The notes under the pieces were generated by a model. The model was not told where the DNA came from. It was given only the letters and a program-made list of their open reading frames with translations, and did no database searches. The translations under genes were made by a program, and so were the position numbers. 55,949 bases of DNA from Desulfobacterales bacterium RIFOXYA12_FULL_46_15. Lineage in GTDB: Bacteria; Desulfobacterota; Desulfobacteria; Desulfobacterales; Desulfobacteraceae. Below, piece by piece: positions 1 to 55,949 of the stretch (its first letter is position 1; every line of letters starts with the position of its first letter). The stretch is from positions 1-55,949 of the forward strand of contig MGTJ01000209.1 in the NCBI GenBank assembly GCA_001799395.1, written 5' to 3'.

Positions 1-967
1 CTTCAAGTGAGGTCAAGGCTCCCTTTTGAATCAGGGTATAACCCCTTGCTGCAACCATGGCGGCATTGTCACCACACAAGTCCGGGCCAGGTGTAAATAT
101 CCTGATTTTATGGAGGGCTGCATTTTTCTTTAAACCTTCTGAAAAAGTCCGGTTGGCTGATACGCCGCCGGAAATGCCGATGCGGCTGCATCCTTTAAAC
201 AGGGCCGCATGGATCAGCTTTTTGGACAGAACATCAATCACGGCTTTCTGGAAAGAAGCGGCAACCCTTGCTTTTTCATGGTCCAAAGAAACATCATGGT
301 CGTGGATATACCGGGCTACTGCTGATTTAAGACCGCTGAAACTGAAATCAAAGCTTTCTTTTTCAAGCAGTGTCCGGGGGAATGTGATGTCCGGGGCCTG
401 TGTCCGGCTGAGGGCTTCAATGGCCGGACCGCCGGGATATCCCAGTCCCAGCATTTTTGAGACTTTATCAAAGGCTTCTCCGGCTGCATCATCCCTTGTC
501 CGGCCCATGAGTTCAAAATGGTGAGGAGAAACGACATGATAAATATTGGTATGGCCGCCGGATACCACAAGAGCGATAAACGGAAACTCTGGCGGCTCTT
601 CTGTTAGAAAAAGAGAATAAATATGGGCTTCCAGGTGATTAACACCCACAAAGGGAAGAGATCTTGCAAAGGCAAAGGCCTTGGCAAAGGAAAAACCCAC
701 CAGAAGTGCGCCGATAAGTCCGGGCCCCTGTGTTGCCGCAACGCCGCCGATATCTGAAAGACGGATGCCGGCTTTCTTAATGGCCTCATCCATGACCGGA
801 ACAATGGCTTCGACATGCATGCGTGAGGCAATTTCCGGTACGACTCCGCCATATTGGTGATGCACATCCACCTGGGAGGCAATAATGGAGGAAAGGATGA
901 TTCTGCCGTCTTTGATCACTGCGGCAGCAGTTTCATCACAAGAGGATTCAATCCCTAAAACAATCAT
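1..967 (-). CDS. tsaD: tRNA N6-adenosine threonylcarbamoyltransferase TsaD, 3' end cut by window edge
   Basis: Catalytic subunit for the universal t6A37 modification of ANN-decoding tRNAs; it transfers the threonylcarbamoyl group from TC-AMP in the cytoplasm, working with TsaB and TsaE. The protein starts MIVLGIESSCDET, the family's N-terminal ATPase-fold signature. It carries the metal motif HLEAH, then VSGGHT and the late ISGGVSANR segment. The reading frame is open to base 1, giving 322 codons; the family is usually about 335-340 residues, so only the last residues are missing. The ATG lies 15 bp after the purM stop, so the two genes are probably co-transcribed. No other homologue fits this motif set. 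Confidence 0.95.
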   Translation of the reverse strand, partial: MIVLGIESSCDETAAAVIKDGRIILSSIIASQVDVHHQYGGVVPEIASRMHVEAIVPVMDEAIKKAGIRLSDIGGVAATQGPGLIGALLVGFSFAKAFAFARSLPFVGVNHLEAHIYSLFLTEEPPEFPFIALVVSGGHTNIYHVVSPHHFELMGRTRDDAAGEAFDKVSKMLGLGYPGGPAIEALSRTQAPDITFPRTLLEKESFDFSFSGLKSAVARYIHDHDVSLDHEKARVAASFQKAVIDVLSKKLIHAALFKGCSRIGISGGVSANRTFSEGLKKNAALHKIRIFTPGPDLCGDNAAMVAARGYTLIQKGALTSLE

Positions 968-982
968 GCGACGGATATTCGA

Positions 983-2026
983 TCAAACCCATTGAGTCTG
1001 GGTTTCATTGTCTCCACGGGATTCCACTTCACCCAGATAATAACCTTTTTCATTCATGGCCCCAAGCCTGTCCATGACTTCCTGGGCTGATTTTTCAGGA
1101 ACGATAACCACCAGACCGATGCCGTTGTTAAAAGTGCGGTGCATTTCAGGCTCCGGGACAGCTCCTTCCTTCTGAAGGATTTTGAAAATAGGCGGCACTT
1201 CCCAGGCATCCTTGTGAATAATCACTTTACAGGCTTCCGGGATGACCCGGATGATATTTTCATCAATACCGCCGCCGGTGATGTGCACAAGGCCATGAAT
1301 CGGAAGATCCCGTATCAGGCTTAATACGGTTTTAACATATATAATGGTCGGTTTTAACAGCTCTTCACCAAGGGTTGTGTCAAGGTCTGCGAGCTTTGTT
1401 TTTACAGTATATTTTGCTTTGTCAAAAAGGATTTTCCGGACAAGGGAAAAGCCATTGCTGTGAATTCCGCTGGATGCAATGCCGATGAGTCTATGCCCGT
1501 TTCTGATATTGGACCCGTCTATGATTTTATCATTGTCCACAATTCCTACGGAAAAGCCTGCTAAATCATATTCGCCGGCTTTGTACATACCGGGCATTTC
1601 CGCTGTCTCGCCGCCGATGAGCGAACATCCGGCTTCATTGCATCCTCGTGCAATACCGGTCAGGATCTGTTCCGCTACAGTATTATTTAAAGCGCCTGTG
1701 GCCAGATAATCGAGAAAAAATAAAGGTTTGGCTCCCTGGACAATGACATCGTTGACACACATGGCCACAAGATCAATTCCAATGGTATCATGTTTATCCA
1801 TCATAAATGCAATCTTCAGTTTGGTTCCGACCCCGTCCGTGGAACTGACCAGAACCGGATTGGATACATTGGCAAGATTAAGGGAATAAAGTCCTCCAAA
1901 ACCTCCGATTTCACCCATTACACCGGTTCTCGGGGTGGTTTTTGCAATATCTTTGATCCGGGATACAAGCTTGTTTGCTTTGTCGATATCAACACCTGAA
2001 GCTGCGTATGTTAGGGAGTCGTTCAT
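983..2026 (-). CDS. purM: Phosphoribosylformylglycinamidine cyclo-ligase (AIR synthase)
   Basis: Fifth step of purine synthesis: ATP-dependent closure of FGAM to aminoimidazole ribonucleotide. The protein has the PurM signatures SSTDGVGTKLKIA, the loop GGETAEMPGMY and late HITGGGIDEN. I chose the ATG at 2026 (347 residues, normal for PurM) because GAAGG lies about 10 nt upstream and the product then begins MNDSLTYAASGVDIDKAN as in homologues. The frame is open to 2080, but the upstream ATG at 2047 has no ribosome site. A good sigma70-type promoter lies upstream (2080-2108). It is the first gene of a purM-tsaD pair. Confidence 0.95.
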   Translation of the reverse strand: MNDSLTYAASGVDIDKANKLVSRIKDIAKTTPRTGVMGEIGGFGGLYSLNLANVSNPVLVSSTDGVGTKLKIAFMMDKHDTIGIDLVAMCVNDVIVQGAKPLFFLDYLATGALNNTVAEQILTGIARGCNEAGCSLIGGETAEMPGMYKAGEYDLAGFSVGIVDNDKIIDGSNIRNGHRLIGIASSGIHSNGFSLVRKILFDKAKYTVKTKLADLDTTLGEELLKPTIIYVKTVLSLIRDLPIHGLVHITGGGIDENIIRVIPEACKVIIHKDAWEVPPIFKILQKEGAVPEPEMHRTFNNGIGLVVIVPEKSAQEVMDRLGAMNEKGYYLGEVESRGDNETQTQWV

Positions 2027-2079
2027 ATAAAGATTACCTTCATTCATTACATCCGTTAAAACTATCTTAAAACCCGGCA

Positions 2080-2108
2080 ATGATAATCAGAATGCACTGA
2101 AAAGTCAA
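2080..2108 (-). promoter_or_regulatory. Putative sigma70 promoter of purM-tsaD
   Basis: On the minus strand, TTGACT (2108-2103), a 17-bp spacer and TATCAT (2085-2080). Each box matches 5 of 6 consensus bases. It lies about 55 bp upstream of the chosen purM start. Seen by eye, untested. Confidence 0.6.
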
Positions 2109-2115
2109 AAGTTTT

Positions 2116-2144
2116 TTGACATCACAGGATGAATATTGTATCTA
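2116..2144 (+). promoter_or_regulatory. Possible promoter of the hom operon
   Basis: A perfect -35 box TTGACA (2116-2121) is followed after 17 bp by a weak -10 box, TATCTA. It lies about 40 bp upstream of hom and back to back with the purM promoter. The weak -10 box keeps confidence low. Confidence 0.4.
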
Positions 2145-2186
2145 CATTTATTTTAACTTTAGTGGATACTGGAGAATCTAAAGCGT

Positions 2187-3500
2187 ATGAAAACTATCAA
2201 TATCGGGGTTCTGGGATTTGGTGTGGTGGGCACCGGCGTGGCTAAGCTGCTGAAAGAAAAAAAGCAGCTATTAGAAGAAAGAACCGGTGCTGTTTTAAAT
2301 CTGAAAGCCATTGCTGATATTGATACAAAACGGAACAGGGGAATTGGTCTCGGCGCTACGATCCTGACGCCGGATGCCGATATCCTCATCAATGACCCGG
2401 ATATTGATATTATTGTAGAAACCATTGGCGGAGAAACCATTGCAAAAGATTTCATCTTAAAAGCCCTTGGACAAAAAAAACATGTCGTGACTGCCAACAA
2501 GGCCCTTCTGGCAAGGCATGGCAATGATCTTGTGAAGACAGCCAAAGAGAACCAGGTCGATCTTGCCTTTGAAGCCAGTTGCGGCGGCTGCATACCCATT
2601 ATCAAATCCCTGAGGGAATCTCTGGTGGCCAATCATATCCGGTCCATGGCCGCCATACTGAACGGCACCTGCAATTATATCCTGACCAAAATATCCAGAG
2701 ACGGGTCAGCCTTCAAGGATGCGCTGAAAGATGCCCAGGCCCTCGGCTATGCGGAAGCAGAGCCTTCCCTGGATATTGACGGGTTTGACACAGCCCATAA
2801 ACTGGCTATTTTAAATTCCCTGGCCCACGGCATGGAAATCAACTTAAAAGACATCCATGTGGAAGGGATTCGCAATATCACACCCGTGGATATTGAATTT
2901 GCAAGGGAGTTCGGTTATGCCATCAAACTACTGGCCATTGGAAAAATTCACGATAAACATGTGGAAGCAAGGGTCCATCCGACCATGATCCCTTTTTCCA
3001 ATCCTCTGGCCCATGTGGATGGTTCCATGAATGCCGTTGTCATTGATGCGGATGCCACGGAACAGACCATGCTCTATGGCCGCGGTGCCGGAATGATGCC
3101 CACGGCCAGTGCCGTATTGAGTGATATTGTGGATATTGCACGCAACATTATTTCAGATGCCGGAAGACGGGTTCCCGTTCTTGGATGTCAGGAAGATCAT
3201 ATCCGGCCCATTCCTATCCTGCCCATGTCCGAGCTTTATACCCGGTATTATCTCAGGTTTGAAGCCCAGGATCATCCGGGGGTCCTGGCAAAGATTTCAG
3301 GGATTCTGGGAGAAAACAATATCAGTATTGAATCGGTCCATCAAAAAGGCCGGAAGAACAACGGCAAGGTGCCGGTGGTCATGATCACCCATACGGCTAA
3401 GGAAGCATGGGTGCAGAAAGCGTTGACCGAGATTTCAAAAACCGATTCCGTTGTGGGAGATCCGGTTGTCATCAGAATAGAAGAAGCTGTGCGGGAGTAG
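2187..3500 (+). CDS. hom: Homoserine dehydrogenase with C-terminal ACT domain
   Basis: Reduces aspartate semialdehyde to homoserine with NAD(P)H, the branch point to threonine and methionine. The N-terminus holds the Rossmann motif GFGVVGTG (residues 10-17). The central catalytic domain includes NGTCNYILTK and the GYAEAEPSLDIDG segment. From about residue 350 an ACT domain (starting YYLRFEAQDHPGVLAKIS) suggests feedback control by threonine. Length 437 residues is typical of ACT-bearing monofunctional enzymes. A GGAG ribosome site precedes the ATG. It heads a tight hom-thrH-rfaE1 run with only 8 bp to the next gene. Confidence 0.95.
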   Translation: MKTINIGVLGFGVVGTGVAKLLKEKKQLLEERTGAVLNLKAIADIDTKRNRGIGLGATILTPDADILINDPDIDIIVETIGGETIAKDFILKALGQKKHVVTANKALLARHGNDLVKTAKENQVDLAFEASCGGCIPIIKSLRESLVANHIRSMAAILNGTCNYILTKISRDGSAFKDALKDAQALGYAEAEPSLDIDGFDTAHKLAILNSLAHGMEINLKDIHVEGIRNITPVDIEFAREFGYAIKLLAIGKIHDKHVEARVHPTMIPFSNPLAHVDGSMNAVVIDADATEQTMLYGRGAGMMPTASAVLSDIVDIARNIISDAGRRVPVLGCQEDHIRPIPILPMSELYTRYYLRFEAQDHPGVLAKISGILGENNISIESVHQKGRKNNGKVPVVMITHTAKEAWVQKALTEISKTDSVVGDPVVIRIEEAVRE

Positions 3501-3508
3501 AGAAAAAA

Positions 3509-4114
3509 ATGAAAATTTGTGTTGCAGATCTGGAAGGGGTTTTTTTACCTGAAATCTGGATCAATGTTGCCATCAAAACAGGTATTGAGGAATTGAAGCT
3601 GACCACACGGGATATCAGCGATTATAATGTCTTAATGAACAAGCGCCTTTCTATTTTAAAGGCTAACAACCTTAAAATCCAGGATATCAAGGCTGTGATC
3701 GCCACCCTTGATCCCCTTGAAGGTGCCCTGGAGACCCTGGACTGGATCAGGCAGGAATCCCAGATCATAATTCTGTCGGACACTTTTGAAGAATTTGCAA
3801 AACCGCTCATGGTCAAATTGAATTATCCCACCCTCCTGTGTCATAACCTGACCATTGACGGGGCCGGGAATATCATCCGATACAATATCAGGATCGACAA
3901 CCAGAAAAAACAGGCGGTCAAAGCATTGAGGGCAATGAATTATCATGTCATTGCCTTTGGAGATTCTTACAATGATACCGGGATGATACAAGCAGCAGAC
4001 CAGGGATTTTTCTTCAGACCGCCTGCTTCCGTGGTTACGGATTTTCCAAATATTCCGGTCACCCAGACCTATGGGGAACTGAAAACCATGATAAAATCCA
4101 TGCTGGATGAATAA
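3509..4114 (+). CDS. thrH: ThrH: phosphoserine phosphatase / homoserine phosphotransferase
   Basis: HAD-superfamily enzyme. The characterised Pseudomonas ThrH dephosphorylates phosphoserine and passes the phosphate to homoserine. This 201-residue protein follows that sequence closely: a DLEGV motif I in place of the usual DxDxT, PEIWI, LSDTF (motif II), and GDSYNDTGM (motif IV). The start at 3509 is fixed by homology (MKICVADLEGV) and by GGGAG overlapping the hom stop; the longer open frame from 3407 lies inside hom. Its position directly after hom suggests it uses the homoserine made there. It could act as a ThrB bypass, a SerB substitute, or both. thrB, thrC and serB are not in the window. 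Confidence 0.92.
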   Translation: MKICVADLEGVFLPEIWINVAIKTGIEELKLTTRDISDYNVLMNKRLSILKANNLKIQDIKAVIATLDPLEGALETLDWIRQESQIIILSDTFEEFAKPLMVKLNYPTLLCHNLTIDGAGNIIRYNIRIDNQKKQAVKALRAMNYHVIAFGDSYNDTGMIQAADQGFFFRPPASVVTDFPNIPVTQTYGELKTMIKSMLDE

Positions 4115-5082
4115 TGATCGATATTGATGATTTTTGTAAGGTGAGTGCCCTTGTCATCGGCGATCTTATGATTGATGAATATCTGTGGGGAAGCGTGGAT
4201 CGGATTTCTCCCGAAGCCCCGGTCATGGTGGTGTCTGTGGAAAAACAAACCCATACCCTGGGCGGTGCCGGAAACGTCATCAACAATCTGAAGGCCATGG
4301 GCGCAAACGTAGAGGCCATCGGAATGGCAGGAACCGGCAGTGCCGGCCGGATGATTGCTGAGAAATTTGAGGCCCTCGGGATCAGCACCGACGGGATCAT
4401 CAGCGAACCGGACAGGCCTACTACCCGGAAAACCAGGGTGGTTGCTTCCAACCAGCAGGTCCTGAGAATCGACCGGGAGATAAAGAAACAGATCACCCGG
4501 GATTCCTTTGGCCGGTTGGTGAAGATCATGGCAAGAAAAATTCCGGAAGTGGATGTGATCATTCTCTCAGACTATGACAAAGGCCTGATCACAAGAGAAC
4601 TGGTCAATGAAACCGTCAGGCTCGCAGAAAAACATCAGATCATGGTTCTGGCTGATCCCAAGGCCCTGGATTTTTCAAAATACGAAAAGGTTTCCATCCT
4701 CACTCCCAACCGGAAAGAAGCAGGTATTGCCGCCCACATGGATATCCGGTCCAATGAAGATCTTATCAAAGCCGGGCAAAAGATCATGGCTGTTGCAAGG
4801 CTTGAAAAACTTCTGATCACCTGTGGGAAAGACGGGATGATGCTGTTTGAAACCAATGAAGCGCCTTTTGCCATTGCCTCCAAAGCCTGTCAGGTGTTTG
4901 ATGTCTCTGGTGCCGGGGACACGGTGATTGCACTTCTGGGGCTTGGTCTGGCCGTGGGCGCAAGTTTTAAGGACAGTGCAAAGGTTGCCAATGAAGCTGC
5001 CGGCATTGTGGTGGCCAAGGTGGGTACGGCAACTGCTTCCATCCCTGAACTTAAACAGGCATTGTCCGTATCCTTACCCTGA
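4114..5082 (+). CDS. rfaE1: D-glycero-beta-D-manno-heptose-7-phosphate kinase (RfaE domain I)
   Basis: PfkB-family sugar kinase that phosphorylates heptose 7-phosphate at C1 in ADP-heptose synthesis for the LPS inner core. Seen: GDLMIDEYLWG near residue 17, the substrate loop GGAGNVINNLKAMG near residue 50, and the catalytic PfkB signature DVSGAGDT near residue 265, with Asp as general base. At 322 residues only domain I is present; the adenylyltransferase domain of fused HldE is absent, so it should be a separate gene elsewhere. The ATG overlaps the thrH stop by one base, implying translational coupling. It indicates an outer membrane with heptose-containing LPS. Confidence 0.92.
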   Translation: MIDIDDFCKVSALVIGDLMIDEYLWGSVDRISPEAPVMVVSVEKQTHTLGGAGNVINNLKAMGANVEAIGMAGTGSAGRMIAEKFEALGISTDGIISEPDRPTTRKTRVVASNQQVLRIDREIKKQITRDSFGRLVKIMARKIPEVDVIILSDYDKGLITRELVNETVRLAEKHQIMVLADPKALDFSKYEKVSILTPNRKEAGIAAHMDIRSNEDLIKAGQKIMAVARLEKLLITCGKDGMMLFETNEAPFAIASKACQVFDVSGAGDTVIALLGLGLAVGASFKDSAKVANEAAGIVVAKVGTATASIPELKQALSVSLP

Positions 5083-5093
5083 AAAGAAAATCC

Positions 5094-5122
5094 TTGACAG
5101 ATACGAGCCGGTTCTATATATT
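5094..5122 (+). promoter_or_regulatory. Promoter of initiator tRNA gene
   Basis: TTGACA (5094-5099), 17-bp spacer, TATATT (5117-5122). The predicted transcription start falls about 7 bp before the mature tRNA 5' end. Nearly consensus, as expected for a stable RNA gene. Confidence 0.75.
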
Positions 5123-5135
5123 GCCTGGATGTTGA

Positions 5136-5212
<77 letters not shown>

Positions 5213-5220
5213 AGTATACT

Positions 5221-5252
5221 AAGGGGTTCAGCGTTCGGCGCTGCCCCTTTTT
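5221..5252 (+). terminator. Rho-independent terminator after tRNA-fMet
   Basis: Outer arms AAGGGG/CCCCTT and inner arms CAGCG/CGCTG enclose a TTCGG loop. The stem is followed by a T-run. It starts 8 bp after the tRNA 3' end. Confidence 0.9.
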
Positions 5253-5290
5253 GTGTTTTGGAGAAGAAGCGCTCCCCGCTTCCTCTGGTT

Positions 5291-6010
5291 TTATTTGTCA
5301 GCCATCATTCTCCCAAGGGATTTCAGCGCCTGGTATTTGATTTTGACAAAATGCGCTTTCATGGCTTTGCAGGCTTCTTCTGCATCATGGGAGACAACGG
5401 CATCGAATATATTCCGGTGTTGTGATCCCACAGGGTCTTCGGACTGGATAAAAAGAAGACCGGCCCGGTATTTGAGATATAAAAGATCGAACAGATACCT
5501 GAGCATCTGTTCCTGGATTTTCCGGCGTGACAGTGAGGCCAGGGTCAGGTGGAATTCTTTGTCCTTAAGCAGGCATTCATTCAGATACGATTCCTCATCT
5601 GATTTTTCCCCGGTATGCAGAAGCACCCGTAGATTTTTAATCCCGTCTTCATTAAGGTTGGCAATCACATCCGGGAGAAGGGAAACCTCGATCAGCTCGC
5701 GCATATCATAAATCTCCTGGACTTCCTGAATGCTCATAGGTTCCGTGGAATACCCCTTGTTTGGCTCATAGCGGACAATTCCCTGGAATTCAAGATGCTT
5801 TAAGGCCTGGATGATGGGTGTAAGGCTCATGCCGAGGCGATCTGCCAACTGGCGGTATGATATCTTCCGGCCAGGCGAGATCTCGTTGGTAAAAAGAATC
5901 TGTTTAATGCCTTCATAGGCAATCTGTGTGTGGCTGGCATCCGGTGTGACGGTTTTTTTCCGGTTTTTTACTGGCACTGATTCTCTCCCTTTACGGTATT
6001 TTGTAATCAT
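5291..6010 (-). CDS. GntR-family transcriptional regulator, FCD (FadR-like) subgroup
   Basis: DNA-binding regulator. The winged helix-turn-helix covers about residues 25-90: ISYRQLADRLGMSLTPIIQALKHLE is the recognition segment, and it ends in the wing EPNKGYST. It is followed by an all-helical FCD ligand-binding domain with the usual metal/ligand histidines (FHLTLA, SQHRNIFDAV). Length is 239 residues from the ATG at 6010; an upstream TTG at 6034 gives 8 more residues, and neither start has a convincing ribosome site. FCD regulators usually repress an adjacent catabolic or transport operon until an organic acid binds. It is divergent from the 6.4-11.6 kb operon across an A+T-rich spacer with a strong palindrome, so that operon is its likely target. 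Confidence 0.88.
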   Translation of the reverse strand: MITKYRKGRESVPVKNRKKTVTPDASHTQIAYEGIKQILFTNEISPGRKISYRQLADRLGMSLTPIIQALKHLEFQGIVRYEPNKGYSTEPMSIQEVQEIYDMRELIEVSLLPDVIANLNEDGIKNLRVLLHTGEKSDEESYLNECLLKDKEFHLTLASLSRRKIQEQMLRYLFDLLYLKYRAGLLFIQSEDPVGSQHRNIFDAVVSHDAEEACKAMKAHFVKIKYQALKSLGRMMADK

Positions 6011-6362
6011 TTTTTTTGTTCTTAATCTTTTCAAATACAGATTTAATTAAATTTTAAAATAGACTTAATTCCCATGATTGTCAATCTGCAAAAATATTTT
6101 AACTTCATAATATACTGAATTTAAAAAAATAAATGCTATTCATAGAAAAGATTTTACAAATGGAAATAAAAAAAGCTTGACATGCAAATGAGTAATGAAT
6201 TAAGTTTTTATCAAATTTAATTAAATTCTATGAATATTGAATTTATAATTTTTATAAATTCAATTAAATTAAATAGTTGTATTATAAATAATTTGATTAA
6301 ATATATTTTTAACATTAATAAGCGCATCATCTCAGGATGCCGGGGATGAGAAGGGAATAAAA
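6011..6362. promoter_or_regulatory. A+T-rich divergent control region of the GntR / ThDP-enzyme operon
   Basis: This roughly 350-bp stretch holds no gene. It is extremely A+T-rich, with several copies of an AATTAAATT-like word, a TTTAATTAAA palindrome near 6215-6224, and a possible -35 TTGACA at 6177 without a clear -10. A 13-bp-arm palindrome is listed separately. GGGATGAGAAGGG just before 6363 provides the ribosome site of the first operon gene. Confidence 0.55.
6236..6264. promoter_or_regulatory. Perfect palindrome, likely GntR operator
   Basis: Arms ATTGAATTTATAA and TTATAAATTCAAT, 13 bp each with no mismatch, are separated by TTT. It lies midway between the divergent gntR and the operon start. 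A dyad of this kind fits a dimeric GntR regulator. The sequence is too A+T-rich and too far from a stop codon to be a terminator. Confidence 0.5.
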
Positions 6363-8114
6363 ATGAAAGGCGCAGATGTAATTGTCAAAATGCTGGAACA
6401 ATATGATGTCAACGTCATATTCGGTGTGCCCGGGGATACCAGTATCCCTTTATATGAAGCGCTTCATGATTCAGGCGGGGATCTGCGGCATGTGATGGCA
6501 AGAGATGAACGGTCGGCATCATTTATGGCAGATGCCTATGCCAGGATTTCTCACAAACCCGGAATCTGTGAATGTCCCAGCGGCGCCGGTGCCCTGTATT
6601 CACTCCCCGGGGTGGCAGAGGCCGATGCCTCATCAGTGCCGGTGATCCTTTTTACATCTGACAACCCGATGAACGGAGAAGGGAAAAAGACTATTACCGA
6701 GCTTGATTGTCAGCGGTTGTTTGAACCGGTTACCAAATGGTCCTGTCTGGTCAAGGATATTTCACGGATACCTGAAGTGATCCGGCGGGCATTCCGGATT
6801 GCCACAACAGGACGTCCCGGTGCAGTTCACCTGGCAATCCCCCAGGAATGCCTGAAAGGAGAATACCGGGAAACTGGCCATGACATCTATGGCGAACCGG
6901 AATGCTGCATTTATCCGGCTTTCCGGACCCGGGGAAGCCGGGCAGGGCTTGAACGCCTTGCCGCCCTGCTGCTGGATAAAAGCAAAAAAACCGTTATCAT
7001 CGCGGGCGGCGGGGCCAAACATTCCCAGGCAGAGGAGGAAATCGGGGCATTGGCGGAATTTATGGGAATCCCTGTGGTGACCACGATTTCCGGCCAAGGT
7101 ATCATGCCGGACCACCACCCCCTGGCACTGGGGGTTATCGGCGATAACGGCTTTCATCCCCATGCGATCCGGGCGGTGGAAGAGAGCGACACCCTGTTTT
7201 ATATCGGGTGCAAGATCGGGTCGGTGTCCACAATCAAATGGACCCTTCCGTCTTTTAAGCCTGAAAGAAATATCCTCCAGGTGGATCTTGACCCGGTCAT
7301 GCTGGGCAATAATTATCGAAACAGGATCAGTGTGGCAGGGGATGCCAGGCTGGTTTTAAAGGATTTGCTGGTGCTTCTGGACAAGGCCGGAACCATGGAT
7401 GGTCCAAAAGAGTGGGTAACGGATCTGAACCGTGAACGGTGTCAGTTCTGGGAGGAATCCGAAGCGGATTTCCAGTCCCGGTCCCTCCCCATCAAACCCC
7501 AGCGCGTGATTTCGAGCATCAACAGATATCTCGGCCCCGGGTCCATTGTCATTGCCGATGCAGGCACCCCGACCCCCTATATTACCCGGTACCTGCGGTT
7601 ATGTGACAACAGGTCCACATTTATTATCCCCCGGGCATTCGGCGGGCTCGGCTATGCCATCCCAGCCCTTGCCGGGGCTTATTTTGCCCGGCCCGATGCT
7701 GTGCTGGTAGGCATGTTTGGTGACGGCAGCCTCGGCATGTCGGCCGGTGAACTGGAGACCCTGGTCCGGCTCAATATCCGGGCAGTCCTGATTCATTTTA
7801 ACAATGCCTGTTTCGGGTGGATCAAAGCGCTTCAGGCCATTCATGCCCGGGATAAATTTTTCTCCGTTGATTTCTTGACCGGGGACCCGGCAAAAGTGGC
7901 GCAAGGGTTTGGAATGGAGGCGCATCGGATCACTTCTCCCGATATGCTGGACAGTGCCTTGGAAAAAGCCTTTTCAACAGACGGGCCTGTTTTTCTGGAT
8001 GTTGTTACGGAATCCGAGGTCACGGCGCTTCCGCCGGTTTATTCCTGGATTCATAAACTCAACCAGAAGACCAACGGGTCTTTGGAAAAAACATCATTGA
8101 AAAATCTGATATGA
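6363..8114 (+). CDS. Thiamine diphosphate-dependent enzyme, acetolactate synthase large-subunit-like
   Basis: 583-residue protein with the IlvB-type domain order: N-terminal pyrimidine-binding domain with catalytic Glu49 (RDERSASF; the Glu that activates ThDP), central Rossmann-like domain (about 190-330), and C-terminal PP-binding domain with GDG at 453-455 and NN at 480-481, the metal/ThDP motif. Such enzymes decarboxylate a 2-keto acid or transfer an acyl/aldehyde unit. No adjacent small subunit is present, and partner genes are a flavoprotein, a NIF3-like protein and a permease-like protein, so branched-chain synthesis is unlikely. A catabolic lyase, decarboxylase or sulfoacetaldehyde acetyltransferase-like role is possible. 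The substrate cannot be read from sequence. Confidence 0.85.
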   Translation: MKGADVIVKMLEQYDVNVIFGVPGDTSIPLYEALHDSGGDLRHVMARDERSASFMADAYARISHKPGICECPSGAGALYSLPGVAEADASSVPVILFTSDNPMNGEGKKTITELDCQRLFEPVTKWSCLVKDISRIPEVIRRAFRIATTGRPGAVHLAIPQECLKGEYRETGHDIYGEPECCIYPAFRTRGSRAGLERLAALLLDKSKKTVIIAGGGAKHSQAEEEIGALAEFMGIPVVTTISGQGIMPDHHPLALGVIGDNGFHPHAIRAVEESDTLFYIGCKIGSVSTIKWTLPSFKPERNILQVDLDPVMLGNNYRNRISVAGDARLVLKDLLVLLDKAGTMDGPKEWVTDLNRERCQFWEESEADFQSRSLPIKPQRVISSINRYLGPGSIVIADAGTPTPYITRYLRLCDNRSTFIIPRAFGGLGYAIPALAGAYFARPDAVLVGMFGDGSLGMSAGELETLVRLNIRAVLIHFNNACFGWIKALQAIHARDKFFSVDFLTGDPAKVAQGFGMEAHRITSPDMLDSALEKAFSTDGPVFLDVVTESEVTALPPVYSWIHKLNQKTNGSLEKTSLKNLI

Positions 8115-8141
8115 AATAAAGTTCTGAAAGGAGAAAAAGAC

Positions 8142-9413
8142 ATGGATATTGTGGTTATCGGAGGTGGCTGGGCCGGTTGTGCCGCAGCGCTTGCAGCAAA
8201 GAAACAGGGTGCACGGGTGACGCTGGCGGAACGGACTGACATGCTTTTAGGGACCGGCCTGGTCGGAGGCATCATGCGCAATAACGGACGCTTTACGGCA
8301 GCCGAAGAACTCATCGCCATGGGGGGAGGAGAGCTTCTATCGCTGACCGACAGGCATTTGCTCCACAAGAACATCAATTTCCCCGGCCACAACCATGCCT
8401 GCCTCTATAATGTCGGCACCATCGAACCTGCTGTCCGGCAGTTGCTTCTGGATCAAGGCGTGACCGTCCTGATGAACACCAGGATGACAGAGGTGACGGT
8501 AAAAAACGGCTGGATTGAAGCGGTTGAAGGGAAAAGCGGTCATGAACCGGTTGAACTTAAAGGGGATGTCTTTATTGACACCACAGGCACGGCAGGTCCG
8601 CCGGCATTGTGCACCAAATATGGGAAAGGCTGCGCCATGTGCATCCTCAGATGTCATTCCTTTGGGGGCCGTGTCAGCATTGCCGGAAAAGCCGGGGTAA
8701 GGGAGATGACCGGACAAAAACCGGGCCAGACCGGTGCAATGAGCGGTTCGTGCAAGCTGCACAAGGGGTCCTTGTCACCTGAGATCCGCCACCGGCTTGA
8801 AGAAGACGGGGTAGCTGTCATACCGGTGCCAAAGTCCCTCAGGACCAGCGGCAAGCTGTCCATGAAAGCCTGCCAGCAATACGCCATAGACGAATTTGAA
8901 GAAAATGTAATCCTGCTTGATACCGGTCATGCAAAGCTCATGAGCCCGTTTTTTCCTTTGGAATTGCTAAGGAAGATTCCCGGGCTTGAAAATGCGAGAT
9001 ATGAAGATCCTTATGCAGGGGGAAAAGGAAATTCCGTCCGTTTCCTGGCCATGTCCCCCCGGGACAACCGGCTCAAGGTGGAAGGGGTCAAAAACCTTTT
9101 CTGTGCAGGGGAAAAGGCAGGGCTTCTTGTCGGGCATACGGAAGCTGTCTGTACCGGGACCCTGGCCGGTTTCAATGCGGCCCTAAGTTCCGGAGCTCCC
9201 ATTGTTCTGCCGGAAACCACAGTGATAGGCGATACCGTCAGTCATGTCCGGGAACAGATGACGGACCGCCAACGGCTGGATTTGAAATTCACTTTTTCAG
9301 GATCGGTATTGTTTGCACGAATGAAAGAAAAAGGGCTGTACACAACAGATGTTGACATCATCAGGAAGAGAGTGTCAGATGCGGGTTTGACCAATGTGTT
9401 CCTGAACCGTTAA
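8142..9413 (+). CDS. FAD-dependent oxidoreductase (FAD_oxidored-type)
   Basis: Flavoprotein of unknown substrate. The N-terminal Rossmann motif is VVIGGGWAGCAAALAA (residues 4-19). A C-terminal FAD-contact segment begins NLFCAGEKAGLLVGHTEA, like that of MnmG/TrmFO and fumarate-reductase-type flavoproteins. Between them lies a cysteine-rich stretch, GKGCAMCILRC, which could bind metal or form a redox pair. Length is 423 residues; no signal peptide, so it is cytoplasmic. AAAGGAG stands upstream, 27 bp after the ThDP gene. It probably oxidises or reduces the product or substrate of the neighbouring ThDP enzyme, but this is inferred from position only. Confidence 0.82.
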   Translation: MDIVVIGGGWAGCAAALAAKKQGARVTLAERTDMLLGTGLVGGIMRNNGRFTAAEELIAMGGGELLSLTDRHLLHKNINFPGHNHACLYNVGTIEPAVRQLLLDQGVTVLMNTRMTEVTVKNGWIEAVEGKSGHEPVELKGDVFIDTTGTAGPPALCTKYGKGCAMCILRCHSFGGRVSIAGKAGVREMTGQKPGQTGAMSGSCKLHKGSLSPEIRHRLEEDGVAVIPVPKSLRTSGKLSMKACQQYAIDEFEENVILLDTGHAKLMSPFFPLELLRKIPGLENARYEDPYAGGKGNSVRFLAMSPRDNRLKVEGVKNLFCAGEKAGLLVGHTEAVCTGTLAGFNAALSSGAPIVLPETTVIGDTVSHVREQMTDRQRLDLKFTFSGSVLFARMKEKGLYTTDVDIIRKRVSDAGLTNVFLNR

Positions 9414-9444
9414 AACCATTAAAACCGTTAAAAAGGAGTTGAAA

Positions 9445-10452
9445 ATGGCAGAACAAATTACAGTAAAAGATCTGGTAACGGCATTGGATACCATTACCGG
9501 CGGCCGGGTGATCCGTCCGGCAGGGTCTCCGGCCGGAAAAAATCCTTTTATCGTCACCAAATCCTCAGATATTCCGGGAAAAGCCGTCACCGAGACGCCG
9601 GGCCTGGTAGTGGGTGATCCGGACATGCCGGTCAAAAAACTGGCTGTCATGATGACTCTCACGGAAAGCGCCATTGAACTGGCTGGAGCATCAGGGGTGG
9701 ATGCCATGGTAGCCCACCACCCGGTGGCTGACGCAGCCAATTCAGGGGGGGTTCTTTTAAGAACCTATCTTGGCCTTTATAACCTTGCTGTATTGGAACT
9801 TCATGAGGCATTCCACGGCCTTCACCCGGGAATTGCCTATCTCCACGGACATGATGCCAGTTTTGTCGATATCAAATACAGCAATATCCCTGGGAACATC
9901 CTGTTTGTCGGCAAGACCCTTGAAGGTGTCCGTACCCTGGGCGACATGCTGGCAAGGATTGAAGGGTTCATGGACCTCAATACAGAGGCAAGGCTCCTGG
10001 AAAGCGAAAAACAGATACGGAACTGCGCAGACCTGGTCGAAACCGCAATCCTTACCAGGGGTGTCATCCTTGAAGGCAATCCTGGAAAAAAGGCCAGCAA
10101 GGTCATGCACATTTTTCCCCACACCGGGTTTACACCAGTCCACATGGAACGGGCATTTCATGAACACCCTGGGGTGGATACGGTCCTGGCCACCATCAGC
10201 CGGGTATTTCCAGGGCATGAGCTGGTCGCAAAAGCCAGGGATCTCGGACTCAATTTTGTGTGCGGCAACTCCCATGCCCTGGAGATCCTGGAAAACGGCC
10301 TTCCCCTGGCAAGGGCCATCAGCATTCTTTTACCCGGTCTGGAAGTGGTGATTTTCAAAGAGCGGATGACCGGCATTCCCATAGATGCATTCGGTGGTCC
10401 CGATATACAGAAATATGCCCGTAAAATGGCAGAGGAATATCTGGTAAAATAA
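9445..10452 (+). CDS. NIF3-like metal-dependent protein
   Basis: 335-residue protein resembling the NIF3/YbgI/YqfO family (often named GTP cyclohydrolase 1 type 2), whose members bind a dinuclear metal site. Seen: the family's VDAMVAHHP motif near residue 90, and a late GNSHALEILENG segment that matches the usual second His...Glu ligand pair. The ATG at 9445 is preceded by AAAGGAG at 6-7 nt; the in-frame TTG at 9439 is too close to that site. Homology is recognisable but divergent, and the long insertion between ligand motifs differs from short NIF3 proteins. In this operon it may be a metal-dependent hydrolase for the pathway intermediate. Confidence 0.65.
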   Translation: MAEQITVKDLVTALDTITGGRVIRPAGSPAGKNPFIVTKSSDIPGKAVTETPGLVVGDPDMPVKKLAVMMTLTESAIELAGASGVDAMVAHHPVADAANSGGVLLRTYLGLYNLAVLELHEAFHGLHPGIAYLHGHDASFVDIKYSNIPGNILFVGKTLEGVRTLGDMLARIEGFMDLNTEARLLESEKQIRNCADLVETAILTRGVILEGNPGKKASKVMHIFPHTGFTPVHMERAFHEHPGVDTVLATISRVFPGHELVAKARDLGLNFVCGNSHALEILENGLPLARAISILLPGLEVVIFKERMTGIPIDAFGGPDIQKYARKMAEEYLVK

Positions 10453-10473
10453 AAATCTAAAAAGGAGAAAAAA

Positions 10474-11556
10474 ATGAATGAAGCTGTTGCTGCAATAAAA
10501 CCAAGAAGAGGGATTCGAAAGATCGAGATCATCGGCATGATCCTGGTCGGTCTTTCCTTATTAGGGCTCATTGTTAATCCCGGGTTCATCTCAGGGATTT
10601 TTGATGCCATGCTGAATAAAGCCTTCCCTATCATGGTGCAGGTGTTTCTTACGGGGAAAGTCGGTGTGGCCATCATCATCAGCGTATTGATCGGCCGTAT
10701 TTTAGAGCGCTGCGGTTTTACCGACGCATTGATGAGGCTTCTCTTACCTGTCACGCGGCTCATCAAAATTAATTCAGCGGTTCTTGTACCGGCAGTTTAC
10801 AATATCCTCGGGGATATTAATGCTGCCGGGAGAATTGCAGGCCCCATCCTGGTGAAAGCAGGGGCTACCAAGGATGAACAGAAGATAGCCATCTGTACCA
10901 TGGTCCAGTCCCAGCAATCCTTTTCCACCTTCATGTTCTGCATCGTTGCCCTAACCGCAATCAAGGCCAAGGTATTTGTCATTATCCTGATTTCGGTATT
11001 TGCCCCTCTCTTGATTGTTCCAGCCCTTCTCAAACTGACCATCTGGAGGGATACAAAAGCTGTATCGCTGGAAGATATGCCATCCTTTACCCCAGCCACC
11101 GGAATTCTGCCCACGGTATTCGGGGCAGCCCGGGAAGGTGCCGAACTTCTCTTTTTGCTCATTATCCCGGCCGTGGGAGTGATCTTTGCCATAATCGGAG
11201 CGATAGATTATATAGGCCTGTGGAAACCCATTGAAAGCGGCCTGACTTCCCTCTTATCCGCCTTGTCCATTGATCCGAAATCAGGAATCGTAACCATCCT
11301 GGCCTCTCCTACGCTGGCTACAGCCCAGTTGAAAGATGTGGCCACCACCCTTTCCCCGGAACTGGTGATCGGTTCTGTGGTCCTTGCCGCATCCGGCTTC
11401 CCCCTTTCCGTTATTCTGGGGCAGATTCCGGCAATCTGGTCGGATGCAACCGATTTAAACCATCTGGAAGCCATGGGAGCCGCTGTCCTGGGAGCTGTCA
11501 TGCGGCTTTTGACAGCCGGTTTGGTCGCCACAGTGCTGACCCGGTTCCTGCTGTAA
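10474..11556 (+). CDS. Nucleoside-recognition (Gate) domain membrane protein, probable transporter
   Basis: 360-residue integral membrane protein with about 8-9 hydrophobic segments, for example residues 21-38, 60-80, 140-180 and 225-250. Two related halves each resemble the Gate domain of SpmA/SpmB, YjiH and nucleoside transporters: the first contains VYNILGDINAAGRIAGP, the second GIVTILASPTLATAQL. AAAAGGAG precedes the ATG, 21 bp after the NIF3-like gene, and a strong terminator follows. It is the only membrane protein of the operon, so import or export of the pathway substrate is the obvious proposal. Function of this subfamily is not established. Confidence 0.75.
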   Translation: MNEAVAAIKPRRGIRKIEIIGMILVGLSLLGLIVNPGFISGIFDAMLNKAFPIMVQVFLTGKVGVAIIISVLIGRILERCGFTDALMRLLLPVTRLIKINSAVLVPAVYNILGDINAAGRIAGPILVKAGATKDEQKIAICTMVQSQQSFSTFMFCIVALTAIKAKVFVIILISVFAPLLIVPALLKLTIWRDTKAVSLEDMPSFTPATGILPTVFGAAREGAELLFLLIIPAVGVIFAIIGAIDYIGLWKPIESGLTSLLSALSIDPKSGIVTILASPTLATAQLKDVATTLSPELVIGSVVLAASGFPLSVILGQIPAIWSDATDLNHLEAMGAAVLGAVMRLLTAGLVATVLTRFLL

Positions 11557-11570
11557 TCATCGTTTGAATA

Positions 11571-11606
11571 AAAACAGCCTTACCGGTTGCTGTGTAAGGC
11601 TGTTTT
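11571..11606 (+). terminator. Rho-independent terminator of the 6.4-11.6 kb operon
   Basis: Perfect 13-bp arms AAAACAGCCTTAC/GTAAGGCTGTTTT with a 10-nt loop. It lies 14 bp after the stop codon. The A- and T-rich ends may let it work in both directions. Confidence 0.92.
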
Positions 11607-11720
11607 CACCAAAACGCCGGTCGAAAAAAACTCAGGTTGAGCCCTTGGGTATTTAAAAAAACAGGTAGATATTTTATCATAAAATAGGCATTATGGATTT
11701 GTTTTTTAAAAGGAGAGCCC

Positions 11721-13403
11721 GTGATTATGATGAAATACCGTGCTGTTTTGTGTTTTCTTGTCATTTTTTGTGTAGCGTTTCCGTTTCATCTTTTTGCAGA
11801 TGAAAAAAGCACATTAAAGGATACTCTTAACAAGAGTGCAGACCCGGAAAAAGATGAAGCCTCCATTAAAATGCTGTTTTCTATCTCAGAACTGAAAAGA
11901 AGTCTGAGTCAGCGGATAACCGGGAAAAAGGCACTGCTTGAAAAAAGTACATCGGAAACCGAAAAAGCCGGTCTGGAATCTGAGATCGCAAAACTGGATG
12001 AGCAGTTTAATGATGCAAGAGCAGATTTTGAACGGATTGCAACAGGTGTTGATATCGGCCTGTTCCTTGGGAAGAAGGAGGAAACCTTTGACTGGAAGGA
12101 GGAGCTTGTCTCCCTTGTTGAACCCGGCATCAAAGAAATTAAGCGGATGACGGTCAATGCCAGGAATAAAACCAAACTTAAAGATGAAGTCGCCTATTAT
12201 GAAGATCTGGTTTCTATTGCCCGGAACGCTGTAAAAAATATTACTGAACTGATTGGTCAGACCGAGGACAGAGATGTCAAAAAAAATCTTGACTCCCTTC
12301 TGCCGGAGTGGAAGAGCATTGAAAAACAAATAACGAACAAACTTCATATTGCCAATATGCAGCTTTCTGAAGTGAACAACAAAGAGAAATCTCTTATTGA
12401 AAGTTCAGGGATTTCCATTAAGAAATTTTTCAGAACAAGGGGGCTCTATCTGGCCATTGCCGTCATTGCCTGCGTTCTGGCCCTTCTCTTACTCCGGCTG
12501 GGAGCAAGGCGTCTGATCAAGCTGATTCCAGGATACAATCTGGCATATAAACCCTTCCATATCCGGTTGTTTGACCTTCTGGCCAGGATTGCGGCCCTGT
12601 TTGTAACCTTGTTTGTCCTGGTCCTGGTATTTTATATTTTTGAGGATTGGGTTCTTTTAAGCTTATCCATTGTCTTTTTCCTGGGTCTTGGGTGGACGGT
12701 CAGAAATACGGTTCCCCGGTTCTGGAAACAGAGCTGCCTCATGCTCAATATCGGAGCTGTCCGGGAAGGGGAGCGGATGATTTACCTGGGGATTCCCTGG
12801 ATGGTGAAGAGCATCAATCTTTTCTGTGTGCTTGAAAATCCGGAGATGGAAGTGAGCCTCCGGCTGCCTATTGAGGCTTTGCAGGACCAGACTTCAAGAC
12901 CGTTTCATAAAAAAGAGCCCTGGTTTCCGTGCCGAAGAAACGACTGGGTCATCCTTTCCGACGGAACCTGGGGAAAGGTGAAAGGCCTCTCCCATGAAAT
13001 GGTTGAAATCGTTCAACCCGGCAGTGCTAGAAAAACGTATCAAACAGTTGATTTCCTTGCCCAGGCACCTTTGAACCTGTCAACAAATTTTACATTGAAA
13101 AGCATTTTCGGTTTAAGTTATGATCTCCAGAAAGACATTACAGGGAAAATTCCTGAAATTCTGACGGCACACATCAGGGAAGCGATTCAAAAGGAAGGAT
13201 ATGAAGAAGGTCTTATCCATCTCCAGGTGGATTTCCAGGCCGCAAACAGCTCTTCCCTGGACCTGGTCGTGATCGCTGATTTTAAAGGCGGGATGGCACC
13301 CCAGTATTACAAGCTGTCACGGGCCATCCAGAGGTGGTGTGTGGATGCATGCACTGCCAATAACTGGGAGATTCCCTTTCCCCAGCTTACAGTGCATCAT
13401 TAA
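11721..13403 (+). CDS. MscS-like membrane protein with periplasmic coiled coil
   Basis: 560 residues from a GTG preceded by AAAGGAG. An N-terminal signal sequence ends near LFADEKS; residues about 40-230 are charged and coiled-coil-rich, probably periplasmic. Three hydrophobic segments follow (about 240-262, 287-308, 311-330). After the third, a segment reading REGERMIYLG...VKSINLF resembles the MscS beta domain; about 75 residues later RRNDWVILSDGTWGKVKGL repeats the same pattern. The C-terminal about 100 residues resemble the MscS alpha/beta cage. This suggests a mechanosensitive-channel relative, although the Gly/Ala-rich pore helix is not evident. Its gene stands alone between two terminators. 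Confidence 0.7.
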   Translation: MIMMKYRAVLCFLVIFCVAFPFHLFADEKSTLKDTLNKSADPEKDEASIKMLFSISELKRSLSQRITGKKALLEKSTSETEKAGLESEIAKLDEQFNDARADFERIATGVDIGLFLGKKEETFDWKEELVSLVEPGIKEIKRMTVNARNKTKLKDEVAYYEDLVSIARNAVKNITELIGQTEDRDVKKNLDSLLPEWKSIEKQITNKLHIANMQLSEVNNKEKSLIESSGISIKKFFRTRGLYLAIAVIACVLALLLLRLGARRLIKLIPGYNLAYKPFHIRLFDLLARIAALFVTLFVLVLVFYIFEDWVLLSLSIVFFLGLGWTVRNTVPRFWKQSCLMLNIGAVREGERMIYLGIPWMVKSINLFCVLENPEMEVSLRLPIEALQDQTSRPFHKKEPWFPCRRNDWVILSDGTWGKVKGLSHEMVEIVQPGSARKTYQTVDFLAQAPLNLSTNFTLKSIFGLSYDLQKDITGKIPEILTAHIREAIQKEGYEEGLIHLQVDFQAANSSSLDLVVIADFKGGMAPQYYKLSRAIQRWCVDACTANNWEIPFPQLTVHH

Positions 13404-13444
13404 TAAATAAGATAGGTGATTTAAAAAGATAGATGGTTTCAGGC

Positions 13445-13480
13445 AAAATAAAAGGGCGGCCAATGCCGCCCTGCTATTTT
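13445..13480 (-). terminator. Terminator after tRNA-Lys/tRNA-Glu, possibly bidirectional
   Basis: AGGGCGGC/GCCGCCCT arms (13453-13460 and 13465-13472) with a 4-nt loop. On the minus strand the stem is followed by TTTATTTT, ending the tRNA transcript. On the plus strand it is followed by GCTATTTTT and may also end the MscS-like gene. Confidence 0.8.
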
Positions 13481-13484
13481 TAAT

Positions 13485-13562
13485 TGGCGTCCCCAAGGGG
13501 ATTCGAACCCCTGTCGTCGCCGTGAAAGGGCGATGTCCTGGACCGGGCTAGACGATGGGGAC
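13485..13562 (-). tRNA. tRNA-Glu (TTC)
   Basis: 78 nt with encoded CCA. Acceptor GTCCCCA pairs with TGGGGAC. The anticodon stem TCGCC/GGCGA closes the loop CTTTCAC, giving anticodon TTC. T-arm CAGGGGTTCGAATCCCCT is intact. The D-arm is slightly longer than in E. coli tRNA-Glu. It lies 16 bp downstream of tRNA-Lys in the same transcript. Confidence 0.96.
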
Positions 13563-13578
13563 GCAATGTTCTTTTTCA

Positions 13579-13654
13579 TGGTGGGCCGTGCTGGGCTCGA
13601 ACCAGCGACTCTCTGCTTAAAAGGCAGATACTCTACCACCTGAGTTAACGGCCC
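13579..13654 (-). tRNA. tRNA-Lys (TTT)
   Basis: 76 nt with encoded CCA. Acceptor GGGCCGT pairs with ACGGCCC; the loop CTTTTAA gives anticodon TTT; D-arm and T-arm (GCTGGTTCGAGCCCAGC) are regular. First gene of a Lys-Glu tRNA pair. Confidence 0.96.
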
Positions 13655-13677
13655 TTGGCCAATCAAAAAACAGGTGA

Positions 13678-13706
13678 TATCTATATGATCTGGCAATGAT
13701 TGTCAA
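13678..13706 (-). promoter_or_regulatory. Putative promoter of tRNA-Lys/tRNA-Glu
   Basis: Minus-strand TTGACA (13706-13701), followed after 15-17 bp by TATAGATA-like sequence. It stands about 25 bp before the tRNA-Lys 5' end, the normal distance for a tRNA promoter. The exact -10 hexamer is ambiguous. Confidence 0.55.
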
Positions 13707-13713
13707 CTCTTTT

Positions 13714-13926
13714 TTAGATCAGGGTTGTTTTTTTTATGAGTTCCGTGGAAATAAAGATTTGAAACCGGTTATACCCCGGGTGTAAAAAACAGAGGAGATC
13801 ATTTATACCTTTTTGATTGATTCTGGCCTGTTCCTTAAGATCGTTTTCAATAGTTTTCATATCTTTTTTTAAGGCCGATTGCGGAAAACCTAAATCTCTT
13901 TTTTCCATGTAATTTGTTGTAATCAT
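13714..13926 (-). CDS. Possible small protein, 70 residues, uncertain
   Basis: An open frame encoding a charged, mostly helical peptide (MITTNYMEKRDLGFPQSALK at the start, a Lys/Glu-rich middle, hydrophobic C-terminus). There is no ribosome site before either ATG (13926 or 13908), and the upstream DNA is a long T/A run. It lies in the 434-bp spacer between tRNA-Lys and serC, which otherwise shows only the tRNA promoter. It may be chance; I know no family for it. Confidence 0.25.
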   Translation of the reverse strand: MITTNYMEKRDLGFPQSALKKDMKTIENDLKEQARINQKGINDLLCFLHPGYNRFQIFISTELIKKTTLI

Positions 13927-14088
13927 AGTTTTTTTTATTTTTTTTATTTTTTTATATTGATTAACCCTTCAATTATTGTTAGTTTTTCACTCTAAAAATT
14001 TGATTGCGGGTCTGTTTGCTTAGTGACGGAATTGCAACAAATCAGTGATATAGTGCTAAAATAACAGTCATTTTAAAGGAAAAACAAA

Positions 14089-15180
14089 ATGGTAGAACAT
14101 CGAATTTACAATTTCAATGCCGGGCCTGCTGTGTTGCCGCTACAGGTTCTGGAAGAGATACAGGCTAATTTTTTAAATTTTGATCACTCAGGCATGTCCA
14201 TTACGGAAATTAGCCACCGGTCCTCTTATTTTGATAAAGTGATCAATGATGCCGTGGAAAGGGCAAAACGGCTTTTAAAGCTGGATGAACGGTATCATGT
14301 GCTTTTTTTGCAAGGCGGGGCCTCTTTGCAGTTTGCCATGGTTCCCATGAATTTTTTAAAAGAAAAGGACTCGGCAGACTATGTCAATACCGGGACCTGG
14401 GCGACAAAAGCCATCAAAGAAGCCAAGATCCTGAAGAAAAATCATAAGGTTGTGGCTTCTTCAGAAGACAAGGATTTTTCATATATCCCCAAAGACATAA
14501 GATTTTCCAATGATGCAAAATATGTTCACCTGACATCCAACAATACCATCAAAGGCACGCAGTATTCTAAATTTCCGGACACAAAGGGGATTCCCATTGT
14601 CTGTGATATGTCTTCGGATATTTTTTCAAGACCCCTTGCTATGGAAAAATTCGGATTGATTTATGCCGGAGCCCAGAAAAATTTAGGGCCTTCCGGAACA
14701 TGCATGGTAATTATCCGCCAGGATATGCTGGATACGGAAAACGAGGATCTTCCCACCATGCTGAAGTATTCCACCCATGCGTCAAAAAATTCCATGTACA
14801 ATACCCCTCCCTGTTTTGGAATTTATACCATTGATCTTGTATTGAAATGGATTGAAATGGAAATCGGCGGGCTTGAAAAAATGGAAGAACAAAATATCAA
14901 GAAAGCGGATGTTTTATATGATTTCATGGATTCCGGGAATTTTTACAGACCCACGGCAGAGAAATATTCACGTTCTCTTATGAACGTGACCTTCAGGCTG
15001 CCCACTGAGGACCTTGAAAAACAATTTATTTCACAAGCCGCTGAAAAAGGTCTTGGCGGGCTAAAGGGTCACCGGTCGGTGGGGGGGTGCAGGGCCTCAA
15101 TCTATAACGCAGCAAGCATGGAAAGCATAAATGCGTTAGTTCAATTTATGGATTTATTTGAAAAGGAGAACAAAAAATGA
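14089..15180 (+). CDS. serC: Phosphoserine aminotransferase
   Basis: PLP enzyme that transaminates 3-phosphohydroxypyruvate with glutamate to phosphoserine. It starts with the family signature YNFNAGPAVLP; other landmarks are GGASLQF (phosphate/PLP loop), the Schiff-base lysine in AGAQKNLGPSG near residue 197, and the late GHRSVGGCRASIYN. Length of 363 residues is standard. AAAGGAAAA lies just before the ATG. Its TGA overlaps the serA ATG (ATGA), so the two are translationally coupled and catalyse consecutive steps of serine synthesis. The last step, phosphoserine dephosphorylation, could be done by ThrH at 3.5 kb. Confidence 0.96.
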   Translation: MVEHRIYNFNAGPAVLPLQVLEEIQANFLNFDHSGMSITEISHRSSYFDKVINDAVERAKRLLKLDERYHVLFLQGGASLQFAMVPMNFLKEKDSADYVNTGTWATKAIKEAKILKKNHKVVASSEDKDFSYIPKDIRFSNDAKYVHLTSNNTIKGTQYSKFPDTKGIPIVCDMSSDIFSRPLAMEKFGLIYAGAQKNLGPSGTCMVIIRQDMLDTENEDLPTMLKYSTHASKNSMYNTPPCFGIYTIDLVLKWIEMEIGGLEKMEEQNIKKADVLYDFMDSGNFYRPTAEKYSRSLMNVTFRLPTEDLEKQFISQAAEKGLGGLKGHRSVGGCRASIYNAASMESINALVQFMDLFEKENKK

Positions 15181-16757
15181 AAGTTCTTGTCAGTGATAAA
15201 ATGGATGAAGAGGGAATTGAAATATTCAGAAAGCAGGATGGGATAGATGTTGATATAAATACAGGACTGAGTCCTGAGGGGTTAAAGGAAATCATAGGGC
15301 AATATGACGGGCTTGCCATTAGAAGTGCAACAAAAGTGACCAAAGATATCCTGGAAGCTGCCGTCAACCTTAAAGTCATTGCAAGGGCAGGGATCGGACT
15401 TGATAATGTGGATATCCCGGAAGCAACCCAAAGAGGGGTGGCCGTCATGAACACCCCTGGCGGCAATACCGTGACAACGGCTGAACATGCCATTGCCATG
15501 ATGATGGCCTTGACAAGAAATATCCCCAGGGGAACCCAGTCTCTGAAAGAGGGGCGCTGGGAGAAAAAAAACCTGGAAGGAAGGGAAATCAGCAATAAAA
15601 TTCTGGGTGTGCTCGGATTCGGAAATATCGGTTCCATAGTGGCAAACCTTGGAAAAGGGTTGAAAATGAGGGTCATTGTATTTGATCCCAATATTTCATC
15701 CGAGCATATTGAAAAGGCAGGATTTGAATATGTGACCCTGGATGAATTGTTTAAACGTTCCGATTATATCACCATCCATGTCCCAAAAATGGAAGCTACT
15801 GTTAATCTTCTGAATGCCGATGCATTTGCAAAGATGAAAAATGGGGTCATGGTCATCAATTGTGCCAGGGGAGGAATCATTAATGAGGCAGATCTTTATA
15901 ATGCCATAAAATCAGGCAAGGTTGCCGGAGCAGCTTTGGATGTATTTGCCACCGAACCCCCGGGCGATCATCCTTTGCTTACACTTGACCAGGTAATTGC
16001 AACCCCCCATCTTGGCGCATCCACCAAAGAAGCCCAGACAAATGTAGCTGTGGCGGCTGCCAACCAGATTATTGCCTATTTACTTCATGATACCATTATA
16101 AATGCGGTAAACGTTCCATCCGTAACCGGGGAGGTACTGAAACAGCTAAAACCCTTTTTGTATCTTGCAGAAAAAATGGGAATCATGCAGGGACAGTTGA
16201 CAAAGGGCGGGATTAAATCGGTTGATATTGAATATATCGGCCAATTCCCTGACCTTGATTTAAAACCCATTACCATTACGGCCATCAAAGGGCTTCTGTC
16301 ACAATTTGTACAGCATGAAGTCAATTCCGTAAATGCCATATCCCTTGCCAATGGCCTTGGAATTAAAATTTCGGAATCTATGTCAAAAGATTCCGGGAAT
16401 TTTTTACACCTTATCCGGATCACCATTGTCTCTGATCAACAAACCAATATCCTTGAAGGGACAATTTTCGGTAAGGATGACGCAAGAATTGTAAGAATTA
16501 ATAAATTCCGGCTTGAAGTCATCCCCGAAGGGCACCTGGCGCTCATCCATAATGTGGATAAACCCGGTTCCATAGGCTCCATGGGCGTCACCCTGGGAAA
16601 ACACAATATTAATATTGCAAGAATGACTGTTGGAAGAGAAGATGACGGGGATAGAAATATTATCTTTCTGAGTACGGATACCCCGGTTTCTTCTGAAGTT
16701 ATTAAAGAAATTGAATCATTGCCGCTTGTCATCAGTATGACGATTTTTGATTTATAA
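15177..16757 (+). CDS. serA: D-3-phosphoglycerate dehydrogenase, long ACT-domain form
   Basis: Oxidises 3-phosphoglycerate to 3-phosphohydroxypyruvate with NAD+, the committed step of serine synthesis. Domains: substrate domain 1-100, NAD-binding domain with GFGNIGSIVA (about 147) and the catalytic His in ATPHLGAST (about 280), an intervening ASB domain (about 320-445), and a C-terminal ACT domain (AL IHNVDKPGSIG region, about 455-526) that usually binds serine for feedback. Length 526 residues is typical of this type. Coupled to serC, and followed by a terminator. Confidence 0.96.
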   Translation: MKVLVSDKMDEEGIEIFRKQDGIDVDINTGLSPEGLKEIIGQYDGLAIRSATKVTKDILEAAVNLKVIARAGIGLDNVDIPEATQRGVAVMNTPGGNTVTTAEHAIAMMMALTRNIPRGTQSLKEGRWEKKNLEGREISNKILGVLGFGNIGSIVANLGKGLKMRVIVFDPNISSEHIEKAGFEYVTLDELFKRSDYITIHVPKMEATVNLLNADAFAKMKNGVMVINCARGGIINEADLYNAIKSGKVAGAALDVFATEPPGDHPLLTLDQVIATPHLGASTKEAQTNVAVAAANQIIAYLLHDTIINAVNVPSVTGEVLKQLKPFLYLAEKMGIMQGQLTKGGIKSVDIEYIGQFPDLDLKPITITAIKGLLSQFVQHEVNSVNAISLANGLGIKISESMSKDSGNFLHLIRITIVSDQQTNILEGTIFGKDDARIVRINKFRLEVIPEGHLALIHNVDKPGSIGSMGVTLGKHNINIARMTVGREDDGDRNIIFLSTDTPVSSEVIKEIESLPLVISMTIFDL

Positions 16758-16770
16758 CACCGGCACTGAT

Positions 16771-16810
16771 AAAAACCCTCAAATTTTTTCAAACCTTTGG
16801 GGGTTTTTTA
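16771..16810 (+). terminator. Terminator after serCA
   Basis: AAAAACCCTCAAA pairs with TTTGGGGGTTTTT (one G:T wobble) around a short T-rich loop, and is followed by T residues. It starts 14 bp after the serA stop. Confidence 0.85.
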
Positions 16811-16823
16811 AAAAAGGCATATA

Positions 16824-17534
16824 GTGAACCTGATCCTTTTAGAGAATAAAGATTTTGTTGAACCTGAAACAGTTGTTGTAAAGGGGCGGAGATTAAAGCA
16901 TCTATTGTCAGTCAACAAAGTGAATGAAAAGGACAGTCTTGTTTGCGGTCTTTTAAATGGCAAGATCGGAACCGGGAAAATTAAAAAAAAATCTGAATCT
17001 TTCCTTGAGATGACGGTTACACTTAATCAGGACCCGCCGGCGCCATTGCCTCTAACCCTGGTGCTTGCTCTTCCCAGGCCAAAGATGTTAAAGCGGATCA
17101 TAGAAACCGTTACAACACTTGGTGTTAAAACAATATACCTGATTAATTCATGGCGGGTTGAAAAAAGTTACTGGCAAAGCCCTCTGCTTGATACCGACAC
17201 CATGGCAAAGCACATGATCCTGGGTCTGGAGCAAAGCCGGGATACGATAATGCCAGAAATTTTCCAAAAAAGATTTTTTACAAAATTTGTAAATGAAGAC
17301 CTTCCCCTGATTTCAAAAAACAGCCTCCGGGTTACTGCGCATCCCAAAACCAGCCGTATATGCCCTGTCGGGATTAATAAAGAAACAACCCTTGTGATCG
17401 GCCCTGAAGGCGGCTTTATTGATATTGAGATAGAAACTCTTGAAAAACAAGGGTTTCTATCATGTAATATCGGTCAAAGAATATTAAAAGTCGAAACAGC
17501 CGTAACCTTTCTGATTTCAAGATTGTTTTCATAA
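16824..17534 (+). CDS. rsmE: 16S rRNA (uracil(1498)-N3)-methyltransferase RsmE
   Basis: SPOUT-class methyltransferase that methylates U1498 of 16S rRNA using SAM. Seen: N-terminal PUA-like domain with GRRLKHLLSVNKVNEKD, and the C-terminal knot motif LVIGPEGGFIDIEIE followed by GQRILKVETAV, the SAM-binding signature. Length of 236 residues is normal. The start is a GTG with AAAGG about 8 nt upstream. It begins just after the serA terminator. In many genomes it is next to prmA, which is not present here. Confidence 0.92.
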   Translation: MNLILLENKDFVEPETVVVKGRRLKHLLSVNKVNEKDSLVCGLLNGKIGTGKIKKKSESFLEMTVTLNQDPPAPLPLTLVLALPRPKMLKRIIETVTTLGVKTIYLINSWRVEKSYWQSPLLDTDTMAKHMILGLEQSRDTIMPEIFQKRFFTKFVNEDLPLISKNSLRVTAHPKTSRICPVGINKETTLVIGPEGGFIDIEIETLEKQGFLSCNIGQRILKVETAVTFLISRLFS

Positions 17535-17615
17535 TTTGGCTTTTAAATATCCATAATAGTGCATGTCCAATGATTGGAAAAATATTTATATGAAAGAGAA
17601 AAAGGACTTAAAACC

Positions 17616-17783
17616 ATGAAAAATGAAAAGAAAATCGATAAGGAACGGCAGCTTTCCTTTGACAGCCTGCCGCCAAGCATCAGGGAGACGATGACGGAAG
17701 AAGAAAAGCAGCTTTTCTTATATGCGGATGAATGGCCGGAATCTCTCTTCGATAAACTGGAAGAATTCATCATCAAAGATTAA
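17616..17783 (+). CDS. Small acidic hypothetical protein, 55 residues
   Basis: Encodes a small, charged, soluble peptide with a conserved-looking core (SIRETMTEEEKQLFLYADEW). It starts at the ATG at 17616, which has AAGGA about 10 nt upstream; the in-frame TTG at 17574 has none. Codon use resembles the neighbours and the frame closes well before the next gene. I do not recognise a family. The place between rsmE and the cNMP-binding gene gives no functional clue. Confidence 0.6.
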   Translation: MKNEKKIDKERQLSFDSLPPSIRETMTEEEKQLFLYADEWPESLFDKLEEFIIKD

Positions 17784-17847
17784 ATTTGACAGTCCTCTGT
17801 ATAGCCTTTAAAATTAACAGGTCATAAATCATGATATGAGGTCATAC

Positions 17848-18339
17848 ATGTCTCAGCCACCCAAAGATAAAATTGATTATGAAAAATATGTTAAATATGC
17901 TCAGATCCTTGAAAAAACCAAGTGGGCCGAGGAATTTTCCTGGGATCATATTCGCAAAATCTGTCATTATATTCATCCTGTCATAGCAAAAAAAGGGGCT
18001 GTTATTTTTAAGGAAGGGGATAAGGAAGAAACATTCGGCATTATTGTAAAAGGTTCCGTTGATATCCTGAAACAAGGTGATGGGGAAATACAGAAAGTTG
18101 CTACATTGCAAAGCTCTCAAACTTTTGGGGAAATGGCCCTGCTGGATGGGGAACCCAGATCTGCTACCGGGGTGGCAAGAGAAGATGCCATTATTTTTTT
18201 CATTTCTAAAAAGAACTTGCTGGATATTGCAGAAGACCATCCCAAATTGGGTTTTCAGATTATCTGGAAAATTTCAAAATTGTTGAGCCAGCGTCTTAGA
18301 AGCACTACTGGAAAGCTTGTCGATTATATGGGGCATTAA
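17848..18339 (+). CDS. Stand-alone cyclic nucleotide-binding domain protein
   Basis: 163 residues made almost wholly of one CRP/PKA-type cNMP-binding beta-barrel. After an N-terminal helix region (1-50), the barrel runs from GAVIFKEGDKEETFGIIVKG to the phosphate-binding cassette FGEMALLDGEPRSATGVA, which keeps the Glu and the R-S-A-T needed for cAMP/cGMP contact. There is no DNA-binding domain or channel, so it must act through a partner. The start at 17848 has GAGG 6 nt upstream; a further ATG at 17836 overlaps that site. It lies 1.6 kb from a class I adenylate cyclase, so cAMP is the likely ligand. Confidence 0.85.
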   Translation: MSQPPKDKIDYEKYVKYAQILEKTKWAEEFSWDHIRKICHYIHPVIAKKGAVIFKEGDKEETFGIIVKGSVDILKQGDGEIQKVATLQSSQTFGEMALLDGEPRSATGVAREDAIIFFISKKNLLDIAEDHPKLGFQIIWKISKLLSQRLRSTTGKLVDYMGH

Positions 18340-18354
18340 TTCAGACATTATGGT

Positions 18355-19350
18355 TCAGGGCATTTTTAAAATTGAAGCATGCTTTGTAATCTTGTTGTAT
18401 GACATTTTTAAAAGTTCCACTGCTTTTGAGGGGGTAATGTCCAGACAAGTTTTATATTTCTCAGAGATTAAATGAATTTTCTTTCCGACAACATCGCCGG
18501 GCATGGAAAAATCAATATTGCACAATTCATCGGAAAATGAACAGATAAACCGTTGCATGTCTTCGGCAATCAGTTTGTTCTTGGAAAGATCAAAATTTGA
18601 AATCGGTTTCATGGCAGAAACAATGGATGGAGGAAGATTCCATCTGGATGAAAAAAATCGGCCAAGTTCACTGTAAGATACCCCTATGACGGATTTTGAA
18701 GCCTGCTCTTTTGATATTTTTTTTTCATCAATGGCAATTTCAATATTGATATATACCTTGGGTGAAAAAAAGGCCACCAGGTATTCCCCAAAACCATAGA
18801 GCATGGCAGATATCTGAATGGCTTCAGCATCCTTTACCTTCTCACCAAGTGCAAGTTCACGGGCAATAATGCTTCGCTGAAGAGACCGGATGGCCATATT
18901 TTTTAAAATTTTAATATTGGTGATATCCTTCATGAGTTCATAAATTTTCAGGCTTGTGGCAGCAAGTTTGATTTCCTCTGTGCCTAGGATGATCATTGCT
19001 TCGGAAATAGTTGCAATGCTCTTATTTGAAAATTGCCCGTAAAATGAAGAGTTGACGAGTTTCAGCAATTTGGTGGTCAGTGCCATATCTTTTAAAATAA
19101 CATCTGCTATGTCATTGGCTGAAGAATATTTCATTTTCAGGATTTGATTTACATCCCTTATCTGAGTCGAGAAGGCTAAAAAAGGTCCGTTTTTCATCAT
19201 ATTGCCATAAAGTGTTTTGATAAATTCTTTATAGTCAATCTTGTTTTTTTCAGAATCCGGATGTTCTGAAAAAGGAAACTGCCTGTTTTTTGAAGAAAAA
19301 TCAATCAGGTCCAATTCAATACCGGTATGAGGTGCCATAGAAGTCGTCAT
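18355..19350 (-). CDS. HDOD domain protein
   Basis: 331-residue signalling protein. The HDOD domain (an inactive HD-hydrolase relative found in bacterial signalling) covers about residues 40-245, with DIADVILKDMALTTKLLKLVNS typical of its N-terminal half and AMLYGFGEYL replacing the metal-binding His-Asp motif. A C-terminal helical tail (250-331) is unassigned. The ATG at 19350 is preceded by CTGGAG at 6 nt; the frame stays open to 19566, but that part would overlap the divergent cyclase. It converges with the cNMP-binding gene, with 15 bp between stops, and is divergent from the cyclase. Partner and output are unknown. Confidence 0.85.
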   Translation of the reverse strand: MTTSMAPHTGIELDLIDFSSKNRQFPFSEHPDSEKNKIDYKEFIKTLYGNMMKNGPFLAFSTQIRDVNQILKMKYSSANDIADVILKDMALTTKLLKLVNSSFYGQFSNKSIATISEAMIILGTEEIKLAATSLKIYELMKDITNIKILKNMAIRSLQRSIIARELALGEKVKDAEAIQISAMLYGFGEYLVAFFSPKVYINIEIAIDEKKISKEQASKSVIGVSYSELGRFFSSRWNLPPSIVSAMKPISNFDLSKNKLIAEDMQRFICSFSDELCNIDFSMPGDVVGKKIHLISEKYKTCLDITPSKAVELLKMSYNKITKHASILKMP

Positions 19351-19377
19351 TATTTCTCCAGAAAGAAAAAACAAAAC

Positions 19378-19407
19378 TTGAAAAACCTTTTTAATCAACA
19401 CTATAAT
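19378..19407 (+). promoter_or_regulatory. Putative promoter of the adenylate cyclase gene
   Basis: TTGAAA (19378-19383), 18-bp spacer, perfect TATAAT (19402-19407). The predicted start of transcription near 19414 is upstream of the proposed ATC start at 19466. Confidence 0.55.
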
Positions 19408-19543
19408 GCGGGTATGATAGTCTTTTTTTCTATTCTTTTCAACGGGTTTAAAAGAGGTTGGATCAATCGAAAAAACAAAAGACATATTTCTCGATTTAAA
19501 AGACAGGGTTGAAAAAAACCGCCTGGCTTTTTCAAATTCCAAT

Positions 19544-21466
19544 ATGGTCCGGATGAGAGAAGCCATTCGCTATTTAACACCTGAAAAGCTTGAGATTTTC
19601 ATTAAAATTCCATTTCTCCTGCATATTAATGCCCCTGAATATCCCGGGTTTACAGATCCTGATGTTTCATCCCACGGGATCTGGAATTTTATAAACTCCG
19701 GGTTTTATAAAGAAGCAGCAACCGAAAAACTTTTTCCAAAATCCATCATCGAGACTATTAAAAACGATAATTCTTACATCCTTGGCCTTTATCATATCGG
19801 GAGCCTGGGGACCTTCACCCAGTCACAGGGGTCTGATTTTGATTTCTGGATCATAATCGATAAAAAAAAATTTTCGAAAAAAAGATTTCAATGTTTTGAA
19901 AACAAACTGGATGCTGTTTTAAAATACTGCAGGGAGGCCTATCAACAGGAAGTGTCCTTTTTTGTTATTGATCAGAAAGACGTCAGGAATAACTGCTATT
20001 CTTTGTTTGATGATCCGGAAATACTCAATGCCCCGAGGGTTTTTTTAAAAGAGGAATTCTATCGAACCTTTTTGATGATAGCCGGTAAAATTCCTGTTTG
20101 GTGTGTTTTACCTGATTTGAATGATACCGGGAAAAATTCAAGGCAGAATATAGACGGTACAATCGCCCAGGTTTTATCCATGTATGATGACCTGATTGAT
20201 CTTGGCCAGATATCTCTCATCCCGATGGAGGATGTACTGAAGGGCTTATTATGGCATATCTGCAAATCCGAACAAGACCCTGTCAAGGCTATTATTAAAG
20301 CTACGATGATTTTCAGTTATGGATTCAGCAAATACAATCACAAAAAGCTGTTATGCGATAAAATTAAAAAAGGGTATTCAATGGCAGGTATTGATGATTT
20401 TTCTGCTGACCCTTATAAACTATTGTTTGATCAGATACTGGAATTCCATGAAAAAGAAGATCCCAAGGGTCTTAATCTGATAAAAAATGCAATTTTTTTC
20501 AGATTATGTGAATACCCTGATGTAAAAATACCAGAACAAGGTACACCCAAGAGAAACCTGCTTCAAAAGTATATCCACCTATGGAATTTGAATCAGAATC
20601 AGGTGGGAAAACTTTTATCCTATCCGTCATGGTCTGAATCTGAAAAACTGGTTTTGGAAAAAGCATTTCTTCATCGACTGGCCTTTATGTATAATCATGC
20701 CGTCAAAGAAACAGAAAGACAAAAAATAGCCATTGATTTTGGAAAAGAAAAAAGAAATAGGATTGTATTGAAAAATAAAATCAGGACTCGCCTGAATAGA
20801 AACCCGCATAAAATTCCCGAATGCTCCACCTATCTGAAACGGAAAAAGTATATACATCACGGAATCATAAAAACAAAGGGGTTCTGGCAACTCAATGCCC
20901 GGTTAGAGTCTGGTCAGGAAATAGATAATTTATATAGTCATTCAAATTTATTGGGGGTACTGGGCTGGATTCTGGAAAACCGTCTTTACAACAGGCATAT
21001 GGCAAGCATGACCATTGAATCTGATTTGAATCTATTTGAGTCCCTTAGTGATCCGGTCGATCCTGACAAACTGTATCTGGCCTTTCAACCGTTAAAACCA
21101 ATTTCAGACAGAAATTTTGAGAAAGATCCCTTTACAGAAAAAATACTTGTCCTCTTATGCTATCAGTTATCGGAAGGAAAAAAACATATCACCAATGCTG
21201 AATTTCTTATTTCCAATTCATGGGGGGAACTCATCTTTGACGAGATCAGGTTTTCCCCTCAAAGTTCCAGACAACAGCAGTGCCGGGAAACGGCAGAATT
21301 GATGACCGGATATTCACAAGGAAATATAAGGTTCTACGTTTATCAATATTCAGATCACCATGATCCGGAAATTGTTTATGAGCTTAAAAAAGCTTACAGC
21401 AATATTGCATTTAAAGATCGAGATGTAATAGACTTATATAAAAAACCATATCTGGACAAACTATAG
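19544..21466 (+). CDS. Class I (CyaA-type) adenylate cyclase; N-terminus probably begins upstream at 19466
   Basis: Makes cAMP from ATP. The class I catalytic motif is near residue 85-105: GSLGTFTQSQGSDFDFW, matching the GSxG...DLDLW pattern of E. coli CyaA. The N-terminal PFLLHINAPEYPGF matches the LLHxNxPxxPGY signature. Coordinates give the first ordinary start (ATG, 640 residues), but it has no ribosome site. The same frame upstream encodes 26 codons fitting the family N-terminus (LKDRVEKNRLAFSNSN); see findings. At about 640-666 residues it is shorter than the 848-residue E. coli enzyme, lacking much of its C-terminal regulatory part. The next gene follows after 8 bp. Confidence 0.85.
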   Translation: MVRMREAIRYLTPEKLEIFIKIPFLLHINAPEYPGFTDPDVSSHGIWNFINSGFYKEAATEKLFPKSIIETIKNDNSYILGLYHIGSLGTFTQSQGSDFDFWIIIDKKKFSKKRFQCFENKLDAVLKYCREAYQQEVSFFVIDQKDVRNNCYSLFDDPEILNAPRVFLKEEFYRTFLMIAGKIPVWCVLPDLNDTGKNSRQNIDGTIAQVLSMYDDLIDLGQISLIPMEDVLKGLLWHICKSEQDPVKAIIKATMIFSYGFSKYNHKKLLCDKIKKGYSMAGIDDFSADPYKLLFDQILEFHEKEDPKGLNLIKNAIFFRLCEYPDVKIPEQGTPKRNLLQKYIHLWNLNQNQVGKLLSYPSWSESEKLVLEKAFLHRLAFMYNHAVKETERQKIAIDFGKEKRNRIVLKNKIRTRLNRNPHKIPECSTYLKRKKYIHHGIIKTKGFWQLNARLESGQEIDNLYSHSNLLGVLGWILENRLYNRHMASMTIESDLNLFESLSDPVDPDKLYLAFQPLKPISDRNFEKDPFTEKILVLLCYQLSEGKKHITNAEFLISNSWGELIFDEIRFSPQSSRQQQCRETAELMTGYSQGNIRFYVYQYSDHHDPEIVYELKKAYSNIAFKDRDVIDLYKKPYLDKL

Positions 21467-21474
21467 GGGATAAA

Positions 21475-22485
21475 ATGGAGGATAAACAGATTCTTCTGGT
21501 CAATGATGATAAGACAGAATTAGCTCAATTGTTTACTGTTGTAAAAGCCTTGGGCTTTCATCAGGTATCATTGGCCGATGGAGGGGCCAGTGCCTGGGTC
21601 TCTCTGAAATCAAAAAAAATGGATTGCATTATCAGTGCCTATGAGATGAAAGAGATGTCAGGGCTTGCACTCCTGAAAATTATCAGACGGGAAAACGATT
21701 TTTCCGATATTCCTTTTTTTTTGACAGATAGCGCCTTTACAAAGGTTAAAGTGCTTAAGGCAGGGCAAACAGGTGTAACCGGTCTTTTTGTGATTCCCTA
21801 TGACGAAACCGGGTTGACCCGGAAATTATCTCTGGCCCTTGAAAAGAAAGAAGATCCTGTAATTCATAAACTCATGGAAACAATGGACAACGGATTGCAG
21901 TTAATTGAGAAAAAGGAATATAACAAGGCACTTGAAGTATTTACAAATCTTATCAATCAAAAAGAGAATCCGGAATATTATTTTAACATCGGCTATATTA
22001 AAACATCCCAGGGGAAACACAGTGAAGCCATTGAAGCCTTTGCCATGGCAACAAAGTTAGACAGGCTTTTTGCCAAGGCATATGAAGAAATGGGCAGGGT
22101 GTACAGGCTGATGGGGGATCTTGTTAAAGCAGAGGAATATATGAGACTGGCAGCAGAAATTTATATGGATACAGATAAAATCGGAGCTGCCGAAGAAATT
22201 TTAAATGAGATCCTTGAATCCGGTACAAACTCTTTAAATGTCTTTAATACCCTGGGTGTTCTATACCGCAAAAAAGGAGATACACAGATCGCCCTTTCTC
22301 ATTATAAAAAAGCATTGAAAGTGCATCCGGATGAGCCTTATATCTATTATAATATAGGGAGGCTTCATCTGGACATGAAAGATACTGAAAAAGCAAAAGA
22401 ATATTTCAAAATCGCCTTGGAAAAAGATCCTGGTTTTGAGGAGGCAAAGCAGGTGATTAAAGCCATTGATCTTGGGATTGTATAG
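21475..22485 (+). CDS. Degenerate receiver domain fused to TPR repeats
   Basis: 336 residues. Residues 1-125 have a CheY-like fold with the acidic pair Asp11-Asp12, but the phosphoacceptor Asp is Ala55 (ISAYEM in place of ISDxxMP) and the conserved Lys is Ile107 (VIPY in place of VKPF). It therefore cannot be phosphorylated in the normal way. Residues about 130-335 form five or so TPR units (for example YFNIGYIKTSQGKHSEAIEA and YNIGRLHLDMKDTEKAKEY), a protein-docking solenoid. It starts 8 bp after the cyclase stop, so it is probably co-expressed with it and may scaffold or regulate it. It converges with the ABC-F gene. Confidence 0.85.
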   Translation: MEDKQILLVNDDKTELAQLFTVVKALGFHQVSLADGGASAWVSLKSKKMDCIISAYEMKEMSGLALLKIIRRENDFSDIPFFLTDSAFTKVKVLKAGQTGVTGLFVIPYDETGLTRKLSLALEKKEDPVIHKLMETMDNGLQLIEKKEYNKALEVFTNLINQKENPEYYFNIGYIKTSQGKHSEAIEAFAMATKLDRLFAKAYEEMGRVYRLMGDLVKAEEYMRLAAEIYMDTDKIGAAEEILNEILESGTNSLNVFNTLGVLYRKKGDTQIALSHYKKALKVHPDEPYIYYNIGRLHLDMKDTEKAKEYFKIALEKDPGFEEAKQVIKAIDLGIV

Positions 22486-22491
22486 AAAATT

Positions 22492-24300
22492 TCATAAGCT
22501 TTGGCCTTCCTTTTTGGCCTCAAGGTATTCCCACCTTTCATAAAGTTCATGAACCCTTTCCTGCGCATCTTTTAGCAAAGAACAAAAATGGTTCATTTGA
22601 TCAATATTGCTCATGATATCTACTTCCTGTAATTTTCCTGTAATTTTTTCAACTTCAGTTTCTGCACCCAGGATTTTCTCTTCAATATGATCCAGCTCAA
22701 ATTTATCTTTAAAAGAGAAACTGATGATGCGGTCCTGTTTTTTTTTCTCAATTTTTTTTATTTTTCCAGGTTTTTCCATGAATGTTTGCCGATGCTTGAT
22801 CACCTGGTCGAAATTTGCAAAAAAATGAGCATTTGAAGCCGGGTCTAAATAGAGAATACGATGACAGACTTTATCCATGAGATAACGGTCATGGGATACA
22901 ATAACAACAGCTCCGGCAAATTGCCGGATACTTTCTTCCAGAACTTCCAGGGACAGGATATCAAGGTCATTGGTGGGTTCATCCAGGAGGAGGACATCAC
23001 AGGGCGTCAGCATAATATTGGCAAGAAGGATTCGTGCTTTTTCACCACCTGAAAGTTTTTTTACCGGCATATCCAGTTGATCCGGCATAAAAAGGAAACG
23101 TTTGGCCCAGGTGACGATATGGATACTGTTGCCCTTATAATTAACACTGTCGCCGCCTGCCGGGTTCAACGCATCTTTTAGTGAAGTTTTTGGATTCAGT
23201 TTGGACCGGTTCTGGTCAAAACAGGCAAGCTTCAATTCCTGAACCCACTCGACCTTTCCTTCATCCGGTTGAATTTTTTTTTCAAGTATGGATAAAAAAG
23301 TTGATTTTCCGGTTCCGTTCTCACCCACGACACCCAGGACAAAACCAGGTCCGAGTTCAAATGTAATATCTGAAAATAACTGTTTTCCATTTATTATTTT
23401 TTTCAAATGATAGGCTCTTAAAAGCGCTTTTGTCCGCCTGCCGGTTGAATCAAAATCAATATCAAGGGTGGCCGTGGCCTTGGTTCTCTCCTTGATGGCA
23501 GATAATTCCATCCTAAGATTTTCAGCCTGTTCAATTCTGTATTTTGCCTTAGTGCTTCTGGCTTTTGCCCCTTGTTTCAGCCATTCGTCTTCCCTTCTCA
23601 TCTTTCCGGCCAGAGAAACCTGTTGTTTTTCCTGCGCTATGAGGAAATTCTGTCTTTCTTTTTCAAATTTTTTGTATTGTCCCTGGATTTTAAAATACCC
23701 GGTTGGATAATAATGTCCGATTTCCATGATATCTAAACAGACATTCTCAAGAAATGACCGGTCATGACTGACAACAATAAATGAAAACCGGGCGGATTTT
23801 AATATTTCCTCCAGCCATAGAATGCCACCGATATCCAGATGGTTGGTGGGCTCATCCATCAAAAGAAGATCCGGCCGGCAGCAAATGGCGCGGGTGACGG
23901 CAAGTTTTTTTTTCCAGCCTCCGGATAAAGCCGAAGCGGTCAGATTCGGATCTGGAAACCCTGTTTCTCCCAATGCCTTCTGCACAATCCTATGCCGTTC
24001 TTTTTCATCAAACGTGCTGTTTATTAGACAATTATAAAGGTGTTCTTCAATGGTTCTGCCCGGATCAAGACTATCTTCCTGCGGAAGATAAACAAATTTT
24101 AAACCCGCTCTGGCAATTAATTCACCCGTATCCGGTTGAACCAGTCCTGCAATTAATTTTAAAAGCGTGGATTTCCCGGAACCATTCATGCCGATCATGC
24201 CTAATTTTTCGTTCAGTTTAAAATCAAAGGACAGGTCCTGGAACAGGGTATCATCTCCATAGGTTTTTGAAATATTCTTCAGGTTGAACATCAGGGTCAT
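22492..24300 (-). CDS. ABC-F family ATPase, Uup-like
   Basis: Soluble ATPase of the ABC-F class, which acts on ribosomes or DNA repair intermediates rather than in transport. Two ABC domains are seen: Walker A GMNGSGKST and GENGTGKST, signatures LSGGWKKKL and LSGGEKARI, Walker B LLLMDEPTNHLD and LLLDEPTNDLD. The W after the first LSGG, and a C-terminal coiled coil (about 530-602) rich in Lys/Glu, favour the Uup branch over EttA. There are no membrane segments. Length is 602 residues. The ATG at 24300 has AAAAGAG about 7 nt upstream. Confidence 0.88.
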   Translation of the reverse strand: MTLMFNLKNISKTYGDDTLFQDLSFDFKLNEKLGMIGMNGSGKSTLLKLIAGLVQPDTGELIARAGLKFVYLPQEDSLDPGRTIEEHLYNCLINSTFDEKERHRIVQKALGETGFPDPNLTASALSGGWKKKLAVTRAICCRPDLLLMDEPTNHLDIGGILWLEEILKSARFSFIVVSHDRSFLENVCLDIMEIGHYYPTGYFKIQGQYKKFEKERQNFLIAQEKQQVSLAGKMRREDEWLKQGAKARSTKAKYRIEQAENLRMELSAIKERTKATATLDIDFDSTGRRTKALLRAYHLKKIINGKQLFSDITFELGPGFVLGVVGENGTGKSTFLSILEKKIQPDEGKVEWVQELKLACFDQNRSKLNPKTSLKDALNPAGGDSVNYKGNSIHIVTWAKRFLFMPDQLDMPVKKLSGGEKARILLANIMLTPCDVLLLDEPTNDLDILSLEVLEESIRQFAGAVVIVSHDRYLMDKVCHRILYLDPASNAHFFANFDQVIKHRQTFMEKPGKIKKIEKKKQDRIISFSFKDKFELDHIEEKILGAETEVEKITGKLQEVDIMSNIDQMNHFCSLLKDAQERVHELYERWEYLEAKKEGQSL

Positions 24301-24384
24301 AGTGTGCTCTTTTAAATATGATTATGAGTTTCGATCCATGTCTATCGTAAAAGGGCTGAAAAATCAAATGGATTGATTAGCCCA

Positions 24385-24412
24385 TTGATTTGTATTACCA
24401 AGATATTATAAT
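24385..24412 (+). promoter_or_regulatory. Putative promoter of the two-component operon
   Basis: TTGATT (24385-24390), 16-bp spacer, TATAAT (24407-24412). It lies about 75 bp upstream of the response regulator start, in the 188-bp spacer divergent from the ABC-F gene. Confidence 0.5.
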
Positions 24413-24488
24413 GCTTTTTGAAAAACATAAGTTCAAAATAATATTTATTTAAAGGTTAAAAAAAAATTAACAGGAGAATTTTTCTGCC

Positions 24489-25163
24489 ATGAGGGTTCTT
24501 GTTATTGAAGATGATATAAAAATATCCGAATTCATTCAAAAAGGCCTTAAATCTTCCGGATTTGCAGTTGATCAGGCCATGACAGGGAAAACAGGTTTTG
24601 AAATGGCACTGGATAATCCCTATGATGCCTTGATTGTGGATATCATGCTGCCGGAAATGGATGGCATTTCCCTTATTAAAAATATCCGGCGGGAAAATAA
24701 CAATACCCCGATCATTATCCTTAGTGCACGGGACAGGGTGGATGACAGGGTAAACGGGCTTCATGCCGGTGCGGATGATTATCTGACAAAGCCTTTTGCA
24801 TTTTCGGAGCTTCTTGCAAGGGTCCAGGCTCTTATCCGCCGGGCCTGCAATGTAACCGATCCGGTAAGGCTTTCCTATGAGGATTTGGATGTCGATATCC
24901 TGAAACGCCGGGTAAAACGGAAAAATGCAGTGATTGATCTTCAGCCGCTTGAATTTTCTCTTCTTGAATACCTTTTGCGGAACAGGGAAAAAGTGGTTTC
25001 CAAAACCATGATCATGGAGCATGTCTGGAATTATAATTTCGATCCCATGACCAACGTGGTTGAAGCTCGCATATGCAGGTTAAGAGATAAAATCGATAAA
25101 GATTTTGAACCTAAACTGATCCATACGGTCCGGGGTGCGGGATATGTCCTGAAAAAGCAATGA
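24489..25163 (+). CDS. OmpR/PhoB-family response regulator
   Basis: 224-residue transcription factor. The receiver domain (1-115) has Asp9-Asp10, the phosphoacceptor in DALIVDIMLPEMDG, and the conserved Lys in YLTKPF. The winged-helix domain (about 125-222) carries the usual LQPLEFSLLEYLLRN and the recognition region VVEARICRLRDKID, ending in HTVRGAGYVL. It is closest in style to CusR/CopR-type regulators, but a metal signal is not proven. AGGAG precedes the ATG. Its TGA overlaps the kinase ATG, so regulator and sensor are coupled. A DegQ-type protease follows and may be the target. Confidence 0.92.
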   Translation: MRVLVIEDDIKISEFIQKGLKSSGFAVDQAMTGKTGFEMALDNPYDALIVDIMLPEMDGISLIKNIRRENNNTPIIILSARDRVDDRVNGLHAGADDYLTKPFAFSELLARVQALIRRACNVTDPVRLSYEDLDVDILKRRVKRKNAVIDLQPLEFSLLEYLLRNREKVVSKTMIMEHVWNYNFDPMTNVVEARICRLRDKIDKDFEPKLIHTVRGAGYVLKKQ

Positions 25164-26566
25164 AATATAAAATTTTTAATACCATTGCCTTCAGGCTGAC
25201 GCTCTGGTTCTCAGGTATTTTTGCCGTTTGCACAAGTTTTGTATTTTTATTGTTTTATTATCTGGCCACACAGACGATTCAAAATCAGATCGACCTGGAA
25301 TTGACGGACAATGCCTCCAAATTCAGTGCCATCATTCATACCAACGGGTTAATGGGGGCAAGACAGCTTGCCATACTTGAAGCCCAGGCAGCCGGAGAAA
25401 AATTGATTTTTTTCAGAATTCTTTACCCTACGGGCGAAGTGTTTGCGTCTTCCCGTATGTCCTATTGGAAAGATGTTCAGGTTAGTAAAACTGCCTTGCA
25501 GAAATTAAGATCCCTGGATCTCAACATTTTTGAAACCATTGAGGTCCCTTCCACAGGCCAGAAAGTAAGGGTCTTATACAGCTACGTAGCTGCCAATGCC
25601 ATCCTTCAAACCGGGGTTGCCATGGATGTTTACTCAAAATTCCTTTCCGCTTTTCAATTGGTTTTTATCAGTGCTATGGGTTTCATTGTTCTTTTTTCTG
25701 CTGTTTCAGGCTGGCTTTTGGTCAGAGGCGCGTTGTCAGGCGTTGAAACCATTACCAAAACTGCTCAAAATATTACAGGTTCAAATCTGGAAACCAGGGT
25801 TCAGGGAACCGGAAACAAAGATGAACTTGACCACCTGGCCATTACATTCAATTCAATGCTGGATAGAATTGAAGAACTTGTAAGAAGCATCCGGGAGATG
25901 AGTGATAATATTGCCCATGATTTAAAAAGCCCTGTTACAAGGATCAGAGGATTTGCAGAACTTGCCCTGGTTCATGAGGAAACCCTTGAAGACTATCGTG
26001 TTATGGCAGCCAATACCATAGAGGAATCAGACCGGCTTCTGGATATGATCAATACCATGCTGACGATTTCAAGGGCTGAAGCCGGGGAAGCGGATTTCAC
26101 CCTTAAAACTGTTAATCTCTCGGGTATGATCAGGGAAGCATGCGATTTGTTCACCCCTCTTGCGGAAGACAAACATATTTCATTTTCCAATATAATTGAA
26201 AATGAAATTTTTGTTTTTGCAGATATCAGGATGCTTCAAAGGGCTTTTTCCAATCTTATCGATAATGCCATCAAATACACCTTGGAGGGCGGTACTATCA
26301 CCATTATAGCATCCATGGAAAATCAAACTGCCCTGATTAAGATTAAAGATACGGGAATCGGAATCCTGCCTGAATTTCATGAAAAAATTTTTGAAAGATT
26401 TTACAGGATTGATTCCTCAAGAACAAGTTCAGGTACGGGGCTGGGGTTAAGCCTTGCCAGAACAATTGTTCGTCAGCATAAAGGGGATATTCATGTGAGC
26501 AGTTATCAAAATAAGGGGTCTGTGTTTGAAATAAGATTACCAATTAATAATCCCATGGTCATTTAA
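25160..26566 (+). CDS. Membrane sensor histidine kinase
   Basis: 468 residues. Two membrane segments (about 10-35 and 160-190) enclose a periplasmic sensing domain of about 125 residues. A HAMP linker follows, then the HisKA dimerisation domain with the phosphorylated His in IAHDLKSPVTRIRGF (about 255), and the HATPase domain with N box NLIDNAIKYT, G1 DTGIGI and G2 GTGLGLSLA. This is the CusS/heavy-metal sensor-like architecture and partners the overlapping response regulator. The ligand is unknown. Because a DegP/DegQ protease follows, envelope stress is as likely a signal as metal. Confidence 0.9.
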   Translation: MKYKIFNTIAFRLTLWFSGIFAVCTSFVFLLFYYLATQTIQNQIDLELTDNASKFSAIIHTNGLMGARQLAILEAQAAGEKLIFFRILYPTGEVFASSRMSYWKDVQVSKTALQKLRSLDLNIFETIEVPSTGQKVRVLYSYVAANAILQTGVAMDVYSKFLSAFQLVFISAMGFIVLFSAVSGWLLVRGALSGVETITKTAQNITGSNLETRVQGTGNKDELDHLAITFNSMLDRIEELVRSIREMSDNIAHDLKSPVTRIRGFAELALVHEETLEDYRVMAANTIEESDRLLDMINTMLTISRAEAGEADFTLKTVNLSGMIREACDLFTPLAEDKHISFSNIIENEIFVFADIRMLQRAFSNLIDNAIKYTLEGGTITIIASMENQTALIKIKDTGIGILPEFHEKIFERFYRIDSSRTSSGTGLGLSLARTIVRQHKGDIHVSSYQNKGSVFEIRLPINNPMVI

Positions 26567-26632
26567 CCGTCATCTTCATGTATTATGATTATAACCAGGT
26601 AGGGAATTGATAATATAAATTTGGAGGATGTC

Positions 26633-28051
26633 ATGAAAAAGGTAAATAAAATATGGATTAGTTTAATGGTTATCAGTCTGTCATTATTTCCGGCTTTGGA
26701 AAAAATCAGTTATGCAGCCGTTCAAATGGTTCCGGCAAGCTTCTCTGAGCTTGCCCGGCAGGCAAAACCCGGTGTTGTTAATATTCAGACGGAAAAAACC
26801 ATTGAAGGTGGGGGAAGGGTATTCCGGCATTTTTTTGGTTCACCCCATGGGGGAAACCAGGAAATGTTTGATGAGTTTTTTGCCCCATTTTTGAATCAGC
26901 AACCGCAAAGCAGAAAAGAAAGCAGCCTCGGCTCCGGATTTATTATCAGTGAAGACGGATATATTGTAACGAATAACCATGTTATTAAAGATGCGGATCA
27001 GATAAAGGTAATCTTGCATGATAATAAAGAATATGAGGCTGCTGTTATCGGTACTGATCCAATGACGGATCTGGCACTCATCAAAATTGAAGCAAAAAAC
27101 CTGATGGCATTAAAATTCGGCAGTTCTTCAAAAGCCGAAGTCGGATCATGGGTAGTTGCCATCGGAAGTCCTTTCGGACTTGAACAGACGGTCACTGCCG
27201 GTATTGTCAGTGCTAAAGGCCGAATCCTAGGTTCAGGCCCCTATGATGATTTCATCCAGACCGATGCCTCCATTAATCCGGGTAACTCAGGCGGGCCCTT
27301 GCTGAACCTTGACGGCGAGGTCATAGGGATCAATACTGCAATTGTCAAATCAGGACAGGGTATAGGTTTTGCCATTCCGTCCGATCTTGCAACCGGTATC
27401 ATCAGCCAGTTGACTGAGCAAAAATCCGTATCAAGGGGGTGGATGGGGGTTGCGATCCAAGAAGTGACGGAACAGCTTTCTAAATATTACGGCTTGAAAG
27501 AAGTCAAAGGTGTATATGTTGCCAAAGTATTTGAAGGAGAACCTGCTGAAAAAGCAGGTATCCAGGTAGGGGATGTAATCTATCAGATAAACGATAAAGC
27601 CGTCAATTCATCTAGGGACCTGACATTGACCGTTGCCGGAATTTCTGTCGGTGATATTATCAATGTGAAACTCATCCGGAATGGGGACGAAAAAACAATC
27701 AAGGTCAAGCTTGGGAAAAGACCCTCGGATGATCCTGAGACCATGACACAAAATGAAGGCTATGATATTTTCGGATTCAAGCTCAAACCAATGAATTCCG
27801 ACATAGCAAGAAAATTAGGATATCCGGAAACTATTAAAGGTCTGGTTCTATTGGATGTAAAGCAAGGCAGCAAAGCTTCAGCTTCAATTGCCCGGTCCGG
27901 GGACCTGTTGCTGGAAGTCAACCGGCATAAAATCGAAACCCTGGAGGATTATCAGAAGTTTGTAAATAAACTGAATAAAGGAGATATGGTTCAGCTATTA
28001 TTCAGAAGGGGCAATAGCCAGGTGTTTGTTATCAGTATTGAAAAACCCTGA
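26633..28051 (+). CDS. Periplasmic serine protease, Do/DegP-DegQ family
   Basis: 472-residue envelope quality-control protease/chaperone. The N-terminal signal peptide ends near SYAAVQM. The trypsin-like triad is His in TNNHVIKDAD, Asp in DLALIKIEA and Ser in GNSGGPLLNL. Two PDZ domains follow (about 275-370 and 380-470), which bind exposed C-termini of misfolded proteins. The start at 26633 has GGAGG 5 nt upstream; the TTG at 26621 is before that site. It lies 66 bp after the sensor kinase, so the two-component system may control it. I cannot separate DegP from DegQ by sequence alone. Confidence 0.93.
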   Translation: MKKVNKIWISLMVISLSLFPALEKISYAAVQMVPASFSELARQAKPGVVNIQTEKTIEGGGRVFRHFFGSPHGGNQEMFDEFFAPFLNQQPQSRKESSLGSGFIISEDGYIVTNNHVIKDADQIKVILHDNKEYEAAVIGTDPMTDLALIKIEAKNLMALKFGSSSKAEVGSWVVAIGSPFGLEQTVTAGIVSAKGRILGSGPYDDFIQTDASINPGNSGGPLLNLDGEVIGINTAIVKSGQGIGFAIPSDLATGIISQLTEQKSVSRGWMGVAIQEVTEQLSKYYGLKEVKGVYVAKVFEGEPAEKAGIQVGDVIYQINDKAVNSSRDLTLTVAGISVGDIINVKLIRNGDEKTIKVKLGKRPSDDPETMTQNEGYDIFGFKLKPMNSDIARKLGYPETIKGLVLLDVKQGSKASASIARSGDLLLEVNRHKIETLEDYQKFVNKLNKGDMVQLLFRRGNSQVFVISIEKP

Positions 28052-28075
28052 ATTTAGGCGTTTTTAAAATTATCT

Positions 28076-28115
28076 AACTGCACGGTTTTAACTGAGAAAA
28101 CCGTGCAGTTGTTTT
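28076..28115 (+). terminator. Rho-independent terminator after the DegP/DegQ gene
   Basis: Perfect 14-bp arms AACTGCACGGTTTT/AAAACCGTGCAGTT around the loop AACTGAG, followed by GTTTT. Confidence 0.93.
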
Positions 28116-28120
28116 AATAC

Positions 28121-28149
28121 TTGACAAAAATAGTGTGAAACAATAGTAA
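28121..28149 (+). promoter_or_regulatory. Possible promoter of the PilZ gene at 28.2 kb
   Basis: A perfect TTGACA (28121-28126) lies directly after the terminator. After 17 bp the -10 position reads TAGTAA, a poor match. Confidence 0.3.
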
Positions 28150-28225
28150 ATTTGATTATACAGAATCATGGTGCTATCACGGATTTCAATCTCTCAAATG
28201 ATCAATTTATTATTTAAAGGGCAGG

Positions 28226-28891
28226 ATGATGGACGAATTAGAAGGAATTCTGGAGCTTAATAAATCAGAAGGTATTTATATTGATATCGGCACTCAAGTA
28301 TATCTTGAAATAACAGGCGTTAATTATTCGGTTACAAGTGTCTTTATCGGCATGCTGAAAGATGAATTCATGATCGTAACCCTTCCTAAAAGATATAAAA
28401 GTGTGCAAAACAAGCTTTTCACAGGAAATAAAATTATCGTTAAATATTTATTTGATGGTTCTGTCTTTGCTTTTCAGACAAGCGTGATTGAAACCATAAC
28501 CAATCCCATCAAAGCGCTTGCCTTAGAATATCCTAAAGTTGTACAGCAAAGAGAACTCAGAATTGAAAAAAGAAATTTCGTTGTTATTCCAGGAAGGGCT
28601 GAGGCAAAAAAAATAGAATTCCCCATTGTTGTTTTTGATATCAGTAAAAACGGCCTCAGGTTTAAGTATAATGATAATAAACAAAGCATATCTGCTTTGA
28701 AAGAGAATGATCTAGTGAGGGTTTACTGTCAATTCCCAGGAATGTCCGAAGAAGTCGGGACTCTTTCAATTGTGCGCAATGTCAGAAGAGAAAAGGAGCA
28801 GTTTTCAATCGGAACCGAGTTCCAGAATATTTCCAAGGCTTTTTTGACGCCCTTGATGCATTTTTTATATTCCATAGAAGATTTTTCTTAG
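28226..28891 (+). CDS. PilZ domain protein with YcgR-like N-terminal domain
   Basis: 221-residue putative cyclic-di-GMP effector. The N-terminal half (about 1-105) is a beta-rich domain like the flagellar-brake N-domain of YcgR (GTQVYLEITG, MIVTLPKRYKS). The C-terminal half is PilZ, with the c-di-GMP signature as Arg-rich RELRIEKR followed by VFDISKNGLRF (the D-x-S-x-x-G box). Two adjacent ATGs (28226, 28229) share the ribosome site AAAGGGCAGG. No flagellar genes are in the window, so the target process (motility, adhesion, secretion) is not determined. Confidence 0.85.
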   Translation: MMDELEGILELNKSEGIYIDIGTQVYLEITGVNYSVTSVFIGMLKDEFMIVTLPKRYKSVQNKLFTGNKIIVKYLFDGSVFAFQTSVIETITNPIKALALEYPKVVQQRELRIEKRNFVVIPGRAEAKKIEFPIVVFDISKNGLRFKYNDNKQSISALKENDLVRVYCQFPGMSEEVGTLSIVRNVRREKEQFSIGTEFQNISKAFLTPLMHFLYSIEDFS

Positions 28892-28928
28892 ATATTCCTC
28901 AAGAATCAAGCAAACACTAAAATGCGAT

Positions 28929-29004
28929 TGGTGGAGCTGAGGGGGATCGAACCCCTGACCTCATGGCTGCCAGCCATGCGCTCTCCCAGCTGAGCTACAG
29001 CCCC
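28929..29004 (-). tRNA. tRNA-Ala (GGC)
   Basis: 76 nt with encoded CCA. Acceptor GGGGCTG pairs with CAGCTCC (one G:T). The anticodon stem CATGG/CCATG closes the loop CTGGCAG, giving GGC. The D-arm GCTCAGCTGGGAGAGC and T-arm GGGGTTCGATCCCC are regular. It lies alone, antisense to its neighbours. Confidence 0.96.
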
Positions 29005-29021
29005 ATATCGGAAGATGTACT

Positions 29022-29050
29022 TAAATAATAGATTGCAGTGTCTGTGTCAA
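29022..29050 (-). promoter_or_regulatory. Putative promoter of tRNA-Ala
   Basis: Minus-strand TTGACA (29050-29045), 17-bp spacer, TATTTA (29027-29022). It is about 18 bp before the tRNA 5' end. Confidence 0.55.
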
Positions 29051-29112
29051 CAAAAAAATTTTTACTGAGTTATTTTATTTGCTGATATGGCTATGCTTCA
29101 AATAATAAAATA

Positions 29113-29142
29113 TTGACACAGGCTTTTGTGAAAAGATATTAT
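29113..29142 (+). promoter_or_regulatory. Putative promoter of the ppiD-like / M16 protease pair
   Basis: TTGACA (29113-29118), 18-bp spacer, TATTAT (29137-29142). Located 50 bp upstream of the gene at 29193. Confidence 0.6.
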
Positions 29143-29192
29143 GCTATGTTTATTTTATAATTACCTTTTTTAGGAGCACTAAGGAGAAAGTA

Positions 29193-31085
29193 ATGCTGAG
29201 CTATTTGCGGGAAAATACCGGAAACTGGATCATTAAGATATTTCTTGGGATTATTGTAATTGTATTTGTCTTTTTAGGAGTTGGGTCTTTTGGATCAAAA
29301 AAAGGAAATTCAATTGCAACAGTGAATGATGAACCTATAACCATCAAGGAATATCAGCAGACATATAAGTCTATTGTTGACCAGTATCAAGCCCAGTTTG
29401 GAAAAGATTTGAATGAAGACGTCTTAAAAGCTTTCCACATCAAGCAGCAAGCACTTGATGTATTGATCAATCAAAAGATGATTCTTTCTGAAGCAAATAA
29501 GCTTAAAATTGAAGTGTCGGCAAAAGAACTTAAGGATTCTCTGGTTTCATTCAAAGCATTTCAGAAAGACGGTGTGTTTGATATGGATCTATATAAAGCC
29601 GTTTTAAAACGTGAATCATTTAGCCCTGAAACCTTTGAGCAGTTACAGAGGGTTTCATTGCAAGAGAATAAATTTAAATCCGTCATACAAAGTGCAATTA
29701 ATGTGTCTGATCTTGAAGCAAGGAACTGGTATCGGTTTCTGAACATGAAAATGGCAGTGGAGTATATATTTTTTGATCCCAAAAAACACAAAGATATTCA
29801 TCCTGACAATGAACAGATAAAGCAATATTATTCAGACAACATCGATAAATATAAATCCGAACCAAAGATTAAAGCATTGTATATAAATTTTCTACCTGAT
29901 GATTATAAAGATAAAACAATCATAACTGAAGCTCAGATTAAAGACTATTACGACCAGCATCAAAAAGAATTTAAAATTCCCGAGACCGTTGAAGCCGGCC
30001 ATATTCTGATAAAACTTGATGAAAACGCTGCAGAAGATGTGGTTAAGGAAACTGAAAGGCGAGCGCTTGATATATATGACAAGGCAAAAGGAGGAGAGTC
30101 TTTTGAAACACTTGCCAAAGAATATTCAGAAGATTCTTCAAAAGCAAATGGCGGATACTTGGGCAAGTTTGAAAAGCAACAGTTAGTCAAACCTTTTGCG
30201 GATCAGGCTTTTTCCATGAAAGCAGGAGAAATCGGTAAGCCTGTAAGAACGATGTTTGGTTGGCATATTATAAACCTTATTTCTCGTACTGGTGCGACTA
30301 CGCCGACCTTGGCTCAGGTGTCGGAAAAAATAAGGCAGACCCTTGAAAAACAGGAAATGCAGAATTCAGCATATTTAAAGGCAGGCGAAGCCTTGGATGC
30401 AGTCGTTGACGGAGATGATTTTGATCAGGTTGCACGTATTGCCGGCAAAAAAATTGTTGAAACAGGAGAATTCAACAGCAATGGTGAGGGGCTTGATATC
30501 ATAGATAATAAAGAGTTTGCAAAAATTGCGTTTGGTCTTACCGTTGACAATATCAGCGATATTAAACAAATCGGAGACTCCTTTTATCTGATTAAACCGG
30601 TTCAGAAAATTGATCCGGCTGTCCAGGAACTCGAGCAGGTAAAAGAAAAAGTGATTACGGATCTTACAGAAAATCTCCAAAAAATGAAGGCAAAGGAAGA
30701 TGCACAGTCCTTCCTTGAAAAAACAAAAGATATGGAAACTGTATCACAATTGGCCAAAGACAATAATCTTGAACTTAAAACCACCTCACTGTTTTCCAGA
30801 AACTCAGGTATCGAAAATATTGGAAATTCTACTGAATTCATTCAGGCCTGCTTTTCATTAAATGAAAAGCACAAAATTTATCCTGAAATCATTGAAACTG
30901 AATTGGGTTATTATCTTATCGGATTTAAAGAAAAAAAATTGCCGGAAGATAATGAGGCCTTGGATGATTTAAAAAATCTTAAAAACCAAATTGCCGGGAG
31001 AAAACAAAGTCTGTTTTTTCAGGCATGGATAAATGAATTAAAAAAACAGTATACAATCCATTATGACCCACAAATTTTGAATTGA
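29193..31085 (+). CDS. PpiD/SurA-type periplasmic peptidyl-prolyl isomerase
   Basis: 630-residue inner-membrane-anchored foldase for exported proteins. The N-terminus has one membrane helix (about 13-31), leaving the rest in the periplasm. It is followed by a SurA-like helical chaperone domain (about 40-200) and a parvulin-type rotamase domain (about 265-365) marked by VEAGHILIKLDE, YSEDSSKANGGYLG and FGWHIINLI. A second, degenerate parvulin-like or helical C-terminal part runs to 630. The size and single helix match PpiD. AAGGAG precedes the ATG. Its TGA overlaps the next gene's TTG, coupling it to the M16 lipoprotein. Confidence 0.88.
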   Translation: MLSYLRENTGNWIIKIFLGIIVIVFVFLGVGSFGSKKGNSIATVNDEPITIKEYQQTYKSIVDQYQAQFGKDLNEDVLKAFHIKQQALDVLINQKMILSEANKLKIEVSAKELKDSLVSFKAFQKDGVFDMDLYKAVLKRESFSPETFEQLQRVSLQENKFKSVIQSAINVSDLEARNWYRFLNMKMAVEYIFFDPKKHKDIHPDNEQIKQYYSDNIDKYKSEPKIKALYINFLPDDYKDKTIITEAQIKDYYDQHQKEFKIPETVEAGHILIKLDENAAEDVVKETERRALDIYDKAKGGESFETLAKEYSEDSSKANGGYLGKFEKQQLVKPFADQAFSMKAGEIGKPVRTMFGWHIINLISRTGATTPTLAQVSEKIRQTLEKQEMQNSAYLKAGEALDAVVDGDDFDQVARIAGKKIVETGEFNSNGEGLDIIDNKEFAKIAFGLTVDNISDIKQIGDSFYLIKPVQKIDPAVQELEQVKEKVITDLTENLQKMKAKEDAQSFLEKTKDMETVSQLAKDNNLELKTTSLFSRNSGIENIGNSTEFIQACFSLNEKHKIYPEIIETELGYYLIGFKEKKLPEDNEALDDLKNLKNQIAGRKQSLFFQAWINELKKQYTIHYDPQILN

Positions 31086-33931
31086 TATTCTCTTTGAATA
31101 GAAAAATCATTATTGTCAAGACGGTTGCCTTTTGTTTTTTACTGATCGCCTCATGCGCACCAAGGCACATGATAATTTCGACCGGTCATGGAATTCAGAC
31201 CGATCCTGCAATTATATCCGGAATTCTTCCGAACGGATTTCAATACCTGCTTATGGAAAACCCTGTCCCTGATGACAGGGTTTTTATTTATTTGAATATA
31301 TTTGCCGGTTCTTTGTATGAAACTGATGAACAACAAGGTGTTGCCCATTATCTTGAACATATGCTGTTTAATGGATCAAAACATTTTAAGCCAGGAGAGT
31401 TGATAGACTATTTTCAAACCATCGGCATGGAATTTGGTTCAGACGCCAATGCACATACAGGGTTTTTTAATACGGTTTATAATTTATCACTTCCGGGCAA
31501 AGATCAAAAACACCTGGATGATGCTTTTACCGTTATTGAGGATTATGCTGAAGGGGCAAGTCTTCTTGACAGCGAAATTGATCGTGAAAGAGGTATTATC
31601 CTTGCTGAGAAACGTGAAAGAGATTCTGTTGCTTACCGGACATTTAAAAAAAAACTTGAATTCAAACTACCTCAATCACTTCTGAACCAAAGATATGCCA
31701 TCGGTATTGATTCCGTTATCCGCCAGGCTGATCAAAAACTTCTTAAAGCCTATTATGACAGGTGGTATCGACCGGATAACATGGCATTGATTGTTATTGG
31801 TGATTTTGATGTAAAAATTGTAAAAAAACTTATTATTGAAAGATTTTCAAAACTGTCTATCCGTGCTTTGAACTTCAATCCGCTCCCTTCAATTGGCTGG
31901 AAAGAACATAAAAAAACAAATGCTTTCTACCACTATGAACCTGAGGCCGGCAGCACAAATATCACGCTTGAAACTCTTTCATGGAAAGAATTTGAGCCTG
32001 AGACTTTGGAGACTCTAAAATCTGAAATTTTAATGGAGATATCGAATTCAATGTTGCAAAACCGCCTGCTTAAAATGGTCAATAATCAAACAGGCGGCTT
32101 TTCTGATGTATCTGTTTTTTCCGGTAGTTTCCTTCAGAATGTTTCGATATCTTCCATTAATGCCGTCTGTGAGCCTGAAAATTGGCAAGAAACGCTTACT
32201 CATATTGAATCTGCATTGCGCCAGGGTCTTATTTACGGATTTGAAAAAAAAGAACTGGACAGGGCAAAGGCGGAATTCTTATCTGGTTTGGAGTTAGAGG
32301 TGAGCCGGTCTGAAACACAAAAAAGTCCGGAAATCGCTGATAAAATTTTGACAGCCATTAATCAAAAAGGGATGCTCATATCTGCAAAACAGAGAAAGGA
32401 TATTTTAGAACCTTACATAAAATCGATATCCCTAAAAGATGCAAAGGACATTCTGGCTAAACTATGGCATAGTGACCCTATACTTATTACTTTGGCCGGG
32501 AATGCTTCACTCAGTGGTGATGATCCTGCAGCTGAAATTCTTGATGTATACAAGAAAACTAGTTTGGAGCCAATTAGCCAATATAGTCAATCCGAATCAA
32601 AAGCATTCCCTTACCTTGTTATACCTGATGCTTCCACAGCCTTAATCAAAAAAAGAGAAGATAATGTCCATGGCCTCGGTATCACAACAGTTGATTTTAA
32701 AAATAATATCCGGCTGAATTTAAAACCGACCGATTATAAGAAAAACGAGATTTTATTCAAGGTTTGTTTTGGAGAAGGTAAAAAATCAGAACCTTATACA
32801 AAACCAGGGTTGTCATATATTAGTGAATCCGTCATAAATAAAAGCGGCCTGGGACAACTGAATGCTGACCAGATGGAAGAAGCCCTTTCCGGGCGTAAAA
32901 TCAATATTAACTTTGATATTAGCGAAAATTATTTTTCTTTTTCCGGTTCAAGTGATCCCGAAGAAATTGAGCTTTTATTTCAACTGATTTATCATTATCT
33001 TAAAGACCCTGGATTTAGAAAAGAAGCTCTCGATCTTTCAAAGATTCATTATCAGCAGATGTATGACACTCTTTTAAGAAAACCCGAAGGAATTATGCAG
33101 ATCAAAGGAGACCTTTTTCTTGCGGGTAATGATTCCCGATTTGGTTTGCCTGAGCCCTCAAAGGTTGATCAGTATTCCGTAAAAGATGTAATGGAATGGT
33201 TAACCCCATATTTTAAAAATTCACCAGTTGAAGTTTCAATTATTGGAGATATCGATATCGATAAAATCATGTCCCTTGCCCATAATTACATTGGAACATT
33301 AAATAAAAAAGAAGAAGGTATAAATATAAAGTCCTATCTTGGACAAATCAATTTTCCAGAGGGTGAAATGCTTGATCTGAAAATTGAAACAAAAATTGAG
33401 GCAGGGGTTGTGCACGTCGCTTTTTTGACAGATGATTTCAGGAATATTGCTCAGACCCGGAGGTTATTGATTCTATCCAAGGTATTTGCAGAAAAACTAA
33501 GGCTTTTGATTCGGGAAGAACTTGGAGAAACATATTCTCCCTATGTGTATAATGCTCCTTCTTTGATTTTTGATCATTATGGAATCCTGCATGTCATCGT
33601 TAATGCAAAACCTGAAAGGCATGAATTTGTTTATCGGAAAATAGTAGAAATAATTAATTTATTAACTTTGAAAATGATTTCCGAAAAGGATATGAATAAT
33701 GCATTAAAACCTTTTATCAATCACCTTGAAGTATATGTAAAAACAAATGAATATTGGTTGAATTCCGTTATGGCGAATTCATATATTTATCCACAAAAAT
33801 TTGAATGGGCGGGAAATCTGATAGATGACTATAAATCCATAACAGTTGAAGATTTGTTTTTGCTTTCAAAAAGATATTTACAAACCCAGAAAAGAGCTTT
33901 GATAAGGATAAAATCAATCCAAAAGCAGTAG
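31082..33931 (+). CDS. M16-family zinc metalloprotease, lipoprotein
   Basis: 949 residues with two M16 halves, similar in size to pitrilysin/PqqL-like periplasmic proteases. The N-terminus (residues 6-26) is a lipoprotein signal with lipobox IASC, so the protein is probably lipid-anchored. The active zinc motif HxxEH is HYLEH (about residue 89), with the third ligand Glu in GIILAEKRERD about 75 residues on. The second half lacks HxxEH, as usual. The start is TTG at 31082, overlapping the ppiD-like stop; TTG at 31094 is also possible, and neither has a ribosome site, which fits translational coupling. It likely degrades peptides in the periplasm alongside the foldase. Confidence 0.88.
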   Translation: MIFSLNRKIIIVKTVAFCFLLIASCAPRHMIISTGHGIQTDPAIISGILPNGFQYLLMENPVPDDRVFIYLNIFAGSLYETDEQQGVAHYLEHMLFNGSKHFKPGELIDYFQTIGMEFGSDANAHTGFFNTVYNLSLPGKDQKHLDDAFTVIEDYAEGASLLDSEIDRERGIILAEKRERDSVAYRTFKKKLEFKLPQSLLNQRYAIGIDSVIRQADQKLLKAYYDRWYRPDNMALIVIGDFDVKIVKKLIIERFSKLSIRALNFNPLPSIGWKEHKKTNAFYHYEPEAGSTNITLETLSWKEFEPETLETLKSEILMEISNSMLQNRLLKMVNNQTGGFSDVSVFSGSFLQNVSISSINAVCEPENWQETLTHIESALRQGLIYGFEKKELDRAKAEFLSGLELEVSRSETQKSPEIADKILTAINQKGMLISAKQRKDILEPYIKSISLKDAKDILAKLWHSDPILITLAGNASLSGDDPAAEILDVYKKTSLEPISQYSQSESKAFPYLVIPDASTALIKKREDNVHGLGITTVDFKNNIRLNLKPTDYKKNEILFKVCFGEGKKSEPYTKPGLSYISESVINKSGLGQLNADQMEEALSGRKININFDISENYFSFSGSSDPEEIELLFQLIYHYLKDPGFRKEALDLSKIHYQQMYDTLLRKPEGIMQIKGDLFLAGNDSRFGLPEPSKVDQYSVKDVMEWLTPYFKNSPVEVSIIGDIDIDKIMSLAHNYIGTLNKKEEGINIKSYLGQINFPEGEMLDLKIETKIEAGVVHVAFLTDDFRNIAQTRRLLILSKVFAEKLRLLIREELGETYSPYVYNAPSLIFDHYGILHVIVNAKPERHEFVYRKIVEIINLLTLKMISEKDMNNALKPFINHLEVYVKTNEYWLNSVMANSYIYPQKFEWAGNLIDDYKSITVEDLFLLSKRYLQTQKRALIRIKSIQKQ

Positions 33932-34009
33932 CCAAATATTAAAGGAATAAAGTTTTAAAAATTGGTAACAGGCTCAAAATAGATTATTCCCATAATTTAT
34001 AAAAATATT

Positions 34010-34411
34010 CTATGAGAGTTTTTCAATCTGTTCGGACACATTGTTCCGAAGATAATAGTCAAGATCAAAAAGCTGTTTAAAGCTTAGATCTGAAAATTGC
34101 ACATGCCTTTTTCTGATTTTCATGGAACTAAAAGACGGTGCATTTGTTATTTCATAATCTGAAATGGTTGTGAATGGTAGATCCCCAACATAATATCCCA
34201 TACTGCTTAAAAAAATTGTTTCTTCCGGGGTTTGCTGAAAATCTGCATCATCGCTGGTCGTATCAATATATTTAAAAGACAGTCCACCCATACTGATATC
34301 AATAACCTGGCCCAGTTTATGGGAATGAGGGCTGATAGCTGCATAGGCGCCTTCAACAGCTTTGTACCGTTTGTGTCTTCTTCTTTCAATAGTTCTTTTT
34401 CTGCCTACCAT
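34010..34411 (-). CDS. Single-domain PilZ protein
   Basis: 133 residues. The start carries an Arg cluster (GRKRTIERRRHKRYKAVEG) that contains the PilZ RxxxR motif, followed by GQVIDISMGGLSFKYID, the D/N-x-S-x-x-G box. Both parts of the c-di-GMP-binding signature are therefore present. The ATG at 34411 has AAGGA about 10 nt upstream; the frame is open to a TTG at 34486 that lacks a ribosome site. The remaining sequence is a short beta domain plus C-terminal helix. It is separated from the next gene upstream by about 270 bp of A+T-rich DNA in which I see no feature. Function unknown. Confidence 0.8.
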   Translation of the reverse strand: MVGRKRTIERRRHKRYKAVEGAYAAISPHSHKLGQVIDISMGGLSFKYIDTTSDDADFQQTPEETIFLSSMGYYVGDLPFTTISDYEITNAPSFSSMKIRKRHVQFSDLSFKQLFDLDYYLRNNVSEQIEKLS

Positions 34412-34681
34412 GGATGTAATTTCCTTATCAAAATTGACAATATTAAGATTAATAGATTTACTGCACAAAACATGCCATTTATTCAATTTGGCGTTCTATT
34501 ATAACCATTATAGACAAAATGTTTATAATATCAAATAGATAAAATCAAGATCCGTCAATATTATTTTTAATTTCCTGAAATAAATATCAAAAACATGATG
34601 CACTTAGATTGCCTTTTCTAAACTTGAGACAGATTTGTGGAAAAATTGGTTATAATATTAGGTATTAATTTTCCTAAAAGA

Positions 34682-35173
34682 TTACATTTTTTCCTCAAAT
34701 TGCTTTTGCGCCCTGTTTTTTCGAACATTGTCCGGAGTAAAAATCCTGCCGCTAACGGCAAGGTAGACCCCTTTTTTTAATACTTGAACTGCAGCAACGG
34801 CAAATCCTATATTGAACATAGCATCACTGGTCTTGAATTTTGCGGGCTCCATGGCTCCAGTAAGCACGATTACCTTATCATTAAAAGAGCGACTAAGAAG
34901 GGCGATTGCTGTTTCAACCATTGTATCTGTTCCGTGGGTAATAACGATTTTATCATTGACATCATCCTGTATGGCTCTTGAAATGAGCTGCCGGTCCTGT
35001 TCCGTCATGTCAATGGAATCTTTTTTCAATAAAGGGGTTATTTCATATTTGAAATTAACTCTGGCATTTTGCAGGATATCGCCTATGTTTGAATCTCCAA
35101 CCTCATACCTGCTCAATGCATCAAAATAAACTTTATCAATGGTTCCGCCAACAGAAAAAAATTTTATTTTCAT
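34682..35173 (-). CDS. Short asparaginase-fold protein (N-terminal domain only)
   Basis: 163 residues. It contains both catalytic motifs of bacterial L-asparaginases: the first-Thr motif VGGTIDK (Thr11) and the second, VITHGTDTM (about residue 78). True asparaginases have about 330 residues and a C-terminal domain; this protein ends after the first domain, without frameshift signs, so it is likely a natural short form. Whether it hydrolyses asparagine is doubtful because part of the active site normally comes from the second domain of a partner subunit. GAGG lies 5 nt before the ATG. It follows recX by 15 bp and probably shares its transcript. Confidence 0.8.
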   Translation of the reverse strand: MKIKFFSVGGTIDKVYFDALSRYEVGDSNIGDILQNARVNFKYEITPLLKKDSIDMTEQDRQLISRAIQDDVNDKIVITHGTDTMVETAIALLSRSFNDKVIVLTGAMEPAKFKTSDAMFNIGFAVAAVQVLKKGVYLAVSGRIFTPDNVRKNRAQKQFEEKM

Positions 35174-35188
35174 TTTAACCTCACAGTT

Positions 35189-35680
35189 TTAATTGTCTTG
35201 CCCTGATGGTTTCAATTTATTTAGCAACGATATCGAAATATCATAACTAAACCCCCTGTATTTTAGAAAATTCAAGATTTTTTTATTTAATTTCTGACTA
35301 TCAAGATGTGCCCATAATTGAATCTTTAACTCAAGGGCTTTTAAAGCAAGATCGGGATCATCATATGCTTTTAACACATCCTCAATGACAGAGGACTCAA
35401 TCCCTTTTTTATGAAGCTCATATGTAAGGGCAAACTTAGATTTCGGTTTATTATGAGTCCTGCTTTCAACAAAGCTTTCTGCAAAAGCTCCGTCATCAAG
35501 GTATTTTTCTTTTAAAAGGGTTTCAATGATATGGTTTACAATGTTTTCATCAAAGCTTTTCTTTGTAAGGTATTCATGCATTTCATAAATTGATCTGGGT
35601 TTATGGGCTAAATACCTTAGCGCCAGTTCCAGAGCCTTTTTATTCTCCCGGTGTGGATCAATCTTTTGATTTTTCATCAT
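35189..35680 (-). CDS. recX: Regulatory protein RecX
   Basis: 163-residue all-helical protein that binds inside the RecA filament and modulates its activity. The three-helix repeat pattern of RecX is seen: LALRYLAHKPRSIYEMHEYL at the start, YLDDGAFAESFVESR in the middle, and the final YRGFSYDISISLLN. Usually recX follows recA; here recA is not in the window. The start overlaps the last 23 bp of the AsmA-like gene, so it is probably co-transcribed with it. The ribosome site is weak. Confidence 0.85.
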   Translation of the reverse strand: MMKNQKIDPHRENKKALELALRYLAHKPRSIYEMHEYLTKKSFDENIVNHIIETLLKEKYLDDGAFAESFVESRTHNKPKSKFALTYELHKKGIESSVIEDVLKAYDDPDLALKALELKIQLWAHLDSQKLNKKILNFLKYRGFSYDISISLLNKLKPSGQDN

Positions 35681-38600
35681 TAGATATCTTATCCAATAAT
35701 TTTACAGGCGTTTTTAAAAGGTTTGTCATCATATTGAGCAAACCCTCTCCAACGGCTGAAGGATGCAAGGGAACGACCGTGGGATCGGAAATTTTTCCAA
35801 CAGCTTTTACAGGAAAAGAGACAAGGTTTCCATCAAGCAGCGTGCTGATAACCGGTATTTTTTCAATAATCAGATCTACAGTTTTAAATGGGGCGACAAG
35901 ACAGGTCAAATCAATATTATCATTTATAAAATCGATACGGCCGTTGAAAATAATGGTCATATCTTTACCGTCAACAATCGCTTTTGTTATATAAAGAATG
36001 CTGTCCTTTATATCCGCGTTAATGGTAATAGTTTTATAGGCAAAGCCCTTTTGAGTAATGTCCGGTATACTGCCTCTAAAAAAACTGGATACATTCAGGA
36101 CCGAGAGGATTCTTGAAAGAAGTGTCAATTTGTAGACACGCCCTTCTTCGGCCTTGAAAGATATCGAGCCTTTTAAAGTATTTAAAAAATATTTTTTTTT
36201 TGCATCTGATATAAGTTCTCCTGTTAAAGTATATCTGCCATCCATAAAATCATTTTTCTTGAAAAGGCAGGTCAGAAGATTTTGAATATTCTCTTTGTTA
36301 TCGGCTTTAAATGGGATCTTGGCATATATCCTGTCTTTTACAAGATTGATAAATCCTTTTGTCTCAAAATCACACAAAAGGGCATTATTTATCCGGATAT
36401 CAGTATCACCATTCCTAAAAGAGATTTCAGAGTCAATATCTTTTAGGATCCAATGATTTATGATGAGGTTTTCAGTTTTAAATTTAATTGTGTTATTTGA
36501 GAAGAATTGGTTTTTTGTTGAGAAAGAGTTCTGAGATAAAAAAGAAGAGAAGTTTATTTTTTTGGTTAGAATATTAATTGTTGAATCTTTATCTGTGTGA
36601 ATTAATACAGCTTCTTCTTCTGTAAGATCATTTATTTTTTTTTCCAGATAGCTTTCAGGGATCAATAATTTATTGAGTGTTTTTGTGTTTAGTATTCCGG
36701 AAAAATCAGAAAAAGTCTTATCTGTGTCAGGATGCAGGGCAATAACTGCATTTGAAAATCCAGGATCCTGAAGTATTATTTTCTTCATAGCTAACGATTT
36801 AAGGTTATCCCCTTCTAATTCAATTTTCAGTCTTTGTCCGTCCGGGAAATGGAGATCACCGTTCATCACTGCTTTCTCAGCGTTGATGTGGAATTGGCCA
36901 TTTTCCAAATCCAATGGGGTCCGGAAGCTTTCAAGATATTTTTTTTCTAAAAAAGGTTCCAGCCATGAAAGGTTATGAATTTTCGTAAAAATATCTTTTA
37001 GACTTAAATCGTTGTCAGACACACGATACTGGCATGAAAGATTTTCAATCTGTCTTTGATTCGATCTTGTTGTCAAATTTAGATAGCCAGCTTTCCCTGT
37101 AATATCATAAGACCATTTTCCCGGTTGTAAAATCGGACCGGACAATCGGATTGAGTCTATATCAATTATGCCGCTGCCTTTCTTAAGGGGTGACAGGAAA
37201 TTCTCCGTTTTTTTATTGGACATCAGAAAAGGAAGAGCCGACTCAAGGAAGAGTTGACCGGAACCGGACTGAATGATTATTTCCGGTGCTTCTTTAAAAT
37301 TCAGGCTGATATTCAGATCTTCTATATTAACCCCGGCCATTGTTCCTTTAATATGATTTAAAAGAGCAGTTTGGGCGTCATATTTTAAATTCATTCTTTC
37401 AATAGAAATAACACCCGGTATCCGGCTATAATTCCCTTTTATTAAAAAATCGCCTGAATCAATCTTAACATCAAGGTCTTTTGACTTGGCTGGAATTAAT
37501 AGGTTTAATTTTACATTCGACCGACCAGTGATGTTATGAACTTTTGCTAATTCTTTTGCCAGAATGGTATCTGGTAAAAGCAGCCCTATGGTTTCAGGAA
37601 CCATTGAAAGATCAACATCCAATAGAAAAGCACCGTTAAACGGAATATGGTCGAAACCTAAAAGATTAACGCTCAATTGCCCCTGTTTAATCACGGAAGA
37701 ATCTATACTGGCCCCGGATGTCGTAATATCAAGAATACCCTGATGAATTTTTGCGTTTCCTTCTATTTTGGAAGCGACCAAATGGGTGCCTGGAATTTTT
37801 ACCTCTCCATTTTCTATTTTCCCCTTTAATTCCAAATTTCCTGCTTGAAAAAGAAGATTCAAATCATCAGCCATAAAAGATACATTAATTTCCGGTGAAA
37901 TCCCATTGTGAAGGATATTAAACAGTTCATTTACAAATTCATTATTTTTAAAGACCGATAAAGACATCTTTTTCGCCTGATCAATATGGATATTGTTTCC
38001 GGTAAATTGAATTTCATATTTTTTTTGTACCGGGTCTGAAGAAAAATGAATGGATACCGTGCCGTCCGGGTAATCCATTTTAAAAGATTTAATATCCAGT
38101 TGATAGGCATTATCCGAAAGCCTGAAAAAAAAATCAATGGCTTTAGAATCAAAGATAAGTTCCTTGTTTGAGGACCGGATGCCTATGTCTTGGGCATTTA
38201 ATTCCCCTTGGATTTCAAAATCAGAATTAATTTTAGCTGTAAGTGTTAATTGATTAAATACCGCTGACTCTATGTCAAGATATTGATCCAAGGAATTCAC
38301 AGATAAATCATTGGTTTTTAGCTCAAGTTCTTTTATGGTTGCGTTGAAAAGAATATCATTTGTTTCTCTCGACAAGAAAAGAGTTCCATCCATGCGTTTA
38401 AAAAAGGGGGAGACGGCATTCTCAATTTTTAATTCTAAAATCTGTTGGCCTTCAGATAACAGTGCGAAGACTCTCTTAAATTCATTTTTTAATTCATTCG
38501 GCTGGAATCTTAGAGGGGATTCAGACTGTTGCGATTTCATGGATGAGAAACTTATCTTTGGGTCTTGTAAAAAAATTTGGCTGATAGCGATTCTGCCATG

Positions 38601-38903
38601 CAAAAGATTTTGAAGATCCAAATCACATTTTAATCGGCTGATTTGAACATTAATTGTTTTATCAGGGATTAAGGTGAAATCTTTTAGAATAATACCCGGT
38701 TTTGGGAACAGTTTTAATGAGATATGAAATGGGTCGATATGGACGCTTGTTTTTTCGAGAATCAGTGAAGACGCTTTATCCTTCAGATAGTTAGTATTAA
38801 CAGCAAAATGAATGAGATAAGGAATCACTATAATAAAAAAGAGAGCTGATACAAATAAAGAAAAGAGTATTTTTCCCTTTCCTGTTTTTAGAGTATGTTT
38901 CAG
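35658..38903 (-). CDS. AsmA-like envelope protein, probable CTG start
   Basis: About 1081 residues. The N-terminus has one membrane helix (GKILFSLFVSALFFIIVIPY), then a very long beta-rich periplasmic region typical of AsmA/TamB/YhdP proteins, which bridge inner and outer membranes and move lipids. The C-terminal part (DSILYITKAIVDGKDMTII and NGRIDFINDNIDLTCLVAP) is the AsmA_2-type end. The first ordinary start is GTG at 38828, but that cuts the membrane helix in half. The frame is open to CTG at 38903, which has GAGG 6 nt upstream, so I place the start there. It lies 56 bp after prc, inside a long co-directional run. Confidence 0.78.
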   Translation of the reverse strand: MKHTLKTGKGKILFSLFVSALFFIIVIPYLIHFAVNTNYLKDKASSLILEKTSVHIDPFHISLKLFPKPGIILKDFTLIPDKTINVQISRLKCDLDLQNLLHGRIAISQIFLQDPKISFSSMKSQQSESPLRFQPNELKNEFKRVFALLSEGQQILELKIENAVSPFFKRMDGTLFLSRETNDILFNATIKELELKTNDLSVNSLDQYLDIESAVFNQLTLTAKINSDFEIQGELNAQDIGIRSSNKELIFDSKAIDFFFRLSDNAYQLDIKSFKMDYPDGTVSIHFSSDPVQKKYEIQFTGNNIHIDQAKKMSLSVFKNNEFVNELFNILHNGISPEINVSFMADDLNLLFQAGNLELKGKIENGEVKIPGTHLVASKIEGNAKIHQGILDITTSGASIDSSVIKQGQLSVNLLGFDHIPFNGAFLLDVDLSMVPETIGLLLPDTILAKELAKVHNITGRSNVKLNLLIPAKSKDLDVKIDSGDFLIKGNYSRIPGVISIERMNLKYDAQTALLNHIKGTMAGVNIEDLNISLNFKEAPEIIIQSGSGQLFLESALPFLMSNKKTENFLSPLKKGSGIIDIDSIRLSGPILQPGKWSYDITGKAGYLNLTTRSNQRQIENLSCQYRVSDNDLSLKDIFTKIHNLSWLEPFLEKKYLESFRTPLDLENGQFHINAEKAVMNGDLHFPDGQRLKIELEGDNLKSLAMKKIILQDPGFSNAVIALHPDTDKTFSDFSGILNTKTLNKLLIPESYLEKKINDLTEEEAVLIHTDKDSTINILTKKINFSSFLSQNSFSTKNQFFSNNTIKFKTENLIINHWILKDIDSEISFRNGDTDIRINNALLCDFETKGFINLVKDRIYAKIPFKADNKENIQNLLTCLFKKNDFMDGRYTLTGELISDAKKKYFLNTLKGSISFKAEEGRVYKLTLLSRILSVLNVSSFFRGSIPDITQKGFAYKTITINADIKDSILYITKAIVDGKDMTIIFNGRIDFINDNIDLTCLVAPFKTVDLIIEKIPVISTLLDGNLVSFPVKAVGKISDPTVVPLHPSAVGEGLLNMMTNLLKTPVKLLDKISNDEKSKD

Positions 38904-38959
38904 TCAATACCTCAATTATTAAAACACTGATTCACAGGTTTGTTAGCTGTTGCATTGGG

Positions 38960-41035
38960 TTATTGCCATGAAAGTCCAAGAGTTTTTGAAAAATTAATAA
39001 AATCACTCATCACAAGATAGGTCTGGTTCATCAGGATTGCTTTTACATCTTCAATTCCGGCATCTTCCTGGTCCGTCTTTTCAATCGGCTTTTTACCAAT
39101 GGTTTTTAAATACTCATTTTTTAAATCAAGTTCAGTTTTCTCATATTTATTTTTTCTTAATTTCCGTGTTTCCAGATTTAATGAAAGTGCCTCTTTTGAA
39201 TTCAACTCATCTGCCATTTCAATTCTTTTTTTCAAATAATTCAACCCAGGATCTTTCCATGATCTCTCTTTATATTGTTCTAAAAGGTTTCTATTTATCT
39301 CGTCAAGGGGCGGGTATGAACTATAAGTCGTTTTCATGCTCTGATCCCATGGAAGGGAACCATCCAGAGAGCTTTCTCCTGTATCTTCAATTTTGTAAAG
39401 CTGAGGATATTGCAGATCCGGTGTGACCCCAAGGTTCTGCGTGCTTTCTCCGGATACCCGGTAAAATTTTGCGCTGGTGATCTTGAGTTTGCCGTCCCCA
39501 AGCGGCTGCAATTCCTGAACTGTGCCTTTTCCAAAGCTTCTTGTGCCAACGATGATGCCCCTGTGATAATCTTTGATAGCCCCGGCAAAGATTTCCGAAG
39601 CAGACGCACTCATTCTATTGATTAGTACCATAAGTGGTCCTGAGTATTCAATGGAAGGATTTTCATCGTAGAGTCTTGAAATCCTGCTTTTTGTTTTGAT
39701 TTGAACCGTAGGACCTGTTTTCAGAAAAAGACCGGTCAGTTCGTTGGCTTCTTTCAGGGAACCTCCGCCATTGTCTCTTAAGTCAATGATCAACCCGTCA
39801 ATATTCTCCTGTTTTAATTCAAAAAGCAGTTTTTTGACATCTTTGGTCGTGCTTTTATAGTCCTGATCTCCTTTGTTGAAAGCATTAAAATCCAGATAAA
39901 ATGTGGGAATCTCGATAATACCGATTTTGAATGGGGAATTATTATTGGAGGAAGATAGAGTAATGATATTTTTTTTAGCAGCTTGTTCCTCTAATTTAAC
40001 CTTTTCTCTTTTTATTTGAATTGTTTTTGTTGAGTCGTTTTTTTGAGCAGGTATGATTTTTAAACGCACAAAAGTATCTTTCGGTCCTCTGATCATTTTT
40101 ACGACAGTATCAATTCGTTGACCGACGGCATCTTTTATTTCGCCTTTCTCTCCTTGCCCCACCCCAATGATTTTATCACCGGGCATGAGCAACTGTGATT
40201 TATCGGCAGGTCCTTTGGGTATTAACCGGACAACCTTGGTAAATTCATATTCATTTTGAAGGACGGCGCCAATACCTTCAAGAGACAGGCTCATATGAAT
40301 ATCGAAATCCTCTGAAGCATTGGGCGGGAAATATTGGGTATGAGGATCAAAACTGCTTGTGACACTGTTCATAAAAACCTGAAAAATATCACCTGCATTG
40401 GTCTGTAAAAGATGCTTCAGCCTGTTTGAATAGGTTTTTTTAAGTGTGTCGGTAATGGAGGCTTTATCCTGATTATCAAGAATCAATGAAATGATATGAT
40501 TTTTAAGGTCTTTTTTCCACAATAGATAAAGCGATTGCTTATCCGGTTTCCACTGCAGAAGAGCTTCGTCAATAACCATGGATTCATCCTGGGTGAAATC
40601 AAGATCTTTTTCCCAAGTTTGGATTAATAATGAAATATATTTGAATTTTTCTTTAGATCGGGCCATATATAAATTGAAAATTTCAAAGGCCATTTGCAGG
40701 TTTCCTTTTTTCAACTCATTATCAAATCGAAATTGATACTGATTAAACTGATTGATATCGGGAAGTGTGAATAGCTGTTTCATAGGGTCAAGCTGTTTGA
40801 TATAACGATTCAGAATATTAGAGGACATTTCATTATCCAGTGTTTTTCCAGAATAATGATTTCGCTCCAGGGCCTGTATGATATTAATGCATTGGGATGA
40901 ATATTCCGGTTTAGGGGTGATAATAGCTGAGGGTTGCGCCCATAGTGCTGAGGTAAAAAAGGTAACAACTATGATGGATAGAAGATATTTACTCAATATT
41001 GAAATATCGAAACGATTCCTGTTATGGTGTCTCAT
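38960..41035 (-). CDS. prc: C-terminal processing (tail-specific) protease Prc/Tsp
   Basis: 691-residue periplasmic S41 protease that removes or degrades proteins by their C-terminal tails. An N-terminal signal peptide ends near SALWAQP. There follow an N-terminal DUF-type domain with LDPMKQLF and SSFDPHTQYFPP, a PDZ domain (about 225-310), and the S41 catalytic domain with Ser in RMSASASEIFAGA and Lys in GTRSFGKGTVQ, the Ser-Lys dyad. The start at 41035 has AAGGA 8 nt upstream; ATG 41041 sits too close to that site. It overlaps the GTPase gene end by 14 bp. Confidence 0.93.
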   Translation of the reverse strand: MRHHNRNRFDISILSKYLLSIIVVTFFTSALWAQPSAIITPKPEYSSQCINIIQALERNHYSGKTLDNEMSSNILNRYIKQLDPMKQLFTLPDINQFNQYQFRFDNELKKGNLQMAFEIFNLYMARSKEKFKYISLLIQTWEKDLDFTQDESMVIDEALLQWKPDKQSLYLLWKKDLKNHIISLILDNQDKASITDTLKKTYSNRLKHLLQTNAGDIFQVFMNSVTSSFDPHTQYFPPNASEDFDIHMSLSLEGIGAVLQNEYEFTKVVRLIPKGPADKSQLLMPGDKIIGVGQGEKGEIKDAVGQRIDTVVKMIRGPKDTFVRLKIIPAQKNDSTKTIQIKREKVKLEEQAAKKNIITLSSSNNNSPFKIGIIEIPTFYLDFNAFNKGDQDYKSTTKDVKKLLFELKQENIDGLIIDLRDNGGGSLKEANELTGLFLKTGPTVQIKTKSRISRLYDENPSIEYSGPLMVLINRMSASASEIFAGAIKDYHRGIIVGTRSFGKGTVQELQPLGDGKLKITSAKFYRVSGESTQNLGVTPDLQYPQLYKIEDTGESSLDGSLPWDQSMKTTYSSYPPLDEINRNLLEQYKERSWKDPGLNYLKKRIEMADELNSKEALSLNLETRKLRKNKYEKTELDLKNEYLKTIGKKPIEKTDQEDAGIEDVKAILMNQTYLVMSDFINFSKTLGLSWQ

Positions 41036-41864
41036 TTTCATAATCCTTTGGGGTTTCAAAACTTATTTTTCCTATTTTACCAGCTCTGAGCTCCCGGATC
41101 AATGTTTCAGAGGCTTTTTGATAATCGATGACTCCTCCTTTTTTTAAACATCCTCTCGCTGCCCCGATTTTTTCGATAAGCAGGGTTGGATCATCCGGGA
41201 CGGTATTCATAAATGAATACCGATCCATCAATAAATGAGAATATCTCCTGATCAACATAGCGGCTGCAAATAATGCAATTTCTCTATAGTCAAAAGCCGT
41301 ATCGGATATTGCACCGCTGACAGCCAGAAGGTATGCTTTTTCCTTTGGCTGAATTATGGGTGATAAGATTCCGGGTGTGTCATAAATATCGATATTATTT
41401 GGCAGACCGGTTCGCTGCGGATGTCTTGTAATCGCAGGCGTATTGCCTGTTTTAGCAATTTTTTTCCCGGAAAGGGTGTTTAAAATAGTGGATTTCCCTG
41501 TGTTAGGTATGCCTAAAACCATGATTTTCAATTTTCTTGCTTTATTTCTACTGGTTTTTTTTACACAATCATTCAATGCGTGAAACACATGGGTTGGTTG
41601 TATCCCGCAAATTGAAACAGCCGGAATCCGGTTTTTTTGAAAATACTCAAGCCACAGAATCGTCTCTTCAGGATCAGCAAGATCGGTTTTATTTAATACC
41701 TTGAGTCTGAATTTATTTTTACAGAGTTTATCCACAAAAGGGTTGGCACTTGAGAAGGGCAGCCTTGCATCTAAAATTTCCAGAACAGCGTCTACACTTG
41801 ATATTTCCTTTATAAGCAAATTTTCCGTTTCAAGCATATGTCCTGGAAACCACTGAATTGTCAT
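41022..41864 (-). CDS. Ribosome-assembly GTPase YlqF/RbgA
   Basis: 280-residue circularly permuted GTPase that in Bacillus helps complete the 50S subunit. The permuted motif order is seen: G4 LNKTDL (about 58) first, then G1 GIPNTGKST (about 116), G2-type Thr in the NTPAITR segment, and G3 DTPG (about 157). The N-terminus MTIQWFPGHM is the family signature and fixes the ATG at 41864; upstream sequence to 41921 only starts with TTG abutting the previous stop. The C-terminal helical domain (about 190-270) binds rRNA in homologues. Neighbours show no ribosomal link. Confidence 0.9.
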   Translation of the reverse strand: MTIQWFPGHMLETENLLIKEISSVDAVLEILDARLPFSSANPFVDKLCKNKFRLKVLNKTDLADPEETILWLEYFQKNRIPAVSICGIQPTHVFHALNDCVKKTSRNKARKLKIMVLGIPNTGKSTILNTLSGKKIAKTGNTPAITRHPQRTGLPNNIDIYDTPGILSPIIQPKEKAYLLAVSGAISDTAFDYREIALFAAAMLIRRYSHLLMDRYSFMNTVPDDPTLLIEKIGAARGCLKKGGVIDYQKASETLIRELRAGKIGKISFETPKDYENETP

Positions 41865-41921
41865 ATCAAACGCTTCTCTTTTTCGGGTGGAATTGTTGTA
41901 TCCATACAACCTATGGATCAA

Positions 41922-42680
41922 TTAGAAATTATCAAGTAATTTCTTGATCAGGAAAGAATTTGTTGAAATGATTCCTTTTTCAGGAAAATGAACACTACCG
42001 TCAAAATCACAGACCACGCCCCCGGCTTTTTCTACAATAAATGCGCCTGCCGCAATATCATATGTGTTAAGATTCATTTCCCAGTATCCGTCAAGTTTTC
42101 CACAGGCTACATAACATAGATCAATGGCAGCCGATCCAAATCTCCGGATATCCCTGAGTTGTGGGACAATCTTGTTGAAGTAGGAAAGGTTATTATGTTC
42201 GGCATCTGCTCTCAGGCAAGCAAATCCTGTTGCCATAACACTGTTGATAAGGTCGTTTGTACCGGAAACACGGATTGGCTGTCCATTCAAAAAAGCGCCG
42301 GTGCTTTTTTCGGCATAAAACAATTCATCCAAGCGGGGGGCATATACTGCACCACAAATGACTTGACCTTGATACTGTATGGCAATACTGACGGAATAAA
42401 ATGGCTGCTGGTGAAAAAAGGAAGTTGTTCCGTCAATAGGATCAATGATCCACAGATAATCCGATGAAAACCCGCTTCTCCCGGTCTCTTCGCCTAGAAT
42501 ATCGTGTGTTGGATATTTTATTCTGATCTTTTCAATAATAAAATTTTCTATTTTTTTATCAATGGTTGTGACCAGATCTTTTCTATTCTTAAAATCCACA
42601 TCAGCCGGTAAAAGATGGTGCTGCTCCTCTTTACAGATGATTCCTGCCTGTTGTATGAGATTTTTCAAAAATGTTATCAA
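41922..42680 (-). CDS. Inositol monophosphatase-family phosphatase (SuhB-like)
   Basis: 252-residue Mg-dependent phosphatase. Seen: the first metal Glu in ILGEETG (about residue 64), the main signature WIIDPIDGTTSFFH (about 77-90), and the C-terminal motif with YDIAAGAFIVEKAGG (about 204). In bacteria these enzymes act on inositol-1-phosphate, fructose bisphosphate, NADP or, as SuhB, in rRNA antitermination; the sequence alone does not choose. The start is TTG with TAGG about 8 nt upstream. It directly precedes the GTPase gene. Confidence 0.9.
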   Translation of the reverse strand: MITFLKNLIQQAGIICKEEQHHLLPADVDFKNRKDLVTTIDKKIENFIIEKIRIKYPTHDILGEETGRSGFSSDYLWIIDPIDGTTSFFHQQPFYSVSIAIQYQGQVICGAVYAPRLDELFYAEKSTGAFLNGQPIRVSGTNDLINSVMATGFACLRADAEHNNLSYFNKIVPQLRDIRRFGSAAIDLCYVACGKLDGYWEMNLNTYDIAAGAFIVEKAGGVVCDFDGSVHFPEKGIISTNSFLIKKLLDNF

Positions 42681-42721
42681 TGTTGTACCTAAATAATATG
42701 GAGGTTGATTTAACCTTGGTT

Positions 42722-42883
42722 CTATGCAGCGGATGGAGTATCGGTTGAATTCTCTTTTTTAGGTTTCTGCTGTTTTTTAAAACAGGTTTTATCTTCTCTA
42801 ATGATTGCACATAATTTGTGGTTGTGTAATTCTTTGCAGGTCGCATGGTTATAGAGAGGGCATTCCGGGTATTGTTTAGACAT
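42722..42883 (-). CDS. Small four-cysteine protein, 53 residues
   Basis: Encodes MSKQYPECPLYNHATCKELH and continues to a Lys/Ser-rich tail. The cysteines are at 8, 16, 25 and 34 (CX7CX8CX8C), with several His between them, suggesting a compact zinc or iron-sulfur site. The ATG at 42883 has AAAGGA 6 nt upstream. The stop lies 41 bp before the inositol phosphatase gene, in the same direction, so it may start that operon. The even cysteine spacing and good ribosome site argue that it is real. No family recognised. Confidence 0.65.
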   Translation of the reverse strand: MSKQYPECPLYNHATCKELHNHKLCAIIREDKTCFKKQQKPKKENSTDTPSAA

Positions 42884-42928
42884 TTTCATTCCTTTATATG
42901 TTTCCCCAAAGAATGTGTAACTTATACC

Positions 42929-44533
42929 TTAATTCCGGCATGCTTTCAACCCATTTTCCGTGATAAATCTGTCCGATACACACAGGGAGGAAAGGCAGAA
43001 CAGGAAATCAATCAATTCCGGAACCGATATGGGCTGGTTAAAACCGCCAAGGTGAGGACCGGTATTCAGAATTATATCCTTTTCAGCTTTAGGGATGGTT
43101 TTCACAAGGGAAACATCATATCCTCTGGATAATAAAAAATTTTCAAAATCCTCTTCACTCATGTTAATCTGATCCTGAATACGGAGAATTTCTTCCATAT
43201 GATGATCAATCCCCATATTTTCAATGAGACGGTCAATCAAGTTTTCATTTAAAAATTTGGGTAGATTCTCCAGGAGAAGACCGGTAACTCCGTGATAATA
43301 ATTCGTTACGACTTCGGTGATCAATTCAATAAATAGATCTCTGTCAAAAAGACTCCGTAAATCCAACGGTTTCCCATTTTCATCTGACCCTCTTTTTTCA
43401 GGGGCCTTGTTTCTAAAAAAGCTGCCCATGACAAGAATAAAGCCGAGTATATGTTCACCTATGAAATGCCGCAGCTCTTTTATATTTTTTAGAGGTATCA
43501 GATGTTCAAAATCCCTTAAGCCGGATTTTGCAAAATTCGGGTAGTGGCATGATTCAAGCCATTTATCCAGCCGCCCGCCTTGTTCCCAGATATACAGACC
43601 ATGATCCTGACGCCTGGTCTGCTGAGCCCGGTTGTGAAATAAGGGGATGATTGCAGTATGGATGATTCCCATGGAGGTCAGCCTCCCAAGCAACCATGCA
43701 TTCCGCCGGTAAACTTCTTTTATCGTTTTTTTTTGATCCTGAAAATGACAGGGCTCATTTGCATAATGAAAATAGTCTTTTTCTGCAATAAACATAATTG
43801 CAAGACAGTCAGGATGTATTTCCTTATTGTCCAGAATAAAATCCGGTACTGAATTCAGCTTGAAGATATATTTTTTTTGAATACAGACAGGAACAGGTAT
43901 AAAAAAAACTGATTCACGGCATGGGGGATTAGTATTCAAAAAAGAAAGCCACTCAGCTTCCCTGACTAAGTCCTTTATGTTTTCTTTTGTTCTGGCAAAT
44001 TTGATACAGGCAATTTTTTCGTATTTTACCTGATATATAAGGGTTCTGCCTTGCCAGCGGCAGGATTTTGCATCCAAAATTTCCTGGGTGGCGAGAAATG
44101 AATCAAAAGATATTGAAGCAGACTCTGTACTGTATTTTTCTTTAATATCCGGTCCGGTAATGTTTAAAGGTAAAGTACCCAGCGCTTCAGAGACTGCACG
44201 ATGCTTTTTTCCCGAACTTGACACGAGAAGATCCTTAAGACCTGTCAGAACAGAGAAAGACAAGGGGTGTGTAACATCTGTGGATAAATGGATCAGCGCA
44301 TCTGCAGCTTCCTTATAAAGAAAAAAAACCTGTTTCTGTGATTCATGATGCTGTGATCTAAGAACAGAAAAAAGTGCATCAATGGTTTGATCTCTGATTG
44401 AGGCTGATGATTTTTTAATATGAAAGAAAAGATATTGAACAGCCAGGTATGCAGCCGAAAAATCATTTTTTTGATCTAATAGCTGCCGTTCAGTCTGGAC
44501 TCGGCTGTTATTTGTTTCTGAAAGGACTTCCAA
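42929..44533 (-). CDS. SidJ-related pseudokinase-like protein
   Basis: 534 residues, cytoplasmic. The N-terminal third (1-135) is helical. From about residue 165 a kinase-like N-lobe is suggested by RTLIYQVKYEKIACIKFAR, where a beta strand carries a Lys, followed by a Glu-bearing helix (VREAEWLSFL). Later, MGIIHTAIIPLFHNRAQQTRRQDHG replaces the catalytic loop and lacks a normal HRD...DFG pair. These features match what I recall of the SidJ-related pseudokinases of sulfate reducers. Legionella SidJ is a calmodulin-activated polyglutamylase with this fold. No substrate is evident; its neighbours are a coiled-coil membrane protein and guaA. Confidence 0.55.
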   Translation of the reverse strand: MEVLSETNNSRVQTERQLLDQKNDFSAAYLAVQYLFFHIKKSSASIRDQTIDALFSVLRSQHHESQKQVFFLYKEAADALIHLSTDVTHPLSFSVLTGLKDLLVSSSGKKHRAVSEALGTLPLNITGPDIKEKYSTESASISFDSFLATQEILDAKSCRWQGRTLIYQVKYEKIACIKFARTKENIKDLVREAEWLSFLNTNPPCRESVFFIPVPVCIQKKYIFKLNSVPDFILDNKEIHPDCLAIMFIAEKDYFHYANEPCHFQDQKKTIKEVYRRNAWLLGRLTSMGIIHTAIIPLFHNRAQQTRRQDHGLYIWEQGGRLDKWLESCHYPNFAKSGLRDFEHLIPLKNIKELRHFIGEHILGFILVMGSFFRNKAPEKRGSDENGKPLDLRSLFDRDLFIELITEVVTNYYHGVTGLLLENLPKFLNENLIDRLIENMGIDHHMEEILRIQDQINMSEEDFENFLLSRGYDVSLVKTIPKAEKDIILNTGPHLGGFNQPISVPELIDFLFCLSSLCVSDRFITENGLKACRN

Positions 44534-44552
44534 GGCAATTCATATCAGAGCA

Positions 44553-45503
44553 TTAATCTGTTAATGGTTTCTGTTTGATGGTTGTAGGATTGGATGAGTC
44601 AATATTAACCTGAGGTTTTAGTTTCACCGGTTCTGATACAGGTGTTTTTTGATGTACTGGGGATGAGGCATTGCTTAATGCATCCACATCTTTCTGGAGT
44701 CTCGATAAATTAGTGGTCAATTTCAGATCAAGGGTTTGAACCTGTTTGTCAAGCTTTGTGATATTAATGGAAAGCTCTTCCTTTAACAGTCTTATTTTTT
44801 CATCCAGCTTGACTTGGGAGATGCTGTCCAGTTCTACTTTTTTAAGCTTTTTATCCATTAAGCTTAATTCTTTGTGTAATTCCCCAAGGCCTGCAAGCTT
44901 TGTATCTAATTCTTTTTTAAAGTTTGAAATCTCTTCTTTGGAGTGTTTGATGTTTTTTTCCACTTCACCTTGTATACCGGCCTGTGCAGAATCCAGTTCT
45001 TTATTGAACTTTTCAATGGTCTGCAAAGTGAGCTTATTCTGGTTTGTATTGTTGGAAATTCTTGCATCAAGCTTGGCCAATTGATCATTAATCGCTGAAC
45101 CGTCAGCCTTTGAAGTAGTTAATTTTGAAATCTGGCCTTCAAGGCCTACGGTTTTTTTATCCATTGATTCAAGGTCAAACCGGTTTTTTTCAGCTTTGAC
45201 ATCAAGGGCACTGATTTGCTCTTGAAATTGCTGGGAGGCTTTTTCAGCCTCGCTTTGTTTATTGAGATTTGCATCAATGATTTTTCCTCTTATATCCAGA
45301 TAGACAAATAAAACAATAAGCCCCATTAAACAGGGGAGGATAAAGGAAATCAGGGTGATTCTTTTTGATAAGGTTTCAATCTTAATATGGTTGATGTCCG
45401 GATGGTATATGGGTGTTTCTGTTTCTCTGCCGGATTTAGTGTCCAACAGTTCTTCATCCTCATTAAAATCGGGTAAACCAGGTCTAAAATCTTTTAGGTT
45501 CAT
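44553..45503 (-). CDS. Single-pass membrane protein with long coiled coil
   Basis: 316 residues. An acidic cytoplasmic N-terminus (1-45) is followed by one membrane helix (about 50-70, ISFILPCLMGLIVLFVYL), then a long Lys/Glu/Leu heptad-like coiled coil (about 80-275) and a low-complexity Pro/Ser/Thr/Lys tail (276-316). The orientation N-in puts the coiled coil outside. I recognise no family. It lies 33 bp after guaA and 19 bp before the SidJ-like gene, so it is probably in one transcript with both. Confidence 0.75.
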   Translation of the reverse strand: MNLKDFRPGLPDFNEDEELLDTKSGRETETPIYHPDINHIKIETLSKRITLISFILPCLMGLIVLFVYLDIRGKIIDANLNKQSEAEKASQQFQEQISALDVKAEKNRFDLESMDKKTVGLEGQISKLTTSKADGSAINDQLAKLDARISNNTNQNKLTLQTIEKFNKELDSAQAGIQGEVEKNIKHSKEEISNFKKELDTKLAGLGELHKELSLMDKKLKKVELDSISQVKLDEKIRLLKEELSINITKLDKQVQTLDLKLTTNLSRLQKDVDALSNASSPVHQKTPVSEPVKLKPQVNIDSSNPTTIKQKPLTD

Positions 45504-45536
45504 AAAAGTTGCTTTCTATTTCGTTTCTGTTCATTT

Positions 45537-47066
45537 TTATTCCCATTCAATTGTGCCTGGCGGTTTTGAAGTAATATCAAAAACAACTCTGTTGATATTT
45601 TCCACTTCATTGATAATTCTATTGGATATTTTACCCAGAAGATCATGGGGTAATTTTGCCCAGTCAGCCGTCATGGCATCATTACTGGTGACGGCCCGTA
45701 TGGCAATGCAGTTGGCAAAGGTTCGTTTATCTCCCATGACCCCAACGCTTTTCACAGGAAGAAGAACCGCAAAGGACTGCCATAATTCCCTGTAAAGCCC
45801 GGCCTTCCTAACTTCTTCCAGCAATATGGCATCTGCTTCTCTCAAAATTTCAAGACGGAACGTCGTAATTTCACCCATGATTCTTATGGCAAGTCCCGGT
45901 CCTGGAAAGGGTTGTCGCCATATCAGGTCATCATAAATACCCAGTTCAGCACCAAGCTTTCTGACTTCATCCTTGAAAAGAAGCTGCAAAGGTTCAATCA
46001 GTTTTAGTTTCATTTTTTCCGGAAGCCCGCCCACATTATGATGGGATTTAATGATGGACGTAGGGCCGCCAAAAGCTGATTTTGATTCAATAATATCAGG
46101 ATAAAGGGTTCCCTGGCCAAGAAATTCAGCCCCTTCAATCTTTGCAGCCTCTGTTTCAAATACCTCAATAAAAAGGCTGCCGATAATTTTCCGTTTTTTT
46201 TCAGGATCGGTTATGCCGGTTAATCCGGATAAAAATTTATCTTTTGCATCTACAAAGCTGATATTAAGATCAAGGTTCTTTATCAGACTAATTTCAAGTG
46301 CTTCTTTTTCATTTTTTCTTAAAAGCCCGTTATCAACAAAAATGCAAAAAAGATTTTTTCCAATGGCTTTATGAATCAGTGTTGCAGCAACAGAAGAGTC
46401 TACACCACCGGAGAGTCCCATGATCACCTTTTTATCACCCACTGTATCTTTTATCTGGGAAACGGCACCATCACAAAACGATTTCATGGTCCAGCTCTTT
46501 GTGCATTGGCAGACATCAAATAAAAAATGGCCGATCATTTTAGAACCATTAATGGAATGCTCGACTTCAGGGTGAAGTTGAAGCCCGTAAAATTTTTGTT
46601 TATGATTAGCTATGGCCGCAATCGGCGTGTTTTCAGTGGAAGCGGTAGCCACAAAATTATCCGGCAGCTTCATGGCTGAGTCACCATGGCTCATCCAGCA
46701 TTGAAACCCGCTACCCATATCTTTGAACAAAGGATCAGATTCTATTATCTTCAGATTAGCAAACCCGTATTCCCTTTTTTCCGCTTTTTTAATTTTTCCA
46801 CCCAGTGCATGAACCATATAGTGCATACCGTAACAGATTCCCAGAATAGGGACCCCAAGATCAAAAAGTGATCTGTCGATAGTCGGGCTGTTGTCTTCAT
46901 ATATACTTGAGGGACCGCCGGAAAGAATGATTCCCTGGGGGTGAAGACTTCTGATTTTTGACACACTTATATCGGAAGGCTCAACCTGGCAATAAACATT
47001 ATGTTCACGAACCCTTCTTGCAATAAGCTGGTTGAATTGAGAACCAAAATCAATAACAATTATCAT
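45537..47066 (-). CDS. guaA: GMP synthase (glutamine-hydrolysing)
   Basis: Converts XMP to GMP using glutamine nitrogen and ATP. The class I glutaminase domain comes first: catalytic Cys in GICYGMHYMV (about 79) and His-Glu in LHPEVEHS (about 165). It is followed by the ATP-pyrophosphatase domain with the PP-loop GLSGGVDSS (about 218) and the C-terminal dimerisation domain, ending KPPGTIEWE, the conserved terminus. Length 509 residues is standard. The ATG at 47066 is divergent from efp. guaB is not in the window. Confidence 0.96.
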   Translation of the reverse strand: MIIVIDFGSQFNQLIARRVREHNVYCQVEPSDISVSKIRSLHPQGIILSGGPSSIYEDNSPTIDRSLFDLGVPILGICYGMHYMVHALGGKIKKAEKREYGFANLKIIESDPLFKDMGSGFQCWMSHGDSAMKLPDNFVATASTENTPIAAIANHKQKFYGLQLHPEVEHSINGSKMIGHFLFDVCQCTKSWTMKSFCDGAVSQIKDTVGDKKVIMGLSGGVDSSVAATLIHKAIGKNLFCIFVDNGLLRKNEKEALEISLIKNLDLNISFVDAKDKFLSGLTGITDPEKKRKIIGSLFIEVFETEAAKIEGAEFLGQGTLYPDIIESKSAFGGPTSIIKSHHNVGGLPEKMKLKLIEPLQLLFKDEVRKLGAELGIYDDLIWRQPFPGPGLAIRIMGEITTFRLEILREADAILLEEVRKAGLYRELWQSFAVLLPVKSVGVMGDKRTFANCIAIRAVTSNDAMTADWAKLPHDLLGKISNRIINEVENINRVVFDITSKPPGTIEWE

Positions 47067-47232
47067 GAAATTATTCCTGTTTGATATTTTTTCTAAACCA
47101 CAATATTTCCTATAAAGCGGTCAAAAAAGCAAGTTGTTTTTACCCGATAGTTGCCATTTAACAATTAATATGATTAAAGAAGATAATGATTTGATCATCA
47201 CTATTTTTTATTTGTTAAACGAGGAGTGTTAC

Positions 47233-47796
47233 ATGTATTTATCAAGTGATTTAAAAAAGGGTTTAAAATTTGAGATAGATGGAGAGCCCCATGTTGTTGT
47301 TGACTTTGAATTTAAAAAACCTGGAAAAGGGCAGGCCCTTTATAAATGTAAACTGAAAAATATGATCACCGGTGCTCAGTTTGAACGAACCTATCGTTCC
47401 GGAGAAAAATTTAAAAAGGCTGATCTTGAAGAACAGGATATGGAATATCTGTATAAGGATAAGGACACTTACTGTTTTATGAACTCATCCAATTATGAAC
47501 AGCATTTTCTGACCAAAGAACAATTGGGAGATGTAACCGACCTTTTAAAGGACAATACACTTTGTACAATTCTTTTATTCAATGGTTCCCCCATAGGAGT
47601 GTCATTACCGAATTTCATTAATCTGAAAATTATAGAATCAGAGCCATGGGCAAAGGGTGATACGGCAACCGGAAGCACAAAACCTGCAATTCTTGAAACC
47701 GGATTTGAAGTACAGGTTCCGCCGTTTGTAGAAAAAGGGCAGGTTGTAAAAATTGATACCCGCACCCGCGAGTACGTTGAAAGGGTTAATGTCTGA
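47233..47796 (+). CDS. efp: Translation elongation factor P
   Basis: 187-residue L-shaped factor that rescues ribosomes stalled at polyproline. The modified-lysine loop reads KKPGKGQALYK, with Lys32 at the tip; the loop type KPGKGQA is that of EpmA/EpmB (beta-lysyl) EF-Ps, so this post-translational system may exist elsewhere. The C-terminal OB domain ends with KGQVVKIDTRTREYVERV, the family end. The ATG at 47233 has GAGGAG 6 nt upstream; an open frame from 47134 is not coding-like. It is divergent from guaA. Its stop overlaps the next gene's start by 8 bp. Confidence 0.95.
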   Translation: MYLSSDLKKGLKFEIDGEPHVVVDFEFKKPGKGQALYKCKLKNMITGAQFERTYRSGEKFKKADLEEQDMEYLYKDKDTYCFMNSSNYEQHFLTKEQLGDVTDLLKDNTLCTILLFNGSPIGVSLPNFINLKIIESEPWAKGDTATGSTKPAILETGFEVQVPPFVEKGQVVKIDTRTREYVERVNV

Positions 47797-49849
47797 TATT
47801 CTCAGAAATGGGAAGGATAACCCCATCCGGAAAATCCTTGTTGTCGATGATGAAATAAGCCTTCGGATGGTTTTGGTCAAGGCATTTGAAAAAGCCGGGT
47901 TTCTATGCAAGGAAGCTGAAAGCGGTGAAACGGCAGTGTCCTGGATCAATAGCGAACCTTTTGATCTTGTTATTTCAGATATATCAATGCCTGGAATGGA
48001 TGGCATTGAACTGGTCAAAAAATTAAAACCTCACCACCCTGAAATCGATTTTATCATTATGACCGGATATGCATCGGATTATTCCTATGTTGATATTATG
48101 GATGCCGGTGCTTCCGACTATATGACAAAACCTTTCAGCATGAATTCAGCTCTGGCAAGAATCAACAGGATTGCAAGAGAAAGAAAGAATCTGATTGATC
48201 TTAAAAGAACCAACCAGGAGTTGTGCATCGCCATTGAAAGGGCCAATATGCTTGCTAGAGAAGCCAAAGAGGCTTCCAAAGCAAAAACATTTTTTCTTGC
48301 AAGCATGAGTCATGAGATAAGGACGCCTTTGAATGGAATTGTCGGTTACACAGATATGCTTCTGGATACCCCTTTGAACGATGAACAAAAATTTTTTTTA
48401 AAAAATGCAAAATTTTCCTGTGAAACACTTCTGTCTGTTGTAAATGACATCCTTGATTTTTCAAAAGTTGAAGCTGGAAAACTGACCCTTGATGATATCG
48501 GATTTGATCCTGAAATATTGTGTTTTGATACCATTGACGCGATAAGAACCAAGGTGGATGAGGCAAAAGTCGAATTACTCTGCTCTATTTCTGATAGTGT
48601 CCCGGGTCAGGTCATAGGAGATCCTCACAGATTCCGTCAGGTTTTGCTGAACCTCTTGGGTAATGCTGTGAAATTTACAAAGGAAGGGGCAATCAAGGTT
48701 TCTATTGAGTCTGAAATGACCCGGGAGGATCAAGTAAAATTAGTCCTAAGTGTATCGGATACCGGAATTGGTATTGCAAGAAACGAATTGGAAAAAATAT
48801 TCAACCCTTTTGTTCAGTCTGAAGATGATATTACCAACCGGCATGGAGGAACAGGTCTTGGGCTTGCCATCAGCAGAAATATAGCTAAAAGGATGGGGGG
48901 GGATATATGGGCCAATAGCGAAATACATAAAGGGTCAATTTTTTATTTTACTGCCTGTTTTAAACCAGGGGAAAATAAAAAACTAAAACGAATCAGACCT
49001 GCACGGTTGAATGGGAAAAAGGTATTGCTCTCAACCAGTTCAGAGGAAACCTGTCAAATATTGCATCATGAGCTAAAGCTTGCGGGTATGGAAGTTACCC
49101 ATGTCATTTTGCCGGAGCTCGAATTTGAGCTTAAAAAAGATATGGAAAAAATCTATGATATTGCCATCATAGATTTTGGAAAAATTGTTAAGATTTCAGC
49201 AAATGATTTCACCCGTAAAATTACAGATATTCATCCTGATCGATATTCATTTGATTTTATAGCCTGCTCAATTCCTGTTCCGGGGATTGCGGATACTTTC
49301 AATAAAACCGGATTCAAAGGGTATCTGCCGAATCCGGTATCGAAAAAGAAATTATTTGAAATGCTTTCCTATATCCTGGGAATGGAAAGTGATGATAAAC
49401 TTCCAGTTTATTCGGATCAAATTGTTACGACCCACCTGCTGTCTGAAAACAAAAAATATACTGCATCCATCCTGCTTGTTGAAGATAATCCCGTCAACCA
49501 GAAAATGACGAATCTGATGCTTTCCAAAGCAGGTTATATGATTGATATTGCCGAAGACGGAAATGAAGCCGTTAAAAAATACACTTCAAAAGCTGATGCC
49601 TATGATTTGATTTTCATGGATATTAATATGCCCAAAATGGATGGATTTCAGGCTACTCAATTGATCCGCGCTTTTGAAAAGAAAAATAAAATTTTTCCAA
49701 AAATCCCGATTCTTGCACTGACGGCTAATGTTCTGGATGATTTTAAGATTAAATGTGTTGAAGCAGGAATGGATGATTTCCTGACTAAGCCCATTAAGCG
49801 GGATGTCGTTTTTCAGGCCATCCAGCACTGGGTTGGAGAGAAAAAATGA
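47789..49849 (+). CDS. Hybrid sensor histidine kinase with N- and C-terminal receivers
   Basis: 686-residue soluble phosphorelay kinase without membrane segments. Order: receiver 1 (about 15-130; Asp in VISDISMPGMDG), coiled linker, HisKA with phosphorylated His in MSHEIRTPLNG (about 180), HATPase with NLLGNAVKFT and GTGLGLAIS, a degenerate receiver-like domain (about 415-530, lacking the acidic pair), and receiver 2 (about 560-680; Asp in IFMDINMPKMDG, Lys in LTKPI). No Hpt domain is fused, so a separate phosphotransfer protein is expected. The ATG at 47789 lies inside the efp end, so it may be coupled to efp. Target unknown. Confidence 0.9.
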   Translation: MSDILRNGKDNPIRKILVVDDEISLRMVLVKAFEKAGFLCKEAESGETAVSWINSEPFDLVISDISMPGMDGIELVKKLKPHHPEIDFIIMTGYASDYSYVDIMDAGASDYMTKPFSMNSALARINRIARERKNLIDLKRTNQELCIAIERANMLAREAKEASKAKTFFLASMSHEIRTPLNGIVGYTDMLLDTPLNDEQKFFLKNAKFSCETLLSVVNDILDFSKVEAGKLTLDDIGFDPEILCFDTIDAIRTKVDEAKVELLCSISDSVPGQVIGDPHRFRQVLLNLLGNAVKFTKEGAIKVSIESEMTREDQVKLVLSVSDTGIGIARNELEKIFNPFVQSEDDITNRHGGTGLGLAISRNIAKRMGGDIWANSEIHKGSIFYFTACFKPGENKKLKRIRPARLNGKKVLLSTSSEETCQILHHELKLAGMEVTHVILPELEFELKKDMEKIYDIAIIDFGKIVKISANDFTRKITDIHPDRYSFDFIACSIPVPGIADTFNKTGFKGYLPNPVSKKKLFEMLSYILGMESDDKLPVYSDQIVTTHLLSENKKYTASILLVEDNPVNQKMTNLMLSKAGYMIDIAEDGNEAVKKYTSKADAYDLIFMDINMPKMDGFQATQLIRAFEKKNKIFPKIPILALTANVLDDFKIKCVEAGMDDFLTKPIKRDVVFQAIQHWVGEKK

Positions 49850-49855
49850 CAGGTG

Positions 49856-52123
49856 TCATTGATGCTCTTTGAAAGCACATTCCCGGTTCGGACATTTGAG
49901 TTGTTTTCCTTCCCGCTTGCTTTCTTTTTCAATAAGATATGGGGAATCACAATCGGGGCAGGGTTTATCCACCGGTTTATCCCAGGAAGCGAACTTACAA
50001 TCCGGATAATTTGAACAACCGTAAAAAATTTTCCCCCTTTTGGATTTTTTTTCAACAATATGACCTGAGCATTTTTCTTCCGGGCATTTGACCCCGATAT
50101 CTACAGATTGATGATTTCCATTGATGGATTCCGTATGCTTGCAGTCGGGATACCCGGTACAGGCAAGAAAAGAACCGAATTTACCTTCTTTTTGTACCAT
50201 GGGTTTCCCGCATTTTATGCAATCTTTGACCTTTGTATGATCAACAATTTTTTCCTGGATTGAAATATTGCCTTTTTCATCCCGAAGATAATTGCTGGTA
50301 AACGAACAGTCAGGATATCCGGTGCAGGCAAGAAAATGGCCATTCCGGCCAATTTTAATATTCAATTGTTTCCCACAGGACGGACAACTCAGACCGGTAT
50401 CAATTCCGACCCCCTTGACACTTACCATCTGCTCGCTTGCCATATCCAGGTTTTTTTTAAAGGATGCATAAAAATCCTTTAAGAGTTGAAGCTCTTCCAA
50501 TTTACCACCTTCAACATCATCCAGATTGTTTTCCATTAAGGCAGTAAAGGAAATATTCAAGATTCCGGGAAAGGATAAAACCAGAAGATCATTGACAATA
50601 AAACCAAGCTCACTTGGAATAAAAAATTTGTTTATTAATTCAACATATCCTTTATCCCGGATGACCGTGAGGATGGATGCATAGGTACTGGGTCGGCCAA
50701 TCCCGTTTTTTTCCAGTTCTTTTACCAAGGATGCTTCTGTAAAGCGTGGCAAAGGTTTTGTAAAATGCTGTTTTGGGAGGATCTGCAATGTTTTTAAGGC
50801 TGAGCCTGCCTCAACTTCCGGAAGGTTCTGGATATCTTGCTCCTTTACCTCTTCCGGTGGTGAATACAGCATCATAAACCCTGGAAATTTGATGGTTGAG
50901 CCGCTGACGGAAAAAAGATATTTTCCCATAGCCTGGATCAGGATGGTTTTTTGATCAATAAGGGCTTGTGCCGTCTGAGAGGCAACAAACCGTTTCCAAA
51001 TAAGATCATAGAGTCTGAACTGATCCGGTGTGAGAAAATTTTTTAATTTTTCAGGGCTATTGGAAACCGATGTGGGCCGAATGGCCTCATGGGCATCCTG
51101 CGCATTGTTTTTATTTTTAAAAAAACGGGGGGTGCTTAGTGCATAATCTGTTCCCAGTGTTTGGGAAATATAAACCTGGACTTCATTGGCTGCATCCGGA
51201 GATATTCTTGTGGAATCCGTTCTCATGTAAGTAATCAAACCTTCCGGTCCTCCGGTTCCGATTTCAATTCCTTCATAAAGCTGCTGGGCAACCACCATTG
51301 TCTTTTTGGCAGAAAATTTAAGACGGTTGATGGCATCCTGCTGAAGCTTGCTTGTAATAAATGGGGGAAGGGGATTTTTTTTAACTGTTTTGGCTTTTAT
51401 TTCGCTCACAAAAAATTGAGCTTTTTCAAGATCCTGCAAAATTGCCTGTGCTTGGGATCCATTGGAAATTTTGGCTTTCTTATTATTGATTTTAATAAGT
51501 TCGGCTTTAAATTCAGGTGGCAACTGGGCCAGTAAATCTGCGGTAACTGTCCAGTATTCTTCCGGAATAAATTTTCGTATTTCTCTTTCCCTGTCACAAA
51601 TTATTTTAACCGTAACCGATTGAACCCTGCCGGCACTTAAACCCCTTTGTACCTTTTGCCAGAGAAGGGGGGAAATCTGATATCCGACGAGACGATCCAG
51701 TTTTCTTCTGGCCTGCTGGGCATCATATTTATGAACATCAGGCTTTTGTGTGTTTTGAAGTGCTTCTTCAATCCCTCTTTTTGTTAATTCATGGATAAGT
51801 ACCCGATGAAATGTTCTGGTCTTTGACTTCAGGATGTCCATGATATGAAAGGCAATAGCTTCGCCCTCCCGGTCAGGGTCAGGAGCAAGATAAATATCAT
51901 CGGTATCCTCTGCAAGTTTTTTCAGATTTGCAATGATTTTGGATTTATCCTTTATATTTGTATAACTGGCTTTAAAATCGTTTTCAATATCAATACCCAG
52001 GGTTTTGACCGGAAGATCCCTTATGTGACCTGCACTGGCTGCAATATTAAAATCATTGCCCACATATTTTTTTAATGTTTTAATTTTAGTTGGAGACTCT
52101 ACAATGATCAGGGGTTTTTTCAA
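49856..52123 (-). CDS. topA: DNA topoisomerase I
   Basis: 755-residue type IA topoisomerase that relaxes negative supercoils by single-strand passage. TOPRIM domain at the N-terminus (LIIVESPTK, with acidic DPDREGEAI), active-site Tyr in ITYMRTDSTRIS (about 295), and then four C-terminal zinc-ribbon motifs of Cys4 type (about 565-755; e.g. CPSCGKQL...CTGYPDC). The start is TTG: GGAGG stands 7 nt upstream and the frame begins MKKPLIIVESPTK as in homologues. It overlaps the dprA stop (TTGA), so the two are coupled, as is common in other genomes. Confidence 0.95.
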   Translation of the reverse strand: MKKPLIIVESPTKIKTLKKYVGNDFNIAASAGHIRDLPVKTLGIDIENDFKASYTNIKDKSKIIANLKKLAEDTDDIYLAPDPDREGEAIAFHIMDILKSKTRTFHRVLIHELTKRGIEEALQNTQKPDVHKYDAQQARRKLDRLVGYQISPLLWQKVQRGLSAGRVQSVTVKIICDREREIRKFIPEEYWTVTADLLAQLPPEFKAELIKINNKKAKISNGSQAQAILQDLEKAQFFVSEIKAKTVKKNPLPPFITSKLQQDAINRLKFSAKKTMVVAQQLYEGIEIGTGGPEGLITYMRTDSTRISPDAANEVQVYISQTLGTDYALSTPRFFKNKNNAQDAHEAIRPTSVSNSPEKLKNFLTPDQFRLYDLIWKRFVASQTAQALIDQKTILIQAMGKYLFSVSGSTIKFPGFMMLYSPPEEVKEQDIQNLPEVEAGSALKTLQILPKQHFTKPLPRFTEASLVKELEKNGIGRPSTYASILTVIRDKGYVELINKFFIPSELGFIVNDLLVLSFPGILNISFTALMENNLDDVEGGKLEELQLLKDFYASFKKNLDMASEQMVSVKGVGIDTGLSCPSCGKQLNIKIGRNGHFLACTGYPDCSFTSNYLRDEKGNISIQEKIVDHTKVKDCIKCGKPMVQKEGKFGSFLACTGYPDCKHTESINGNHQSVDIGVKCPEEKCSGHIVEKKSKRGKIFYGCSNYPDCKFASWDKPVDKPCPDCDSPYLIEKESKREGKQLKCPNRECAFKEHQ

Positions 52124-53259
52124 TGGTAATCCTCCGAAATAGAATAACAGTTACCCTGGTGACGGATTACTAACCCTTCCAATTCAAGATCAAGCAATTG
52201 AGAGGCTACGTCTGAACTGTTCATTCCGCTTTTTTCAATTATAATATCAATATGGACAGGATAAGGTTCAATAAAATCCAGAATTATAGGACGATCCTTG
52301 GAGAGGCAGGAATTATGACTTGATTCCTGCGTATCTGAAAGTATTGGAACGGTCATTTTTTTTTCATGAACGTGAATAAAATGATAGAGTTCATCAATGA
52401 TATCTATTTCCGTTTCCACAAGCTTTGCTCCCTGTCTTAAAAGAGAATGGGTTCCTTCGCTTTTTTTTGATTTTATACTTCCTGGAACAGCAAATACTTC
52501 CCGGTTATAGTCTGATGCAAGCCTTGCAGTAATCAGGGACCCGCTCCTCTTCGCAGCTTCGACAACGATGCTTCCGCAGGAGAGTCCTGCGATGATGCGG
52601 TTCCGGATAGGAAAATGATGGGGGACAGGGTCTGCATCCACCTTAAATTCTGAAAAGACCGTACCGGTTTTTGCAATGGCATGGAAAAGGTCTTTATTTT
52701 CTTTTGGGTAGATTTTTTTCAGGCCTGACCCCAGCACTGCAATGGTTTTTCCGTTTGCCTTCAAAGCACCTCTGTGTGCCATGGCATCAATCCCTCGGGC
52801 AAGACCGCTGACAACCTGAAAACCTTTTATAGAAAGCTTATAAGACAGGTTTTCCGCTGTGCTGAGGCCATATGACGTAGCTGACCTGGACCCGATAATG
52901 GACACACAGGGAGATTCATTATCAAGTGAACCATAATATGTCAGAAGGGGAGGGGGGTCGGGAATCTGTTTTAAAAGATCAGGATAAAAAGAATCCACAA
53001 TGGTTACAATATTGATATTATTTTTAAAAATCTGTTCCAGTTCAATTTTGGCTTTATCAATAAATAATTTATGATGGATAATGCCGTGTATGACTTTTTC
53101 CGGTATTTTTCCAACAGATCCCAGCTCGGCCTCTGAGGATGCCAATACAATTTCAGGGGACTGAAAATGATCCATCAGCCGTTTATATATGGCATTCCCT
53201 AAAAAGGGAATTTCCTTTAAGATAAACCAGGGTAAATATTTTTCAAAAGAATCCTGCAT
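52120..53259 (-). CDS. dprA: DNA-processing protein DprA (Smf)
   Basis: 379-residue protein that binds incoming single-stranded DNA and loads RecA during transformation. Seen: an N-terminal SAM/HhH-like region (1-70), the Rossmann DNA-binding domain (about 95-290) with SIIGSRSATSYG, VVSGLARGIDAMAHRGAL, and a C-terminal winged-helix-like domain (about 320-379). The ATG at 53259 has no ribosome site: only a T-rich terminator tail precedes it. Presence of DprA does not prove natural competence. It is followed by topA in translational overlap. Confidence 0.93.
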   Translation of the reverse strand: MQDSFEKYLPWFILKEIPFLGNAIYKRLMDHFQSPEIVLASSEAELGSVGKIPEKVIHGIIHHKLFIDKAKIELEQIFKNNINIVTIVDSFYPDLLKQIPDPPPLLTYYGSLDNESPCVSIIGSRSATSYGLSTAENLSYKLSIKGFQVVSGLARGIDAMAHRGALKANGKTIAVLGSGLKKIYPKENKDLFHAIAKTGTVFSEFKVDADPVPHHFPIRNRIIAGLSCGSIVVEAAKRSGSLITARLASDYNREVFAVPGSIKSKKSEGTHSLLRQGAKLVETEIDIIDELYHFIHVHEKKMTVPILSDTQESSHNSCLSKDRPIILDFIEPYPVHIDIIIEKSGMNSSDVASQLLDLELEGLVIRHQGNCYSISEDYH

Positions 53260-53260
53260 A

Positions 53261-53288
53261 TTAAAAATGGGGATTATTTAAAATCCCC
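53261..53288 (-). terminator. Terminator after secDF, adjoining dprA
   Basis: Minus-strand arms GGGGATT/AATCCCC (53288-53282 and 53275-53269) enclose a 6-nt loop and are followed by ATTTTTAA, which runs directly into the dprA ATG. Confidence 0.65.
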
Positions 53289-53323
53289 AAGTTACCCCCG
53301 GGTTTTGGGAACAATACCTGATC

Positions 53324-54355
53324 CTATTTTTTTTCACCAAACAAAACAATGGGGCTTGCAATAAATATGGAGGAATAGGTCCCAACAGCAATGCCGACCA
53401 GCATGGCAAAAGCAAAATTGTGAATAATCTCGCCCCCCAGAAAATATAAAGCAAGAACTACTATCAAGGTTGTGCCCGATGTCAGGATGGTTCTGGAAAG
53501 CGTTTCATTAATGCTTCTATTAAAGAGGATGGGCAATGAATCCGTAGGATTTGAACCTTTAAGATTTTCCCTGATCCGGTCAAATACGATAATGGTATCA
53601 TTCAGCGAATATCCGATAATAGTCAAGAGAGCGGCAATAACCGGCAGGGAAAAATCCAGGTTCAATATGGAAAAAATGCCAATGGTAATAGTTACATCGT
53701 GAATCAGGGCAATAATTGCGCCAATGGCATATTTGAATTTGAAAATCCAGAATACCAGGAGTGAAACCACAAGGGCTGCTGCTATCAGAACAGTAATCCC
53801 AACATTAAAAACAGACAGAAAATATACTACCGTCATAATCGAACCGGCTATTACACCTGAAATTAAAAATTTATTTTCAAATCTTGCGGAAATATAGATG
53901 GTAATGAACAGCAATGTATAAAAAATAGCCAGAAGGGCTTTATTTCTTAAATCTTCACCTACCTGGGGTCCGACCATCTCTATTCGTCTGATCTCAGGAG
54001 TAATCCCGGTGGACGCCTTAACCGCCTCGGTTATAGATTGAGAAAGCCCTGAACCGGACATTTCAGACCGGATAGTCCGGATCAAATACTCGTGGTCGAT
54101 ATCATGTCCGAATTTTTGGATTGAAGCATCTTTTAAACCGACATTGGTTAAACCGTCACGGATTTTATCAATGGGAATTGATTCTGAAAATTTTACCTGG
54201 ATCAATGTTCCTCCGGCAAAATCAATTCCATAATTGGGCCCCTTATGAACAATGAGTGATCCGATGCTGATCAGAATCAGAATAATGGACAGTATAAATC
54301 CGATTTTCCATTTGCCCATAAAGTCTATGTTAATACCAGGCTTTATAAATTCCAT
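53324..54355 (-). CDS. secF: Protein translocase subunit SecF
   Basis: 343-residue RND-type partner of SecD. It uses the proton gradient to help pull secreted proteins across the inner membrane. Six membrane segments are visible: one near residues 15-35, and five from about 140 to 340. The first periplasmic domain contains [14 protein letters not shown], a SecF landmark. The C-terminal part has [17 protein letters not shown] and [17 protein letters not shown], the RND motifs. The ATG lies 12 bp after secD. A terminator follows, before dprA. Confidence 0.95.
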
Positions 54356-54367
54356 TCTAAATTTCCT

Positions 54368-55949
54368 TTATATACTTAATTTTAATGACGGTTTGTTTTT
54401 GAGAAGAATATCAAAAATCAGTTTTGAAACAATTAAAGCCGTAAACAGACTTGCCACAATTCCAAGGCTCAATGTGACGGCAAAGCCTTTAATGGGGCCT
54501 GTGCCGAACTGGTAGAGAACGGCAGCCGCAATCAGGGTTGTCACATTGGAATCCAAAATGGTCAGGGTTGCTCTTTCAAAACCTGCATGAACCGAGGCAA
54601 GGGCTGTTTTTCCGGTTCGAAGCTCTTCTCTGATTCTTTCAAAAATCAGAACATTGGCGTCTACTGCCATACCAATGGTCAGAATCATACCGGCAATACC
54701 GGGGAGGGTTAATGTGGCCTGAAAGGCGGCAAGCCCCCCGCCGATCATCAATATATTTATGATCAATGCAAGATCCGCTATAAAACCCGCCTTTTTGTAA
54801 TATACAATCATGAACAGGATGACAAGAAGTCCTCCCACAATGGCGGAAAAAAGTCCCATCCGGATGGAGTCTGCCCCCAGAGTAGGACCAACCATACGTT
54901 CTTCAATGATGGTGACCGGGGCAGGCAGAGAACCGGCTCTCAAGGCAATAGCCAGATCTTTGGCTTCATTCAATGCAAAATTTCCGGTAATCACGGCCTT
55001 GCCTCCGGCTATCCGGTCCTGAATGACCGGGGCCGAGTAGACTGTTTTATCAAGAACGATGGCCAGCCGTTTATGAATGTTTTCACCAGTGATACGGTCA
55101 AATATTTTTGCTCCCTGCCTGTCAAATTCAATACCGACCTGGGGTTGCTGGTACTGATCAAATTCAACCCGGGCATTGGTAAGGAGGCTGCCGTCCAGGA
55201 GAACCCTTTTTTGGATTAAATATGGAACCTTTGTTGCTGATCCGGATTTGGAATCCATTTTGTCCTGATACAGAATTTCATCTCCAGCAGGAACAGAGCC
55301 GCTCATGGCAGCAGTTACATCTGCATCATCATCTACAAGCTGAAAGGTGAGTTGGGCGGTTTTCCCGATAAGAGCTTTTGCTCTTTCCGGGTCTTTAATT
55401 CCAGGCAGTTGTAAAAGGATTCTGTTTTCCCCCTGAATCCTGATATCCGGCTCACTCACGCCGAATTCATCAATCCGGTTTCGGATGGTTTCCAGTGCCT
55501 GGCGGGAAGCCATTTTTTTAATTTCAGCGATTTCATTTTCTGGTAATTTCAAGACATAAGAGGAAATATTATTATCTGTCCGGGATGAATCTATAATAAG
55601 ATTTTTATAGTATTTGGTAAGAGCAGTTTCAAATCCTGATTTATCTTTTTCCCCCTCAAATTTGGCAAGGATGGAATTGTCATTCTGACGGGAGATGCCG
55701 GAATGTTTGGTCCCATCATCCCGAAGCTGCTTTTTGATGTCCTGAATAATTCTTTCCACCTCTGTTTCAACAGCTTTAATACTCTGGACTTCGAGAGCAA
55801 GATGCATGCCTCCCTGAAGGTCCAATCCCAAATTGATTTTCTTATGGGGCCAGCAGTTATAAAAAGTCGGCATTATCCAGACAATGGATGCCAGGGCCAC
55901 GCCGATACTTAATATGATTTTAAAGGTAAACGGTTTCAATCTCTTTGCT
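54368..55949 (-). CDS. secD: Protein translocase subunit SecD, start probably beyond the window
   Basis: At least 523 residues; the frame is open through the right edge. One N-terminal membrane helix, then the LGLDLQGGMHLALEV motif (about 36), a large periplasmic P1 domain that pushes the preprotein, and five C-terminal helices with AGMILTIGMAVDANVLIFERIREEL, the SecD/RND signature. The first in-frame start in the window is TTG at 55939, but it has no properly spaced ribosome site, and sequence further upstream (AKRLKP) also looks like N-terminus. The real start is likely within a few codons outside. secF follows by 12 bp. yajC would be expected just upstream, off the window. Confidence 0.93.
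   Translation of the reverse strand, partial: AKRLKPFTFKIILSIGVALASIVWIMPTFYNCWPHKKINLGLDLQGGMHLALEVQSIKAVETEVERIIQDIKKQLRDDGTKHSGISRQNDNSILAKFEGEKDKSGFETALTKYYKNLIIDSSRTDNNISSYVLKLPENEIAEIKKMASRQALETIRNRIDEFGVSEPDIRIQGENRILLQLPGIKDPERAKALIGKTAQLTFQLVDDDADVTAAMSGSVPAGDEILYQDKMDSKSGSATKVPYLIQKRVLLDGSLLTNARVEFDQYQQPQVGIEFDRQGAKIFDRITGENIHKRLAIVLDKTVYSAPVIQDRIAGGKAVITGNFALNEAKDLAIALRAGSLPAPVTIIEERMVGPTLGADSIRMGLFSAIVGGLLVILFMIVYYKKAGFIADLALIINILMIGGGLAAFQATLTLPGIAGMILTIGMAVDANVLIFERIREELRTGKTALASVHAGFERATLTILDSNVTTLIAAAVLYQFGTGPIKGFAVTLSLGIVASLFTALIVSKLIFDILLKNKPSLKLSI

Follow-up and report, generated by a model that had tools for sequence, protein, structure and literature searches.

A four-gene operon encoding a ThDP enzyme, a flavoprotein, a NIF3-like protein and a Gate-like membrane protein is present in the window, a 55,949-nucleotide stretch of DNA from Desulfobacterales bacterium RIFOXYA12_FULL_46_15. 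The evidence supports a single self-contained, inducible-looking unit in a bacterium related to Desulfobacula. We tentatively suggest, at a little under even confidence, that the operon, under FCD-GntR control, serves the uptake and breakdown of an amino acid or of an amine acid closely related to one. Literature searches found no described pathway with this gene set, in agreement with the original prediction, whose outline of import, oxidation and action of the ThDP enzyme on a keto product is supported as a working model.

Locus layout and candidate operator

All five genes were found again where they had been predicted (Table 1), with the regulator divergent, gaps of 27, 31 and 21 nt among the four operon genes and, by eye, AGGAG- or AAGGGA-type ribosome sites ahead of the gene starts. 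The NIF3-like start was taken as the ATG at 9445; the longest ORF given by the tool begins with TTG at 9439. Both the GntR HTH and the FCD domain of the regulator score above their Pfam cut-offs. The motif ATTTRATTAAAT is found at 6041, 6215 and 6291 with no other matches in the whole window, and is a candidate operator. It was picked after the repeats had been noticed, and its three places compare with a mean of 0.017 in 3000 dinucleotide shuffles of the 6035-6362 region, none of which reached two or more. Single copies lie upstream of a related Desulfobacula operon and of a paralogous operon in the same genome. The hairpin pairs 11571-11583 with 11594-11606 across a 10-nt loop and was missing from the hairpin scan, which has a loop limit of 8. 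Its 13-bp arms are perfect, as predicted, but the T run consists of four bases within the arm, making a terminator role plausible only.

Table 1 Features of the operon and its flanks (positions in the window)
Feature	Position	Strand	Remarks
FCD-type GntR regulator gene	5291..6034	-	divergent from operon; PF07729 66.8 bits, PF00392 35.8 bits
Promoter/operator region	6035..6362		AT-rich, 20% GC; holds three ATTTRATTAAAT copies
ThDP enzyme gene	6363..8114	+	clade apart from acetolactate synthase; GDT ... RDERSA; Glu49 and GDG present
GidA-like flavoprotein (FAD) gene	8142..9413	+	PF01134 120.3 bits
NIF3/DUF34-like gene	9445..10452	+	HHP kept; His124 where canonical protein has Asp
Gate-like integral membrane protein gene	10474..11556	+	PF07670 20.1 bits, below cut-off of 29.6
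Hairpin	11571..11606		perfect 13-nt arms; plausible terminator, short T run

Flavoprotein, NIF3-like and Gate-like proteins

The N-terminal FAD-binding and C-terminal parts of the flavoprotein match MnmG/GidA and TrmFO, whereas its C157-x6-C164-x2-C167-x3-C171 motif falls outside the matched parts. These four cysteines and C321 are invariant in 17/17 aligned sequences, and the motif is present in all 42 clustered ORFs. Scores against MnmG (43.5 bits, cut-off 524.85) and TrmFO (42.2 bits, cut-off 262) are far under the equivalog cut-offs, and tRNA modification of this type was set aside. An AlphaFold model from three input sequences did not predict the fold (pLDDT 30.2). A paralog of the flavoprotein adjoins the gene of a ThDP N-domain protein (locus L147); at locus L130 the flavoprotein gene sits beside an XDH-like gene and, by eye, a uronate isomerase gene. 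A plasmid search with the flavoprotein returned one record, a Tepidibacter plasmid. A 461-aa transporter that was also examined matched no Pfam family.

The NIF3-like protein passes the PF01784 cut-off of 23.4 bits with a 45-residue match that scores 28.7 bits, and falls well short of the TIGR00486 YbgI/SA1388 equivalog (27.6 against 130.55 bits); a canonical NIF3 (256.4 bits) is encoded elsewhere in the genome. Foldseek recovered the NIF3 fold over the full length (7.3e-11, 335 alignment columns), although the structure model, built from three sequences, is a weak input (pLDDT 52.6; TM 0.38-0.50 by query). All 20 matches at E<=0.001, HcgD among them, are NIF3-family entries by title or as known family members. 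Two labels of the original prediction are weaker than it put them: the NIF3 label, whose sequence match is short although the search with the weak model supports the full length, and the Gate label of the last gene product, which matches below the Pfam threshold. The Gate-like protein has six hydrophobic segments (Kyte-Doolittle).

Like YbgI, YqfO, HcgD and XynX, the window protein keeps the HHP motif, as had been predicted. The dinuclear site of DUF34 proteins is described as five His, one Glu and one Asp (PMC8469502); the window protein keeps HHP and the later His and Glu, with His124 in the Asp position. This histidine is kept in 27/27 sequences (of 31 ORFs, those below 330 aa having been dropped) and the genome's own canonical NIF3 has Asp there, a placement made by hhalign of the first part of the canonical protein up to residue 122, with the last two residues by eye. 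The window protein differs further from the family in its 335-aa length, in H-x2-E for H-x3-E (partly by eye) and in belonging to a type that usually has a Gate gene as its partner and co-occurs with one flavoprotein family.

The exact four-gene order was seen only in the window and, up to the contig end, in a Desulfobacula MAG, while parts of it, two or three genes long, are more widespread. The original prediction had set scattering of the genes in relatives against itself, and the result on this point is mixed. The NIF3-like gene is present in 4/395 genomes of the organism's own phylum and 26/398 of the Bacillota, the phylum of Phascolarctobacterium, and the flavoprotein occurs in 29 of these 30 genomes. 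At E cut-offs of 1e-10 for NIF3 and of 1e-60 and 1e-100 for the flavoprotein, co-occurrence in the two phyla has p=2e-6 and 4e-14 (values that ignore shared descent). Since this is far above expectation in both phyla, the grouping goes beyond chance.

Among the 31 NIF3 ORFs mapped (without L006, a partial gene at the edge of its contig, and L062, which did not reach the clustering threshold), the Gate gene lies directly 3′ of the NIF3-like gene in 20/30 loci, and two genomes have an amidohydrolase gene between them. Most Bacillota NIF3-like genes precede a Gate gene. In the flavoprotein neighbourhood map, L135 and L142 are without a cluster member and several loci end at the flavoprotein.

These data bear on the possibility that the NIF3-like protein is no pathway enzyme and is instead a metal insertase or chaperone maturing the flavoprotein cysteine centre. 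DUF34 proteins have been proposed as metal insertases or chaperones and linked to Fe-S proteins (PMC8469502), and the invariant cysteines, the near-constant presence of the flavoprotein in NIF3-positive genomes and the fold match to HcgD are consistent with this idea. However, the flavoprotein family is found without the NIF3-like gene in 13/17 positive own-phylum genomes and 87/112 positive Bacillota genomes (the latter count including a second flavoprotein type). Two NIF3-like relatives have a likely N-terminal signal peptide (a hydrophobic segment, assessed by eye) whereas their flavoproteins begin at the Rossmann motif, and the intervening amidohydrolase genes also argue against maturation. 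We consider an insertase rather unlikely.

Another arrangement would place two functions behind one promoter, with NIF3-Gate working on its own in transport or in the envelope and ThDP-FAD forming a separate catabolic pair. SpmA/SpmB-type Gate proteins have a link with sporulation, and in most mapped Bacillota genomes NIF3-Gate is apart from the flavoprotein gene. In Phascolarctobacterium, however, FAD-NIF3-Gate are together, two further own-phylum genomes have flavoprotein and NIF3 within one gene run, and the genome co-occurrence also links the two parts; such a division appears improbable.

ThDP enzyme and its relatives

Pfam finds three ThDP domains in the ThDP enzyme, which shares these, a Glu and the GDG motif with IlvB, Gcl, PoxB and Oxc. 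It differs in its GDT and RDERSA signatures, in forming a separate clade and in that tests of the neighbouring genes, short overlapping ORFs aside, found no small-subunit gene. The clade has support of 100/99 and stands apart from the acetolactate synthases of E. coli and of the genome itself. In this tree, which leaves out Xsc, the placement of the long branches of Oxc, PoxB, Gcl, L113 and two paralogs from the genome itself is unsure. The original prediction had held that clustering with acetolactate synthases or Xsc would count against it. No such clustering is seen for the former; the Xsc model TIGR03457 (cut-off 676.4) is not among the best 25 of 55 curated models, the lowest of which scores 240.2 bits.

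A role as an acetolactate-synthase-like carboligase, removing pyruvate or 2-oxobutyrate made by the flavoprotein, would agree with Glu49, GDG and the top curated models, which are acetolactate synthases (378.7 bits; best 25 of 55). Yet the enzyme is under the cut-off of every one of these 25 models (for TIGR00118, the acetolactate synthase large subunit, 371.7 bits, or 371.4 in a second search, against 538.35), RDERSA replaces R-H-E in the 10 clade members, and a true IlvB (840.9 bits) sits elsewhere in the genome; with the separate clade and the lack of a small-subunit gene among the tested neighbours, this makes a carboligase a poor prospect. Biosynthetic acetolactate synthase identity was set aside, the genome having its own IlvB.

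Plasmid searches with the ThDP enzyme gave 82 records, of which 25 were listed and nine neighbourhoods covered. Amino-acid ABC transporter genes are present in 7/9, a TAXI-TRAP transporter in 1/9 and an Asp/Glu racemase gene in 5/9. The proteobacterial plasmid operons combine transporter, flavoprotein and a ThDP enzyme of the same clade (39-52% identical for the four in the tree), and differ from the window in their LysR regulators, in listing no NIF3 or Gate gene and in a DAO-type flavoprotein (3/3 tested); their records assign no substrate. The best NCBIfam match of two of these flavoproteins is D-amino-acid dehydrogenase (179.8 and 185.4, cut-off 383). A Variovorax relative, 40% identical, lies beside a tripartite-tricarboxylate-transporter gene, AtuA, DUF4387 and RraA, with no amino-acid genes.

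The paralogous operon of the same genome (contig C155) has a divergent GntR gene (40% identical to the window regulator), a ThDP enzyme (62.5% identical), a TAXI-TRAP transporter, a flavoprotein whose best match is glycine oxidase ThiO, below cut-off, and, by eye, a small ferredoxin-like protein with no family match.

Proposed pathway and the Bacillota partner operon

In our preferred reading, amino-acid degradation, the Gate-like protein would bring the substrate in and the flavoprotein would oxidise it, via an imino acid, to a 2-oxo acid, with FAD, and perhaps also a metal or Fe-S centre on the four invariant cysteines, carrying the electrons. The ThDP enzyme would then act on this acid, either decarboxylating it to an aldehyde or transferring the aldehyde unit. 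The NIF3-like protein may be a two-metal enzyme that hydrolyses a ring, an amide or an imine, either ahead of the oxidation or following it. The link to amino acids comes by neighbourhood only, because the window flavoprotein is GidA-like and not DAO-like.

Counted for an amino acid are the transporters, racemases and DAO-type flavoproteins near ThDP relatives, the C155 operon, an Asp/Glu racemase gene next to the Phascolarctobacterium genes (184.9 bits against the cysteate racemase model, cut-off 190), an aldehyde dehydrogenase gene ahead of ThDP-FAD in genome G097, the L147 arrangement, NIF3-FAD co-occurrence and the Rid/PLP/B12/KamB operon described below. Counted against are the Variovorax neighbourhood, the L130 genes, the unpredicted flavoprotein fold, the distribution of the B12 protein and the ORF and Pfam listing of the window operon, which has no racemase, transaminase or aldehyde dehydrogenase gene. 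A nucleoside-like substrate, also part of the original prediction, was set aside: its sole hint is the Gate family name, and relatives' neighbours, Variovorax excepted, point to amino acids. A phosphonate operon was likewise dismissed (phnR model, 92.8 bits against 271.5).

In Bacillota the flavoprotein is often in a second operon with DUF6917, Rid, a PLP-type enzyme, a B12-binding protein and a KamB reactivase (254.9 bits, cut-off 210); literature searches found no paper describing it. It shares KamB and a B12 domain like that of the lysine 5,6-aminomutase beta subunit with lysine 5,6- and ornithine 4,5-aminomutase systems. It differs in that the B12 domain is N-terminal, the remainder of the protein having no match in a PDB sequence search, and in adding the DUF6917, Rid, PLP-type and flavoprotein genes. 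The B12 protein was found in 32/80 genomes, all selected for flavoprotein or NIF3 (out of 113, the 26 NIF3-positive and the first 54 by handle number of 87 flavoprotein-positive genomes without NIF3). It was not found in five of six genomes (three own-phylum relatives, Desulfobacula and Phascolarctobacterium), so the flavoprotein may meet different substrates in its two contexts; the sole match, in the window's own genome, is a 97-residue B12-domain stretch (2.8e-11), and the protein is therefore not assigned to the window. A bolder and doubtful proposal is that the genes form a branch of an undescribed amino-acid degradation, in which a novel Cys-rich, possibly Fe-S, GidA-like amino-acid dehydrogenase, together with its own two-metal, altered-site NIF3 hydrolase, would feed a novel ThDP decarboxylase in the organism's own phylum and, in Bacillota, an undescribed B12-dependent aminomutase whose B12 domain is N-terminal.

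NIF3/DUF34 proteins, which occur in all superkingdoms, carry functional annotations that are disputed (PMC8469502). A NIF3 clade tied to one flavoprotein and one transporter family offers a concrete pathway in which hydrolase and insertase roles can be tested against each other, and a substrate for either branch, the window operon or the DUF6917-Rid-PLP-flavoprotein-B12 operon, would help to assign both.

Layout and control of the operon

The operon consists of four close plus-strand genes (ThDP enzyme, flavoprotein, NIF3-like protein and Gate-like membrane protein) with an FCD-GntR gene divergent from them, and is followed by a hairpin whose 13-nt arms pair perfectly. The layout in the original prediction is real, and its family labels were mostly right. 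The stretch between regulator and operon has 20% GC and carries three copies of ATTTRATTAAAT, which occurs nowhere else in the window; shuffles of the same AT-rich stretch contained a mean of 0.017 copies and never two (n = 3000). As the motif was picked after the repeats were seen, we regard it as a candidate operator. A tRNA-Met (CAT) lies just outside the regulator gene. A 560-aa protein with hydrophobic stretches (noted by eye) is encoded after the hairpin; it gave no Pfam match at 1e-5.

Positions of the operon's neighbours and of related features
Feature	Position	Remarks
tRNA-Met (CAT)	window 5136-5212	
560-aa protein	window 11721-13403	
NIF3-like protein, own-phylum locus L007	L007:10493-11608	
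NIF3-like protein, own-phylum locus L008	L008:8608-9702	
Second operon (Bacillota)	L098:3091-12632	relatives in L095-L102, L156, L157, L161, L162; gene content varies
Paralogous operon, own genome	L186 (G000:C155:1-8092)	divergent GntR and ThDP, then TAXI-TRAP and a DAO-like flavoprotein; a small protein resembling ferredoxin (by eye); reaches contig end

The ThDP enzyme, flavoprotein and NIF3-like protein

The ThDP enzyme scores under the cut-off of every curated model among the best 25 of 55; the genome encodes a true IlvB elsewhere (840.9 bits). In a tree of 19 sequences the enzyme falls within a clade of 10 (support 100/99), separate from E. coli IlvB, IlvI, Gcl, PoxB and Oxc. Clustering with acetolactate synthases had been named beforehand as grounds for abandoning the prediction; the clade stands apart from IlvB and IlvI. 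G-D-T and R-D-E-R-S-A are common to all ten members and stand in place of the G-G and R-H-E of the tree's three acetolactate synthases.

The flavoprotein is GidA-like but scores far below the cut-offs for MnmG and TrmFO. Its Cys-157, Cys-164, Cys-167, Cys-171 and Cys-321 are invariant in 17/17 sequences, and a C-x6-C-x2-C-x3-C motif is present in all 42 clustered flavoprotein ORFs. These cysteines may bind an Fe-S or zinc centre.

For the NIF3-like protein the sequence match alone covers 45 residues. Its predicted model, a weak one, suggests a NIF3 fold: all 20 significant fold matches are what we take, in part from their titles, to be NIF3-family proteins. HHP, HEAFHG and N-x-H-x2-E are kept in 27/27 sequences. 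The canonical NIF3 of the same genome has a ligand Asp where the window protein has His-124 (last two residues aligned by eye). The L007 and L008 proteins likely begin with a signal peptide, judging from a hydrophobic N-terminal segment. Reed et al. 2021 (PMC8469502) put NIF3/DUF34 proteins forward as metal insertases or chaperones, and such a role is the main rival explanation for the NIF3 step.

Spread of the gene order and a second operon

The closest relative found, Desulfobacula sp. S20.Bin121 (a MAG labelled Thermodesulfobacteriota), has GntR, ThDP, FAD and NIF3 genes in the window's order as far as the contig end; shared proteins are 94-96% identical. The NIF3-like protein occurs in 4/395 genomes of the window's own phylum and 26/398 Bacillota genomes (E<=1e-10), Bacillota here meaning the phylum to which Phascolarctobacterium faecium belongs. 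The flavoprotein accompanies it in 4/4 of the former (vs 13/391 others) and 25/26 of the latter (vs 87/372 others, the Bacillota count taking in a second flavoprotein type), with Fisher p-values of 2e-6 and 4e-14 that ignore shared descent.

At 30 loci with clustered NIF3 ORFs, the Gate gene lies directly downstream on the same strand in 20 and within two genes in 23, contig ends cutting three of the remaining seven. Phascolarctobacterium faecium has FAD-NIF3-Gate; an amidohydrolase gene separates the NIF3-like and Gate genes in L053 and L054 (Pfam on the L054 copy). In L007 and L008, FAD and NIF3 share one neighbourhood with a membrane protein of 464 aa and a Usp-like protein (labelled by eye, no family call). 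The ThDP gene is directly upstream of FAD in 4 of 17 own-phylum flavoprotein genomes (the window, L008, L130 and L132; some of the other loci are cut by contig ends), and also in the Desulfobacula locus. Bacillota NIF3-Gate pairs are often flanked by ~120-aa MpsC-like and ~160-aa proteins (L040, L041, L045-L048, others); one of the former scored 18.4 bits, below the cut-off of 23, and two of the latter had no Pfam match.

The flavoprotein of many Bacillota sits in a different operon, comprising DUF6917, Rid, a PLP-type protein of 488 aa with no more than weak matches, the flavoprotein, a membrane protein of 461 aa, an FCD regulator, a protein of 82 aa, a B12 protein of 605 aa and the KamB reactivase. 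At 13/20 mapped Bacillota loci the flavoprotein gene immediately follows the PLP-type gene. The 605-aa protein has an N-terminal B12 domain like lysine 5,6-aminomutase beta, outside which a PDB sequence search found no match. It occurs in 23/26 genomes with the NIF3-like protein vs 9/54 without, the latter set all flavoprotein-bearing (p = 6e-10). Searches at E<=1e-10 did not find it in Desulfobacula, Phascolarctobacterium or three own-phylum relatives, and in the window's genome they matched just a B12 domain. By eye, several genomes carry the second operon in the same chromosomal stretch.

Neighbourhoods and the likely substrate class

A small genome, G415, has 16 flavoprotein matches (loci L143-L155). 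One (L147) abuts a ThDP N-domain protein, and UbiD-type decarboxylase genes (Pfam-confirmed, 3/3 tested) lie ~3-6 kb from matches at at least three loci (L146, L149, L153). Decarboxylases are thus again found near the flavoprotein, the UbiD cases not being adjacent.

ThDP relatives occur in 82 plasmid records, and nine neighbourhoods were examined. Amino-acid ABC transporter genes are present in seven and a TAXI-TRAP transporter in one; an Asp/Glu racemase gene is present in five, replaced in two by an enolase-superfamily gene. The flavoproteins alongside are DAO-type (3/3 tested). The ninth neighbourhood (Variovorax) is a misfit, with a divergent GntR but TTT-type, AtuA, DUF4387 and RraA genes. 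The paralogous operon on contig C155 opens as the window operon does; its flavoprotein is matched best, though always below cut-off, by the models for ThiO, sarcosine oxidase beta and D-amino-acid dehydrogenase.

On this neighbourhood evidence from relatives, the organic acid or nucleoside originally proposed gives way to an amino acid as the probable substrate. A role of the operon in amino-acid catabolism has decent, if indirect, support.
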